A DNA stretch of 64,000 nucleotides from Planctomycetaceae bacterium (GTDB taxonomy: Bacteria > Planctomycetota > Planctomycetia > Pirellulales > Pirellulaceae), in assembly GCA_007694185.1 (NCBI GenBank), contig RECD01000135.1, positions 1-64,000 on the forward strand, given 5' to 3'. The notes under the pieces were generated by a model, which had not been told where the DNA came from, did no database searches, and worked only from the letters and a program-made list of their open reading frames with translations. How positions within the stretch are numbered: position 1 is the first letter of the stretch; each line of letters starts with the position of its first letter. Below are positions 1 to 64,000 of the stretch, piece by piece. Both the position numbers and the translations under genes were made by a program.

Positions 1-90
1 GGTAGCTACGCTCGCCAGAGCGTGGATGTGGCGACAGATATTTCCCGCGCGATGCTTAGTCGCTTTGATAGGGCAGACGGGACCGATCGG

Positions 91-1656
91 TCAGGGTGCC
101 GGACGGGAGTACCAGATCGTGACGGCCGGTCCGGGAGATTCGGTTTCGTCGAAACGGCCGACGATCAGATCGTCCCTACCGTCACCATCCAGATCAGCGA
201 GGTGCAGCGCCGCATGAACGCAGTCCCCTTTGCTGAGAACATGCTTAGTGTATTGGCCGTCCTGATCCCGCTTCCAAACCACCAACGCCTCGGCACCCGC
301 CTGCCGCTGCTCGACCAAGAGTCGACGGGGAATGAAGGAACCGGCGACGATCTCCAGACTGCCATCGCCATCCAGATCGCCCGCCAACGCCCGATGGGCG
401 CCCGGTAACGAGCCCACATCGTGCTTGACGAACGACCCGTCGCCACGATTCTCGAACCACTTCACCCCGTGAAAGGGCTTCAGGATGAAACTGTCAAAGG
501 AATCGCCGTTGGTGTAGAGGATGTCGAGTCGACCGTTTCCATTCAAATCGACCAAATCGATGCCACTGGAACCGTACGACGGGCAAGGGGCTTCATAAAT
601 CGTTTCAACAGAAAACCGCCCACGACCGTCGTTGATCATGAATTGAATTTGCTCGTAATGTTGGCTGATCAGGGCAACAAAATCGGGAGCCCCGTCCCCG
701 TTCAAATCGGCGACAGGCAGATGGATGGAGCCCTCCCGAGGATCGAGCGGCCGTTTGACAAGCCCTTCCAACGGATCCCCCGACGGGGCTCGTTGCAGCC
801 AGAAGATCGACCCGGTGGTCTGCCAACCGAACTCGGCGACCAACAGGTCTTCCCAACCGTCCCCGTCCAAATCGGCGATTTCGACGGAGGCAACTCGGCC
901 GAGGCCCGCTTGGAGCGTGTGTGGGTGGAACTCACCCGGCGCGTCCTCCCGTTGCTGCAACCAAACGACCCTCCCCCGATCGTGATCCTCCGGCAGGAAG
1001 GAACCGAGGTCGGCGACCACCAGGTCCGGCAGGCCATCTCGATCCCAATCGGCGATTCGGATGGCGGCGGGATGATCGAGCTTGGCGAGTCGCCGAGGGC
1101 TACCCGTCTGACCACCCGAATCGATGGGAACGAAGTAGACGCCACCTAATCGCATGTCGGAGAGGACTAAGCCGCGGCCCATGGATTCTCCCAAGTCCCC
1201 AATCCCGATAAACGAGACGGCCGGATTGGGCGCATCCGGCAAGCTGATTTCGACCTGTCGGTAGCGGCTGACCCACTCGGCATCGAGCGGCGCGGCGGCA
1301 GGCAGTTGCAACTCCTGGGGTGCCCGCGAGACGAAATAGTGATGGACATCCGCCTGGACCGGGACTTCCAGATCGGTTCGTCGGGAAGCGTAGTAGAAGT
1401 CGAATCCCCTTTGGACCTCGTCGCGCCAGGCCGATTTCGGAAAACTCGACGGAAGCGGCATCCGGTGGCAATCGCCACAGAACGTTTCGATGGCCGACTC
1501 GACCGCGGGGGAAAGCACTCGGTTAGCGGTTGTGGGTTCCGACGGTCGCGTCGACTCCTCCGTCCGCTGGCAACCGACGATTAGCCCGGCAAGCAAGAAC
1601 ACGATCGGCCAGCGACCGCTTCGGCTGACCACGGATAAATGCTCACGCTCATTCAC
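91..1656 (-). CDS. FG-GAP/VCBS-repeat lipoprotein with N-terminal c-type heme motif
   Basis: Predicted exported lipoprotein. From the GTG at 1656 the product is 521 residues. It opens with a basic n-region and a hydrophobic stretch ending in LIVGC, a lipobox-like site. About 60 residues in, FCGDCH is a CXXCH heme-attachment motif. The rest is a series of FG-GAP/VCBS calcium-loop repeats (DWDRDGLPDL, DLDGDGWEDL, DLNGDGAPDF, DLNGNGRLDI, DLDGDGSLEI, DLDGDGRDDL), expected to form a seven-bladed propeller. An ATG at 1692 is in frame, but AAAGG lies 7 nt before the GTG, and the extra 12 residues would displace the signal sequence. The partner and substrate cannot be read from sequence. It may be an electron-transfer or surface-binding protein. 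Confidence 0.85.
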   Translation of the reverse strand: MNEREHLSVVSRSGRWPIVFLLAGLIVGCQRTEESTRPSEPTTANRVLSPAVESAIETFCGDCHRMPLPSSFPKSAWRDEVQRGFDFYYASRRTDLEVPVQADVHHYFVSRAPQELQLPAAAPLDAEWVSRYRQVEISLPDAPNPAVSFIGIGDLGESMGRGLVLSDMRLGGVYFVPIDSGGQTGSPRRLAKLDHPAAIRIADWDRDGLPDLVVADLGSFLPEDHDRGRVVWLQQREDAPGEFHPHTLQAGLGRVASVEIADLDGDGWEDLLVAEFGWQTTGSIFWLQRAPSGDPLEGLVKRPLDPREGSIHLPVADLNGDGAPDFVALISQHYEQIQFMINDGRGRFSVETIYEAPCPSYGSSGIDLVDLNGNGRLDILYTNGDSFDSFILKPFHGVKWFENRGDGSFVKHDVGSLPGAHRALAGDLDGDGSLEIVAGSFIPRRLLVEQRQAGAEALVVWKRDQDGQYTKHVLSKGDCVHAALHLADLDGDGRDDLIVGRFDETESPGPAVTIWYSRPAP

Positions 1657-1760
1657 GATTGAACCTTTGAACCATGCGAAATGCGAAAGCATGACGTTTC
1701 ACCGGGCCTGGATCGCGGCCGTTGGTCGATACCGGGCATTTCGGCTCGCTGAAACCTGGT

Positions 1761-3752
<1,992 letters not shown>

Positions 3753-3961
3753 GATCTTTGCTGTTGGAAGGCAGGAGGATAGCGAAGGGTCGATCGAAAG
3801 ACCTTAAGTCTAGCTGATCGGCCGTAGGGCAACCAGACAGTCAGACCGCGGAAGCCGCTACCCTCGGACGATTCGCCGCTTATCGGTTAGACTGCGGCAC
3901 GTGAAATCCGGCGTTCGCCGGTGCTTGGCAGCACGGCTCCCGTTTTGGTCCCGAACGAAAG

Positions 3962-5314
3962 ATGATCGAGGAATTGAGAGGGCTGGGGATGGCCGGCCGG
4001 CGGGTCCGGATCCCTCCCGAAATGGACGTTCCGCTGTCGCCTCGGATCACCAGGTTGCTCGACACGGCGACGCTGCGGCGATTGTCCCGCATCAGCCAAT
4101 TGGGGCTGGTTCATTTGGTTTATCCGGGGGCGACTCACAGCCGGTTGGAGCATTCGCTCGGGGTTTATCGCAATTCGCTGCTCGTCTTGCAGACCTTGAC
4201 CGGCGGCGATCCGCCGGTCGCCCGACTGGGACTTCCCGCGGCCGAGGCGTTCGTGCTCGCGGCCCTGTTGCACGACATCGGTCACTGGCCATTTTGTCAT
4301 GCGATCGAGGACATGCGGTTGCAGGGACTCGCCCCGCACGAACATCGGGTGGCGGCGTTGATCGGACAGGGAGAACTGAATCAGTTGATCCGCGTGGACT
4401 GGGCCTGCGGACCCGACGACGTGATGTCGCTCCTGATCGGCACCCGGGTTGGCGACAGCGGGCTGTCCGACGCCGAAATCGAATGGTTGGCCAGTTGTCT
4501 CAGCGGCCCGATCGACGTCGACAAGCTCGATTACCTGATCCGCGACAGCCTCCATGCCGGCGTACCCTACGGCCGCCATTTTGACGCCTCGCGGCTGGTC
4601 GCCGCGATGACGATTGCCCCTCACCGCAACCGCCTGGCCATTTCGGAAAAAGGCCGCACCGCCGCCGAAATGATGGTCTTCGCACGCTACGTGATGTTCA
4701 GCGAAGTCTATTGGCACCACACCGTGCGGGCCGCCACGGCGATGTTGCAACGATCGGTGTTCCTGCTGCGTGACCGGGTCGATTTCGATGCGATGTTGAG
4801 GTTGGACGAGGCCGCCTGGATCGGGGCTTGGCGTCAAGCCGCGGAACGATCCGGCTCGGAGGGCATTTGCTGCTTGGTCGAAGGCCTGTTCGGCCCGGTT
4901 CGTTCGCTTTACAAACGCGTCTGTGAGTACAACGTGTCACGGTCCGGCGACCTGCATGGCCTGTTGGCGCACCGCCCCTACTGGTGGCTGGCCGCCTGCG
5001 GCGAACGCTTGGCGAGGCTGTTGACGGACAAAGCCGGGTTGGCGGTCGCCCCCAGCGACGTGCTGATCGACGCCCCTCCCGTTAAGCTCGAAGTCGATAT
5101 CAACGTCGATGTGGTAGGCAGCGACGGCGATGTCCGCCCGCTGGCCGAGGTCTCCCCGGTGGCTGATGCGCTGGCCCACCAACAATTTGACGGACACGTG
5201 AAGCGGGTGCGGGTTTTCGTCCGCCCCGACTTACGAGACTCCCTCAAAATCCGCTTGGCCGATGAAGCCTGGATTCGACAGGCCGTCGAATTGACCCTCC
5301 ACGAAATCGCCTGA
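3962..5314 (+). CDS. HD-domain phosphohydrolase (dGTPase/SAMHD1-like, COG1078 type)
   Basis: Predicted metal-dependent nucleotide phosphohydrolase of 450 residues. The metal ligands of the HD superfamily are visible: HSRLEH near residue 58, LLHDIGHWPF near 103 and the distal Asp in PIDVDKLDYL near 185. This spacing is typical of the SAMHD1/YdhJ-like branch, which includes dNTP triphosphohydrolases. The C-terminal 200 residues are less recognisable. The nagB TTG start lies 21 nt past its stop, so the two are probably co-transcribed. The exact substrate is unknown. Confidence 0.85.
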   Translation: MIEELRGLGMAGRRVRIPPEMDVPLSPRITRLLDTATLRRLSRISQLGLVHLVYPGATHSRLEHSLGVYRNSLLVLQTLTGGDPPVARLGLPAAEAFVLAALLHDIGHWPFCHAIEDMRLQGLAPHEHRVAALIGQGELNQLIRVDWACGPDDVMSLLIGTRVGDSGLSDAEIEWLASCLSGPIDVDKLDYLIRDSLHAGVPYGRHFDASRLVAAMTIAPHRNRLAISEKGRTAAEMMVFARYVMFSEVYWHHTVRAATAMLQRSVFLLRDRVDFDAMLRLDEAAWIGAWRQAAERSGSEGICCLVEGLFGPVRSLYKRVCEYNVSRSGDLHGLLAHRPYWWLAACGERLARLLTDKAGLAVAPSDVLIDAPPVKLEVDINVDVVGSDGDVRPLAEVSPVADALAHQQFDGHVKRVRVFVRPDLRDSLKIRLADEAWIRQAVELTLHEIA

Positions 5315-5335
5315 CCCCTCCGGAGCCGAACCACC

Positions 5336-6121
5336 TTGCGAGTCATCATTCGTCCTACCGCCGAGGCGGCCTGCGTCACCGCCGCCCGGATCATCGCCGA
5401 ACAGGTCATTCGCCAACCCGCCAGCGTGCTCGGACTGGCAACCGGTGGCACCCCCCTCGCCTGCTATCGCGAACTGATCAGGCTACACCGGGAAGGCCGT
5501 CTCGACTTTGCCGCCGTGACGTCATTCAACCTGGACGAATACGTCGGCCTGGGTCCGGAGAACCCGCAGAGCTATCACCACTTCATGTTCGCGAATCTGT
5601 TCCGGCACATCAACATCGATCCGAACAGGGTCCATCTCCCAGACGGCAAAGCGGCCGACCTTAGGGCCGCTTGCGAGGCCTACGAGCGAAGCATCGTCGC
5701 GGCGGGTGGCATCGACTTGCAACTCTTGGGGATCGGCACCGACGGCCACATCGCCTTCAACGAACCCGGCTCTTCGCTAGCGAGCCGCACCCGACTGAAG
5801 ACCCTTTGCCGCCAGACGGTCGAAGACAACGCCCGGTTTTTCGACGACGCTGACCAAGTCCCGCGGTTGGCCGTCACGATGGGCGTCGGAACGATCCTTG
5901 AAACCCGCCGTTGCATCCTGCTCGCCACCGGCGAAAACAAAGCGGCGGCAATCGGGGCCGCGATCGAAGGCCCGTTGACCAGCCAGAACACAGCCTCGGC
6001 ATTACAATTGCACCCCGAAGTGATCGCGGTGCTCGATCAGGCGGCGGCCACCTCGCTCCGACGACTCGAATCTTATCAGAACGCCGAATCGTACATGCCC
6101 GACCCCGATGAGCTGACCTGA
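5336..6121 (+). CDS. nagB: Glucosamine-6-phosphate deaminase
   Basis: Deaminates and isomerises glucosamine-6-phosphate to fructose-6-phosphate and ammonia, feeding amino sugars into glycolysis. The 261 residues match the normal length. LATGGTP (substrate phosphate loop), SFNLDEYVGL (catalytic Asp region) and GTDGHIAFNEPG are canonical. The start is a TTG with GGAG about 10 nt upstream; no in-frame ATG precedes the conserved N-terminus. It follows the HD-domain gene closely. No nagA or transporter is adjacent. Confidence 0.95.
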   Translation: MRVIIRPTAEAACVTAARIIAEQVIRQPASVLGLATGGTPLACYRELIRLHREGRLDFAAVTSFNLDEYVGLGPENPQSYHHFMFANLFRHINIDPNRVHLPDGKAADLRAACEAYERSIVAAGGIDLQLLGIGTDGHIAFNEPGSSLASRTRLKTLCRQTVEDNARFFDDADQVPRLAVTMGVGTILETRRCILLATGENKAAAIGAAIEGPLTSQNTASALQLHPEVIAVLDQAAATSLRRLESYQNAESYMPDPDELT

Positions 6122-6166
6122 CCTGAAGGCACGCTGTCAGCGACACCGCACGTTTGCCGCAAGAAT

Positions 6167-9139
6167 TCAGGGCGATTCGGAGCCCCACTCGTCTTTCGGC
6201 AAACCGCTGGCGATCAGTTCCAACCCGCATAGCAGGGGCAGACCCTGCTTGGCAAAGAACTCGACCCGCAAACTACCCTCGCAGCGAATGTCCGAAAATT
6301 CCTGCACCACGCCGCGGAGCACCCCACCAGCCGCACGCGCCGGCTCGAAGTCCCGCAGGACCGTTTCCCCATTGAAAATGACATCGAATCGACGCGGCTG
6401 AGCGGCAACATCGTCCGATAGCAAATCGGCCTCCGAGACCGGTTCGGCGAAGTACAGCCGAACCGTCATCGACTCGTCACTCAACCCCGACACCACCAAG
6501 CCGTTCAACCCCTCGATCCCCGAAGCGGTCACCCAAGGCCAGCCGTCACCACCCCGCATCCAGAGCGAATGACGATAAAAAGGCCGGGTCTCTTCGGGAT
6601 CGAGCGTCAAGTCAATTCGCGGCGCGGGTCCGCCGACTCGTGGGTGCTCCAGCCACAACGTGCCCGCATCCGTCATGCGAGCCCCCGGGGCACCCAAGTT
6701 GACCCCCAACCTTCGAATCGACTGCGGATCGCCCTCGCCCCACACCGCCCACTGTTCATGCTCCGGCGGCATGCCGTACATCGCCAACCCAACCGGCAAC
6801 GGATAACTGCACGTACAGCCTTGATAGAAGTAGGGCACGTTCAGTAACCCGTTGGCCGGGATGATGCTGTTGGTGCAGCCCGATCGCGGACCGCTGATGT
6901 GGATCGTGCCACTGTCAATTCGCTTGTCATAAAACGCCGCCGTGCCCGAACGCATTGTGAAGAGAAACTGGTAATCGATCCCGCCGTCGCAGCCGTAACT
7001 CTTGGGAATCGCCCGCGGTTCGGTCTGGCCGGTCAGGGGATTGATCCGCTCGCCAAGCACCGGCGCCTCGGGCTTCCAGGCGTTGGTTTGCGTGGGAGGT
7101 CGGTATTGGTCGGGTTGACGCTCCGCCAAGTCACGCGTCGGCAAGCTGTCCGCTAGCCGGTCGACCTCCGCAACCCCCAAGACCCGACCGGTGTAGACGT
7201 CCGAATAAGTTGGCGCAACCAGCGGATAGGGAGGTCGTTTCCCCTCCGGGTAACCCATCCAATCCTTGTCGTAAGAGACCATCACCCCATCGACGATCAA
7301 CGGTTGCGGGGCCCGCTTAAAATGGGCCACCGAATCGTCGAACCAAAGCACTCCCAACGGTGCCTTGACCAGTTGATCGGGACTCGACCAGCCGTCGGTG
7401 TAATCGGTCGCCCCCGCGAGCGGACCGGGCCTACCCAACAACGTCCACCGCCCGTTCGACGTCAGGCTCGCCCCCTCCCACCGCGAATCGTCAGGCGAAT
7501 TGGCAATCTTGGTCGCCCAGGCTTCCCGGCGCTCGGTAGGCCAAGCGATGCAGGCGGTCCCTCCGAACGGCCGCAGGAGGCGATAAGCTTCCGCGATCAA
7601 CTGTGACTCGTCCCCCGCGGCGAACTCCGACGGATCCTGCACAAATAGCAGACTGGCGAGATAAGGAGGCAGGCCGGAATGAGCGGGATCGACACATAGC
7701 ACCGCCGCCCGCTGACCGAGCAGGTCCGCGTCATCGAGTTGCCGCCTCAACCGATCACAGGCCTGTTCGTCGGAATCAACAACCAAGACGTTCAACGGGG
7801 TTCGCCGAATCAACTCCTCAACCAACCGGAGATCCCCGGCTCCCAACAAGACCGCATGACCGGCCAACGCGCCGGTCGATTCCAAAATCGAATCGACTTC
7901 TTGACCGAGCGATTTGCCATTCACCCGATCACGGGGAACGCTGTTCGAGCCGAATGCCTCGCCCAGCGAAACCGGCACGTGGGGATGACGGACCGGCTCG
8001 ACCGGTTCCGGCCCAAAGGCGGCGAGCTGACCCTCCCGCGTCACGACAAACAGCCTGCCGTCCCCCGCCAGAATCGTGTGCACCGTACCATCCAACCCCG
8101 GATATCCGGCGTCGAAGTCGAACTCCTTACCGTTCAACCGCACTACCGAGCGAACCTTGCCCGTCGTGCCGCGACCTTCATGCCATCCCCCTTCGTGCCG
8201 GTCGCGATTGACCCCCACGTCCAACAACAGCCGATCCGCAAGGCTCTCGTCTGCCGCCTCGGCCTCGGCCGTAGACACGGCTTGCCCGCGGCGTTGCGCC
8301 TTGGCAGCAGCAGTGAACCACCCCCCTGGGGATCGTCCCGCTTTGGGCAATTCGAAAGACTTCAAATCCCCCGTCGCACGATCGAAAACCGCTGGTAACG
8401 CGGTACCACAGGGCACGATCAAATCCTGATCCCTAACGACCAAGTAGCCTTGTGGGGTCAAACCGCCGAACGCTTTGGCGTCATGAGGATGCTGGCCGTA
8501 GAGAAACCCGGTGCGGTCATTCAACCAGCGGAGTTGTCCCGTCTGCACGTCGACGGCGTAGACGAACACCCCTTCGAATGACCAAACCCCAGCAGCAAAA
8601 TAGACCGTTTCGTCCGCCACCACCGGCCCGCCACGGATCGGCCAGACAGAAATCAACCGCCGATTGCCGAGCAATTTCCGGTCAGACGGGACGGCCTGAA
8701 ACCGCCACATCAGGCCACCGGTCTTCGCATCCAGACAATAAAAGTGGCCATCATCTGACCCGAACAAGACTTTCCCTTGGTGCCCCACCGGCGCGAACCG
8801 GACCGGCCCCTGTGTATAGAACCGCCACAATTCCGCCCCCGTCGCCGCATCCATGGCGGTCACGCGATCATTTCGCGAGGAGCCGATGAACAATACCCCA
8901 TCCATCAAGATCGGCTCGTAACCCATGTCGAATTGCAGACGCGGATGGCGGTAAGCCGGTTCGAGCGGCGGATAGTCTCGGGTCCATTGAAGATGCGGTG
9001 TCTGGGCGAGCGAACCTCCCCAATCGCCACTGCGGCGTTCATCCGCCCGCCACATCGGCCACTGCGCGGCAGCTTCGCCACCAAACCAGATCGCCAGAAA
9101 TAAAACCATGGCGTCGAAGATTTCTGAGCGAGTCAACAT
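6167..9139 (-). CDS. Secreted PQQ-type beta-propeller protein with embedded methyltransferase-like segment
   Basis: A 990-residue protein with an N-terminal signal sequence ending near GGEAAAQ. From about residue 60 it has PQQ/BamB-type blade repeats (VTAMDAATGAELW, FYCLDAKTGGLMWRF, VYAVDVQTGQLRW). Residues about 425-580 break the propeller pattern and read like a Rossmann methyltransferase: LLGAGDLRLVEELI, then NVLVVDSDEQACDRLRRQL, then YRLLRPFGGTACI. Propeller-like sequence resumes, and the last ~90 residues (RRFDVIFNGETV to LCGLELI) resemble a malectin-type carbohydrate-binding fold. The ATG at 9139 has AAGGGG a few bases upstream. It is divergent from the STAS gene. Function is unknown; methyltransferase activity should not be assumed because the glycine loop is degenerate. 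Confidence 0.85.
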   Translation of the reverse strand: MLTRSEIFDAMVLFLAIWFGGEAAAQWPMWRADERRSGDWGGSLAQTPHLQWTRDYPPLEPAYRHPRLQFDMGYEPILMDGVLFIGSSRNDRVTAMDAATGAELWRFYTQGPVRFAPVGHQGKVLFGSDDGHFYCLDAKTGGLMWRFQAVPSDRKLLGNRRLISVWPIRGGPVVADETVYFAAGVWSFEGVFVYAVDVQTGQLRWLNDRTGFLYGQHPHDAKAFGGLTPQGYLVVRDQDLIVPCGTALPAVFDRATGDLKSFELPKAGRSPGGWFTAAAKAQRRGQAVSTAEAEAADESLADRLLLDVGVNRDRHEGGWHEGRGTTGKVRSVVRLNGKEFDFDAGYPGLDGTVHTILAGDGRLFVVTREGQLAAFGPEPVEPVRHPHVPVSLGEAFGSNSVPRDRVNGKSLGQEVDSILESTGALAGHAVLLGAGDLRLVEELIRRTPLNVLVVDSDEQACDRLRRQLDDADLLGQRAAVLCVDPAHSGLPPYLASLLFVQDPSEFAAGDESQLIAEAYRLLRPFGGTACIAWPTERREAWATKIANSPDDSRWEGASLTSNGRWTLLGRPGPLAGATDYTDGWSSPDQLVKAPLGVLWFDDSVAHFKRAPQPLIVDGVMVSYDKDWMGYPEGKRPPYPLVAPTYSDVYTGRVLGVAEVDRLADSLPTRDLAERQPDQYRPPTQTNAWKPEAPVLGERINPLTGQTEPRAIPKSYGCDGGIDYQFLFTMRSGTAAFYDKRIDSGTIHISGPRSGCTNSIIPANGLLNVPYFYQGCTCSYPLPVGLAMYGMPPEHEQWAVWGEGDPQSIRRLGVNLGAPGARMTDAGTLWLEHPRVGGPAPRIDLTLDPEETRPFYRHSLWMRGGDGWPWVTASGIEGLNGLVVSGLSDESMTVRLYFAEPVSEADLLSDDVAAQPRRFDVIFNGETVLRDFEPARAAGGVLRGVVQEFSDIRCEGSLRVEFFAKQGLPLLCGLELIASGLPKDEWGSESP

Positions 9140-9432
9140 GCAAGGCCCCTTGGGGTCGTTGAGAGGAGGGTTTTGAAAGGGGGTCGTTGAAGGGGACAGA
9201 CAAGGAATCGAGAACAGCCGTTGACGACCGTTTGGCCATCATAATCGCCCCGGTCGCGATGCGGCCACCCATTGGAAATGGCCGCTCGTACCGGTATCTT
9301 GAACAAAGCCCGATTTGCGGCTACGAGCCCAAGTCCGGCCCCGCTTCGAATCGCCAGCAGCCCGAATCCGTGTTACGAATCCGCGAACGGGCGAGCCTTT
9401 TCGCTTCCTGAGCTTAACTGAGAACATGCCGC
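9140..9432. other. Divergent intergenic region with a 7 bp hairpin
   Basis: This 293 bp spacer separates the divergent PQQ and STAS genes and should hold both promoters. A perfect 7 bp inverted repeat (GCGGCCA at 9261-9267, TGGCCGC at 9279-9285) lies about 150 bp before the STAS start. I could not identify convincing -35/-10 pairs and see no coding frame. Confidence 0.4.
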
Positions 9433-9798
9433 ATGGCCGCAATCAACGTTGAAACCAAAGGCGAGGTTACCGTCATCTACTTCCTAGATGGCAAAATCCT
9501 CGACAGTCAGCGGATCGAACAGGTCGGACGCGAACTGCAAGACGCGGTCCCCCAAGCGACCCACAAGAAGATGATCCTGAACTTCAAGGGGGTCACGTTC
9601 ATGTCGTCGGCAATGATCACGAAGTTGGTTCAGGTCAACAAAGCTTGCAAAGCGCAAGGGGTGGCCTTGAAGTTCTGCGACCTCTCGGAAAACGTGATGG
9701 AGGTTTTCAAGATCACCAAGCTGACGAAGCTGTTCGACATCCAAAAGGGTGAAGACAAGGCGATCGAAAGCTTCGACAAGAAGGGCTGGTTCGGCTGA
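9433..9798 (+). CDS. STAS-domain protein (anti-sigma factor antagonist type)
   Basis: A stand-alone STAS domain of 121 residues, the size of SpoIIAA/RsbV-type antagonists. Such proteins switch between binding an anti-sigma kinase and releasing it, controlled by phosphorylation of a Ser/Thr at the start of helix 2. Here the segment is VTFMSSAMITKLVQ, so Ser58 or Ser59 is the candidate site. The usual Asp before it (DSSG) is replaced by Met, so regulation by phosphorylation is not certain. No kinase or sigma factor is adjacent. It is a single-gene unit, divergent from the PQQ gene and convergent with the WD40/cytochrome operon. Confidence 0.9.
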   Translation: MAAINVETKGEVTVIYFLDGKILDSQRIEQVGRELQDAVPQATHKKMILNFKGVTFMSSAMITKLVQVNKACKAQGVALKFCDLSENVMEVFKITKLTKLFDIQKGEDKAIESFDKKGWFG

Positions 9799-10147
9799 AC
9801 CACGCCAACCGCAGCCGACTTCCGTAACTGAATCGAGACCTCGTGCTTTTCCCGAAGCGGCCTTTCTAAGACCGGCTGCCGTTCGCGTGGATAGCGGCAG
9901 ACGGAATCCGACCTTTTAAGTCGCCGGGTCACGCTGAGCAGAGTGCTGTGCGAGCGTCACCCAACTCCCAAGAATACTGCTCAGCTTCCGCGCCCTAACA
10001 GCGAGCATCCGCGAAAGGGGGGATTCACCGCTTGGGCATGGCCGCCGCAACCTCCGAACGTCGCCGGCAGCGCGACGGGAAGTCTGCTATCCCGAGGCCG
10101 GGCACCCGGCTCAAGGCGAGACATGCCGAACGTGAACCGCAGCGAAA
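9799..10147. other. Convergent intergenic region with strong inverted repeats
   Basis: These 349 bp lie between the ends of the STAS gene and the minus-strand cytochrome operon. A perfect 9 bp inverted repeat (GCTGAGCAG at 9933-9941, CTGCTCAGC at 9977-9985) has a 35 nt loop. CTGCCGTT (9876-9883) pairs with AGCGGCAG (9893-9900) with one G-U, and a small GC hairpin lies at 10097-10110. None has a clear T-run, so these could be factor-assisted or bidirectional terminators. I see no supported gene. Confidence 0.4.
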
Positions 10148-12163
10148 TCAGCCGCCTTCCGCGTCTTCGACCGCTTGTCGCAGCTGCGCCACCAACCGTT
10201 CGACACTCTCTTTCTTAGCAACCACGGCGGCATGCTGCCCTGCAAACTGCTCGACTGCCGCTTGCGCTTCGGCGACGGCTGCCTCAGCCACTCGGATCGG
10301 CTCGGCCAGCGCCTCAGCTTCCGTCTGCAAACGCACCAACTCGACCTGCTGCGCCTCGGCCGTAACCCCTAGAGCCAACCGTTCGCGTCGCATTTGGGCG
10401 ATACGGGTGAGCAACTCAGCCAGTTCGGCTTCGCGATCAGCCGTCAACGTTTGACCATCCGTCGAGGCCAAATCACCCAAACGGGCTGCCACAACGCGAT
10501 CAAAAAGGTCTCGACTAGCCTGCGACTGCTCGACAACACCGGCGTTCAATTCCTCCGCTCGCTGGATCGCTTCGGCCTTCGCGACTTCCGCCGCTTTGGC
10601 TGCCGCAAGCTTCTCGTCACGCTGAGCCACCAGCGTCGTGTGCTGCTGGACCATCGCAGTCAATCGGCTCGCCAATTCTTCAGCTTGCTTCTGAGCAACT
10701 TCAAACTCGGGCTGAATCGAAGCGAGCTTCTCCAGTTGCTTCTCCAACCGGTCGGTAGCAGGTGGCGGATTCGCGGCAAGGGACTCCACCGCGTCCGGAT
10801 TCTCGGACTGCGATACCAATACGGCCCCGTTCCAATCACCGGCGACCACCCGCGTCCCGTCGTGCGAAATCGCTACCGTCAATACCGCCTCCTCCATCAC
10901 CGGAAACTCGCGAATCAAATCGCCGGCGGGATTCCACAACTTGACCCGGCGGTCTTTGCCTGCCGTAACCAACCGACCTTCGTGATCAAAGGCAACTCCC
11001 GTGACCCCTCCGGCGTGAGCGGCGATGGACTTGATCGCACGACCGCTGACCACGTCCCACAACTTGACGGTCCCGTCGTCACTCGCCGAAGCAAAAACGT
11101 TAGAATCGTCCCGCCACGCGATGTCGTTGATCGCCCCCTTGTGGTCGGTCAGATCGAGGTACTGTTGCCCCGTGGCGGCTTCCCAGACGACCAAACCGGC
11201 AGACCGATCGCCAGATGCGATCAACACGCCGTCAGGGCTGAATGCGACCGCAAAAATCCAGTCGGTGTGCTTCTTGATGTCAAAAACACGCTCGCCATCT
11301 TCGGTGTTGTAAATTCGCAGCATTCGCTGCGGTCCGCCCAAAGCGACCAAACTCAAATCGTCATTCACGTCGGCATCAAAAGCGACATCCAATTCGTCAC
11401 CTACTTCGATCACCCGCTCACCGGTCTTGATGTCGTAGATCGCGGCGATCCCATGAGCCGAGTGCTCGCCACCGGCGACAACCAAATAGCCACCATCGCG
11501 ACTAAACCTAAGCGACAGCGGAACGCCTTCGGGAAAAGGCAGGATCCCAAGCAATTCCGCGGTATCGGCATGATAGAGTGCAACCTGTCGTTGTCCGGAA
11601 ACCGCAACCAACGGCGCCCAGGGGCTAGCCGCGACCGCAGGAATCGCTGCGGCACGCGAGGTCAACACCGGAACGGCTTGCGGCAGGGTTTCCGGCATCG
11701 GGGGCGGTCCTTCCGGACGCCCGCCGGCCGAACCTGAGAAGGCCAAGTTGTTGATCTTCTTTTTCCGAACCTTGCTACCCGAGTTCTCAAGCATGCCGCC
11801 GTCAATCCAGGCGGCCACTAACTTGATCTGATCATCAGGTAGCTTGTCCTGGCCGGGCGGCATGACCGGCGTGTCCTCGTGGGCGATCAATTGCCACAGC
11901 CGACTGCCTTCATAATCTCCGTCATAGACGATCTCGCCACTGCTTCCGCCGGTCATTACCGCCTGCAGGGTGTCGAGCGCCAAGCCGCCCTTCGTCTCAC
12001 CTTGGTGATGGCAGCTCAGGCAATGCTGACGGAAAATCGGCTTGATGTGATCTTCGTAGGTGATCTTGGTGTCGGCATCCGCGGGAGCCGCCTCTTGACC
12101 ACAAACCAGACCGACATTAATCGATGCGATCAGCGCGAACGCACAGGGAAATCGAAAGTTCAT
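10148..12163 (-). CDS. Secreted planctomycete cytochrome with WD40 propeller and C-terminal coiled coil
   Basis: 671 residues from the ATG at 12163; an in-frame TTG at 12178 overlaps the stop of the upstream gene and is a weaker choice. A signal peptide ends near VGLVCGQ. CLSCHHQG (CXXCH near residue 48) sits in a planctomycete cytochrome C domain that continues with GGLALD and MPPGQDKLP. WD40 repeats follow (WIFAVAFSPDGVLIASGD, VFASASDDGTVKLWD, GRLVTAGKDRRVKLW). The last ~210 residues are Ala/Glu/Gln-rich heptads, a predicted long coiled coil. It is the last gene of a four-gene operon whose members repeatedly cluster in planctomycetes; their biochemical role is not established. Confidence 0.9.
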   Translation of the reverse strand: MNFRFPCAFALIASINVGLVCGQEAAPADADTKITYEDHIKPIFRQHCLSCHHQGETKGGLALDTLQAVMTGGSSGEIVYDGDYEGSRLWQLIAHEDTPVMPPGQDKLPDDQIKLVAAWIDGGMLENSGSKVRKKKINNLAFSGSAGGRPEGPPPMPETLPQAVPVLTSRAAAIPAVAASPWAPLVAVSGQRQVALYHADTAELLGILPFPEGVPLSLRFSRDGGYLVVAGGEHSAHGIAAIYDIKTGERVIEVGDELDVAFDADVNDDLSLVALGGPQRMLRIYNTEDGERVFDIKKHTDWIFAVAFSPDGVLIASGDRSAGLVVWEAATGQQYLDLTDHKGAINDIAWRDDSNVFASASDDGTVKLWDVVSGRAIKSIAAHAGGVTGVAFDHEGRLVTAGKDRRVKLWNPAGDLIREFPVMEEAVLTVAISHDGTRVVAGDWNGAVLVSQSENPDAVESLAANPPPATDRLEKQLEKLASIQPEFEVAQKQAEELASRLTAMVQQHTTLVAQRDEKLAAAKAAEVAKAEAIQRAEELNAGVVEQSQASRDLFDRVVAARLGDLASTDGQTLTADREAELAELLTRIAQMRRERLALGVTAEAQQVELVRLQTEAEALAEPIRVAEAAVAEAQAAVEQFAGQHAAVVAKKESVERLVAQLRQAVEDAEGG

Positions 12164-12174
12164 GTTACTCGGTA

Positions 12175-14694
12175 TCAATGATTGAATACGAATTCACGGC
12201 TATTGAGCACCGCCCAAAATACGTCTTCCAAGCCTTGCTGCTCGTTCGCCGATTCGGCGATCGCTTGCTGCAACTCCTTCCGCTCCGCATCCGTCGGCTT
12301 GCGTGACAGGGCTCGAATGAACAACACGTCGAGGACCTGCTCGGCAGTCATCTCTTCGTCCTTCAGCATCCGCTCGATGGACTTACCCTGCACGATCTTG
12401 TTATGAACGCCCGCCCCGTTGAGCAGGTGCAGGGCCTGCGACAGCGTCGGATCGGTCGAAGCCTCACAATCGCACACCGTGTTGCGAGGCGACCTGCCGA
12501 ACGTCGTCAAAAAGTAATTGCTGGTCGAACCGTCCGCGATCTGGACCGCACGGGCACCCAACGGCAACCCACGAAACTTGTCGGGCGAATCGGTGACCTG
12601 CGAAATGCAATCCAACAAACTCTCCGCCGGGATTCGCCGCACCCGAGCGTGCGAGTAATTACGCACGTCGTCTTCGTTATCGGAGGTCGCCACGCTACTC
12701 CGCTGATACGCTTCACTAGCGCAGATATCGCGGACCAATTGGCGGAAATCGAAATTGTACTCGACCAGTTTCTCGCCGAGCGTTTCGAATAGCTCGCGAT
12801 TGCTCGCCGGATTGCTGGCGCGAATGTCATCGACATCGTCAACCAGGCCGACACCCGTGAAGTGAGCCCAGACGCGATTCGCCATCGAAGTGGCGAAGTA
12901 AGGGTTTTCGGGAGCGGTCAGCCAATCGGCCAACACGGCACGGCGGTCCTTACCGGCCACGTCCGGCTCCTCACCCCCCAGAAATTTTGGCTTCATGTTC
13001 TGACCGGTCACCGGGTGACGCGTCTCTCCCCCGCCGCTATTCGAGATGATGTACTCGCGATAATCCTCCGCTTGCTTTCTCCCGATCTGGGCAAAAAACG
13101 CGGCGAAGCCGTAGTAATCGTTCATCGTCCAGCGATCGAACGGGTGATTGTGACACTGCGCACACTGGGTGCGAATACCCATGAAAACCTGGGCGACGTT
13201 CTCGGCGGTTTTCAACCGATCACGTTCGACTTCATAAAAGTTCGTCTGTGGCGTGGTGAAGGTACCACCACTGCTGGCAAGCAGGTCACGGACCATCTGA
13301 TCGATCGGCACGTTGCGAACGAATTGATCCGTCAACCAGTTCGCATAGAGAAATGCCGACTTGTAGCTGACCTGATTACTGCTCTTGATCGCCAACAACT
13401 GCGCGAACTTCATCGCCCAGATTTCGCTGAATTCTTTACGTTCCAACAGCTGATTGACAAGCGCCTCACGCTTGTCCGGGGCCGGATCGTTAACGAACTG
13501 CTGATACTCTTCCTCGGTCGGCAACAAGCCGACAATGTCGATCGTGGCCCGACGCAGGAATTCCTCATCAGTACACAACCCACTTGGCGTGATCCGTAAC
13601 TGACGCAGTTTCTTACCGACCAACTCGTCGATGTAGTTCCCCGTGATCGCCGGCGGGGTGTAATCAAGATCCGCGGGCAGAACCAGCACCTGACTGCCTA
13701 CGGTGTGCGTGTCGAACCTCGCCATCACGTAAGCTTCTCCGCGGGCTCCCGCAGTCACCATGCCGGTGTCATCGATCTCGGCGCTCGTTCCGTTGTTGCT
13801 CGAAAATCCGGCCAGACGCGACAGGTCGCGGGTCGTCCCGTCGGCGTACCGACCGACAACCACGAATCGTTGGGTCGCCCCTTCGCCCTCCAGAACGGCT
13901 TGGCCCGGATAAACCGACACCGACTCGACGATCGGCGGCAACGCATCCGCGGGGTCATTCGGCGCCCCGTCATGAAGCCACTCCAGGACCATCGCGTAAT
14001 AGTCCGAGTCGACATCGAAGCGCTTGCCTCCGGTATGCTGCACCGCACCGACCGACTTTTTCAGCAGCAAACTCTCTTCGGGAATGGCCAAGTTGATCCG
14101 CCGGACACCGATCTCGCGAGTGATGCGGGTGTAATCGCCGACCGGATCATACCCAAACAGGCTGATCATGAAACCGTCTTTGCCGCGAGCGGCACCATGA
14201 CAGGCCCCCGTGTTGCAACCGGTGCGGGTCAGGACAGGCACCACATCGTTCGTGAAGCTGATCGCCGGCCTGGTCGCCGAGTTGCGGACGACCACGGGAA
14301 CCTTTTGGGTCACTCCGAGGTAAGACGCGACCAATTGACTCGTTCCGTCCGTCAACGGACGGAGCAAAACGCCGTCGATCGCGGCGACGGACTCACCCTC
14401 CAGCGACCATTCGACCCGATCGGTCACATCCAGTGTGACCCCATCATCGCGAGTCAAAACCGCCACAAAGGACTGGTAATCGCGGGCGGAATCCAGCGAA
14501 ACCTCCGGCGGATAAACGACGAACTGGGGCACCTTGGCCGAATCAGGCCCGACCGAGGTCGCTTCGGGATTGGCCGCGGCAGCAAATCCGGCAAAGCAGA
14601 TCACCGAAGAGGCCATCCAACCCAATCGCTTCATCACGCCCGGGAGCAGACCCGAAACGCCACCGCGCGGATCGAACTGTGAACTGATCTTCAT
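12175..14694 (-). CDS. DUF1549/DUF1553 protein with Ig-like domain and two heme-type motifs
   Basis: An 839-residue exported protein. After a signal sequence (VICFAGFAAAA) there is a bacterial Ig-like (Big_2) segment containing VTDRVEWSLEGESVAAIDGVL split across strands. Next comes CNTGACHG at residues 160-167, a CX4CH motif, and a second Ig-like stretch (RYADGTTRDLSRLAGFSS). The DUF1549 domain (residues ~350-550) contains a canonical CAQCH near 511, and DUF1553 fills the C-terminus. It ends 11 nt before the ATG of the WD40/cytochrome gene and starts about 108 bp after the PPC gene stop, consistent with one operon. It is probably a periplasmic or paryphoplasmic c-type cytochrome, with redox partners in the same operon. 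Confidence 0.92.
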   Translation of the reverse strand: MKISSQFDPRGGVSGLLPGVMKRLGWMASSVICFAGFAAAANPEATSVGPDSAKVPQFVVYPPEVSLDSARDYQSFVAVLTRDDGVTLDVTDRVEWSLEGESVAAIDGVLLRPLTDGTSQLVASYLGVTQKVPVVVRNSATRPAISFTNDVVPVLTRTGCNTGACHGAARGKDGFMISLFGYDPVGDYTRITREIGVRRINLAIPEESLLLKKSVGAVQHTGGKRFDVDSDYYAMVLEWLHDGAPNDPADALPPIVESVSVYPGQAVLEGEGATQRFVVVGRYADGTTRDLSRLAGFSSNNGTSAEIDDTGMVTAGARGEAYVMARFDTHTVGSQVLVLPADLDYTPPAITGNYIDELVGKKLRQLRITPSGLCTDEEFLRRATIDIVGLLPTEEEYQQFVNDPAPDKREALVNQLLERKEFSEIWAMKFAQLLAIKSSNQVSYKSAFLYANWLTDQFVRNVPIDQMVRDLLASSGGTFTTPQTNFYEVERDRLKTAENVAQVFMGIRTQCAQCHNHPFDRWTMNDYYGFAAFFAQIGRKQAEDYREYIISNSGGGETRHPVTGQNMKPKFLGGEEPDVAGKDRRAVLADWLTAPENPYFATSMANRVWAHFTGVGLVDDVDDIRASNPASNRELFETLGEKLVEYNFDFRQLVRDICASEAYQRSSVATSDNEDDVRNYSHARVRRIPAESLLDCISQVTDSPDKFRGLPLGARAVQIADGSTSNYFLTTFGRSPRNTVCDCEASTDPTLSQALHLLNGAGVHNKIVQGKSIERMLKDEEMTAEQVLDVLFIRALSRKPTDAERKELQQAIAESANEQQGLEDVFWAVLNSREFVFNH

Positions 14695-14803
14695 TGGTTG
14701 GCTCGAAACAGGAGGGAGTTAACGGGCGAGTTTGGCGAGGCGAATGATGGGAAACAGCAGGGCCCCAAGCCACCCCACCCCTTGCCACTTCGTACTCGAA
14801 ATA

Positions 14804-17287
14804 TCAAGAACCGGCCTTCATCTGACGCAATTGTTCCAGCCGGCTAAGCGGCTTGGGAGGGGCCTTGGCTTCTTCGACCTTCGGTGCTTCGGGCGCATCC
14901 GTTTTAGGTGGCAACGGCTGATCGACCCGAATCTCACCCGTCCCCTGCGTCTGCGTGATCACCCCGTCCGGGGATGTGACCCGCGCGACCACGTTGAGCG
15001 TTTTGTGGGTTCCCACTTTGGCATCTTTGGCGATGACCAACGGAAATGTGACCGTCTCCGACTCAGGCGTCACGGATTGCTTCGGTTCGGGCGAAGACAC
15101 CCCGGGCGGAAACCCGACCAGTTCGACTTCCCCCTCACCAACGAACTCTCGCATCACCTCCACCGCCAACTGCAACGCCACCGGCGTATCCAACTCGCCC
15201 GCGACCTTCGGAAACTCGAACTTGAAAACGGCGTCCTGGATGTCCAAGTCAATCGGATTCGTTGCGATCCGCGACTGTCCGTTGCCCGAATCGTAGGTCG
15301 CGACCAAGATCATCGGCCAGTTGCCAATGGCGGCGTTGCCGTTCGCGGTCATCGGAATGGTGATTGACGTTTGATCCTTCGGGATCTGCCGCCCGTTGTT
15401 GACCGCCAACCCGGGAGGGGCGTAAAGGGTCGCCAGCGACACCGCCCCTTCAAACCCTTCGTTCCGCTCGATGGATACGTTCAACTCCATCGACCCGTTG
15501 CGAACGATCGGCACACGGGGCTGGTCCAACTGTATCTTGAATGGCGCCGCTTCGACTACCGAAACCAACAGGTTCGAAGAGTCATAACCCCACATGTCGA
15601 CCCGATTCTGTCCGAGCACCAGGCGGTGCCGGAGTTGCAACGGACCTGTCAAGTCCAAGCTTTCGTCGACCGTTCGGGCCTGCATCGGAACTAGGGACGA
15701 AGCCCCCACCGCGTCTTCCGACGCCACCAACAAGACAGGAATCTCGGCCCGACCGGCCGGCATCGGGTAGGTCAAAGCCTCCACACCGGCTGGCAGATCC
15801 GGAAGATCCAAGATCAACTCGCCACCAAAATTCTCTCGCTTGGCGGTGACCATCATCGCCATCGCCCCCCCCTTGGGGACACTCAAGCCATGCGGTTCGT
15901 CGCGATAGAGCTCGCGTCGGTCAAGCGTCAGCTTCGGGCGTGGCGTATCGACCTCCAACCGATAAGCAAAGGCAGGACCACCACGGCTCAAACGATCCGT
16001 AATCCGCACGGTGTACACCCCGGCCTCCGCCGCGGTGAACTCGAGGAACGAATCGGGGTTTCGCCCCTGATCGTCATTGGCGGCAACCGAGCGAAACTTC
16101 GGGTCATAGACGTTGATAACCGAATCGAGCGGGGACCGGAGAATCTGACGAGCATAGACCTGGACCAGGTATTTCTTCCCCTGTTCGCACTCGAACGAAT
16201 AACAATCGACATCGCCGGGACTGGAGATCACGCCACAAAAAGCACCGGGAGCGACCGCCACATTCCCCTGTTTGATATCATCATTCGGCTCCGTATCGAC
16301 CGTCACCGGCAAGTCGTTGACACGAATCAGATTGGGCGATGGCGCGATCCCATTGTCGTCCTGAATGACAAGCGGAAACGCATCGCTACGCTCGCTGGGC
16401 AATTGGAGCTGACTGGTCGTCACCAAGGGCGACTCCGGGTCGCCCGTGGGATGCACCAGGGTCGCGGTGATCAGATCACCGGGAACACCTCCGGCCGGCA
16501 CGACCGCAATCGGCCGCGGAAAGGTGCCGACATGCATCCGGTAGTGCGCCAAATCACTGCCGCCAAAACTGCTGTCGCGAATCATCACCTTGTAGGTCCC
16601 CGCCGCAGGCGCGGTGAAGCTACAGAGCGGGTCCTGCTGGATCAGAGCGGTATCGTCACTTTCAGAAAGCTCGAACTGCTTGGAATCGAGAACCGCGACG
16701 TAGGGATCGAAAATTCGGTTCGAGTAATCGAAACTGAGCCTCAACCCTTCGACTTCGATGTGAATCGTTTGCCCTTCCGCCAACTCGACATCGAAGTAGT
16801 CGACGTCTTCAAACTTGATCACACCCTCGATGGTGGTATTCAGCTCGATTTTCTGAGCGGTATCGAAATCACTGTTGGGTTCGACCTCCTGAACCACCGG
16901 CATCGCACCGACTCCGATCAGCCGCAGGTTACTGATCCCCGACTCGGTGACGACCTGGATGGGATACAGCCCGGGGACCAAGTCGGCATCGGCCTCCAGC
17001 GTCACCTCAACCTTCGCAGCATCGATCGGCTTGACTTCGGTGACCCTCAAGCCTGGCTTGTCAAACAGGACTTCGCGGGCGTCGTTCAGACGACTGCCGT
17101 GAAGCACGACCTGAGTCGTCTCCCCACGTACCACACCGAGCGGTTCCGAACGAGTCAGCACCGGCTGCGCCGCGTGAACCTGTCCGACGAACGCCCCGAA
17201 CGCGACCGAGAAGGCTACCAATGCCAGCCGGAGGCGAGTACCGCCGACCGACCGAATCGTCCGAAGGGATTTGCGGGCAGGGCTCAT
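14804..17287 (-). CDS. Secreted PPC-domain repeat protein
   Basis: 827 residues with a signal peptide ending near VGQVHAAQ. The first ~110 residues look like an IPT/TIG-type Ig fold (PLGVVRGETTQVVLHGSRL). Two pre-peptidase C-terminal (PPC) domains follow, recognisable from EPNSDFDTAQKIELN with YFDVELAEGQTIHIEVEG, and EPNDDIKQGNVAV with DCYSFECEQGKKYLVQVYA. The remainder is more beta-sandwich sequence. The C-terminal tail is rich in Pro, Lys and Glu. It lies between the DUF1501 and DUF1549 genes in the same direction. No catalytic domain is visible, so a binding or structural role within the exported complex is most likely. Confidence 0.88.
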   Translation of the reverse strand: MSPARKSLRTIRSVGGTRLRLALVAFSVAFGAFVGQVHAAQPVLTRSEPLGVVRGETTQVVLHGSRLNDAREVLFDKPGLRVTEVKPIDAAKVEVTLEADADLVPGLYPIQVVTESGISNLRLIGVGAMPVVQEVEPNSDFDTAQKIELNTTIEGVIKFEDVDYFDVELAEGQTIHIEVEGLRLSFDYSNRIFDPYVAVLDSKQFELSESDDTALIQQDPLCSFTAPAAGTYKVMIRDSSFGGSDLAHYRMHVGTFPRPIAVVPAGGVPGDLITATLVHPTGDPESPLVTTSQLQLPSERSDAFPLVIQDDNGIAPSPNLIRVNDLPVTVDTEPNDDIKQGNVAVAPGAFCGVISSPGDVDCYSFECEQGKKYLVQVYARQILRSPLDSVINVYDPKFRSVAANDDQGRNPDSFLEFTAAEAGVYTVRITDRLSRGGPAFAYRLEVDTPRPKLTLDRRELYRDEPHGLSVPKGGAMAMMVTAKRENFGGELILDLPDLPAGVEALTYPMPAGRAEIPVLLVASEDAVGASSLVPMQARTVDESLDLTGPLQLRHRLVLGQNRVDMWGYDSSNLLVSVVEAAPFKIQLDQPRVPIVRNGSMELNVSIERNEGFEGAVSLATLYAPPGLAVNNGRQIPKDQTSITIPMTANGNAAIGNWPMILVATYDSGNGQSRIATNPIDLDIQDAVFKFEFPKVAGELDTPVALQLAVEVMREFVGEGEVELVGFPPGVSSPEPKQSVTPESETVTFPLVIAKDAKVGTHKTLNVVARVTSPDGVITQTQGTGEIRVDQPLPPKTDAPEAPKVEEAKAPPKPLSRLEQLRQMKAGS

Positions 17288-17376
17288 GTCGAAAGTCTCT
17301 CATGCGGGGCGACGAACAAACCATCAAAAATGTCCGGGCTCGCGAACAGCGAACCGGGACGATTTCAACCGGACGA

Positions 17377-18684
17377 TCAAACGAGCAGCGGCTTGATCAA
17401 CTGACCACCGTCGACGATTTCGATCGGGCGATCTCCCGGAGCCATCAACTCCTTGTCGGCAACGATGCCCAGCAAATGATACATCGTGGTCGCCAAATCC
17501 TCAGGACTGACCGGGCTGTCTTCCGGCTCGGTGGCGGTCGCGTCGCTCGCCCCGTAAACCAAACCGCCTTTCACTCCACCGCCCGCCAGCATGACACTGA
17601 AAACCTTGGGCCAGTGATCACGCCCTGCGGTCGGATTGATCTTCGGAGTCCGGCCGAACTCGCTGCTGACCATGACCAATGTCTCATCGAGCAACCCCCG
17701 CTGCGACAAGTCGTCGATCAAGGTCGCCAAGGCCACATCCAACGCCGGCATCTGCGAACGCATCGACCGCGTGATGTTGTCGTGCATATCCCAGCCGCCG
17801 TAGGTAACCGTCACCAAACGCACTCCCGACTCAACCAAGCGACGAGCCATCAGCAACCGCTGACCAGCGGTGTTGCGACCGTAGCGATCACGCAGGGCAT
17901 CGTCCTCTTTCTTGAGATCGAACGCGTCGCGAGCCTCGGGACTGTCCAGCAAGCCGTAGGCCCGCTCGTAAAACGAATCCATCGCCCCGACACTGTCGGC
18001 GCTCGTCATCGATGCAAACCGACGATTGACCGATTCGAGCGCCGCCTTGCGCCGCAAGAATCGCTCCGGAGAGACGCCACTGGCCAGATCCAAGTCGCGA
18101 ACCTTGAAATTCGCATTCGTGGGATCATCCCCCAACGCGAACGGCCCGTAGCTGCTCGACAAATAACCAGTTCCGGCGTATTCGTTGGGCATGTTGGGAA
18201 CACAAACGTAGGGCGGCAGATTGTTCCGCGAACCGTACTCGTGGCTAACGACGCTGCCGAAACTCGGAAACACCAAAGCGGGACTCGGCTTGTAGCCGGT
18301 GAACATGTTGTGCGTGCCCCGCTCGTGAGCCGCCTCGCCATGCGTCATCGAACGAATCACCGCGAACTTGTCGGCACACTTGGCCAAATTCGGAACGGTT
18401 TCACTGAACACCTCGCCCGTGTTGGTACGTACCGTTCCCAACTCACCACGATATTCCAGTGGACTGTATGGCTTGGGATCGAACGACTCCTGATGGGCCA
18501 TCCCGCCGGGCAGAAAAACGTGAATCACGCTCTTCGCTTTCGCTTCGATGAAGTCGTATTCCTTCTGCTGAGCTTGCGCATCGCGCATCATCAACAATTG
18601 CGGGAGCGACATACCCAAGCCGCCGAAAGCCCCGGCAGCCAAGAATCCTCGACGCCCCAACCGATTTCCGTGACAACGAGCCAT
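17377..18684 (-). CDS. DUF1501 protein (Tat-exported, sulfatase-fold relative)
   Basis: 435 residues, first gene of the planctomycete cytochrome operon. The N-terminus carries GRRGFLAAGAFGG, a twin-arginine signal, so it is probably exported folded. Family hallmarks are VIHVFLPGGMAHQESFDPK, MTHGEAAHERGTHNMFTGY, MVSSEFGRTPKIN and GRDHWPKVFSVMLAGGG. DUF1501 belongs to the alkaline-phosphatase/sulfatase-like superfamily, but no activity is established. The spacing to the PPC gene is 89 bp. It has a long 5' region (908 bp to the divergent hydrolase gene), where the operon promoter should lie. Confidence 0.94.
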   Translation of the reverse strand: MARCHGNRLGRRGFLAAGAFGGLGMSLPQLLMMRDAQAQQKEYDFIEAKAKSVIHVFLPGGMAHQESFDPKPYSPLEYRGELGTVRTNTGEVFSETVPNLAKCADKFAVIRSMTHGEAAHERGTHNMFTGYKPSPALVFPSFGSVVSHEYGSRNNLPPYVCVPNMPNEYAGTGYLSSSYGPFALGDDPTNANFKVRDLDLASGVSPERFLRRKAALESVNRRFASMTSADSVGAMDSFYERAYGLLDSPEARDAFDLKKEDDALRDRYGRNTAGQRLLMARRLVESGVRLVTVTYGGWDMHDNITRSMRSQMPALDVALATLIDDLSQRGLLDETLVMVSSEFGRTPKINPTAGRDHWPKVFSVMLAGGGVKGGLVYGASDATATEPEDSPVSPEDLATTMYHLLGIVADKELMAPGDRPIEIVDGGQLIKPLLV

Positions 18685-19592
18685 GATCCGAACACTCCCG
18701 ATTTAGGTGATGGGTCCTGCGAGGTACGCCGGCCCAAGAAATTACGATCAAAATCGCTGCCCGAAGGCAACTCCTACGGCAACTCCGCTCCGTCAATTGC
18801 TGCGATCAAACTAAGCCTCGCCGGCCAATCCGACGACCGATTCATTCCGCCGACACTCAAGCCGACGCGAGTCAATCTCGTCGCCATGGAAAACTCCAGA
18901 CGGGGCGTTAGCAAAAAGATTGTCCGATGCTGTTGGACTGGCAGGTGGGTTAAGGAATCCCGTTTTTACGGGCTTCCGGCAGGTATATCCGTTTAGCGTA
19001 GCGATCCGATCCGATCCTGTCAAAGATTTTATTCCGTGGAACCGGACTCTTTGACGCAACCGGAAAACGTCCTAGTTTTCGGAACGCTCCCCAAATCGGC
19101 TCGAACCCACAAACGTCAGACAATTTCGGGGAACAATTCTTGAGAGGCCGGTTCACGCCCCAAAAAGCCGTTATTTGCCACGGTTGACGGGCAGCGTGAA
19201 ACCGTTCGGATCGGTTTCATAGGTACACTGCCCTGACACGATCGCGTGGCCGCAACCGAGCCGTTCCGCTCAGGGTGTCGACCAGAAATGGCCACCTCGG
19301 AACGCGAAGCGACGAAACCGACTTTTTTGCCCAAACCAACGATTTGCTTTCGTTGCTGGGATGATCTCGGCCACAACTCGCGTCGAGCAAACCGAAGCTT
19401 TCGCGACGAGACACGAAGGTGATCGCGCGGCCGTCCGCCGTCCGTTGGCCTGCGATGCTTGCTTCCGGGTGTCCGCGGACCGATACTGGCGACCTCGCCC
19501 GCCTGTCGGTCGATGGTGAATCCGCAGGCAGGCCTCTTTTCGACCCCACTTCACCATAGGCCGCAGCCCCCCCATCCTGAGGCATGATTTAG
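18685..19592. other. Large non-coding intergenic region with several hairpins
   Basis: 908 bp between divergent starts, the longest gene-free stretch here. Short frames inside have no recognisable protein character. Visible structure: a hairpin with 5+4 bp arms at 18954-18977 (CCCGT/ACGGG, TTTT loop); an 8 bp stem with one bulged G at 19060-19082 (AAAAC/GTTTT core); a nested repeat at 19189-19233 in which GGGCAG/CTGCCC encloses TGAAACCG/CGGTTTCA; and CAACGA/TCGTTG at 19337-19355. TTGACG at 19184-19189 just before the nested repeat is a possible -35 element. It could hold long leaders, an operator or a small RNA. Confidence 0.5.
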
Positions 19593-21998
19593 ATGATGGT
19601 CCAAACAACGGCGGTATTCATCAACTACCTGCGGGCTTGGGGGGTTCGTTGGCTGGCCTGTTGCCAACTCGCTTGCTTCGTCACCCAGCCGTTGGCAGCT
19701 CAGACACCGCCGACGGCGACAACGCATCCACAGCCAGTCGGGACCGCACCGCTTGAGCTTACCGGAGACATCGCATCGCAGATGATCGACGGCATCGATC
19801 GTTTCCTGTTGGGGCAGTGGGAAACCGCCGAGACGGATCGCGAAGCGGCGTGGGATCTCGACTGCACCTCCGAGAAATCACTGGCGTTGTCACTGGAGGC
19901 TCATCGGCAACGGCTAGCGGCCACACTGGGAGTGGTCGATGCTCGCTTGCCGATGTCACATCCGGAAACGGTAACCACCGTGGCCACCGAGCAGGTTGCC
20001 CAAGCCGCTTCGGGTGACGACCAGGATGGCAACTTGGACATCCTGGCGATCCGCTGGCCGGTGCTGGGCGACCCTGCCCCACAGCGGCAGGGGTTACCGT
20101 CTTTGTGGGGCGAAGGCCTGCTGCTGATGCCGCGTGGCCGGCCCCCGGTCGCGAACGTGATCGTGCTGGGCGACGCGGACCAAACGCCGGAAGAATTGGC
20201 CGGCTTGACCGAGGACGCACCGGACGGTTGGCAACTCGCAACCCGCCTGGCCGCGGCAGGTTGCCGGGTGGTGATCCCCGATCTCGTCAGCCGCCATCGT
20301 GAACCGCGAAACGGGCGTGCGAATCTGACCGACCGCGAATACCTCCACCGTCCCGCTTTTGAACTCGGTCGCACACTCGCCGGCTACGAGGTGCAGATGA
20401 CGTTGGCGTTGGTCGATTGGATGTCGTCCACCGAATCGCCGCTGCCGATCGGGATGTTCGGTTACGGCGAAGGCGGGCTACTGGCGTTAGTGGGCGGCGG
20501 TCTCGATACGCGAATCGGTTCGGTGGTGGTCAGCGGTTTCTTCGGGCCGCGGAACGAATCTTGGCGGGAGCCGATGGAGCGACAATTCTTCGGCCTCTTT
20601 CGCGATTTTGGCGCATCCGAGTTGGCCCTGTTGATGGCGGGGCGACGGCTGCTGATCGAAACCTCGCGGGGCCCCGAGTTGAAATTGGCCGGCGAAGGCG
20701 GCACCCCTGCGGAACTCCGATCGCCAACCCCGGACGACGCCGAAAAATGCCTTGAACAAGCCCGCCAACGGCTCGCAGGCGGCGAGGTTTCCGCGGCGAG
20801 CCGATTCCACCTCATCCGCCCCGACGACGGGCAATTCGGCACGGCCGAGGCGGCCACCTGGCTGCTACGCGGGTTCGACCTTCCTCCTATCGATGTGGCC
20901 GAATCGACTCCACGTCCGGTGGCGGTCGCGCGGCGCGGCGAGGCCCGGCCTCGAGCCCATCGCAGGGTTCAAGAAATCGATCGTCACAACCAGTTGATAC
21001 TCGAGCACAGCCCGGCGGCTCGAGAGCGATTCCTGTCGCGGCTGGATCGATCGTCAATGGAAGCATACGAGGCTTCGGTCGAAGCCTATCGCGCCATCTT
21101 TCGCGACGAGGTCATCGGACACTTCGACATCCCCGCTGCCCCACCGCGACCGCGATCTCGCCAAACCTGGCAGACGGACAAGTGGACCGGGCACGAGGTC
21201 GTGCTGGACGTCTTTCCCGACGTGATCGCCTACGGGGTGTTGCTGCTGCCCAACGACCTTCGCCCCGGCGAGCGACGGCCGGTGGTCGTCTGCCAACACG
21301 GCTTGGAGGGACGGCCGGTCGACGTCTTCCAAGGGGACCACCCCGCCTATCACGACTTCGCTGCCAAGCTTTGTGAAAACGGGCTGATCGTTTTCGCACC
21401 CCAAAACCCGTATCTGTTTCAGGACCGCTTCCGCACCTTGCAGCGAAAGGCTCAACCGCTGGGCAAAACACTATTTTCGGTCATCGTCCCGCAGCACCAG
21501 GCGATCGTCGACTGGCTCAGCGACCAACCCTTTGTCGATCCGGATCGGATCGCCTTCTACGGCCTGAGCTACGGTGGCAAGACGGCCATGCGGGTACCGG
21601 CCTTGGTGACCGACTATTGCCTTTCGATCTGTTCCGCAGATTTCAACGAGTGGGTGCTCAAGAACGCCAGCACCCGGCACAACTTCAGCTACGTCTGGAC
21701 GGGGGAATACGAGATCTTCGAGTGGGATCTCGGAAGCAGGTTCAATTACGCGGAGATGGCCGCCTTGATTTGCCCACGCCCGTTCATGGTCGAACGAGGA
21801 CACTTCGACGGCGTGGGCGAAGATCACTGGGTCGCCCATGAGTACGCCAAGATCCGCTACCTCTACGCGGCCAAGCTGGGGATTCCAGAACGAACCGAGA
21901 TCGAGTGGTTCGTCGGCCCTCACACGATCCATGGCCAAGGCACGTTCCGGTTCCTCAGTCGACACCTGGATTGGCCGATCCGGCCGATGGGCGAATAG
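19593..21998 (+). CDS. Secreted tandem alpha/beta-hydrolase (acetyl-xylan-esterase/dienelactone-hydrolase-like)
   Basis: 801 residues with a signal sequence ending near FVTQPLAAQ. Two alpha/beta-hydrolase units can be recognised. In the first (about residues 60-440) the nucleophile elbow reads MFGYGEGGLLAL near 287, with glycine where serine is expected, so this half may be inactive. The second (about 450-795) has a normal elbow FYGLSYGGKTAM near 655, an acidic candidate in PRPFMVERGHFD, and a terminal histidine in GPHTIHGQGTF. HDFAAKLCENGLIVFAPQNP is typical of the acetyl-xylan-esterase-like branch. It is a single transcription unit, divergent from DUF1501. Substrate unknown; an ester on a polysaccharide is a reasonable guess. 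Confidence 0.82.
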   Translation: MMVQTTAVFINYLRAWGVRWLACCQLACFVTQPLAAQTPPTATTHPQPVGTAPLELTGDIASQMIDGIDRFLLGQWETAETDREAAWDLDCTSEKSLALSLEAHRQRLAATLGVVDARLPMSHPETVTTVATEQVAQAASGDDQDGNLDILAIRWPVLGDPAPQRQGLPSLWGEGLLLMPRGRPPVANVIVLGDADQTPEELAGLTEDAPDGWQLATRLAAAGCRVVIPDLVSRHREPRNGRANLTDREYLHRPAFELGRTLAGYEVQMTLALVDWMSSTESPLPIGMFGYGEGGLLALVGGGLDTRIGSVVVSGFFGPRNESWREPMERQFFGLFRDFGASELALLMAGRRLLIETSRGPELKLAGEGGTPAELRSPTPDDAEKCLEQARQRLAGGEVSAASRFHLIRPDDGQFGTAEAATWLLRGFDLPPIDVAESTPRPVAVARRGEARPRAHRRVQEIDRHNQLILEHSPAARERFLSRLDRSSMEAYEASVEAYRAIFRDEVIGHFDIPAAPPRPRSRQTWQTDKWTGHEVVLDVFPDVIAYGVLLLPNDLRPGERRPVVVCQHGLEGRPVDVFQGDHPAYHDFAAKLCENGLIVFAPQNPYLFQDRFRTLQRKAQPLGKTLFSVIVPQHQAIVDWLSDQPFVDPDRIAFYGLSYGGKTAMRVPALVTDYCLSICSADFNEWVLKNASTRHNFSYVWTGEYEIFEWDLGSRFNYAEMAALICPRPFMVERGHFDGVGEDHWVAHEYAKIRYLYAAKLGIPERTEIEWFVGPHTIHGQGTFRFLSRHLDWPIRPMGE

Positions 21999-22027
21999 TT
22001 CGCGAACCGCCCACAAACTGAAGCGAG

Positions 22028-22915
22028 TCAGCTTCCCCAGTGCTGTGCGATTTTTCCCCGGAGGAATTTGACGCTGCGACCGAGTTGGTCGATCCCGTCG
22101 ACGCCGTCCTCGATGCTGATCCAGCCATCAAACCCGACTCCGTGAAGCACGCCGAAGATGGCGTCGTAGTCGTTCAGCCCCTTACCGATTTCGCCATGCC
22201 GCAGTCGCTTCGCATAGCCGGCCGCTCCGCCCTCCTCCCGCCGCAAGTCCTCCAGGGTGCCTTCGATCAGGTAACGATCGCTGGCATGCATCGTGACGAC
22301 ACGATGTGCGACGCGCCGCAACAACTCCAGCGGATCGTCACCGGCCAGGTAGGCGTTGCTGGGATCGTAGTTGACCCCGAAGGCAGGGTGCTCGATCGCC
22401 GCGACCAAATCGCAGAAGACGTCCATCTTTTGGGCGAACTCGGGATACTCCCAGAAATCGTCTTTGTAATGGTTCTCGATGATCAGAGTCACGCCACGTT
22501 CGACGGCATGGGGGAGGCATTCGCGGATGCAATCGGCCGCCAAACGGATCCCCTCGGGGATCGTCAACTCCGGTCGCCGCTGACCGCTGAGCACCCGACA
22601 GTAACCGCCACCCAAAGCATGGGTCAGGTCGATCCAACGTCGCTGTTGGTCGACCTGGGCGGCACGAAACCGGGCATCGGGATGAGTGAAGTCGGGTGAA
22701 CAGCAAAGCATCGGGATCGTCATCCCACGGTCCTCGACTTGCTTGCGAAACCCCGGCCAGCGAGCCTCGTCGGCTAATTCCAAAAAGCCGGCGTAGAATT
22801 CCAGTCCGTCGATACCGAGCGTGTCCGCCAGGTCGAACCATTGGGCCAGGGTCATCGAGCCATCCTTGCAGAGGGCTTGCATGTAGGCCTTGGGGAAAGC
22901 GGCAATCTTGGGCAT
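22028..22915 (-). CDS. Sugar phosphate isomerase/epimerase (xylose-isomerase-like TIM barrel)
   Basis: Cytoplasmic TIM-barrel protein of 295 residues from the MPKIAAFP start; another ATG 12 nt upstream is possible, but GGAATGG is better placed for the inner one. Family features are DGLEFYAGFLEL, the metal/base segment LIIENHYKDDFWEYP, FGVNYDPSNAYLAGDDP and the final GFDGWISIEDGVDG. These match the AP-endonuclease-2-like isomerase fold that includes hydroxypyruvate isomerase, tagatose epimerase and UlaE. It lies about 124 bp downstream of the alcohol dehydrogenase in the same direction, and so probably acts with it and the HPS-like protein on a sugar or polyol. Confidence 0.88.
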   Translation of the reverse strand: MPKIAAFPKAYMQALCKDGSMTLAQWFDLADTLGIDGLEFYAGFLELADEARWPGFRKQVEDRGMTIPMLCCSPDFTHPDARFRAAQVDQQRRWIDLTHALGGGYCRVLSGQRRPELTIPEGIRLAADCIRECLPHAVERGVTLIIENHYKDDFWEYPEFAQKMDVFCDLVAAIEHPAFGVNYDPSNAYLAGDDPLELLRRVAHRVVTMHASDRYLIEGTLEDLRREEGGAAGYAKRLRHGEIGKGLNDYDAIFGVLHGVGFDGWISIEDGVDGIDQLGRSVKFLRGKIAQHWGS

Positions 22916-23039
22916 GACGAAGACCATTCCGACGGATGATGAGACACGAAAGGGTTGCCGAGCGATCAGCGAATCTGACGCAGAACGCGGTGGCTGGCTA
23001 CGCAGGCCGCATGGCCAGAGGACGCCTGGCGGGCGCCGA

Positions 23040-24092
23040 TCAGATCGGGGTCAACACGGCTTTGACTACCTCACCATGATGCATTTTTTCGAACGCTTCG
23101 TGCCATTGATCGAGCGGCCAAACCCCGCCGATGATCGGCCGAACGTCGAGTCTGCCCGAAGCCAGCAACGCGAGCACGCGTTCCCAAATCGCCCAGTGAT
23201 GGCTGAAGCTGCCTTGCAGGGTCACGTTCTTCTGAACCAACGGATCGAGATTGAATCCCAGGGGCTGCGGCCCCCAACCGACCTTGCTGATCCAGCCCGC
23301 GGGTCGAACCACATCGAGGGCGATTCGGAGCGTGATGCTGGCCCCGGCCGCGTCGATGACCCCGTCGCAACCGAGCCCGTCGCGGCTACGAGCCCAGTCG
23401 GAGGGATCGCCGATGATCGGTTCACAACCGTATTGAACGCCGATTTCGAGCCGCTTGCGGTCGGCCTCCAGACCGACCAAGGCCACCTCCGCACCGCACA
23501 GCCGCGCCATCGCCGCACACAAGATCCCGATCGTCCCCGGACCGAGCACGACGACCCGATCCCCCGGTTCGATCCGCGCGTTCTTGACCACCGCGTTGTA
23601 GGCAACGCAGCAGGGCTCGCTCAGACAAGCGTGTTCCAGCGGCAAGCCTTCGGGGATGGCGTGCAGAATCCGAGCGGGAACCCTGACGTATTTGGTCATC
23701 GCCCCGTCAACGCCGTAGCCAAATCCCTTGCGGGTGGGATCGAGGTTGTAAAGCCCACGCCGCGACATCGGGTTAGCCGAATCGATGACCGCAGCCGTTT
23801 CGCTAACCACCCGATCCCCCGGAGCCCAACCCCGCACGTCCGCACCGGTCTCGACAATTTTGCCGCCGAACTCATGCCCCAGCACGACCGGATAGTTGAC
23901 CGGCCAAGAATGGTCCGCGGTCCATTGATGCAAATCGCTGCCGCAGACACCGACATTGGCGACCTCCAACAGCACGTCGGTGGGCCCGATCTCGGGACGG
24001 GCGATTTCCCGCAATTCGACCGACCCCTTTTGGGGAGCAAAGTTGACAACCGCGGGTGAAGCGGCCGGGAGCGATGTCAGCGATACGGTCAT
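23040..24092 (-). CDS. Zinc-type alcohol/polyol dehydrogenase (MDR family)
   Basis: 350-residue medium-chain dehydrogenase. Catalytic-zinc ligands are visible as VGVCGSDLHQW (Cys50) and GHEFGGKIVETG (His73, Glu74). The NAD(P)-binding Rossmann motif is VVVLGPGTIGILCAAMAR. The structural-zinc lobe (about residues 100-122), normally holding four cysteines, contains none (ETAAVIDSANPMSR onward). Its ATG overlaps the stop of the HPS-like gene as TGATG, so the two are translationally coupled. It probably oxidises a sugar alcohol, aldonate or similar substrate for this operon. Confidence 0.92.
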   Translation of the reverse strand: MTVSLTSLPAASPAVVNFAPQKGSVELREIARPEIGPTDVLLEVANVGVCGSDLHQWTADHSWPVNYPVVLGHEFGGKIVETGADVRGWAPGDRVVSETAAVIDSANPMSRRGLYNLDPTRKGFGYGVDGAMTKYVRVPARILHAIPEGLPLEHACLSEPCCVAYNAVVKNARIEPGDRVVVLGPGTIGILCAAMARLCGAEVALVGLEADRKRLEIGVQYGCEPIIGDPSDWARSRDGLGCDGVIDAAGASITLRIALDVVRPAGWISKVGWGPQPLGFNLDPLVQKNVTLQGSFSHHWAIWERVLALLASGRLDVRPIIGGVWPLDQWHEAFEKMHHGEVVKAVLTPI

Positions 24093-24826
24093 CAGACGGT
24101 TCCTGTTACGGATTGGGCATGCACGGCGTCACAGATCAGTCGAAGCGAAGTCTCCAGATCGCCATCGGCCGTCTTGAAGGCGTCGGCATCGATCGTCAAC
24201 GGTGCGCCCAACACAACCAACGGGGCGCCGTGTGCCGGACAGGCGATGGCCTGTTCCAGCGACAGGCCGCCGACGGCTTGCACCGGAACCTTGACCGCCG
24301 CGACGACCTGACGGAGTTGATCGAGCGGGCTCGGCATCCGCTGACCGCGGGCGGCGATGCCCCGCCGCTCGTCGTAGCCGATGTGGTGGATCACAAAGTC
24401 ACAGCCGAGGTCCTCCAACAATTTCGCGCCGGCGACCATATCGGGACACCCCAAATTGTCACCCATCACCTTGACCCCGAAATCCCGTCCGGCCTTGACG
24501 ACGCAGCGGATCGTCTCCTCGTGGGCCCGCGCCATCACGACGACATGGGTCGCCCCGGCACGCGCCATCATTTCGGCTTCGAGATAACCACCGTCCATCG
24601 TTTTCAAATCGGCCACGATCGGCACGTTGGGAAACTCGCTACGGAGCGCCCGCACGCCGTGCAGGCCCTCGGCCAGGATCAGTGGGGTTCCGGCCTCCAA
24701 CCAATCGACCCCCGCTCGCATCGCCATTCGGGCGGTCTCGATGGCCTCGTTCAGATCGATCACGTCGAGCGAAATCTGCACGATGGGCTGGAGCGCGGCC
24801 GAGGGATTCGAGTCAGCGGGCTTCAT
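24092..24826 (-). CDS. 3-Hexulose-6-phosphate synthase-like protein (OMP decarboxylase suprafamily)
   Basis: 244 residues from the MKPADSN start; the longer frame upstream has no family similarity, and GAGAAG lies 5 nt before this ATG. The suprafamily signature ADLKTMDGGY (DxKxxD) is intact, preceded by DWLEAGTPLILAEGL. In the later strand HHIGYDERR resembles the HTGYD of hexulose-phosphate synthases more than the HRSRD of ketogulonate-6-phosphate decarboxylases, and VQAVGGL is the phosphate-binding strand. HPS condenses ribulose-5-phosphate with formaldehyde. No 6-phospho-3-hexuloisomerase gene is adjacent, so another aldolase or decarboxylase role is possible. It is the first gene of a three-gene operon. 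Confidence 0.85.
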   Translation of the reverse strand: MKPADSNPSAALQPIVQISLDVIDLNEAIETARMAMRAGVDWLEAGTPLILAEGLHGVRALRSEFPNVPIVADLKTMDGGYLEAEMMARAGATHVVVMARAHEETIRCVVKAGRDFGVKVMGDNLGCPDMVAGAKLLEDLGCDFVIHHIGYDERRGIAARGQRMPSPLDQLRQVVAAVKVPVQAVGGLSLEQAIACPAHGAPLVVLGAPLTIDADAFKTADGDLETSLRLICDAVHAQSVTGTV

Positions 24827-25133
24827 GGGACTTCTCGGAGGGGAGGGATAAGTGGCCTGGATTTTAGCGAAAAGGACCGATGCCGCCATTCCCCGCGACT
24901 TGACACTTTTTGTGTGACTCGGACCGACCGATGCATTCGCCCCCACCGCCGGCACACCCGCACGGATCGATCGAGATATTGAGTGATTCGGACACCCGGC
25001 TTCGAATCATCGGCCATCCTTGTTCGTCGCCCGAGCTCAATTCGGTCGTCACGGGTGCCCCGGCTCTGTCGAGACCGCCGGCCTGTCACCCGCTTCATCA
25101 GCTTTCCCAATCTCAGCCTGGAGCCTTCACAGG
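24827..25133. other. Divergent intergenic region
   Basis: 307 bp between the start of the HPS-like gene and that of the small secreted protein. TTGACA at 24900-24905 is a perfect -35-like hexamer on the plus strand, but no good -10 follows at normal spacing. On the minus strand TAAAAT (24861-24866) is -10-like, 35 bp before the HPS-like start. No reading frame looks real. Confidence 0.35.
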
Positions 25134-25514
25134 ATGTTGAAATTCTTGATCCCCTGCTTCGTCGCCCTCTACGCGGTGTCACCCGCCTTCTCGTTCGACG
25201 GTCCCTCGATCAACGCGGCAGACCGATTGTCGGAGGTGACCGCGACCCCTGATTCCTTGATTCTGGCCGAACAACCAGAAGACGCGATCGATCACGCCGT
25301 CTCGGGCGAAGCGGATTGGCCCGCCGCAGTCATCTTCTCCACGACCGCCGACGCACCGCACGCGATCCACCCCGTCACCCAACCGACGCAGACGGCCCGT
25401 CCGGCGCGATCGGTTTCGAACTCCCAACGAAACTCCGGGGGAGTTTTCAGCAACATGATGGAACTGGAGCGACGAAAGAACACTTGGTTGAAGCGTACGT
25501 TCCTCGGTCGATAG
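25134..25514 (+). CDS. Small secreted protein with basic C-terminal motif, unknown function
   Basis: 126 residues from the ATG at 25134, chosen because it begins a clear signal peptide (MLKFLIPCFVALYAVSPAFS) with GGAG about 10 nt upstream. The mature middle is acidic then Thr/Pro-rich, low in complexity and probably disordered. The end is a compact charged segment, MMELERRKNTWLKRTFLGR, the only part with helix-like character. I do not recognise a family. The conserved-looking tail and signal peptide argue that it is real and exported. It lies alone between a promoter region and a structured non-coding block. Confidence 0.7.
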   Translation: MLKFLIPCFVALYAVSPAFSFDGPSINAADRLSEVTATPDSLILAEQPEDAIDHAVSGEADWPAAVIFSTTADAPHAIHPVTQPTQTARPARSVSNSQRNSGGVFSNMMELERRKNTWLKRTFLGR

Positions 25515-25516
25515 GA

Positions 25517-25710
25517 CAGGCATTCCGCCTGCCGGACCGCCGTTCCTGGGTGCATCCCATCTTGAGCCATCGATCCCACCCCCAGGAACCGGCGAATCGC
25601 AGGGCTTGAGACCGTCACTCGGCCCGCTCCTGCTCTTCACCCGTGAAGGGCAATCGACGTTCTCAAGCCCGGGTGCGGGGATTAGGTTGGCCCCGCGCCG
25701 ACCTACCCGG
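25517..25710 (+). ncRNA. Candidate structured RNA or leader: run of five helices
   Basis: Non-coding block between the small secreted protein and the metallophosphoesterase gene. Stems seen: CAGGC/GCCTG (25517-25521, 25527-25531); GTTCCTGGG/CCCAGGAAC (25542-25550, 25581-25589); GGGCTTGAGA/TCTCAAGCCC (25602-25611, 25661-25670), which encloses TGCTCTTCA/TGAAGGGCA with a CCCG tetraloop (25631-25639, 25644-25652, one G-U); and TAGGTTGGC/GCCGACCTA with a 5 nt loop (25683-25691, 25697-25705, one G-U). The last competes with GGTGCGGGG/CCCCGCGCC (25672-25680, 25691-25699). Mutually exclusive stems upstream of a gene suggest a cis-regulatory leader, but orientation and expression are inferred. The rest of the spacer to 25860 holds one short hairpin (25772-25784) and nothing else I can name. 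Confidence 0.35.
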
Positions 25711-25860
25711 ATACCGGCCGGGATTCATTTGGCCAGGCGTCTGCAAACCTTCATCCCTTCCACACGCTTTCCGAAGCTGCTTCGATTATGGTTGGGTGGT
25801 CAGGGGGCAAGCCGTTGATCGCCTCCCGCTTACCAAGCCTGTTATCGAAAGTCCGACCCC

Positions 25861-27582
25861 ATGAAACGTTTCGCTCCCGCCACGATATCGATCGTGTTGA
25901 CGATCCTCCTGCTCCCACAAGCGATCGGTCATGAGGGCCATGGCCCTCACAAGCACCCGCCACGCCGTCCACCCCTCGACGGTCAGCCAAATGGGCTCGC
26001 CCCGGCGGCACCCGCGACGAAGATCGCGACCGCATTGGCGACCACGCAAGCCGGCGAAACGGCCCAAGCGGCGACGGACGAACCGCAACTGGCCCGCGGG
26101 TTCGTCTTCGAAGACACGAACGGCAATGGGCGACGCGACGAAGGTGAACCCGGCCTGCCGGGGATGCGGGTCAGCAACGGTCGCGACATCGTACGGACGG
26201 ATGCCGATGGCGCTTACCAGATCGCCGTGGACGACGACACGATCGTCTTCGTCATCAAGCCCAGGGACTTCATGACCCCGGTCGACGAGCAGCAATTGCC
26301 GCGGTTTTACTACATCCACAAGCCTGCCGGTTCGCCACCCGACTTCAAGTTTGCCGGTGTCGCCCCAACCGGCCCGTTGCCCGAGTCGATCGACTTTCCG
26401 CTCGTGCGTCGTCCCGAACCGGACCGATTTCGTGCGTTGATCTTCGGCGACACCCAGTCTCGGAACGTGACAGAGGTCGCATACATGGCGCACGACGTGA
26501 TCGAACAGGTGATCGCCGAAGGGGCTCATGACGCCGCTTTCGGCGTGACCTTGGGGGACATCGTGTTCGACGACCTGGATGTGATGGAACCGCACAACCA
26601 GGCGATCGCGATGATCGGTATCCCCTGGTACAACGTCATCGGCAATCATGATTTGAATTTCGACGCCGCCGACGACCGGCATAGCGACGAAACGTTCGAA
26701 CGGGTCTACGGACCGGCCTACTATTCTTTCGACCACGGGCCGACTCACTTCATGGTGCTGGACGACGTCACCTGGGTCGGGCCGACCGATGGGCGTCCGG
26801 GGCGTTATTTCGGCGGCTTGGGTGAACGCCAGATGGAGTTCATTCGGAACGACCTGGCGCTGCTACCGCCGGATCAACTGGTCGTGTTGATGATGCACAT
26901 CCCGCTGACCGATGTGCAGGACCGTCAGGAACTGTATCGCTTGATCGAACAGCGCCCTGCGACGGTCTCGCTGTCGGCCCACACCCACTACATGGAACAC
27001 CGCTTCATCGGCGAAGAGGACGATTGGAAGGGCCCCGAACGGCATCACCACGTGATCAACGTCACCGTCTGCGGCAGTTGGTGGCGCGGTCGCAAGGACG
27101 AGCGAGGCATCCCGCACGCGACAATGAGCGACGGCGGTCCGAACGGGTACTCGATCATGGAGTTCGACGGGTCGCAGTACTCGCTGGAATTCCGTGCTGC
27201 CAGCCGACCCGCTGACTACCAAATGAACATCTACGCTCCCGAATCGATCTCTCGGGCGGAATCCGTGACGACGGTCGTGATGGCGAACGTCTTTGCCGGC
27301 TCCGAAAAAACTCAGGTCGAAATGCGACTCGGCGAGGATTCCCCATGGTCTCCCATGGAACCGACCCGAATCGCCGATCCGGCGTTTGTGGCCGAAGTGG
27401 CCCGTGAATTGGCACTCGAAAATCGGAACTGGACGGAACTGCCCAAACCTCACCCGACGCCGCACATCTGGCGCGGCATGCTGCCCGCGGCGACGAAGGT
27501 CGGCACCCAGCTGATCGAGATCCGCGCCACGAACCCGAACGGCCAGGTGCATCTCGGCCGCAGGCTGATCCGCATCGAGTGA
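25861..27582 (+). CDS. Secreted calcineurin-like metallophosphoesterase with N-terminal Ig-like and C-terminal beta domains
   Basis: 573 residues. A signal peptide (to LLLPQAIG) is followed by a His-rich stretch (HEGHGPHKH) that could bind metal. Residues about 80-140 form an SdrD-B/MetallophosN-type domain (RGFVFEDTNGNGRRDEGEPG, then VRTDADGAYQI). The phosphoesterase core follows: LIFGDTQSR, TLGDIVFDD, NVIGNHDLNFD, LMMHIPL and LSAHTHYMEHRF, giving the full set of metal ligands. The C-terminal ~150 residues are a MetallophosC-like beta domain. The substrate is probably an extracellular phosphoester. Its 5' region contains the structured block described separately. Confidence 0.93.
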   Translation: MKRFAPATISIVLTILLLPQAIGHEGHGPHKHPPRRPPLDGQPNGLAPAAPATKIATALATTQAGETAQAATDEPQLARGFVFEDTNGNGRRDEGEPGLPGMRVSNGRDIVRTDADGAYQIAVDDDTIVFVIKPRDFMTPVDEQQLPRFYYIHKPAGSPPDFKFAGVAPTGPLPESIDFPLVRRPEPDRFRALIFGDTQSRNVTEVAYMAHDVIEQVIAEGAHDAAFGVTLGDIVFDDLDVMEPHNQAIAMIGIPWYNVIGNHDLNFDAADDRHSDETFERVYGPAYYSFDHGPTHFMVLDDVTWVGPTDGRPGRYFGGLGERQMEFIRNDLALLPPDQLVVLMMHIPLTDVQDRQELYRLIEQRPATVSLSAHTHYMEHRFIGEEDDWKGPERHHHVINVTVCGSWWRGRKDERGIPHATMSDGGPNGYSIMEFDGSQYSLEFRAASRPADYQMNIYAPESISRAESVTTVVMANVFAGSEKTQVEMRLGEDSPWSPMEPTRIADPAFVAEVARELALENRNWTELPKPHPTPHIWRGMLPAATKVGTQLIEIRATNPNGQVHLGRRLIRIE

Positions 27583-27637
27583 ACGGGCAGCACGGACCTT
27601 TGTTGGCTCGCTCCCTCGGGAGCGCAGCGGACTCATC

Positions 27638-27671
27638 GGTCAGGCTACCGGGCCCCCGCCCGGGCCTGACC
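27638..27671. terminator. 14 bp hairpin between convergent genes
   Basis: GGTCAGGC (27638-27645) pairs with GCCTGACC (27664-27671) and CCGGGC (27648-27653) with GCCCGG (27658-27663), around a CCCC loop and a 2 nt TA bulge. The bulge holds most of the stop codon of the minus-strand hydrolase. A second 6 bp stem with a CTCG loop is at 27609-27624. There is no T-run, so termination by this structure is an inference from its strength and convergent position. Confidence 0.55.
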
Positions 27672-28490
27672 GATCACGAACTCGACCAGCGGAACGCTGC
27701 GGAAGAACCCTTCCCAAAAGTTGTGCCCTTGGCCCTGGACCACGATCAGTTCCACCCGATCGTCTTTGCCGAGGGCCCGATAGCGTTCCGCCAGGGCGGC
27801 CGAATTCTCTGCCAGCGGCACCACGGTATCCTGATCGCCATGGATGATGCAAATCGGGATCGCTGCCCGGGCCAATCCGTCGATCCGAGCGATCGGGTTG
27901 TGAATGGCCAAGGAAGCTTCTAATTCGGCAGGGCTCATTCCGTAAGCGGGTGCCGCTTTTTCTAAGCCGGGATACGTCCGCAGGTCAAAGACAGGATAGA
28001 TGCCGGCAATCCCCGCGACCCGATCGGGATGGGCGATCGCCCAACTGCTGACCCACAAACCGCCGCGGCTACGCCCCAGCAAGCAGGGTTTCTCCGCGAA
28101 CCCGCGTCGGTGTACCAGCTCGTCATGCAGGGCTGTCATCAACTCCTGCCCAGGCGGGCTGCCGTAGGCTTCCCCCGCGTCGATCCCGGCAACGGCGATC
28201 CCGGCAGCCAGGAACCGCTCGTGCATCCAAGCCTCGTGCTGATCGGGATACGCCGGCAAGGTCGGGGCATACATCACCCAAGGTTGAGGCGTTTGACGCA
28301 ATTCGTCGGACGGCAATAAAACGAACCCGGGCCTCCCGGCGATTTCGAGGGACTCGCCCGGCAGTTCCAGGTGCCGAAGCGGGCCGGAACGACCGGTTTC
28401 CTGTGTCGAGCCTGACAACGGCCCGCAGAGCAACCCGACGATCGCCATCGAACACGCGGCGACAAGCTTGCCCAAGCGATGCGTTGACAT
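27645..28490 (-). CDS. Secreted alpha/beta-hydrolase (prolyl-oligopeptidase/esterase type)
   Basis: 281 residues from MSTHRLGK; an ATG 12 nt upstream is also possible. The signal sequence runs to about LLCGPLSGSTQ. The catalytic triad is readable: nucleophile in LLGRSRGGLWVSS, Asp in CIIHGDQDTVVPL and His in VQGQGHNFWEGFF. The substrate is not evident; such small secreted hydrolases are often esterases. It is convergent with the metallophosphoesterase gene and about 30 bp downstream of the STAS gene, which reads in the same direction. Confidence 0.85.
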   Translation of the reverse strand: MSTHRLGKLVAACSMAIVGLLCGPLSGSTQETGRSGPLRHLELPGESLEIAGRPGFVLLPSDELRQTPQPWVMYAPTLPAYPDQHEAWMHERFLAAGIAVAGIDAGEAYGSPPGQELMTALHDELVHRRGFAEKPCLLGRSRGGLWVSSWAIAHPDRVAGIAGIYPVFDLRTYPGLEKAAPAYGMSPAELEASLAIHNPIARIDGLARAAIPICIIHGDQDTVVPLAENSAALAERYRALGKDDRVELIVVQGQGHNFWEGFFRSVPLVEFVIGQARAGAR

Positions 28491-28520
28491 GAGGCCCCCC
28501 ATTCCGGTCGAGGATCGAAA

Positions 28521-28895
28521 TCAAGACTTTTCCAACATACCGACCGCGTCAGCCACCGATTCGGCCAACTCGAACGGGGCGGCAGGCTGGCTCTCCGATC
28601 GCACCAAGCGACAAACTTCGAACGCTTCCCGCACGATCGGACGGAGCGAACCGATCACGACCCGGGATACCTGTCCCTGACGCTTCACCGCCAGGAAGGC
28701 AAGGAACGCGATGCTGCCGATCATCTCGACTGCGGTAAAGTCGATGATCACGTTTTGAGGGTCGTTGGCGACCACGGCGGAAACCATCTCCTGCTGCAAA
28801 CGCTGCGCCACGGAGGCATCCCGCAGATTTTTGGGCAGCAATTCGATCACCAAGGTCGCGTCGGACAGCCGGGTCGTGATCAGATCGGAAGACAT
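28521..28895 (-). CDS. STAS-domain protein (anti-sigma factor antagonist-like)
   Basis: A 124-residue stand-alone STAS domain. The fold signature is NVIIDFTAVEMIGSIAFLAFLAV; Ser61 occupies the position phosphorylated in SpoIIAA-type antagonists, and Asp52 lies before it. The second half, QVSRVVIGSLRPIVREAFEVCRL, is the usual strand-helix ending. No kinase or phosphatase is adjacent. It is quite different in sequence from the STAS protein at 9.4 kb, so the two are not recent duplicates. Confidence 0.88.
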   Translation of the reverse strand: MSSDLITTRLSDATLVIELLPKNLRDASVAQRLQQEMVSAVVANDPQNVIIDFTAVEMIGSIAFLAFLAVKRQGQVSRVVIGSLRPIVREAFEVCRLVRSESQPAAPFELAESVADAVGMLEKS

Positions 28896-29057
28896 GCGGA
28901 ATCCGAAGCGAGTGAAGGGGGTGGCAGTTAGAAAAACGAAGCTGCTGCGTCAGCGGAAACGCATTATGTTTCGCGGTCGGGACTGCGTCCACTCACGGTC
29001 GCCGGCCCGATCGACGCCAACGAACGGCCTGATCATGAGCGGCCGAACCGGGGCATT

Positions 29058-30638
29058 TCAATCGAGCGGGTTGAAGCTGCGGAGCATCTTCCGCCCCTTG
29101 TAGAGATTCCACAGGTCGCCGGCATCCGGTTGCCGAGGACGCTCGGTCAGCGGCAAGTGAATCGATTCCAAACCGTCCGTGACCACGCGACAAGGCTTAT
29201 CCTCTCGAACGGCTCGAAACACTGCCGCCTGTTCCTCCAGGAAGCAGCCGAACAGCTCGATTTGGGGTGAATAATAGCCGGAGCGTCGGGCATGGTCCGC
29301 CAGTCGGGCAGCAAGGCGACGCTGAGGTTCGTTCAAATGCGCCGGAGCGATCGCGAAAATCTGCTCGTGCTCGGCCTGCCAACCGGCGTAGATCGCGTAG
29401 ATGTCATCGACCGGCAGGTCGGCCACGTCGTTGGCGAGGGCAAACGTGACCGGGCCGCTGATCCCGACGTTGCTGTAGGTTCGCCCCCCCAACTCGTAGT
29501 GAAATCGAACCAAAAAACAGTCCAGCGGCCACTCATAGCCTGGCCAATACTGATGGCGACGATCGATCGTCTCGACCGAGGTCGGCGGCAGCCCCATTTG
29601 AGAGGGCTGTGAGAGCCAAAGTGCCAGGTTCGCCTCCGCAGTAGACTCTTGGCTGCGATAACTCTCTTCGATGCGATCCGACAGTCCGAGTTCGTCGGCA
29701 TAGGCGATCACTCGCAACCGAGCGGAGGGTTCGGCAACCAAAGCGATCAGTTGATCGATGCCCTCGGCATTCCCCATGCGGGCCAGAGCCCCGGCAGCCT
29801 CGGTCTGGACCCGACGATGCTTCAGTTGCATCGCCTCTTGAAGCCGCGGAACGGATGTGGGCTCACCGATCAGTCCGAGCGCGTCACAAAGCGAAACGGC
29901 GATCGCGACCGACTCCGACAATCGCTCCTGAACCGTCGGAATGTCCTCTCCAAAACTCCGCGGATCCTGCTCGAACCGCTCCAACCGCGAGGTGACTCCC
30001 CCCAGCAATTTCTCTAGCGACATGACCCGATCGGCCGCCGGATGCCGCTGGGTTCGTCCTCGATGAGTCAGGAAGTTTGCGAGATCGAGGACGGGGGACG
30101 CCATCGCCGGCGATGACACGCTGTCTAGGATTACCGGGAAGACCGCCTCCAACGGCCAGTCTTCTTCCTGCATCAACGGACTGAGAAGCTGTCCGGCGGC
30201 CTGCCAATCCTTCGGCGGTAGAACTTGCAAGCGGGCGACCGCGGTCCGCAGCGCCTCCGGACTACGGATCAGAACCAGCAACTGCAGCAGCAGATGACGA
30301 TTCGGACATCCGCTCGGCAAGCCTGCATCGACCGCCGCAAAATCCTCGGGTGACAACGACGCGATTTCCCCAGGATCGCCCTTGAGCAGCAACCGGTGCA
30401 ACCCCTTCAGCAACGCACCCAAAATCGCAGGATCCGAATCAGGCAAGCGCCCGGCGTGGCTCGCCAGGTCTTGCAACAACTTCGGGGCACGCGCCGGATC
30501 GGCGCCACCGACTTGGCGAAGTACCCAACCGGCCGTAGCCGGATCAACGGCGGGACCGAAGATGGCCTCGAGTTCGATTTCGGATGCGTTCAAGGGATCG
30601 GGATGCTGGGTTAGCGGGAGGGTTCGGCGGCACGGCAT
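29058..30638 (-). CDS. HEAT-repeat protein of unknown function
   Basis: 526 residues without a signal peptide. Helical repeats are visible around residues 230-320 (VPRLQEAMQLKHRRVQTEAAGALARMG followed by LIALVAEPSARLRVIAYA), matching HEAT/PBS-lyase-like repeats that usually mediate protein contacts. The C-terminal ~180 residues (YEWPLDCFLVRFHYELG, YSNVGISGPVTFAL, DDIYAIYAGWQAEHEQIFAI) form a distinct unrecognised domain. It begins 10 nt after the tmk stop and is probably the last gene of the cysS-ruvC-ruvA-tmk operon. Confidence 0.75.
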   Translation of the reverse strand: MPCRRTLPLTQHPDPLNASEIELEAIFGPAVDPATAGWVLRQVGGADPARAPKLLQDLASHAGRLPDSDPAILGALLKGLHRLLLKGDPGEIASLSPEDFAAVDAGLPSGCPNRHLLLQLLVLIRSPEALRTAVARLQVLPPKDWQAAGQLLSPLMQEEDWPLEAVFPVILDSVSSPAMASPVLDLANFLTHRGRTQRHPAADRVMSLEKLLGGVTSRLERFEQDPRSFGEDIPTVQERLSESVAIAVSLCDALGLIGEPTSVPRLQEAMQLKHRRVQTEAAGALARMGNAEGIDQLIALVAEPSARLRVIAYADELGLSDRIEESYRSQESTAEANLALWLSQPSQMGLPPTSVETIDRRHQYWPGYEWPLDCFLVRFHYELGGRTYSNVGISGPVTFALANDVADLPVDDIYAIYAGWQAEHEQIFAIAPAHLNEPQRRLAARLADHARRSGYYSPQIELFGCFLEEQAAVFRAVREDKPCRVVTDGLESIHLPLTERPRQPDAGDLWNLYKGRKMLRSFNPLD

Positions 30639-30648
30639 TCCGTTCGGC

Positions 30649-31320
30649 TCAGCGGCTCAACCGCTCCGCGACGGTGTCGACGATCCGGCGATGCACGTCG
30701 TCCGGCGATCCGCCGGCGTCGATCACGGCGGTCCGTTCGGCGGCGTGAGGCAGTTCACGGAGAAAGGCCTGACGCACCGATTCCAAATACTCGGGGCCGC
30801 GAGATTCCATCCGGTCGGCCGGGCGATCGATCCGCCGAAACGCTTCGCAGGTCGGCAGGTCGAGCAACAAAGTCAGGTCGGGACGTAACTGCCCGGCCGC
30901 CCAATGCCCGACCCGCCAAAGCTCGGCAGCGGACAATGGCGAGTCGATCGCGTGCCGCTGGTCGAACGGACCTTCGGGCGGCTCGACGGGCTCGGTTTCC
31001 CAAGTGGCCGCGACGCTCTGGTAAACCACGTTGGCGAGCAGAAACCGATCGGAAACGACGGTTTGGCCAGCCCTCAAGGCCGGGCGAATCCGCTGTTCGA
31101 CCAATTCGCCCCGCGCCGCCATGAACAACATCGCCTCGCTCCGACGGTGCATCTTCAGTTGGGAATCGAGCAGCAGCGAACGGATCGCCTCGCCGGTCGG
31201 GGTACCACCGGGGTCGCGGAGGGCAAGCACGTCGCGGCCCCAGGACCGCAGGGTTTCGCAGAGCCGGGCTACCTGAGTCGATTTGCCACCGCCGTCGATA
31301 CCGTCGAGTGTGATGAACAT
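30649..31320 (-). CDS. tmk: Thymidylate kinase
   Basis: Phosphorylates dTMP to dTDP with ATP. 223 residues. The P-loop is LDGIDGGGKSTQ, the dTMP-binding DR motif is LALRDPGGTPTGEAIR (where many enzymes have TREPGGT), and VVSDRFLLANVVYQ is the second DRY-type motif. The LID region contains RIDRPADRMESRG. Its ATG overlaps the ruvA stop as TGATG, indicating translational coupling. A slightly unusual insert (WETEPVEPPEGPFDQ) lies after VYQS. Confidence 0.95.
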   Translation of the reverse strand: MFITLDGIDGGGKSTQVARLCETLRSWGRDVLALRDPGGTPTGEAIRSLLLDSQLKMHRRSEAMLFMAARGELVEQRIRPALRAGQTVVSDRFLLANVVYQSVAATWETEPVEPPEGPFDQRHAIDSPLSAAELWRVGHWAAGQLRPDLTLLLDLPTCEAFRRIDRPADRMESRGPEYLESVRQAFLRELPHAAERTAVIDAGGSPDDVHRRIVDTVAERLSR

Positions 31321-31955
31321 CAGGTCCCGCCATGCCGTTTCTGGTAGATCGCCGTCAGCAAGGATTCGCTATCCTTGAACCGGTTGCCGCCCGCGATCGC
31401 CTCGTCGATTAACGTCCTGGCATCGCTTTCGCCATGCCCCAGCGCAAGCAGCGCCTCGAACGTATCCGAGACCACTGCGGTCGAAAGGTCGGGCTGGTCG
31501 CCGGGTTGATCCCGATCGACCATCAGGGCAAAGCGGGGCATTTTTCGACGCAATTTGGCGATGATTCGTTCACTCGTGGCCGGTCCGATCCCGGGGAGCG
31601 CGGACAGCGACTTGGCATCTTGTTGCTCGATCAACACGGCCAATTCTTTAACCGGTCGGACCATCGCCCGCAGGGCCTTTTTGGTACCCACGCCGTCGAC
31701 ACTGCAGAACAACTCGAAGAACTGACGTTCGGGAAGGGTTAAGAAGCCGATCAGCCTGGGGGTCAATCGTCCGCCTTGCGCCGCGTTGCCGTCGATGAAC
31801 TCGAGGGTCTCCAGACGGGTTTCTTGCCCGACCTTCGATTGCAATTGCCGCCGTGTGTAATCGGCCACCATGACTTCGTATTCGAAGGGCGGGACCGAGA
31901 TCACGACAGATTCTTCACCGACGGCGTGAAGGTTGCCGGAAAGGGAAATGATCAA
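31320..31955 (-). CDS. ruvA: Holliday junction branch-migration protein RuvA
   Basis: Binds Holliday junctions as a tetramer and loads RuvB. 211 residues with the three RuvA domains: an OB-fold N-terminus ([19 protein letters not shown]), helix-hairpin-helix motifs ([36 protein letters not shown]) and a C-terminal UBA-like domain ([20 protein letters not shown]). The start is a TTG at 31955, 37 nt after ruvC. ruvB is not in the window. Confidence 0.96.
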
Positions 31956-31992
31956 CGGGTTGTAACCTGGCTATCGGTAGGGGCGTCGGAAG

Positions 31993-32487
31993 TCATGTCC
32001 CCGGAGGGACAATTCGCTCGAGATGCAAACTGCAGATCGCGATCGCCAACGCGTCGGCCACGTCATGGGGTTCGGGCGCTACGCTCAGTCGCAACTGCAA
32101 ACGGACGGCTTGCTGCATTTGGATCTTATTGGCCCGCCCGTTGCCGGTGAGGGTCTTCTTGACTCGAGTCGGTTCGTAGGAGGTTACGGCGAGACCGGCT
32201 TGGGCGGCCGCCAAACAGATCACGCCCCGGGCGTGGCCCATCAGGATCGCGGTCCGCACCCGTTCGTAATGAGAAAACAATTGCTCGATCGCGATCCGTT
32301 CGGGACGGTGGGCCTCGATCACCTCGGTCACACCAGCATGCAATTCGGCTAGTCGCGCCTCGATCGTCCCTTTGGACCTAGTCCGCACGATGCCAGCCTC
32401 GATCAATCGCGGGGCACCCGCCGGACCGGAGATCACCCCGTAGCCGGTGGTATTCAGACCGGGATCGATCCCAAGGATGACGGCCAT
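31993..32487 (-). CDS. ruvC: Crossover junction endodeoxyribonuclease RuvC
   Basis: Resolves Holliday junctions by paired nicking. 164 residues, normal length. The acidic catalytic residues are in ILGIDPGLNTTGYG (Asp7), IAIEQLF (Glu68) and HDVADALAIAI (two Asp near 138-141). It starts 7 nt after the cysS stop codon, which suggests one transcript for tRNA charging and junction resolution. Confidence 0.96.
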   Translation of the reverse strand: MAVILGIDPGLNTTGYGVISGPAGAPRLIEAGIVRTRSKGTIEARLAELHAGVTEVIEAHRPERIAIEQLFSHYERVRTAILMGHARGVICLAAAQAGLAVTSYEPTRVKKTLTGNGRANKIQMQQAVRLQLRLSVAPEPHDVADALAIAICSLHLERIVPPGT

Positions 32488-32494
32488 GGGCGAA

Positions 32495-34090
32495 CTACGG
32501 CTTTCGCTCCCAAAAGGTGCCTTCCTTTTTATCCAACAACAACACGCCCAATTCTGCCAACCGATCCCGAATCCGATCGCCGGTGGCGAAGTCCTTTTGC
32601 GCCCGCGCCTCCTTGCGAAGGCTGATCAGAAGTTCCATCAACCCGTCGGTCAGCCCTTGGTCGGCTTGACGACCGGGTTGGTCGGGCGGCGGCTGCCGGA
32701 ACAACCCCAGGACCGACGTCAGGTCGCGAAGCACGCCGGCAAGACGGTACAGCGTCCGGACCGCCGGCGTCTCCCGATCGGCCCCGATGCCCAAGCCCTG
32801 CTGGTCGAGGTGCCGGTTGGCGGCGCGGAGCAGATCGAACAGGGTGCTGATCGCCAAGGCCGTGTTGAAATCATCGTCCATCGCGGCGAGGAACTTATCC
32901 CGCAGCCCAGCCGCTTCGACCAGCACGCCTTCCCCCGCCGGATCGAAGCTGCCCTCGGCGCGATGCGCGGGAGCCGGCAGATCGTAAAAGGACTGCCCCG
33001 TCACCTCCGCAAATCGCTCGAAAAAACGATAGAAAGCGGCCAGCGCGGCGCCCGACTCCTCCAAGCCCTCTTCGCCGTAGACGATGGTCGACCGGTAATG
33101 GGTACGCAGCAGAAAAAAGCGAATCCGCTCGCCGGTATGGCGACGGATCAATTGGGACAACCCGCCCGCCCCTCGGCTGCGGCTGATCTTGCCGGCGACG
33201 TCATCTGATTCGGCCTGCCGGTCGCTCTTGCCACCGACCTTGCCCTTTTCGCCGGCCCGCATCAGCCCGTTGTGCATCCAGTACTTGACCATCGGCGCGC
33301 CGTGGCAACAACCGCTCTGGGCCCGCTCGTTTTCGTGATGCGGGAACATCAGGTCGAGACCACCACCGTGGATATCGAACGTTTCGCCAAGGATCGCGTG
33401 GCTCATCGCCGAGCACTCGATGTGCCAACCGGGACGACCCGGCCCCCACGGGCTAGCCCAAGCGGGCTCTTCAGGCCGGGCCGACTTCCAAAGTGCGAAA
33501 TCGCCCGACGCGCGCTTTTTCCCAGCGGCCTCGCCACCATCGCCCAGCATCGATTCGAGGGTGCGGTTGGAGAGCTGACCGTAATCCGGGTCCTTCGCGA
33601 CTTCGAAAAAGACATCCCCGTCCACCTCGTAGGCAAACCCCTTCTCGATCAGCGTACGAATGAACTCGATGATCTCCCCCATGTGATCGGTCGCCCGGGG
33701 CAAATGGTCGATCTGGTTGACCCCCAATTCCCGCAGGTTGGCGAGATAATCGGCCGTCATTTCGATCGCGATCTGCCCCATCGGGATCTTGCGCTCGCGG
33801 CTTTTCGCGATCAGCTTGTCGTCCACGTCGGTGATGTTCACGACCCAGGTCACCTGATACCCGCTGTATCGCAGAAACCGCTTGATCGTGTCGAAAATCA
33901 CCGGACCGACCATGTGACCGATGTGGGATTCGGCGTAGACCGTCGGCCCACACAGGTACATCCCGATCTGGCCGGGCCGAATCGGCTCGAGCGGCTCCTT
34001 GGTCTTGGATAGGGTGTTGTAGACGCGAATCGCGGCGGGCTGCGGAGCAGCGGCGGCGGCCCCGCCTTGGGGTGCGGTCGCGGTACTCAT
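32495..34090 (-). CDS. cysS: Cysteinyl-tRNA synthetase (KISRS variant)
   Basis: Charges tRNA-Cys. 531 residues from the ATG at 34090; an in-frame TTG at 34111 would add seven. Zinc and HIGH elements are present: [28 protein letters not shown] and [11 protein letters not shown]. The usual KMSKS site is replaced by KISRS near residue 301, after an insertion of about 20 charged residues following LMRAGEKGK. The Ala/Pro-rich first 20 residues are probably disordered. It heads the cysS-ruvC-ruvA-tmk-HEAT gene run. Confidence 0.95.
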
Positions 34091-34232
34091 GTCGCTGGTC
34101 GGGGGCTGCAAGAACGGGGTGGTGAGGTGCCGGATTCGAACGCCGAGCCAGGCCGACCCCCCACTCGGGCGTCGACCGGCGTGGTCATTCGGAAGCCATA
34201 TTACCGAATCCGGGCCGGATTCCCCAGCGGGT

Positions 34233-37200
34233 TCAGACCCCGACCGCCTCCGCTGTCGATTTGGCCTTCGCCATTTCCTCCAACACCGCCTTGTAATCGG
34301 TCGGCATCACCTTGATGCACTGCTTGAGGAAGGCGGGCCAATCGGCCAGGGCCCGCTCGGCTTGCTCGCTGCCGGTCAATCGCTGGTGGAGCGTGATCAT
34401 CCGTTTGACCGATTCCTCCTCCTCGCCCGGCGAGATCTTCATCAACTCGACGGTCGCCAAATTGCAATTCAGCCGAAAACTCTTTTCGTCTTCCCAAACG
34501 TAGGCGATGCCACCGGACATCCCGGCCGCAAAGTTGCGTCCGGTCTGGCCGAGGATCACGACACGGCCGCCGGTCATGTACTCACAACCGTGGTCACCCA
34601 CACCTTCGACCACGGCCTGTCCGCCGCTGTTGCGAACGCAGAACCGCTCGGCGGCCCGACCGCGGAAAAAGGCCTCACCGCTGGTCGCCCCGTACAGGCA
34701 AACGTTGCCGACGATGATGTTTTCTTCGGCGACGAAACTGCTCTCTCGAGGTGGGTAAACGATCACCCGCCCGCCGGACAACCCTTTGCCGACATAGTCG
34801 TTGGCGTCCCCCTCCAATTCGATCGTCACCCCATGAGCCAAGAACGCGCCGAGGCTCTGGCCGGCAGAACCGGCCAAGCGCAAGCGGATCGTGTCGGCCG
34901 GCAGTCCCGATTGGCCATAGCGTTTGGCGATCTCGTGGGACAGGATCGTGCCGACGGTCCGGTTGATGTTGACAACCGGCAATTCGATCACCACCGGCTT
35001 CCCCTCTTCCAAGGCGGGATGGGCCGCCGGCACGATTCGTGTCACGTCCAGCGACTTCTCCAGGCCGTGATCTTGAGCGATCAAGTGCCGGGTACCGACG
35101 TCCGGACGCGGCTTTTTCGCCGGTTGGAGGACCCGTGTCAGGTCCAAACCGTCGCTCTTCCAGTGCCGGATCGCCTCGTCCGTCTGCAAGACTTCGCTCC
35201 GCCCGACCATCTCGTCGATCGAACGGAACCCGAGCCGGGCCATGATCCGCCGCGCGTCCTCGGCGACCATGAACAGATAATTGACGACATGCTCCGGCTT
35301 GCCAGCGAACTTCTTGCGGAGTTCCGGGTCCTGGGTCGCGATGCCGACGGGGCAGGTGTTCAAATGACACTTCCGCATCATGATGCACCCCAACGCGATC
35401 AACGGGGCGGTTGCGAAACCGAACTCCTCCGCCCCCAACAGGGCGGCGATGACCACGTCGCGGCCGGTCTTCAACCCGCCGTCGGTCTGCAACACCACCC
35501 GACTCCGCAGGTCGTTGAGAACCAACACCTGGTGCGCCTCGGCGATCCCCATCTCCCAAGGCAAGCCGGCATGCTTGATGCTGGTCAACGGTGACGCCCC
35601 GGTGCCACCCGTATCCCCCGCGATCAGGATGTGGTCGGCATGGGCCTTGGCGACGCCCGACGCGACCACCCCGACACCGACCTCACTGACCAACTTGACG
35701 CTAATCCGCGCCGACGGGTTGGCGTTCTTCAAGTCGTGGATCAGTTGGGAAAGGTCTTCGATCGAATAGATATCGTGGTGCGGCGGGGGGCTGATCAACC
35801 CCACGCCGGGAGTGCTGTAGCGGATCCGGGCGATCGTCTTGTCGACCTTCTTGCCGGGCAGTTCCCCCCCTTCACCGGGCTTGGCCCCTTGCGAGATCTT
35901 GATCTGCAGCTCGTCGGCGTTGGTCAAGTACTCGATCGTGACGCCGAAGCGGCCCGACGCGACCTGCTTGATCGCCGATCGCTTCGAGTCACCGTTGGGC
36001 AACGGCTGATAACGGACGGCGTCCTCGCCCCCCTCGCCGGTATTGCTCTTGCCCCCCAGTCGATTCATCGCGACCGCCAAGGTCTCGTGCGACTCGGAAC
36101 TGATGCTCCCCAAGCTCATCGCCCCGGTGCAAAACCGCTTGACGATTTCCTGGGCAGGCTGGACTTCCTCCAGCGGCACCGGCGGTCCGGCAACGCCGGG
36201 CTTGAAGTCGAGCAGCCCACGCAGCGAACATCGATTCTTGTTTTCCTGATCGATCGCCTTGGCGAACCGCCAGTACGCGTCTTCGCTGTTGTTCCGGGCG
36301 GCGACCTGCAAATCCGCGATGGCGGACGGCGACCAAGCGTGCTTTTCACCTTCGGCCCGCCAATGGAACTCGCCGAGGTTCGGCAATTGGGTCATCCGTT
36401 CGTCAACCCGCTCGGGATAGCCCAACTCGTGCCGACGCAGGATCTCCTCGGCCAGGATGTCAAAGGTCACCCCCTGGATGCGGCTCGGCGTACCACAGAA
36501 GCAGACATCGATCACCTCATCCCGCAACCCCAGCGCCTCAAAGATCTGAGCCCCCTTGTAGCTCTGCAGGGTGCTGATGCCCATCTTCGCCATCACCTTG
36601 AGCATCCCCTTGGCGACGCCCTTGCGATAGTTCGCGACCACCTTGTCATCGCTGTCGAACCGCTCCGGCAGCAAGCCGTCTCGACGGGCTTGCCACAGCG
36701 ACTCCATCGCCAAGTACGGGTTGATCGCGTCCGCCCCATACCCCACCAACAGGCAATGATGATGAACCTCACGGGCCTCGCCGGTCTCGATCACCACACC
36801 GACCCGTGTCCGCTTGGCGCGTTTGACCAGATGATGATGGACCGCACCGATCGCCATCAAAGAGCTGACAGGAACCCGCTGGGGCCCGATCGCGCGGTCA
36901 GTCAGCACGAGGATCTGCACGCCATTGTCGGCGGCAGCCTCCGCTTCGGCAGCGATCCGATCGAGGGTTTCTCGCAAGCCGGCTTTCCCACGGGCCCGAT
37001 CGAACGTGATGTCGATGACCTCGCTCCGCCAACCGCCGTAGTCGAGATGCTTGAGGGCGGCCAACTCCTCGTTCGTGATGATCGGGTGGTCGACGAGCAA
37101 CCGGTGGCAGTTCTGAGGCGTCGCCTCCAGCAGGTTGGCCTCAGGACCGATGTAGCATTCCAACGACATGATCACCTCTTCCCGGATCGAATCGATCGCC

Positions 37201-38807
37201 GGGTTGGTGACCTGCGCGAAGAGCTGCTTGAAGTAGTCGTAGATCATCCGAGGCTGGTCCGACAAACAGGCCAAAGCGCTGTCGTTGCCCATCGAACCGA
37301 CCGGGTCGCGAACCTCCTGGATCAACGGCCGCAGCATGAAGTTCATCGTCTCGGCGGTGTAGCCGAAGGCCTGCATCCGCGCCAACAGGGTGTCGCTGTC
37401 GAACCCATGCGGCTCGACTTCCGGGTGCAAATCCGACAAGCGGATCCGCTGCTGCTTCAGCCACTCGCCATACGGCTTGCGCTTAGCAAACCCGGACTTC
37501 AATTCCTCATCAGGGATCAACCGCCCCTCGGCGAAGTCGATCAGGAACATCCGACCCGGCTGCAACCGCCCCTTGTGCTTGATGATCGCGGGATCGACCG
37601 GCAACACGCCGACCTCGCTCGCCATGATCACGCGGTCGTCATGCGTGATGTAATAGCGACTGGGACGCAACCCGTTGCGGTCGAGCGTCGCGCCGATGTA
37701 CTTGCCATCCGTGAAGGCGATCGATGCCGGGCCGTCCCAGGGCTCCATCAGGCAGGAAAAATACTCGTAGAATGCCCGCTTTTCCTCCGGCATCGTGTCG
37801 TGCTTTTGCCAGGCCTCAGGGACCATCATCATGATCGCTTCCTGCAGCGTCCGGCCGTTCATCAACAGGAACTCGAGCACGTTGTCGAACGTCCCCGAAT
37901 CGCTCAAATTCGGTTCGATGACCGGAAACAGCTTCGGCAATTCCTCGCCAAACAATTCGCTGCTGGCTGACCCCTCACGGGCCCGCATCCAGTTGCTGTT
38001 GCCCCGCAAGGTGTTGATTTCGCCGTTATGGCTCATGAACCGCAAAGGTTGGGCGCGGTCCCAGGAAGGGAAGGTGTTCGTGCTGAACCGACTGTGGACC
38101 ATCGCCAAGTGGGTCTTGAAGTCCTCGTCCCGCAGGTCGGGAAAATACGGTAAGACCTGCGCCGGAGTTAGCATCCCCTTGTAGATGATCACCTTGGTGC
38201 TGAGCGAACAGATGTAGAACATCAACGCCTGCTTCAATTCCTTGCCGCCCCGCAGCAGGTGGCTGGCACGCTTGCGGATGATGTACAGCTTCCGCTCGAA
38301 AGCCTCTCCCCGCAGGCCCTCGGCGGCGGCGACGAACAGCATCTCCATCACCGGCTCGCTCGCTCGGGCCGTCGGGCCGATATCGGCCGCGTCCGCCTGC
38401 TGCGGCACGTCACGCCACCCGATCAATCGCTGACCGTTTTCCTCGATCAGCCGGCCGACGGCCTGCTTGCAGGTCTCCCTTTCGGCCGGATCGGAGGGCA
38501 AGAAAACGAGCCCGGCGGCGAACCTCCCCGGTTCGGGAAGGTCGTCAACGCCGAGGTCCCGACGGGCAACCTTGCGGAGGAAATCGTGCGGCAGGCCGCA
38601 CAGGATCCCCGAACCGTCACCCGTATTGGTCTCGCAACCACAGGCCCCACGGTGGTCCATGTTCTGCAGAATCGTGTCGGCATCGAGCACGATCTGGTGG
38701 CTCGGAACCCCCTTGATCTGGGCGATGAAGCCGACGCCGCAAGCATCACGTTCCTGCTCCGGATCGTACAAACCTTGCTTGGGCGGCAGATGAAAAAGTT
38801 GGCTCAT
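34233..38807 (-). CDS. gltB: Glutamate synthase, large subunit
   Basis: Converts glutamine and 2-oxoglutarate to two glutamates in nitrogen assimilation. From the [10 protein letters not shown] start it is 1524 residues, normal for GltB; the frame stays open for another 113 codons upstream, but that part lacks similarity. The class II amidotransferase nucleophile is Cys23 in ERDACGVGF, freed by propeptide removal. The FMN domain has [13 protein letters not shown] and [14 protein letters not shown]. The 3Fe-4S cluster is [13 protein letters not shown]. The C-terminal GXGXG beta-helix domain ends the protein. gltD is not adjacent. A LysR gene lies 136 bp upstream, with a dyad in the gap. Confidence 0.97.
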
Positions 38808-38892
38808 GGTTCCAGGCCTGCTGACGTTCTGTGTGAATGGATCGCGTGAGGAGTGAATGCTCCACCCGCAATGGCGGGCTCGGCTTGGTTCG

Positions 38893-38909
38893 TATTTCAA
38901 ATCGAAATA
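38893..38909. promoter_or_regulatory. Candidate LysR-type operator upstream of gltB
   Basis: A perfect 6 bp dyad, TATTTC-N5-GAAATA, containing the T-N11-A core of LysR-type boxes, centred about 94 bp upstream of the gltB start. It lies in the spacer just after a LysR-family gene. This is AT-rich sequence in a GC-rich genome, which adds weight. Assignment to the neighbouring regulator is inference. Confidence 0.5.
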
Positions 38910-38943
38910 GCGGACGGCGAACCGCGTCGTCCCGGTACCGGGC

Positions 38944-39993
38944 TCAGGCGACGACGCTAGCACGCGTCGGCGAGCCGGCGGCGCCGCTGTCGCCACCCGG
39001 GCCGCCCAACCGGGCCGTCTCGTCCGTGGCTTTCGGTTCAGGGCCCTGAGTCGCCGGCGGATCGGACCGGGGGGCCGGCCGACCCCGGCGCCCCGATGCC
39101 GGAGAAGAACCGATCGATCTGCCGAGCAGTAACGAGGTGAACTCATCCGCGGCGCGGCTCAACCCACCCGCCCGCCGGATTACCACCCCCAACGGTCGCG
39201 TCAACTGCATCGCGCGACAGGCGATGACCCGCAACGACCCGTCGGCACATTCCTTGCGGACGGTCGACTCCGGGAGAATCGTCAGTCCCTCGTTGGCCTG
39301 CACGGCCCGGATCATCGAATCGATGTTGTCAAACTCCATCGTGACATCGACCGAGACCCCGTGCCGCGCCAAAAATGCGTCGACGACCCGCCGGATCTTC
39401 AGCGAAGAATCGAAGCCGACGAATTCCTCACCATCCAGATCCCGTAAGCCGATCTCGCCCCCATCGGCTAGTCGATGGGAAACGGTCGAAATCACCCGCA
39501 TGGGCTCTTCCAACCAACTCACGAAACGCAATTTTCGCGTATTTTTGGGATAGCTCACCAAACCGAAATCGACCTCACCACTCTCGACCATCCGCGACAC
39601 CGCGTCAGCTGAACCGTACTCGAACCGGACCTCGACGCCGGGATGACGACGCCGAAACTCCTCGCGGGCCGAGGGCATGTACGTCGAACCGATCGAGTAA
39701 ATCGCCGCGATGCTCAGACGCCCGGCCAACCGACCGTCCAAAGCACGCACATCTTGCTCCAACCGCTGATACCCGCGGAGCAGTTTCAAGACCCCAGCCA
39801 AATAAACCTCTCCCGCCGGCGTCAACGCCAACGGCCTGCGGGTCCGATCCAGCAGCCTCGCCCCGAGCGACTCCTCCAAATGCTGAACCGATTGACTGAC
39901 CGCACTTTGAGTCACGTCATGCTCAGCCGCCGCCCTCGAAAAACTCTGAAACTCAGCGACAGAGCAGAACATTTCGAGCGTTCTCAAATGCAT
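38944..39993 (-). CDS. LysR-family transcriptional regulator
   Basis: 349 residues. The N-terminal winged HTH is typical (LEMFCSVAEFQSFSRAAAEH, TQSAVSQSVQHLEESLGARL, LALTPAGEVYLAGV), followed by the periplasmic-binding-like effector domain (LSIAAIYSIGSTYMP onward). The last ~55 residues are a Pro/Arg/Gly-rich tail not usual in the family. It is directly upstream of gltB in the same direction, unlike the divergent gltC-gltAB pair of Bacillus. Dyads with T-N11-A spacing occur in its own leader and before gltB, so it may control itself and gltB. The effector is unknown. Confidence 0.93.
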   Translation of the reverse strand: MHLRTLEMFCSVAEFQSFSRAAAEHDVTQSAVSQSVQHLEESLGARLLDRTRRPLALTPAGEVYLAGVLKLLRGYQRLEQDVRALDGRLAGRLSIAAIYSIGSTYMPSAREEFRRRHPGVEVRFEYGSADAVSRMVESGEVDFGLVSYPKNTRKLRFVSWLEEPMRVISTVSHRLADGGEIGLRDLDGEEFVGFDSSLKIRRVVDAFLARHGVSVDVTMEFDNIDSMIRAVQANEGLTILPESTVRKECADGSLRVIACRAMQLTRPLGVVIRRAGGLSRAADEFTSLLLGRSIGSSPASGRRGRPAPRSDPPATQGPEPKATDETARLGGPGGDSGAAGSPTRASVVA

Positions 39994-40009
39994 CTGGCGA
40001 CCCGAGCCA

Positions 40010-40024
40010 ATTAATTTCCCTAAT
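40010..40024. promoter_or_regulatory. Candidate LysR-type autoregulatory dyad
   Basis: ATTA-N7-TAAT, with a T-N11-A core, 17 bp upstream of the LysR start codon. It is locally AT-rich and close enough to the start to overlap the translation initiation region. The likely role is autorepression. Confidence 0.4.
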
Positions 40025-40026
40025 AC

Positions 40027-40051
40027 AGGGCGGCTGGCAAGCCGCCTTTTG
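40027..40051 (+). terminator. Intrinsic terminator facing the plus strand
   Basis: GGCGGCT (40029-40035) and AGCCGCC (40040-40046) form a 7 bp GC stem, 9 bp with flanking pairs, with a GGCA loop, followed directly by TTTTGTT. This is a textbook rho-independent terminator on the plus strand, though both flanking genes are on the minus strand. On the minus strand the same hairpin lies in the lysR leader without a T-run. Confidence 0.6.
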
Positions 40052-40165
40052 TTAATGCTGGAAGCCGAGAATAGACGGCCGGATGCGAGTGGTCAAGCGT
40101 AACCATCGCCAGGGACCACGGCAGCCGTGCCCCCCGGCTACCCGATACAAAAGCGATCGGGAGCC

Positions 40166-41554
40166 TCAAAACAGCCGGTTGTAGCCGTTCAGCGCCGCCA
40201 CGCGGTAGGCTTCCGCCATGGTCGGGTAGTTGAAGGTCGTTTCGATGAAGTACTTCAACGTGTTCGATCCGCCGGGCTGAGCCATGATCGCTTGGCCGAT
40301 GTGGACGATCTCCGAAGCGTTCGTGCCGAAACAGTGGACACCGAGAATCTCGAGCGTTTCCCGGTTGAAGAGGAGTTTCAACATCCCCACCGTGCTGCCG
40401 GTGATTTGGGCCCGAGCCAGGCTTCGAAATTGGGCTTGGCCGACCTCATACGGGATCTTCGCGGCGGTCAGTTCACGTTCGGTCTTGCCGACCGAACTGA
40501 TCTCCGGGCTGGTGTAGATCCCGGTCGGGATGTCGTAGGCCCGCAGGCTGTCGTCCGATTCACCCATGCGATGCATCGCGGCGGCCCGTCCCTGGGTGTA
40601 GGCGGCACTGGCAAGCGAGGGATACCCGATCACGTCCCCGACCGCATAGATGTGCGGTTGGTCCGTCTGGAAGTGTTCATTCACCGCCAACTGCCCGCGA
40701 GAATCGGGGACCAGACCGACGTTTTCCAGCCCCAACGCCTCGGTGTTGCCGGACCGCCCGTTCGCCCACAACAACACGTCGGACTTCAACATCTTGCCGC
40801 TTTGAAGTGCCAACACCACGCCGTCTTCGCAGCCCCGGATCGATTCCATCTCCTCGTTGTGCCGAATGATCACCCCTTGGTCGCGAAGGTGATAGGAGAT
40901 CGCGTCGATGATCTCGTCATCGAGAAACTCGAGCAACTTCTCGCGGGTGTTGACGAGATTGACTTTGCAACCGAGGTTTCGGAACATCGAAGCGTATTCG
41001 GTGCCAATGACACCGGCACCGTAAACCGTGATCGACGACACCCGTTCGGCCAGATCTAAGATCGTGTCGCTATCGAAAATGCGGGGGTGCTCGAAGTCGA
41101 CATCGTCCGGGCGAAACGGACGACTGCCAGGGGCGAGCACGAAGCCGGCCGAGCGGATTTTTTTGCCTCCCACGATGACCGTGTGGGGATCGAGCAGCTT
41201 CGCCGTTCCCCGAAAAACCGGCACGCTGTTGCGATCGTAGAACGAGCGACGCATCGAGACCTGCCGGGCGATGATCGTCTTCGTGCCCCGGCGCAACTGG
41301 TCCATGGTCGGGGTCAACCGCACGCCCATCTCCTGGATCGTCGGATTGGCCATCGCCTTGACGGTGCTGGTGATCGCATACCGCAACGCCTTGCTGGGGA
41401 TCGTCCCACGGTGGGTGCATCCCCCGCCGATCTCCGGAAAATCCTCGGCGACCGCCACCCGCAAGCCGCCTTTGGTCGCCTGCATGGCGGCGCCTTCACC
41501 TCCCGGTCCGGTGCCGATGACAAAGAGGTCGAAATCGAAAGGATGTTCGGTCAT
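40166..41554 (-). CDS. sthA: Soluble pyridine nucleotide transhydrogenase (Si-specific)
   Basis: FAD-dependent enzyme that moves hydride between NADPH and NAD+. 462 residues from MTEHPFDF; the upstream extension of the frame is not conserved. The FAD loop is [12 protein letters not shown]. The site corresponding to the disulfide of related reductases is [16 protein letters not shown]: one Cys only, with Thr replacing the second, as in SthA. The NAD(P)-binding loop is [13 protein letters not shown], the second FAD site [11 protein letters not shown], and the C-terminal dimerisation domain ends with the [18 protein letters not shown] pattern. It is divergent from the nitrilase-fold gene across 92 bp. 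Confidence 0.95.
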
Positions 41555-41646
41555 GCGAGGGCTTCTTGGCAGCGATTGCCACGTGATCGGTTCGATGTCA
41601 GACTCAAGCGACTCCGCCCCGCCGCTCCGCTGGATCATACGAGATT

Positions 41647-42486
41647 TTGATGTTGCTGTCTTGCGTTCAAACCGACGTCACCTTTGCCGATTGCCCGGCA
41701 AACCTCGCGCGAGTGACCCACTGGACCGACCTCGCCGCCGCCTCAGGTGCCGATCTCGTCGTATTTCCCGAGTGCATGCTGAGCGGCTACGGCTATGACA
41801 GTCGTGAGGAGGCAGAGGGACAGGGATTGACGACCGACGACCCGGTCTTTGACGAATTGTCAGCGGCCTGTCGTCGCGCCAAACCGCTGCATCTGGTGAT
41901 CGGCTTTTTGGAGTCGGAGACCACGGCGTCAGGCGATCGCAAACTCTACAACGCCGCAGCGATCATCGGCCCCAACGGCCTCGTCGGGCTGTACCGCAAA
42001 GTCCACTTGCCACACTTGGGCGTGGATCGATTCGTCGATCCGGGCGAGCAAGCCTATGCCGTGCATGCGGTCGGCGAAGCGAGGGTCGGACTGGGCATCT
42101 GCTATGACTGCTCGTTCCCGGAACCGATGCGTGTGCTGGGGCTGGCGGGTGCGGACATCATCGCCTTGCCGACCAATTGGCCGTTGGCGGCCCAGCGGAC
42201 CGCTCGCTTCGTGCCGGCGGTCCGCAGCATGGAAAACCATCTCTATTTTGCGGCCGCCAACCGCATCGGCGATGAGCGAGGGTTCACTTACTGCGGCCTG
42301 AGCAGTCTGCACGGACCGGACGGGGTCGAGTTAGCCATGGCAGCGGGGGCCGAGGAGACCCTGTTGATCTCGCCGATCGATCTGGCCACCGCCCGCAACA
42401 AGCGGATCGAACGAACCCCCGGAAAGCACGTGATCGATCGGTTCGCCGATCGTCGCCCCGCGTTTTATACCGGTCTCAACGGCTAG
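41647..42486 (+). CDS. Carbon-nitrogen hydrolase (nitrilase superfamily)
   Basis: 279 residues with an intact Glu-Lys-Cys triad: Glu41 in [13 protein letters not shown], Lys118 in [12 protein letters not shown] and Cys155 in [12 protein letters not shown]. The family includes amidases, beta-ureidopropionase, N-carbamoylputrescine amidase and omega-amidase; the sequence does not settle the substrate. It is a single plus-strand gene, divergent from sthA and convergent with the barrel protein gene. Confidence 0.9.
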
Positions 42487-42493
42487 CCGATTG

Positions 42494-42526
42494 CCCCCGC
42501 GGTGGCGTCTGTAACCCCACCGGGGG
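42494..42526. terminator. GC hairpin between convergent genes
   Basis: CCCCC (42494-42498) and GGTGG (42501-42505) pair with CCACC (42517-42521) and GGGGG (42522-42526), leaving a 2 nt bulge and an 11 nt loop. It begins 8 bp after the nitrilase-fold gene ends and about 55 bp from the end of the minus-strand barrel gene. There is no T-run, so it is a bidirectional terminator candidate only. Confidence 0.45.
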
Positions 42527-42580
42527 ATTGCTTGCAAAACCTGGGGATGGCCTGAACCGAGTTTCGGGCTGCCAAGCTGG

Positions 42581-43927
42581 CTATTCAGGCCGCACCAGAA
42601 AGGTGCCGTTGTCGGCGACGTCGAACAACGGTCGCCCGTAGCGTCCCTGGCCGCCACGTCCTCCTGGGTAGAAGACAAATCCCATCGAAAGGTTCCAAGC
42701 TTCTTCCGCGTAGCCGCCGGCCGAGCGTGACGTGCCAGGGATCACATAAGTCGCGCCCGCCTGCAGGGCAAACAGGCCTCTCACCGGCGACGTCAAACCG
42801 CCGCCGAGCAATCCCTCGCCGACACCGGTACCGCCGGCAAACAGGTGGTACATGCCCCCTTGCGCGGCGCGACCGCGAAAGAAAAGGCGGTGCTGATCGG
42901 TCACCCGAAATCCCCGGGTACCCTGAATCTCATTGCCACCGTCCAGCCAGTGAACGTCCGAGGTCGACTCCTTCGTGCCCGCCATGAACTGGTAGCCGAA
43001 CTCATGCCCCCGCGCGTCGTTCCAGCTCAGCTCGCCACGCAGTTGCACCAGGTTGTTGCGGTACCACCAATCGTCGTACAGGTAATCGACGACCAAGCCG
43101 TACTGGAGGCCAAAATCTACCCGTCGAAACAGCCCACCGGTGACGAAGATTTGTCGCCGGACGTCGTCGGTGAACTCGGCCCCCGACAGGTTCGACTGGG
43201 CTGCCCGAGCCCCGAATTGGTACGCCAGGTCGGTATGGGTGACCCGGTGAAGCGATTGCCCACGGTTGAATCCCTCGTAAAAGCCAAAGCTTCCCGAGCC
43301 GCCTCGGACGTTGCCGCTGCCGGGGTGGTTGCTGGGCCCCGTGAATCCCTGCACCCCTGCGAACAGTTCGAAAAGTTGCCACTGAACCTGGAACGGCCGC
43401 GATCCGAAACGCACCCCGTCGCCGCAGCAGGCGTCACAGCCCAAGGCGTCACAGCCGGTCCCGTCGCAACCGTGCAGGGGTGAGCGGGCACCCAACCAAT
43501 GGCCCGCCCCAAATTCGAACTCCGTCCCGCACAGCGGTTCAGCGACCCGCCGCGCCGGAGCCGCACAGGTCGGCTCCAGGCCGCACATCGGGTCCGCCAG
43601 CGATCCAGCGCCCAGTCGGCAATCGTCACAGTCGCAGGCAAAGCTCGCCTGCTGGACGCCGCCAAATTCTGCATGCGGTGTGGCCCATCGGTCCGCGGCG
43701 GCCGCGTCGACATGAATCGCTGGGGGGCGATCAGGCGCCAAAGTCCGCCGAGGGGCGGCCACCAACTTCGGCAGCGGGATCTGTTGGTCGGCGAAACGCT
43801 CACCCCCGTCAGCCCCATTCGCCGCGATTCGCCCGAACAGCGAGATCCCGACCAAGGAACAAGCGAACGCCAACCGAGGCAGCATGCGGGAATTGCCGAA
43901 ACGGCATGAAATCGCGGGGAATGCCAT
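42581..43927 (-). CDS. Cysteine-rich outer-membrane beta-barrel-like protein (planctomycete family)
   Basis: 448 residues with a signal sequence (ACSLVGISLFGRIAANG). Residues about 95-170 are dense in cysteine (CDCDDCRLGAGSL, then DGTGCDALGCDACCGDG). The C-terminal ~280 residues have alternating aromatic/polar strands (WQLFELFAGVQGF, YGLVVDYLYDDWWYRNN, QHRLFFRGRA, WNLSMGFVFYPGG), as expected for a beta-barrel. It resembles planctomycete DUF6666/BBP7-like surface proteins, but I am not certain which. It may be cross-linked through its cysteines in the cell envelope. A related design appears at 51.9-53.5 kb. Confidence 0.75.
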   Translation of the reverse strand: MAFPAISCRFGNSRMLPRLAFACSLVGISLFGRIAANGADGGERFADQQIPLPKLVAAPRRTLAPDRPPAIHVDAAAADRWATPHAEFGGVQQASFACDCDDCRLGAGSLADPMCGLEPTCAAPARRVAEPLCGTEFEFGAGHWLGARSPLHGCDGTGCDALGCDACCGDGVRFGSRPFQVQWQLFELFAGVQGFTGPSNHPGSGNVRGGSGSFGFYEGFNRGQSLHRVTHTDLAYQFGARAAQSNLSGAEFTDDVRRQIFVTGGLFRRVDFGLQYGLVVDYLYDDWWYRNNLVQLRGELSWNDARGHEFGYQFMAGTKESTSDVHWLDGGNEIQGTRGFRVTDQHRLFFRGRAAQGGMYHLFAGGTGVGEGLLGGGLTSPVRGLFALQAGATYVIPGTSRSAGGYAEEAWNLSMGFVFYPGGRGGQGRYGRPLFDVADNGTFLVRPE

Positions 43928-44097
43928 CAGTCAAGACTCCCAGGCAGGGCGGATCGGCTGAACCGAAGGCCGCGCCTGCCGCGCCTCACCAACAGCCGTC
44001 ACACCCCAAGCTATCGACACAGAAAACCCAGCCTCTTGAGCAAACCCGGCCTAACCGGCACATCTTTCCAGAGCGGGACCGCGGTACATTCCCGGAA

Positions 44098-45120
44098 TCA
44101 GGGTAGCGATCGCGAGCATTCCGCCAACTGCGCCAGCTTCTCGCGTGCCGCCCCGCGATCGATCGCAGCGGCGGCGATTTCGACCCCGGCCCGCAAGTCG
44201 GCGGTGTGGCCGACCAGCCACAGCGCAGCGGCGGTCCCGGCGAGCACCACGTCTCGGGGCGGCCCCACCCGGCCCGCCAGGAGTTCGCGGATCATCGCGG
44301 CACTCTGTTCGGGGTTCTCCACCCGCAGCGACGCCGGTTCGCAGCGTCCCAAGCCGAAGCTGGAAGGGTCCCAGGTGAGCTGCGTGATACCGGCGGATTC
44401 GACCAGAGCGACCCGAGTCGACCCGCTCAAGGTCACTTCATCCTGCCCGTCCTCCCCCCAAACGACCGCCGAGCGGGTGGTCCCCAACCTAGCCAATGCC
44501 GCCGCGATCTTGTCGCGATTGGCTAAGGTCGCGGCGCCAAGCAGCTGATGAGTCGCCCCAGCCGGATTGCAGAGCGGCCCCAGCAGGTTGAACAGGGTTG
44601 GCACGCCCAATTCGCGGCGAATCGCCACCACATGCCGCATCGCCGGGTGCAACTTGGGAGCGAAGCAGAAACAGATGCCGATGCGATCAAGGGTCTGGGC
44701 GACCAACTCCGATTCGCCTTCGATCGCCACCCCCAGGACCGCGAGCACGTCTGCTGATCCTGACAGGCTGGTCGCGCGGCGATTCCCGTGCTTGGCTACC
44801 GGCACGCCACAGGCGGCGGTCACGATCGCGGTCGCCGTGCTGATGTTGAAAGTCCCGGAACCGCTGCCGCCGGTACCGCAGGTATCGAGTAACCACGGAT
44901 ACCGGTGCGGGATCGGCATCATGTGTCGCCGCATCGCACGCGCCGCGCCGACCAACTCGTCGATCGCCTCCCCCTTTTCTCGGATGGCCAACAACAATTG
45001 CCCGATCCCGCCGGAATCGGCTTCGCCCCGCAACAGCGTGTCGATCAGGTAGCCCGTCTCGTCCTCGGATAAATCCTGGCCGGATCGGGTGGTTCGAATC
45101 GCTTCGTCGAGGGAAATCAT
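44098..45120 (-). CDS. trpD: Anthranilate phosphoribosyltransferase
   Basis: Second step of tryptophan synthesis: transfers phosphoribose from PRPP to anthranilate. 340 residues, normal length. The PRPP site is CGTGGSGSGTFNIST (residues 81-95), with Ser where most enzymes have the Asp of GTGGDG. KHGNRRATSLSGSADVLAVLG and LGVPTLFNLLGPLCNPA are canonical, and VVWGEDGQDEVTLSG is the metal-binding end. No other trp gene is adjacent. The substitution could hint at a TrpD2-like paralogue, but the rest reads as true TrpD. Confidence 0.93.
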   Translation of the reverse strand: MISLDEAIRTTRSGQDLSEDETGYLIDTLLRGEADSGGIGQLLLAIREKGEAIDELVGAARAMRRHMMPIPHRYPWLLDTCGTGGSGSGTFNISTATAIVTAACGVPVAKHGNRRATSLSGSADVLAVLGVAIEGESELVAQTLDRIGICFCFAPKLHPAMRHVVAIRRELGVPTLFNLLGPLCNPAGATHQLLGAATLANRDKIAAALARLGTTRSAVVWGEDGQDEVTLSGSTRVALVESAGITQLTWDPSSFGLGRCEPASLRVENPEQSAAMIRELLAGRVGPPRDVVLAGTAAALWLVGHTADLRAGVEIAAAAIDRGAAREKLAQLAECSRSLP

Positions 45121-45217
45121 GTCGATCCGTGGTCGAAATGGATGCGGAGGGAGAACCGATTAGGGAATTATCCTAGCGGGGGTCGTGGCCGGGCGGTTAG
45201 GGCGCTAAAATCGCGGC

Positions 45218-46159
45218 ATGGCGAGAAAAATCATCATCGATTGCGATCCGGGCATCAGCGACGCGGTTGCGATCTGCATGGCGTTGTTCGACCCACGCCT
45301 GGAAGTGCTGGCAATCACCGCGACCGCCGGGGTGGTCGCTGCGGAGCGTGCGACGATCAACGTCCGCGGCTTGGTCGGTTTACTCGACCCGCCACGCTAT
45401 CCGCGAATCGGCGTGGCAACGCCGTCAGACCACGCCCCGGTCGAAGACGACAACGATCTGCATGGACCCGATGGTCTGGGCGGGTGTGAATTGAACGTGA
45501 CCGACCGGCAGCATCAGCACCCCAGCGAGAAGGTGATCGCGGAGTTGCTGCGACTGCACCCGGGTCAAATCACCCTGCTCTGCTGCGGGCCGCTGACCAA
45601 CCTGGCTCGGGTGCTGCACCGCGACCCGACCCTGACCACCCTGATCGACAAGGTGGTGATCTCCGGCGGGACCTTCCTCAGCCCCGGCAATCGGACACCG
45701 GCGGCGGAAGCCAACATGCACTACGACCCGCCGGCGGCTCGCGACGTCTTCCTGTCGGCGACGACCAAGAGTCTGATCCCGCTGGACGTGACCGATCAGG
45801 TCTCCTTCGGCATCGGGCTGCTGGAATTGCTGCCGAGCAAATTGACCCGCGTCGGCGGGCTTTTGCACCGGTTGCTGCCCTATTCCTTCCGCGCGACGCA
45901 CGAGTACTTGGGAAGCGAGTCGATCACATTGGCGGATGCGACCGCCCTCTTGGCCGTGTTGGAACCGGACCTATTTCGCTGGCGCGAAATGGCGGGCGAC
46001 GTCGAAACGCAAGGCCGCCTGACCCGTGGCACCACCGTGTTCGATCGTCGTGCGCGGCAGAAGTGGAAACACAACATGGAGGTCGCCACCGACGTCGACG
46101 TGACCGAGGCCCGCGAACGGATCGTCCGCGGGCTTCGCTACGCCGCTCAGCAGAGCTAG
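45218..46159 (+). CDS. Nucleoside hydrolase (IUNH family) with altered Ca motif
   Basis: Predicted N-ribosyl hydrolase of 313 residues. The N-terminal metal motif reads IIDCDPGISDAVAI, where Asp8, Asp10 and Asp15 are kept but the expected Asp14 is Ser. Other conserved elements are LLCCGPLTNLARVL, VVISGGTF, AEANMHYDPPAARDVF and PLDVTDQV, where the last usually reads LDVTHQ. It starts about 98 bp after the divergent trpD start. Its TAG shares a CTAG with the TAG of the convergent isomerase gene. Substrate preference, and even activity, are open because of the active-site changes. Confidence 0.88.
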   Translation: MARKIIIDCDPGISDAVAICMALFDPRLEVLAITATAGVVAAERATINVRGLVGLLDPPRYPRIGVATPSDHAPVEDDNDLHGPDGLGGCELNVTDRQHQHPSEKVIAELLRLHPGQITLLCCGPLTNLARVLHRDPTLTTLIDKVVISGGTFLSPGNRTPAAEANMHYDPPAARDVFLSATTKSLIPLDVTDQVSFGIGLLELLPSKLTRVGGLLHRLLPYSFRATHEYLGSESITLADATALLAVLEPDLFRWREMAGDVETQGRLTRGTTVFDRRARQKWKHNMEVATDVDVTEARERIVRGLRYAAQQS

Positions 46160-47049
46160 TTTGATTTAGCCGCTTCGACCGTTTGAGCGGTCAAGCGATG
46201 AAAGTTTTGGACACACTGGGCGATTTCCGGAAGCGACTCGAGCCAATTGTGTTCGTACTCGATCGAGATCGGTCCCTGAAAGCCTTGACGCTTCATCTCT
46301 GCCAACAGCGCCGGGACATTCGCGACTCCCGTCCCCCACGGAACGTCGTGTGCCCCTTTGCCCGCGCGGTTCAAGTCCTTGAAATGAAAACTGACCAAGC
46401 GGCCCTCCAACTTGCGAAGACACTCGACCGGATCAAGCCCTGATCGCAGCCAATGGCCGGTATCCGCACAGGCGCCGATCCAATCGCCGCGTCCCTCGGT
46501 CGCCTTCAGCACGGTATCGGGGTTCCAGTAGTACGACGGGTCAGGATGGTTGTGCAAACCGATCTTGATGCCGTATTCCTTGCTGAGCTTCTCGATCGTG
46601 TCGAACGCATCCTCACGGACCTCCGTGTTGATGACGCCGATACCCAACTCCTTGCACCACTCGAAAACGGGTCGACTGGCCGCCTCGTCGGCACTCAGCC
46701 CGACCACGCCGAAGGCCGTCAGTCGGACGTCAGCGGCTGCTAACTTTTCCTTCACAGCCCGCATCTGCTCCTCGGTCATTCCCGGCCCCATCTTGCCGTC
46801 GATGTCGGCCGAAATCGTCTGGCCCGGGTAGGCCTCGGCGTACTTCAACCCGACCGATGCCGCTTTGTCGATGGCTTCAAAGAAGCTGAAACGGTTGAAA
46901 CTGTAGGTCTGAACGCCCAGTTTCCAGCCGAGCTTCTCGGCAGCGGTCGTGTCCAACTTGCCCACGGATTCCTGAGCCGACACGAGTTGAGAGGGAGCCA
47001 TGCAGTTGGTTAAGAAAACCAAAACGAGCCCGAAGCAATAGCGACGCAT
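46156..47049 (-). CDS. Secreted sugar phosphate isomerase/epimerase (TIM barrel)
   Basis: 297 residues from MRRYCFGL, chosen because it begins the signal peptide (LVLVFLTNCMAPSQLVSAQ). The longer upstream frame is unsupported. The AP-endonuclease-2-like barrel is shown by LGVQTYSFNRFSFFEAID, IKIGLHNHPDPSYYWNP, WIGACADTGHWLRSGLDP, LVSFHFKDLN and ISIEYEHNW, with the usual Glu/Asp/His metal residues. Export of this fold is common in planctomycetes, where secreted homologues may act on free sugars. It is convergent with the nucleoside hydrolase gene. Confidence 0.9.
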   Translation of the reverse strand: MRRYCFGLVLVFLTNCMAPSQLVSAQESVGKLDTTAAEKLGWKLGVQTYSFNRFSFFEAIDKAASVGLKYAEAYPGQTISADIDGKMGPGMTEEQMRAVKEKLAAADVRLTAFGVVGLSADEAASRPVFEWCKELGIGVINTEVREDAFDTIEKLSKEYGIKIGLHNHPDPSYYWNPDTVLKATEGRGDWIGACADTGHWLRSGLDPVECLRKLEGRLVSFHFKDLNRAGKGAHDVPWGTGVANVPALLAEMKRQGFQGPISIEYEHNWLESLPEIAQCVQNFHRLTAQTVEAAKSN

Positions 47050-47465
47050 GAGTGAAACCTGGTGGTAGGGGAAAGGGCAGGATCCCGCAGACGCGGGGGC
47101 CGGGATGAGCAAGCGGAGGCGGCTTGTGAACGGCACCTTCGCCGCCATGGGGCAAGGCGGACCAATGCCTGGAGCCACCGCGGGGGCGCCGAAGAGGACA
47201 CTTCCTTACGGCAAGTCTACACACGCGGGTCGTGGTTTGCACGCCACCAGCGGCGATCCCGTGATAGCCGACTCGGTCCCGTGGGGGCCGTGACAAGAAG
47301 GTTCCCGGGGGCCGACAGCCTTGCCGAAACCGCGCCGCGTTTTCAATGAATTGCCCCAGCCGAAAAATCGGCTACCCTGTGGCAACGTCGTGCTTGGCTG
47401 AGTCTCGCCATGACACGCGCACGAACAACTCAGTCTTCCACACTCGTCTCGCGAGAGTTCCTCTG
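47050..47465. other. Divergent intergenic region
   Basis: About 416 bp between the start of the secreted isomerase gene and that of the small membrane protein, presumably holding both promoters. Open frames crossing it in several phases show no recognisable protein features. I found no convincing operator, hairpin or RNA gene in it. Confidence 0.4.
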
Positions 47466-47837
47466 ATGCCGGAATCCAACCCTTACGCCTCGACCCCTGC
47501 TGCCACACCCTATGGCACCAGCAACGCGACCAACCCCAGCAGCAGGAGGGTACGACTGCGTCAAATCGAACCGGTTTCAGCCGGGGTCGTGATGGCAGCC
47601 TTGTACGGCTTAATCGGGCTGCTGTTCGGGTTGGGATTTCTCTTCGTTTCGCTGATCGGCGCCATGGCCGGCGGTGACGTCCCGGTCGCCGCGGCCATCG
47701 GCATGGGACTGGGTGCCTTGCTGTTTGCGCCCCTGTTTTATGGGGTCGCGGGCTTCCTGGGCGGTTTGATTTTTGCCGCGATCTACAACCTGATCGCGAG
47801 CATGGTCGGCGGCGTCGCCATCCACTTGGAAACCTGA
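47466..47837 (+). CDS. Small membrane protein, unknown function (DUF3566-like)
   Basis: 123 residues from the ATG at 47466. A polar Ser/Thr/Asn/Pro-rich N-terminus of about 30 residues is followed by RRVRLRQIEPVSAGVVM and then two or three hydrophobic segments rich in Gly, Ala and Phe (ALYGLIGLLFGLGFLFVSLI, then a long GALLFAPLFYGVAGFLGGLI region). The layout resembles DUF3566-type membrane proteins, but similarity is only impressionistic. Its last 228 bases overlap the 3' part of the gluQ frame on the other strand. The strong hydrophobic pattern argues that this one is a real gene. Confidence 0.65.
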   Translation: MPESNPYASTPAATPYGTSNATNPSSRRVRLRQIEPVSAGVVMAALYGLIGLLFGLGFLFVSLIGAMAGGDVPVAAAIGMGLGALLFAPLFYGVAGFLGGLIFAAIYNLIASMVGGVAIHLET

Positions 47838-48821
47838 CCCCGGGTCCCATACCGACGGCTCGCGGCGGACTCGCCGCCACGCGAAAAACTCGACCAACTC
47901 GCGGGGCTCAACCGGTACTGCGGCATCGATCAACCCGATCGAATGAGCGGCCCAGCCGATGATCTGCTGGGGGGCGACACCGAGTTCTCGGAATTGCGCC
48001 AAGCGGGTATCGCCATGCCGTTTAGCCAGCCTGCGGCCGTCCACGCCGACGACCAACGGCACATGGGCGTATGTCGGCACCCGGTAGCCCAACGCTTCGA
48101 TCAGCGGCAATTGACGAAAAACGCTCGGCAGCAAATCGTCACCACGAACGATTTCACTGATTCCCATCGCCGCATCATCGACGACCACCGCGAGCTGGTA
48201 GGCCGCTTGTCCCGATTTGCGGGTCAATGGGAAATCGCCGAGCAGCTTTCGCGGGTTCAGCCGCAAAGCCCCATGAACCTGATCGTCTACGTCCAAGTCG
48301 CGGTCTGGCATTCGAAACCGCCAACAATAGGTCCCCTCGGCAGGCAAGCGGTCGCCGAGTCGCCAGCCGCGACAACGCCCCGAGTAAACCGGCCCTTCCC
48401 CTAGGAACCGACTACCGAACGCCGGAGCTGCCTGGGGAGATCGTTCGTGCGGCGCACTGGCTGCCGACTCGACGTCGGCGCGGGTGCAGGTGCAAGGGTA
48501 AGCCAGACCCTGGCCGATGAGCCGATCGAGCGCCGCCGCGTAGCCGGCGGTCCGCTGGGTCTGAAGGTAGGGGCCGTGCGGACCACCCACGTCCGGACCC
48601 TCGTCCCAATCGAGGCCGAGCCAACGGAGGTCTTCCATCGCCTGGTCCGTCGCCCAGACTTTGACCCGCGGCGAATCGATGTCCTCGACCCGCAGCACGA
48701 CCCGACCCCCGATCGCCCTGGCCGATAGCCAAGCGATCAAAAAGGTGCGGGCGTTCCCGAGATGCTGAGCGCCAGTGGGAGAAGGGGCGAGCCGGCCGAC
48801 GGCAACGTTCGGAATCGGCAT
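47610..48821 (-). CDS. gluQ: Glutamyl-Q tRNA(Asp) synthetase, with antisense-overlapping C-terminal tail
   Basis: Attaches glutamate to queuosine of tRNA-Asp; a paralogue of the GluRS catalytic core without the anticodon domain. HIGH equivalent: LAPSPTGAQHLGNARTFL. KMSKS equivalent: RRLAKRHGDT. Zinc-site residues are in YPCTCTRAD and VYSGRCRG. The conserved core ends near residue 330 (ELVEFFAWRR). The frame then continues about 75 residues with a low-complexity charged tail lying opposite the small membrane protein gene. The full frame is 403 residues, against about 300 in the family. It is followed in the operon direction by nothing close; asnS starts beyond its 5' end. Confidence 0.88.
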   Translation of the reverse strand: MPIPNVAVGRLAPSPTGAQHLGNARTFLIAWLSARAIGGRVVLRVEDIDSPRVKVWATDQAMEDLRWLGLDWDEGPDVGGPHGPYLQTQRTAGYAAALDRLIGQGLAYPCTCTRADVESAASAPHERSPQAAPAFGSRFLGEGPVYSGRCRGWRLGDRLPAEGTYCWRFRMPDRDLDVDDQVHGALRLNPRKLLGDFPLTRKSGQAAYQLAVVVDDAAMGISEIVRGDDLLPSVFRQLPLIEALGYRVPTYAHVPLVVGVDGRRLAKRHGDTRLAQFRELGVAPQQIIGWAAHSIGLIDAAVPVEPRELVEFFAWRRVRREPSVWDPGSGFQVDGDAADHARDQVVDRGKNQTAQEARDPIKQGRKQQGTQSHADGRGDRDVTAGHGADQRNEEKSQPEQQPD

Positions 48822-48878
48822 GACGGCTTGGGGAATGGGTGCTACGACACAAGACCGAGAAAAACAGATGGCGTCCGC

Positions 48879-50270
48879 CTAGAACTCGGCATAGCCGGGA
48901 TAACGCGGAAAAGGCACGACGTCTCGGATGTTCGCCATCCCGGTGGCGTACTGGACCATCCGCTCCAATCCGAGCCCAAAGCCGGCATGGGGAACGCTGC
49001 CGAAGCGACGCAAATCCAAATACCATTCGTAGTCCGATTCGCTCAAACCGGCCGCGGCCATTCGCGCCAAAAGTGGCTCAAGGCGTTCTTCACGTTGGCT
49101 GCCTCCGATAATTTCCCCCACACCGGGGACGAGCACATCCATCCCGGCAACGGTCTGCCCGTCATCGCTCAGCCGCATGTAGAACGGCTTGATCGAGGCC
49201 GGGTAATCGGTCAACACCAGCGGCCCGCCGACATGCTTCTCGGTGAGATAACGTTCGTGTTCGGCTTGCAAATCCGTCCCCCAAGCGACCGGATATTCGA
49301 AATGCTCCCCGGCCCCTTCGAGCACGCGAATCGCTTCCGTGTAAGTCATGTGTTCGAACGGCCGCTGCACGACCGCCGTCAATCGCTCGATCAAGCCCGC
49401 CTGAATGTGGCGGTCGAAAAACTCCATATCCTCGCGACAGGTCTCCAACAGATCCGTCAGGACCCGCTTCAGAAACGATTCGGCCAGTTGACGATTGTCG
49501 TCCAGATCGAAGAAAGCGACCTCGGGCTCGACCATCCAAAACTCGGCCAAATGCCGTGAGGTGTTGCTGTTTTCCGCGCGAAAGGTCGGGCCGAAGGTAT
49601 AGATTCGGGAGAGGGCCGATGCGTAGGTTTCGCCCTCCAGTTGCCCGCTGACGGTCAGATACGCGGGCTTGCCAAAAAAGTCTTGGCTATGGTCGACCGG
49701 CCGCCCCGAACCGGTCAATTGATCGAGGTTGAGCGTCGTGACGCGGAACAGTTCGCCTGCCCCTTCGCAGTCGCTCGCCGTGATGATCGGCGTGTGCAGG
49801 TAACAGAAGCCCTGCTGTTGAAAATAGCGGTGAATCGAATCGCAAATCCGGCTTCGGACCCGCATCACGGCGCCAAACGTGTTGGTGCGGCCACGCAAGT
49901 GAGCCCACTCGCGGAGCTTCTCGAACGTGTGGCGTTTCTTTTGGAGCGGATAGGTTTCGGCGTCACAGGAACCGATCAGTCGCAGCGAACCGGCCCGCAT
50001 TTCGGTCGCCTGGCCGGCTGCGGGAGACGCGACCAAGTCACCCCTAACCACGACCGAGCAACCTGCCGTCAATTTCTGAATCTCGTCCGCGTAGTTGGCC
50101 AGCGAGGCATCCGCGACGACCTGCAAGTTGCCCAAGCAACTGCCGTCGTTGAGCTCGAGAAAACTGAAGCCGGCCTTCGAATCTCGGCGGGTACGCACCC
50201 AGCCGCGAACTTCAACCTCGCGTCCGACGGCGGAGGCGTCGCGGGCAGCGGAAACGGAAATCCAGGACAT
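48879..50270 (-). CDS. asnS: Asparaginyl-tRNA synthetase
   Basis: Charges tRNA-Asn. 463 residues, usual length. The OB-fold anticodon-binding domain is at the N-terminus ([20 protein letters not shown]). The class II catalytic domain shows motif 2 ([20 protein letters not shown]) and motif 3 ([15 protein letters not shown]). [20 protein letters not shown] is typical of AsnRS rather than AspRS. Its presence implies direct Asn-tRNA formation. It lies 57 bp upstream of gluQ in the same direction, giving a short tRNA-charging pair. Confidence 0.97.
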
Positions 50271-50322
50271 CGTGACTGGCTCTTGGCGATCGGGGCAGAC
50301 GCTCGGGCTCGCGCCGATTCGC

Positions 50323-51234
50323 TCAGACGACGCACTGCCGTACGGCGTCGGTCAAACCGGCTAAGGCATCCCCCTTGGGGATGAACTCGTGCGCAAAATA
50401 GCCGTCAAAGCCGGTATCAGCAATCGCCCGCGCGATCGCCGGATAGAACAACTCTTGGTTGTCGTTCAATTCGTTGCGGCCGGGATTCCCGGCGGTGTGG
50501 TAGTGACCGATGTGGGCGTGATTTTCACGAATCGTGCGGATGACGTCCCCCTCCATGATCTGCATGTGGTAGATGTCGTAGAGCAATTTGAAGTGCTCGC
50601 TCCCAACCCGCTTGACCAATTCCACGCCCCATTTCGAGTTGTCACAAAGGTAGTCGGGGTGATTCACCTTGCTGTTCAGCAATTCCATGATCAACGTCAC
50701 CCCGTTGCTTTGGGCGACCGGCACGATCTTTCGCAACGCCTCAACGCAGTGATCCATTCCCGTCCCCGGATCGATGCCGCGGGCATTGCCGGAAAAGCAG
50801 ATCACGTTCCGCCAGCCCTCGGCGGCAGTCGCCTCGATCGCCGCCCTCAGCTTAGACAAGCTGTTTTCGTGAAACTTGGGATCGCACAGCCCGTCGGTCA
50901 GCGGATGAGAGTTGACCATCGTGCAAACCAAGCCGTGTTCTTTGACCACCGGAAAATCGGCAGGGTCGAGCAAATCGATGCCGACCAACCCCAGCGAACT
51001 CGCATGCGTCGCCAACTGCTCGACCGACCACTTCGGGAAACACCATCGACAGACAGATTGCTTCAAACGCCCCTGCCCCGCGTTCACGGCAGCCGCCGCG
51101 GCGAGCCGGCCGCCCTCCCCTGAGTCTTCACCGGCGCCACCGACTTTGGGATTCAACACCATGGCTGCCAAGGCGGTTCCGGCGATCACGGTCCGACGGC
51201 CGATTCTGGAGCCGGTGGGGGCGACTTCGTGCAT
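50323..51234 (-). CDS. Tat-exported hydroxypyruvate-isomerase-like TIM barrel
   Basis: 303 residues. The N-terminus [18 protein letters not shown] has a twin-arginine signal. The barrel matches the hydroxypyruvate isomerase/sugar epimerase branch: [34 protein letters not shown] (metal Glu), [36 protein letters not shown] and YFAHEFIP. The combination of ELLN and HTAGNPGR is characteristic of Hyi-type enzymes, but an exported copy may have another substrate. It starts about 190 bp downstream of the thioesterase gene. Confidence 0.9.
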
Positions 51235-51424
51235 CGATTAGCCTGATGGATTGAGGGGAGAAGAACTGCCGCGAGAGCACGGCCCCCACCGCACACGATC
51301 GAGCATCAAGCCGATCAACGGTGAGTAAAAGGCGGATCTGTTACCCGCATTGTGGACGTGGCCGGCCGGGGCTGCAACGATCCGCCGAAAGTCTTCTCGC
51401 GGATCGGCAAAAGAATCGCCCCGG

Positions 51425-51895
51425 TCATCGCCCTTCGCCGTGGGTCCCCGGCAGCGTGGAACAGGTGCAACTGGCCGTCGCAACCCGCTTCCCGCGGGGG
51501 CCGTAAATGTCACACTGCACGAAGCCGATCCTCAAGCCCCGCTCGATGACTTGTGCCTCGGCCCGGACCATGCCTTGGGTCACAGGCCGCAGAAAACTGA
51601 TCCTCAGATCGATCGTGGAAAAGTCTTCACCCGGAAACAGCGTCCGGCCAAACGCGATCCCCATCGCCGCGTCCGCCAAGGCGGCGATCAGCCCGCCATG
51701 GACCCGCCCCATCGGGTTGTGATGGTGCCTGTGGCAACGCAGCGAAACCGTTGCATGACCAACCGGCAATCGCCCCTCCGTGACCGCTTCTCGATCGGGC
51801 GGAGCCACCTCAAACCCGACCAAACGCGAGATCGGGGCCTCGGCAAAGCGGTCATCGTCGGGGCAAGTCAACTTCAGACTCGGGTTCGGCAGCAA
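51425..51895 (-). CDS. PaaI-type hot-dog thioesterase
   Basis: 156 residues. The hot-dog helix and catalytic loop are visible in NPMGRVHGGLIAALADAAMG, where the HGG is typical of PaaI/YbgC-like acyl-CoA thioesterases. STIDLRISFLRPV is the following strand. The start appears to be TTG at 51895, with an in-frame TAG five codons upstream. It is 22 bp downstream of the barrel protein gene, same strand. The thioester substrate is unknown. Confidence 0.88.
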   Translation of the reverse strand: MLPNPSLKLTCPDDDRFAEAPISRLVGFEVAPPDREAVTEGRLPVGHATVSLRCHRHHHNPMGRVHGGLIAALADAAMGIAFGRTLFPGEDFSTIDLRISFLRPVTQGMVRAEAQVIERGLRIGFVQCDIYGPRGKRVATASCTCSTLPGTHGEGR

Positions 51896-51917
51896 CAGCT
51901 TGACCGGCTACGACCGA

Positions 51918-53462
51918 TCAATAGACGTACTGTAACCCGAAGTGAATCCCCTGCACATGAAAGGTGCTAAACCGCAGTTCTGGCGAAGGATCGGCAGGTA
52001 AGGGGGTACTGCGGTTGACCGCCAAGTCGGGATCGATCATGCCCGAGACCCGCAACGCATCCGTCATCGCGATCCAGTGATAACCGATGGTTAGGTCAAG
52101 ACGCTCCGTGTAGCGATAACCCAGCGTGGCGTTGAGTTCCGGCACCCAGGCGAACGTGCTGTCTCGGATCGGGTCGGAATTGCTGACCCCGACCAACAAC
52201 CCCGAGGGGTCAGGGATGCCATCATCCTGGTTGTAACCAGCGCGATTGGCGTCGCGACGCAGCGAACCGGCCGCAACCTTCAGCAACCCGTCGAACGACC
52301 AACAGCCTTCTCGGTAGCGGGTGGCCAAACCGAACTGCCCACCGTGAAACCGGTTGTCGGCCTCGAATCGGTCCTCGACAACAAGCAGACCCGAATCCGG
52401 CAAGGAGTCGCTCGCGATGCCGAGCCGATCCCGCATCCGCATGTGCTGATAGCCGTACAGGACCTCGACCACACCGCCCAAGCCAGCCGTCCAAAGCCGG
52501 CGGATCGCGATGTCGCCACCGTAGACCTCGTTGGACCCGTCGATCGTGATCGAACCGGGTGTGTCCGCTGAGCCGCCGACCAAACCGGCGATCGGCAACG
52601 AATCCTGGAAAGGCGTCTCACCGGTGTTCGGATCACTGCTGAACGGATCGGTGTTGAAAAACGGTCTGGCGATTACAAAATTACCATTGCTGTCGCGATG
52701 GAAGCGAAAGTCTTCCTTCCCAGCAGCCCAGCCTCGAAACACGAGACTGCTGTATCCGGCGTCGTCGAGCCGCATGCCGAGGGTGACGCGACCGCCAGCG
52801 GTCATGTCGTCTAAGACCCGCTCGCCGCCGAACAACAAACGAGTATCCCCATTTGGATCGATCGGCAGAATCCCCTGCCCGTTTCCCGATGCCGAAGTCG
52901 TCGCCAGGATCGGCAAGGTGTCGCCTTTGCGAAACATCAGCATCAATTCGGCCGATCCGAACCACCGCTCGGTGCAGCCCGTCATTCGCAGACGGGAGCC
53001 ACAGCCTACTGCCGAGCAGGCCCCCCCGCCGGAATCACAACTTCGACAGTGCAAGCTGTCGCAACCGCCGTACGGCCCTGGGGAAGGGGCGTTGCCGAAC
53101 GACCGCGTTGGCATCGGCCAGGGCTCCGCATGCAGCCAATCTTCGGTCTCACCCGGCGCGCTTTGAGACTCCGACGATGGCGTCCAAACGTCCGCAGCCA
53201 CCGGCTCGGAATGATTCACGCCACGAACCGAGGAAGGGACATCGACATCCCAACTGACGTCGTCCGCCGCCGCGACCCTCACCGAAGGCGCAATTGTCGG
53301 TGGTTGATAGACCCCACGGTCGGGTAATTTACCTCGAATCAACCCTGCGAAGTCGCTCTCCTCCGCCCGGGTCGTCGGTGTGGCCGCGAGCAAAACTGCC
53401 GCCAAGATCACCGGCGTCCATGAATACGAACGTCCGTGTCTGCGTTTGCTAATCTCAGGCAT
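51918..53462 (-). CDS. BBP7-like beta-barrel surface protein with cysteine-rich segment
   Basis: 514 residues with a signal sequence (VILAAVLLAATPTTRA). Around residues 130-170 is a cysteine-rich stretch (GGCDSLHCRSCDSGGGAC, then VGCGSRLRMTGC). From RWFGSAELMLMFRKGDTLP onward the sequence matches the planctomycete BBP7-type barrel pattern: RLLFGGERVLDDMTAGGRV, LVFRGWAAGKEDFRF, VEVLYGYQHMRMRD and a terminal aromatic strand ending HFGLQYVY, like an outer-membrane C-terminal signature. It shares its overall design with the protein at 42.6-43.9 kb. Probably an envelope structural or porin-like protein. Confidence 0.82.
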   Translation of the reverse strand: MPEISKRRHGRSYSWTPVILAAVLLAATPTTRAEESDFAGLIRGKLPDRGVYQPPTIAPSVRVAAADDVSWDVDVPSSVRGVNHSEPVAADVWTPSSESQSAPGETEDWLHAEPWPMPTRSFGNAPSPGPYGGCDSLHCRSCDSGGGACSAVGCGSRLRMTGCTERWFGSAELMLMFRKGDTLPILATTSASGNGQGILPIDPNGDTRLLFGGERVLDDMTAGGRVTLGMRLDDAGYSSLVFRGWAAGKEDFRFHRDSNGNFVIARPFFNTDPFSSDPNTGETPFQDSLPIAGLVGGSADTPGSITIDGSNEVYGGDIAIRRLWTAGLGGVVEVLYGYQHMRMRDRLGIASDSLPDSGLLVVEDRFEADNRFHGGQFGLATRYREGCWSFDGLLKVAAGSLRRDANRAGYNQDDGIPDPSGLLVGVSNSDPIRDSTFAWVPELNATLGYRYTERLDLTIGYHWIAMTDALRVSGMIDPDLAVNRSTPLPADPSPELRFSTFHVQGIHFGLQYVY

Positions 53463-53646
53463 GGCTCACTCGGCTCCGAATACGGCAACGATCACTCACT
53501 CGTCGTTTCGGCAATTCCGAACAGGCGGATTGAATCGATTTGGCAACTTCTAGCGATAAAGCAGCCTTTGCCGCCTGCCAGAGAGCCGAGTTTCGCAATC
53601 CCGAGTGGGACGAGTCGGCGATTTGTGAACCGGCGGAAGGCAACGA

Positions 53647-54312
53647 TTACCGAGGATTTCCCTCGGGGTCGACCTGCCAAGCGACGCGGCGTCGGACATC
53701 GACGGCCGTCAAGTAACCGCCGCCGTAGCAACCGGTGTCGATGCAGAGCAGGTGCCCGAAATCGACACAATTCCCCTCGGGGTTCGCCGTGTGGCCGACC
53801 ACGGCGAGCTTGCCGGAAAAATGAGGTGACGGGACGACTTCCCGCAACGAAATCCAGCGGAGGTCCGCCCAGGGCTGCACTGCCAGAGGCAAATCGGGGT
53901 CATAGGACGCATGGGCGAAGAAGAAATCGTCCTGTTCGAAGTAGTCGACCAAGGTTTTGAAAAACGCCGCGTGCGACGGAGGCAAAAAATCACGATCCCC
54001 GTTGAAGCCGTAGCTATCCAAAGTGCTCAAGCCGCCGTACTTCAGCCACACGGAATGCTCCAACTGCCGATTCAGCACCGCCTCCATCATCTCCTCGTGG
54101 TTGCCCTTGACCACAACCACCCGAGTCAACTTTTGGAGCTTGAGGACCAACTCAATGACCCCGCTTGAGTCCGGGCCCCGGTCGATCAAATCCCCGAGAA
54201 AGACTAGCGTGTCTTGCGGCTTAGGAGCGATCGCAGAAAGCAACCCACGGAGCGCTTTCGCACACCCATGGACATCACCGATCGCGATCAAACGCTCACG
54301 CAACGTGTTCAA
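53647..54312 (-). CDS. Serine/threonine-type metallophosphatase (PP1/ApaH-like)
   Basis: 221 residues, TTG start at 54312. The PPP-family signature motifs are complete: IGDVHGCAKAL (GDxHG), FLGDLIDRGPDSSGV (GDxxDRG), VVKGNHEEMM (GNHE), VVGHTAN and IDTGCYGGG for the later metal histidines. This size fits bacterial PrpA/ApaH-like phosphatases acting on phosphoproteins or dinucleoside polyphosphates. It stands alone, divergent from the VWA gene. Confidence 0.92.
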   Translation of the reverse strand: MNTLRERLIAIGDVHGCAKALRGLLSAIAPKPQDTLVFLGDLIDRGPDSSGVIELVLKLQKLTRVVVVKGNHEEMMEAVLNRQLEHSVWLKYGGLSTLDSYGFNGDRDFLPPSHAAFFKTLVDYFEQDDFFFAHASYDPDLPLAVQPWADLRWISLREVVPSPHFSGKLAVVGHTANPEGNCVDFGHLLCIDTGCYGGGYLTAVDVRRRVAWQVDPEGNPR

Positions 54313-54639
54313 CCCAGCAACAAAAAGAGGCAGACCCGGGCTCGGTCTGGCGAGTCGTGGCCAGCCGAGAAGACATAAAGACCGAATGAAAACCGAGTGC
54401 AGGGCAACGCCGCAAGCCCCATCCTAGCGGGGTACCGAATTGTAACAACTCGTGGGCGAAGGAGGCATTTCCATCCAAAAAACCGAATGAATCGATGGTC
54501 ACCCACCAGGCTTCATCACGAGAATCTGAGTTCTTTTGGTCTCTCGAGACGTTGAAAGGCAACAGCCGATCAGAGAAAATAGGATAATCCGGGAGACGTA
54601 TTCTTCCCGTGATACCCGTCCGAAGACCCGACAGGCCCA
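54313..54639. other. Divergent intergenic region with a 10 bp direct repeat
   Basis: 327 bp holding the promoters of the phosphatase and VWA genes. ACCGAATGAA occurs twice, at 54381-54390 and 54482-54491. GTCTC-TC-GAGAC at 54539-54550 is a short palindrome, and GATAAT at 54583-54588 is -10-like but has no -35 at normal spacing. No coding frame is credible. Confidence 0.4.
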
Positions 54640-56787
54640 ATGATGAGCACCGAGACCGTTACCGACTCGCGTCTTGGCGACCTGCAATCGTCGCCGTTGG
54701 GCCCTCCGCCCCGAGCGACGGATGTGACAACGAGTGAGTTCGAGACGACGAGTCCTGCTGACGTCTCACAGGCTACCGACGCGGCACTGGCTGACCCGTG
54801 GGACGACGAGTCCCCGGAAGAGGATGCGGGCTGGTTCAGCGACGAATCGGCGGCGTTCGTCGTCAGTCTGATCGTTCACCTATCGCTGCTGCTGATGTTG
54901 GGTTTGACGCCGCTCCTGATTTCCCCCGATGTCGATTCGGTGGTGCTCACCGCATCGGAGTCGACCGAACCGACTGAGGAATTCCGGATCCTCGATGATT
55001 TGACTTACAGCGACGTACCTCATCAAGAAATGGGTGCGAATAGCACCGTGGACGCGGGTATGGCGGAGGCATCCGCAGAGATGTTCGCGGAAACGGCAGA
55101 AATACCCAACCCCGCCGAAATGGAGCCGGATGTCCGCGGGGACGTCTTCGTCAACAACTTGTTCAGCCAGCCAGTTGCCCCTCTGGATCGTCTCTCCGAC
55201 CAACGTGGCAAAGTGGGCGAAGGTGTCCAGGGCGCTGCCGGAGCGATCGATCGGCTGACTTTTGAGATCCTTCAATCGCTCGAAGAACGCCCCACCCTGG
55301 TCGTTTGGTTGTTCGATCAAAGCGGATCGCTGACTCGTCAACGACAGGAGATCCGAGACCGATTTGACAAAATCTACGAGGAACTCGGGATCATCGTGGC
55401 TGAACGCGAGAAGTCGCTGACCCGCGCCGAACAGCGAGAAATCCCGTTGCTGACGTCGGTGATCGGTTTCGGCCAGGACGTGCAACTGTTCACAGAAAAG
55501 CCGACCGATGATTTGGCGGAGATCAAGGCGATCGTCGACGGGTTGCCGGTCGACACCAGCGGGATCGAGCGTCCTTTCACGGCCGTGGAATTGGCGGTGG
55601 ACCGGTACAAGTCTTATCGGCGAGCGTCCGGCGGCCAGCCCGATCGGAACGTGATGCTGGTCGTCGTCACGGACGAGCGAGGGGACGACATGAATCGGCT
55701 GGAACCTGCCATCAAGGCCTGCCGCCGCTACGGCATGCCGGTCTTCGTGATCGGCACTCCGGCGCCCTTCGGCCGCGACACCGTGTTGATCAAGTACGTC
55801 GACCCCGATCCGAATTACGACCAAAGTCCGCAGTGGGCCGAAGTCGACGCGGGCCCCGAGTCGTTGATGCCCGAGATGGTTCGCGTCGGATTCAGCGGGA
55901 ATTTCCAGGACGAACCCGTGATCGATTCGGGATTCGGTCCCTACGGGCTGACCCGGTTGGCGTTCGAGACCGGCGGGATCTTTTTCACGGTCCATCCCAA
56001 CCGCAACGTCAATCGCGATGTCCGTCGTGGCGAGATCGAGCCGTTCGCTGCGGACATCCGCAGGTTCTTCGACCCCACGTTGATGGCCCGGTATCGCCCT
56101 GATTACCTGGCCCCTCAAGATTACGAAAAGCGGCTCAAATCAAGCCCGCTAAGAACTTCTCTCGTGGCCGCGGCGATGCAGGTCGCGCCGACTTTGGATC
56201 GCCCGCGATCTCGCTTCGTCAAACGGAGCGAAGCCCAGTTGGTCGGCGAATTGACTAGAGCCCAACAAGATGCCGCCAAACTCGAGCCGACTTTGATCCG
56301 CCTGGCGGCGATCCTCGAACCCGGGATGAAAGTACGTGAATCGGAGACCACGCCCCGCTGGCGGGCCGGCTACGATCTGGCCATGGGCCGGGTATTGGCG
56401 CAGAAGGTGCGAACCGAGACGTACAACGCGATGCTCGCCAAAGCCAAACGTGGCCTGAACTTCGAAGACGCCAAGAACAACACTTGGGTGATCACCCCGG
56501 ACGACGAAATCAGTGTCGGTAGCAAGTGGGAAAAAGAAGCCGAGCTTGCCAAAAAGCTGCTGCAGGAGGTCGCCGATCAGCACGCCGGAACCCCGTGGGC
56601 CTTTTTGGCGAGCGAGGAATTGAAGGTTCCCCTGGGATGGAAATGGAAGGAAGAGTTCACAGACCTGGCGCCGCCCGCCCCTCGGGGTCCGGGCAACAAC
56701 AACAATAACAATACCCCGGCTCCGCCTAGCGACGAGCAGCGGACGATGTTGGCGAGGCCACCATCGCGTCCCGTACCCAAGTTGTAG
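54640..56787 (+). CDS. Membrane-anchored von Willebrand factor A domain protein
   Basis: 715 residues. A disordered acidic N-terminus precedes one transmembrane segment at about 72-96 (AAFVVSLIVHLSLLLMLGLT). The VWA domain begins near residue 220 with the MIDAS motif VVWLFDQSGSLTRQRQ (DxSxS, Asp226), continues with VMLVVVTDERGDDMNRL, and binds Mg2+ and a protein ligand. The C-terminal 200 residues are helical and charged, ending in a Pro/Asn-rich stretch with six consecutive Asn. The large domain probably faces outward. The plus-strand gene stands alone. Its role, perhaps in envelope assembly or adhesion, is not determined by sequence. Confidence 0.85.
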   Translation: MMSTETVTDSRLGDLQSSPLGPPPRATDVTTSEFETTSPADVSQATDAALADPWDDESPEEDAGWFSDESAAFVVSLIVHLSLLLMLGLTPLLISPDVDSVVLTASESTEPTEEFRILDDLTYSDVPHQEMGANSTVDAGMAEASAEMFAETAEIPNPAEMEPDVRGDVFVNNLFSQPVAPLDRLSDQRGKVGEGVQGAAGAIDRLTFEILQSLEERPTLVVWLFDQSGSLTRQRQEIRDRFDKIYEELGIIVAEREKSLTRAEQREIPLLTSVIGFGQDVQLFTEKPTDDLAEIKAIVDGLPVDTSGIERPFTAVELAVDRYKSYRRASGGQPDRNVMLVVVTDERGDDMNRLEPAIKACRRYGMPVFVIGTPAPFGRDTVLIKYVDPDPNYDQSPQWAEVDAGPESLMPEMVRVGFSGNFQDEPVIDSGFGPYGLTRLAFETGGIFFTVHPNRNVNRDVRRGEIEPFAADIRRFFDPTLMARYRPDYLAPQDYEKRLKSSPLRTSLVAAAMQVAPTLDRPRSRFVKRSEAQLVGELTRAQQDAAKLEPTLIRLAAILEPGMKVRESETTPRWRAGYDLAMGRVLAQKVRTETYNAMLAKAKRGLNFEDAKNNTWVITPDDEISVGSKWEKEAELAKKLLQEVADQHAGTPWAFLASEELKVPLGWKWKEEFTDLAPPAPRGPGNNNNNNTPAPPSDEQRTMLARPPSRPVPKL

Positions 56788-56863
56788 GCGATCGCCCGCT
56801 TTAACCGGCTGCGATCACGGCTTTGAACCTTGACCCAGAGCACCGGAATGGGGTTTTGACAGG

Positions 56864-57721
56864 TTACTCGTCAGTCGCCCCGTCGTTCTGCTCTGCCTTC
56901 GCCTCTGCGTACAATTGCCGGATCAGCTCCGGGTCTTCAGATGGATCTGGCAATTGAGGATCCATCTCGCGAAGGGTCTCGAGCAGAATCCCGGCCACGG
57001 CCGCGTTGCGATGCCATTTGCGGTCGGCCGGGATCACATACCAGGGGGCTTCGTCCGAGGAGCAGCGGCTGAACGCCTCCAAATAGGCTTCCTGGTATGC
57101 CCCCCATTGCTTGCGGGCGGAGTAATCCGACTTGGCGAGCTTCCAGTGCTTTTCCGGCTCCTTCAATCTCTCGCCGAACCGCTTCAACTGCTCGCGAGGC
57201 GAAATGTGCAAATAGAACTTGATAATCCGCGTCCCCCGGTCGCGCAGCAACGACTCGAACGCATTGATGTGCTCGTATCGTTTTTGCCAAACCGGTTCAG
57301 GGACCAGCCCCTCGACCCGCACCACCAAGACGTCTTCATAATGTGAACGGTTGAAGATGCTGACCATCCCTGCGGCCGGAGTGCAGGCATGGATTCGCCA
57401 CAAGAAATCGTGAGCCGCCTCGATCGTGCTGGGAACCTTAAAGGGATAAGTTCGGCACCCCTGCGGATTCATCCGCCCCAAAACGTGTCGGATCACACCG
57501 TCTTTCCCAGCGGCATCGGGTGCCTGCAGGACGATCAGGAGCGACTGCTTGCCCTCGGTGAAGAGCTTGTACTGAAGATGCTGAATCTCCTCGACCGCCG
57601 CTCGAGTGAACGGCTCCGCTTCGCCACGATTCGCGAACGGCCCTTTGTCCCGTGTCGAGAGTTGATCGAGCCCCTTGTGGAGTTCTTTGCGAAATTGATA
57701 ACGTGCTCGGAAATCGGTCAT
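56864..57721 (-). CDS. Polyphosphate kinase 2 family protein
   Basis: 285 residues, single PPK2 domain. Walker A is LQAPDAAGKDGVIRHV near residue 70, Walker B the FNRSHYEDVLVVRVE segment, and the lid carries FGERLKEPEKHWK. The N-terminal extension and length resemble the nucleotide-phosphotransferase (class III-like) branch, which phosphorylates AMP or ADP using polyphosphate. The substrate class is inferred, not proven. It starts about 65 bp downstream of the amidohydrolase gene stop, same strand. Confidence 0.92.
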   Translation of the reverse strand: MTDFRARYQFRKELHKGLDQLSTRDKGPFANRGEAEPFTRAAVEEIQHLQYKLFTEGKQSLLIVLQAPDAAGKDGVIRHVLGRMNPQGCRTYPFKVPSTIEAAHDFLWRIHACTPAAGMVSIFNRSHYEDVLVVRVEGLVPEPVWQKRYEHINAFESLLRDRGTRIIKFYLHISPREQLKRFGERLKEPEKHWKLAKSDYSARKQWGAYQEAYLEAFSRCSSDEAPWYVIPADRKWHRNAAVAGILLETLREMDPQLPDPSEDPELIRQLYAEAKAEQNDGATDE

Positions 57722-57785
57722 GAGGCTTGCTCAAGGGTAGCGTGAATATGCGGACGACGCCCACAGGTGAGGCTCCGCAGATCGG

Positions 57786-58745
57786 TCAAGAGAAGAACAG
57801 GCGCCGGGCGTTCCCGCCGAGCACTTCGGCTTGCTGCGCGGCGGAAAAGTCGACCAACATCGCGGCCGCGCGATCAAAGGCGGCACGGTAACTGGTCGCG
57901 GTGGCCCGGTGGTTGAATCCACCTCCGTAAAGCATCCGCTGCGCGCCGTAGGCCTGGGCCAAGCTGCGTACGATCGGCGTGATGTCTCGATGAGGGTATT
58001 GAGTGGGCTCCGGCAGCGACGAGAGCTTGATCCAGGTATTTGGCAGATCGGCCCAGCGGATGACCAACGAATGCTCCTCGGGCGTGCCCTGAAACGGCCG
58101 ACCGAGATGATCGATGATCACGGGAGTTTCGCGAAACTCGCGAATCAAGGGCTCGAACCCGGCCGCGTATCGAGGCTCGAAGTGCAGTTGCATCGCCAAC
58201 CCGGCCTCGGTTGCCGCTCGCCACAAGGCTCGCAGTTCACGAGACCCCCACGGCGGCAGACGCTCGGGGGCATAGGCGTGTACCCGGGCGGCCACCAAGC
58301 TCATCCGATTCGCCAGATCGGCCAGCCGCTGGGCCGCTCGTGGACGGTCGGCAAAAACCAAGGCGGTGCCCCGCAACCGCTCACCGCCGACCCGCAGGCA
58401 GTGCTCCAAATAGCGATGATCGTCCTGGTAAGGCTCGGGGTGAACGACGATGGCTCGCTCCACACCGGCCCCATCCATGCAAGCCAGGAGCTGTTCCGGA
58501 GTGGCTGGCTCCGCCGGGCGGTACGGGGCCTGCGGATGATAGGGAAACCTCGGGTCATCCGCTCCGGCAAAGCAATGGAGATGGCAATCGATCCGTGACG
58601 GTTGATCACCCGGCGGCAGATCAGCCGCTTCCTCCGCAGCACCGGTGGGCAGCGTCCATGGGTGCGAAACGGTTGCGGCCGCTACGAGTGCTCCCACAAA
58701 CCGGCGCCTCGTGGAAAGTGCCCGGAAAGCGGGTTTACGGTTCAT
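57786..58745 (-). CDS. Secreted amidohydrolase-2 family protein
   Basis: 319 residues with an N-terminal signal containing STRRRFVGALVAAATV, a probable Tat-type motif. The TIM-barrel metal motif IDCHLHCFAG follows. FEPRYAAGFEPLIRE, PVIIDHLGRPF and MLYGGGFNH continue the amidohydrolase-2 pattern, and the final GGNARRLFF is diagnostic of the family (gallate/lactone hydrolase and decarboxylase relatives). The last motif usually has Asp where Gly precedes FNH (GSD-type), so the metal site may be altered. It lies 43 bp downstream of the E2 gene, same strand. Confidence 0.88.
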   Translation of the reverse strand: MNRKPAFRALSTRRRFVGALVAAATVSHPWTLPTGAAEEAADLPPGDQPSRIDCHLHCFAGADDPRFPYHPQAPYRPAEPATPEQLLACMDGAGVERAIVVHPEPYQDDHRYLEHCLRVGGERLRGTALVFADRPRAAQRLADLANRMSLVAARVHAYAPERLPPWGSRELRALWRAATEAGLAMQLHFEPRYAAGFEPLIREFRETPVIIDHLGRPFQGTPEEHSLVIRWADLPNTWIKLSSLPEPTQYPHRDITPIVRSLAQAYGAQRMLYGGGFNHRATATSYRAAFDRAAAMLVDFSAAQQAEVLGGNARRLFFS

Positions 58746-58788
58746 CAGGCAACCCTCCGAGAAGCCAAATAGTAGCAGCCTGACTGGA

Positions 58789-60111
58789 TCAGACTTCTAA
58801 AAACAGCCGGGCGGGATCCTCGATCACGTCCTTAATCGTCTTCAGGAATGAAACCGCCTCACGGCCATCCACGATCCGGTGGTCATAGGTCAATGCCAGA
58901 TACATCATCGGGCGGATGACGACCTGCCCATTCAAGGCGATCGGTCGCTCCTGAATGCTGTGCAATCCCAAGATGCCACTCTGCGGAGGATTGACGATCG
59001 GGGTGCTCAGCAACGACCCGTAAATCCCACCGTTGCTGATCGTGAACGTCCCGCCTTCGAGATCCTGAGGCTGGATACGGTTGTCTCCGGCGGCGACGGC
59101 ATAATCGGAAATTTGACGCTCGATATCGGCGAACGAGAGGCGCTCGACGTTGCGCAGGATCGGCACGACCAACCCCTTGCCACCGCCGATCGCGATCCCG
59201 ATGTCCTGGTAGTTCCGATAGGCGATGTGACTTCCACGGATTTCCGCATTCACGGCGGGGAATCGCCGCAACGCTTCGACAGCCGCCTTGGCGAAGAACG
59301 ACATGAAACCGAGTTTCACGCCGTGCTTCTGAGCGAAGGCGTCCCGGTACTTGTTTCGCAACGCCATCACCGGCTGCATGTCGACCTCGTTGAAGGTCGT
59401 CAGCAACGCCGCGGTCTGCTGAGCTTGCACCAGGCGTGCCGCGATCGTCCGCCTCATCATGCTCATCGGCTTCAACTCCTCGCTGCGGTGCAAGGAGTTT
59501 GACAACAGGGTTGTCTCGGGCGCCAGCTCTCCGACCGCCGAGATGGTCCGCAAGGCCGGGTCGGGCGTGACCGGAGCCGCAGCCGGCGCTCGCGTGGACG
59601 CCGCGGCGGGGCCTGATGTAGTCGAAGCGACGAACCGTTGCACGTCTTCCTTCAGCAGCCGCCCTCCCGGGCCGGTCGCCGGGATCCGCGAAGCGTCCAG
59701 CTGTAGGTCGTCGATCAGACGTTGGGCGGCCGGCATCACGAACGCGTCGCCCTGCTTGCCGTCAGCGGCGGCCACGGGCGCGGCCGCTGTCGGTGGTGCA
59801 ACCGCCGACGGTGCGGACTTGGCGGCAGGTGACGTGGCGGGAGTCGGTTCCCGTGGCGGCGGTGCCGAACCGGCGTCGGCCGGTTCCAACATCGCGATCA
59901 CCTCACCGACAACAGCGAACTCCTCCGCCTGCTTCAGGTGTTGGCGCAGGTAACCGCTGGTAGTGGCGGGAATTTGAACAGAAGCCTTTTCGGTTTCGAT
60001 CTCGACCAAATCCTCACCTTGGTTGACCCAATCGCCTTCGGCCTTCAGCCATTGGCCGATCTGAACCTCGGTGATCGATTCTCCGACTTCGGGAACCGTG
60101 ACTTCGATCAT
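58789..60111 (-). CDS. sucB: 2-Oxoglutarate dehydrogenase E2 (dihydrolipoamide succinyltransferase)
   Basis: 440 residues from [12 protein letters not shown]; the frame is open for 218 more codons upstream, but that stretch is antisense to metH-side sequence and has no similarity. The lipoyl domain carries its lysine in [13 protein letters not shown] Pro/Ala-rich linker leads to the E3-binding domain ([31 protein letters not shown]), a second linker, and the acyltransferase core with [15 protein letters not shown] (catalytic His and Asp). Residues of the succinyl-transferase branch ([27 protein letters not shown]) support odhB/sucB over pyruvate E2. E1 and E3 genes are not adjacent. Confidence 0.93.
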
Positions 60112-60266
60112 GACTTCGCTCTTGAACTCGGATGGGCTTGCAATGGGTGTGGCGAACTTCCTGCCCCTAGGATAGCGATCGAAGCCGACCATGCCAGTAG
60201 ACGCGGGCAGGCGTCTCGATTTCACTCCTCGGCTCGGGCGGGGATGCTCCCGTGGCGGGCGTCGGA

Positions 60267-63980
<3,714 letters not shown>

Positions 63981-64000
63981 GGGCGAGCTAGGAGCGGGTA

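Follow-up and report, generated by a model that had tools for sequence, protein, structure and literature searches.

A hairpin cluster without a U-tract as the probable 3' end of a small secreted-protein gene in a planctomycete

To which gene does a dense cluster of predicted hairpins belong when it lies between a small secreted-protein gene and a metallophosphoesterase (MPE) gene on the same strand, and what does it do there? This question is raised by a locus in the window analysed here, a stretch of 64,000 nucleotides representing one contig (RECD01000135.1) of a 5.78-Mb Planctomycetaceae genome. The preliminary description had proposed an undescribed structured RNA or a leader of the MPE gene. 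Our analysis indicates that the cluster is probably the transcribed 3' end of the small gene, consisting of a 3' UTR with a terminator-type structure. The features of the locus are collected in Table 1.

Table 1. Hairpins of the cluster and neighbouring features in the window.
Feature	Position	Strand	Description
P1	25517..25531	+	Directly 3' of the stop codon; 4-5 bp, core AGGC/GCCT
P2	25538..25594	+	Stem of 5+8 bp, loop of about 30 nt
Hairpin A	25598..25677	+	From the base: helix of 4 bp, bulge of 3 nt in the 3' strand, main 10-bp stem, C.U mismatch, a second 4-bp helix, and a 9-bp hairpin at the tip
Hairpin B	25678..25708	+	Abuts A; 3 bp, 2-nt bulge (AT), 9 bp, 5-nt loop
MPE-proximal stretch	25711..25860	+	Upstream of the MPE start; no more structured than shuffles
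Small secreted-protein gene	25134..25514	+	126 aa; N-terminus signal-like on visual inspection; motif conserved at the C-terminus
Metallophosphoesterase gene	25861..27582	+	MetallophosN/C domains; absent from the orthologous G003 gap

All the stems listed in the preliminary description can be located exactly, and the cluster lies, as described, just after the small secreted-protein ORF, which ends at 25514. Perfect pairing is observed in P2, between 25542-25550 and 25581-25589 (GTTCCTGGG/CCCAGGAAC), and in the 10-bp main stem of hairpin A, between 25602-25611 and 25661-25670 (GGGCTTGAGA/TCTCAAGCCC), the latter being extendable to 15 nt with one mismatch. This 10-bp stem encloses a 9-bp hairpin with one G-U pair and a CCCG tetraloop (25631-25639/25644-25652), and hairpin B contains a further 9-bp stem, again with one G-U pair (25683-25691/25697-25705). 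The stem of P1 begins 3-4 nt past the stop codon, and the hairpins follow one another at distances of 7 nt (P1-P2), 3 nt (P2-A), and 0 nt (A-B).

The predicted fold of 25517-25710 is stronger than that of shuffled sequences, with z=-4.08 on the plus strand and z=-2.69 on the minus strand (200 shuffles). The background consists of 329 non-overlapping 194-nt windows per strand with 16 shuffles each; two of these windows overlap the cluster. A z at or below that of the cluster is reached by 2/329 background windows on the plus strand and 10/329 on the minus strand; ranked by energy gain over shuffles, 0 and 6 of the 329 per strand, respectively, lie at or below it. The longer segment 25515-25860, for which folding on both strands had been recommended, yields z=-2.64 (+) and z=-1.55 (-) against shuffles. 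The assertion that stems are much denser here than elsewhere proved overstated: the window holds 26 perfect stems of 9 bp or more (loops of at most 60 nt), and at about 42.1 and 56.9 kb, likewise, at least two of them occur within 195 nt. The two plus-strand background windows with z below that of the cluster are 42099-42292 and 56843-57036. The former falls inside an ORF (41647-42486) that we take to be nitrilase-like, and the stems at about 56.9 kb are situated at a convergent gene end and in the ORF beside it.

A same-genus genome, G003, carries the orthologous locus. The genes adh, omp, the small gene, abh, stas, and the next ORF (g29058) are collinear in the window and in G003. In G003, no MPE gene lies between the small gene and abh, which are convergent across the gap; its MPE gene is found on another contig. 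The G003 gap is more structured than that of the window (z=-4.65 on the plus strand, -3.18 on the minus strand), and in both species the structure is stronger on the plus strand. Among 87 loci searched, many of which extend only about 1.5 kb past the match and some of which are cut, 48 carry MPE, 22 carry abh, and none carries both, the five window loci being left out. Most simply, the MPE gene would be a newer neighbour in the lineage of the window; its loss at the G003 locus is a possible alternative.

Within the gap, a stem formed by GGGCTTGAG/CTCAAGCCC is common to the window and G003, located 87 nt past the small-gene stop in the former and 76 nt in the latter, with a diverged loop. Each arm of hairpin A is identical in the two species over 9 nt, and the remainder has diverged. 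In a MAFFT alignment made without structure, 14/14 pairs are kept in both rows, three pairs of A have both partners altered in a compensatory way, and the two species share the site of a mismatch (C.U and U.U). Pairing falls to 21-50% when the partner is slid by 1-3 columns; the shuffle control of stem counts is weak with two rows, 65 of 500 shuffles reaching the observed value. Across 147 genomes, our own included, the exact stem with a spacer of 28-56 nt occurs in the window, in G003, and at one site in G140 (L099) only. A covariance model made from the window and G003, which match it by construction, found no other strong match in 98 genomes under strict filters, with no more than 45 candidates scored in each genome, and three weak matches at E 0.02-0.05 (L102-L104). 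On the stem pattern and the covariance model in these genomes, we reject the stem as a family-wide element. The gap DNA itself has no match in the four other same-genus genomes at E up to 0.01 and, at the same threshold across 98 genomes, one 29-nt match besides itself, in G096. The cluster as such is carried by only two species.

That the cluster is a cis-regulatory leader or switch of the MPE gene seems highly improbable. Its position does agree with such a role, as it lies 150-340 nt upstream of the MPE ORF on the same strand. So does a competing stem proposed for 25672-25680/25691-25699, the arms of which exist and are 8/9 complementary, but nothing indicates switching. Against a leader stands G003, which carries the structured gap without the MPE gene, as do the 150 nt adjoining the MPE start, for which z=+1.12 and an equally strong or stronger fold is obtained with 182 of 200 shuffles. 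Homologous sequence upstream of MPE relatives, which a leader would lead one to expect, was found in none of 38 distinct regions (47 loci, five dropped as short, duplicates merged), either by blastn at E up to 0.05 or as the stem. MPE matches are present in 25 of 60 genomes, our own included (E up to 1e-60), and the genomes with relatives come from planctomycetes, including Planctomycetaceae, Rhodopirellula, and Rubripirellula. The 38 upstream regions are alike in 57 pairs, many of them outside this genus; those from the same genus resemble neither each other nor that of the window. Judged by sequence, the MPE neighbourhood is kept in other genera, but it differs from that of the window. Because the G003 gap is structured without an MPE gene and the 38 upstream regions are unmatched, the cluster is assigned to the 3' side of the small gene. 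It could instead comprise DNA-level palindromes with no RNA function, either left over from a small mobile element or forming an inverted repeat bound by a protein, which we consider improbable. The arms GGGCTTGAG/CTCAAGCCC are more conserved than the loop, and the MPE gene adjoins the cluster in the window and not in G003, both of which would suit such palindromes. However, unlike a repeat element, the stem is present as a single copy both in its own genome and in G003. In both species the plus-strand RNA is the more strongly structured, and G-U pairs, 7 of the 103 listed, would become A.C mismatches on the minus strand. Several copies per genome, as expected of a dispersed REP- or MITE-like repeat, were looked for and not found; searched against its own genome, the gap DNA gave, besides itself, only three matches, all of them short (20-40 nt, E 0.15-0.29). 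As a separate candidate for a dispersed repeat, the sequence CAGGCATTCCGCCTG was rejected, with one exact copy and five copies with two mismatches in the genome and 0 in the control.

A further alternative is a lineage-specific structured non-coding RNA composed of the three hairpins P2-A-B. Such an RNA would be derived from the small-gene 3' UTR or produced independently, and would do more than terminate transcription, for example by base-pairing or by binding a protein. We regard it as rather unlikely, though less so than the DNA-level palindromes. The layout of the three hairpins is alike in both species. P2 comprises 13 bp with a loop of 30 nt in the window and 11 bp with a loop of 28 nt in G003; A is built in both from an outer helix, a bulge of 2-3 nt in the 3' strand, 10 bp, a mismatch, and an inner helix; B abuts A with a 2-nt AT bulge in both. 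The tree-edit distance between the window and G003 is 62 with segment ends picked after seeing the folds, compared to means of 114 and 124 for flank-of-A shuffles (1/600 and 0/600 as close). A blind sub-window scan gives a native distance of 67, which 6/300 shuffles equal or undercut, while the other 24 family flanks lie at a distance of at least 93. The minus-strand folds differ more, with a distance of 100. As far as predicted folds of two species can tell, this layout hints at selection on the plus-strand RNA; the identity of the A arms despite divergence elsewhere also favours a non-coding RNA. Opposed to it are the restriction to two species, the post hoc segment ends behind the distance of 62, the covariance search described above, and a scan of 24.5-28.6 kb limited to sigma-70-type promoters, in which no promoter-like site was detected. 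Nor does the window contain an Rfam match at gathering score; at loose thresholds the best is nhaA-II on the minus strand (20.8 of 70.4 bits, E 0.8), which is unconvincing, and L062 has no match up to E 2. The characterization of the cluster as structured and possibly undescribed is nonetheless borne out, given the lack of an Rfam match at gathering score, energies that beat shuffles, and one stem kept with compensatory changes. A conserved P2-A-B RNA of about 170 nt might also be the 3' UTR of the small-gene mRNA itself, its layout kept while the sequence diverges, and serve as a module for termination without a U-tract or for RNA stability, or as a small RNA derived from the 3' UTR; to this we attach only a low likelihood.

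The assignment to the 3' end of the small gene, for which we infer transcription through the cluster and a role in termination or stability, finds a parallel in the relatives of this gene. A homologue of the small protein is present in 27 of 241 family genomes, our own included (loci L105-L130 and the window). The homologues share a strongly conserved C-terminal motif, which reads LMELERRKNAWLKRTFLGR in most of them, and searches of Pfam and NCBIfam gave no match for the 126-aa protein of the window. We compared 200-nt 3' flanks, with 26 small-gene flanks that include the window and G003 (L127 was dropped for its short flank). The mean z is -2.17 for the small gene (n=26), -1.21 for MPE (n=43), and -0.95 for abh (n=20). 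Small-gene flanks are thus more structured than MPE or abh flanks (p about 0.004 each), although these p values are optimistic, as the family flanks are related sequences. A scan for a hairpin plus T-run flags 12/26 small-gene, 11/43 MPE, and 3/20 abh flanks. Ten of the 12 flagged small-gene flanks were judged convincing (L110 and L116 were left out); all belong to genus g37, and their hairpin and T-run begin 57-122 nt past the small-gene stop. The flanks of the window and G003 are unflagged. The g37 cases, for example L113, L114, and L117, resemble the window in placing a hairpin after the stop codon of the homologous gene. They differ in having a single hairpin with a T-run and a different sequence, whereas the window has a cluster and no U-tract. 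The sequence 3' of the small gene is a different one in G001 and G004, and its hairpins differ as well. On the basis of the family flanks, strong structure tends to occur on the 3' side of the small gene, and in g37 it frequently resembles a classical terminator.

Like Rho-independent terminators, the cluster has GC-rich stem-loops downstream of a stop codon. There is no U-tract after A (GGGTGCGGGG) or B (GGATACCGGC), so the cluster falls outside the Rho-independent type in this respect, and none is present on the minus strand (TGCGATTCGC, CGCACCCGGG). A terminator scan of 24.5-28.6 kb listed neither A nor B; it returned 5 sites, compared to 3.0 (sd 1.4) in shuffles. We further surveyed the window and five stretches from four same-genus genomes for gene gaps between 60 and 600 nt long, delimited with a simple custom gene finder. 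Convergent gaps do not exceed the remaining ones in structure (12 against 44 gaps, p=0.65), which leaves a rule of hairpin-rich convergent gaps unsupported, and therefore strong hairpins are not the rule at gene ends here. The two most structured of the 56 gaps are the one discussed here (z=-2.96) and its G003 counterpart (z=-3.21). Both this survey and the three-hairpin layout, seemingly common to both species (n=2), argue against a purely generic terminator.

Known systems offer two comparisons. In the parts of their study considered here, Gupta and Pal (2021, PMC8355165) propose hairpin clusters as intrinsic terminators in 13 genomes, with poly-U not necessary. The cluster of the window resembles these units in having several short hairpins less than 15 nt apart, beginning within 80 nt of the stop codon and lacking poly-U. 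It differs from the units as presented there in that it consists of predicted folds and in that the main stem of A is conserved in sequence in a second species. Termination without a U-tract is disputed, since the reference list of the same article contains a title stating that mycobacterial RNA polymerase needs a U-tract. The excerpts of PMC1852404 and PMC5381666 describe bidirectional terminators between convergent genes and compensatory evolution of terminator stems. With these Rho-independent terminators the cluster shares the GC-rich hairpin after the stop, the convergent gene ends in G003, and the compensatory changes in A, as for those of Bacillus cereus; it differs in having no U-tract on either strand. 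A literature search combining planctomycetes with Rho-independent terminator and hairpin found no paper.

We postulate that P1, P2, A, and B would be transcribed one after another as RNA polymerase leaves the small gene. Once folded, the nascent RNA could promote release of the polymerase, block 3'-to-5' exonucleases, or both. As a result, a short one-gene mRNA would accumulate without read-through into the next gene, which is the convergent abh in G003 and MPE in the window. This moves the cluster from the leader of a downstream enzyme to the tail of an upstream small gene. It also provides a concrete, testable example of a planctomycete gene whose 3' end carries a strong hairpin cluster and no U-tract. 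Planctomycetes are a group outside the hairpin-cluster study, which, in the parts considered here, states that Planctomyces was excluded for want of good RNA-seq (PMC8355165).

Hairpins are also seen at the other end of the MPE gene. At 11 bp, the stem ATCGGTCAGGC (27635-27674) is the longest with perfect pairing detected in the window; it lies at the convergent ends of the MPE and abh genes and is perhaps their terminator. In two same-genus genomes (L040 and L058), a very similar hairpin, CAGGCACCCAATTT..GGGTGCCTG, is present 3' of the MPE gene.
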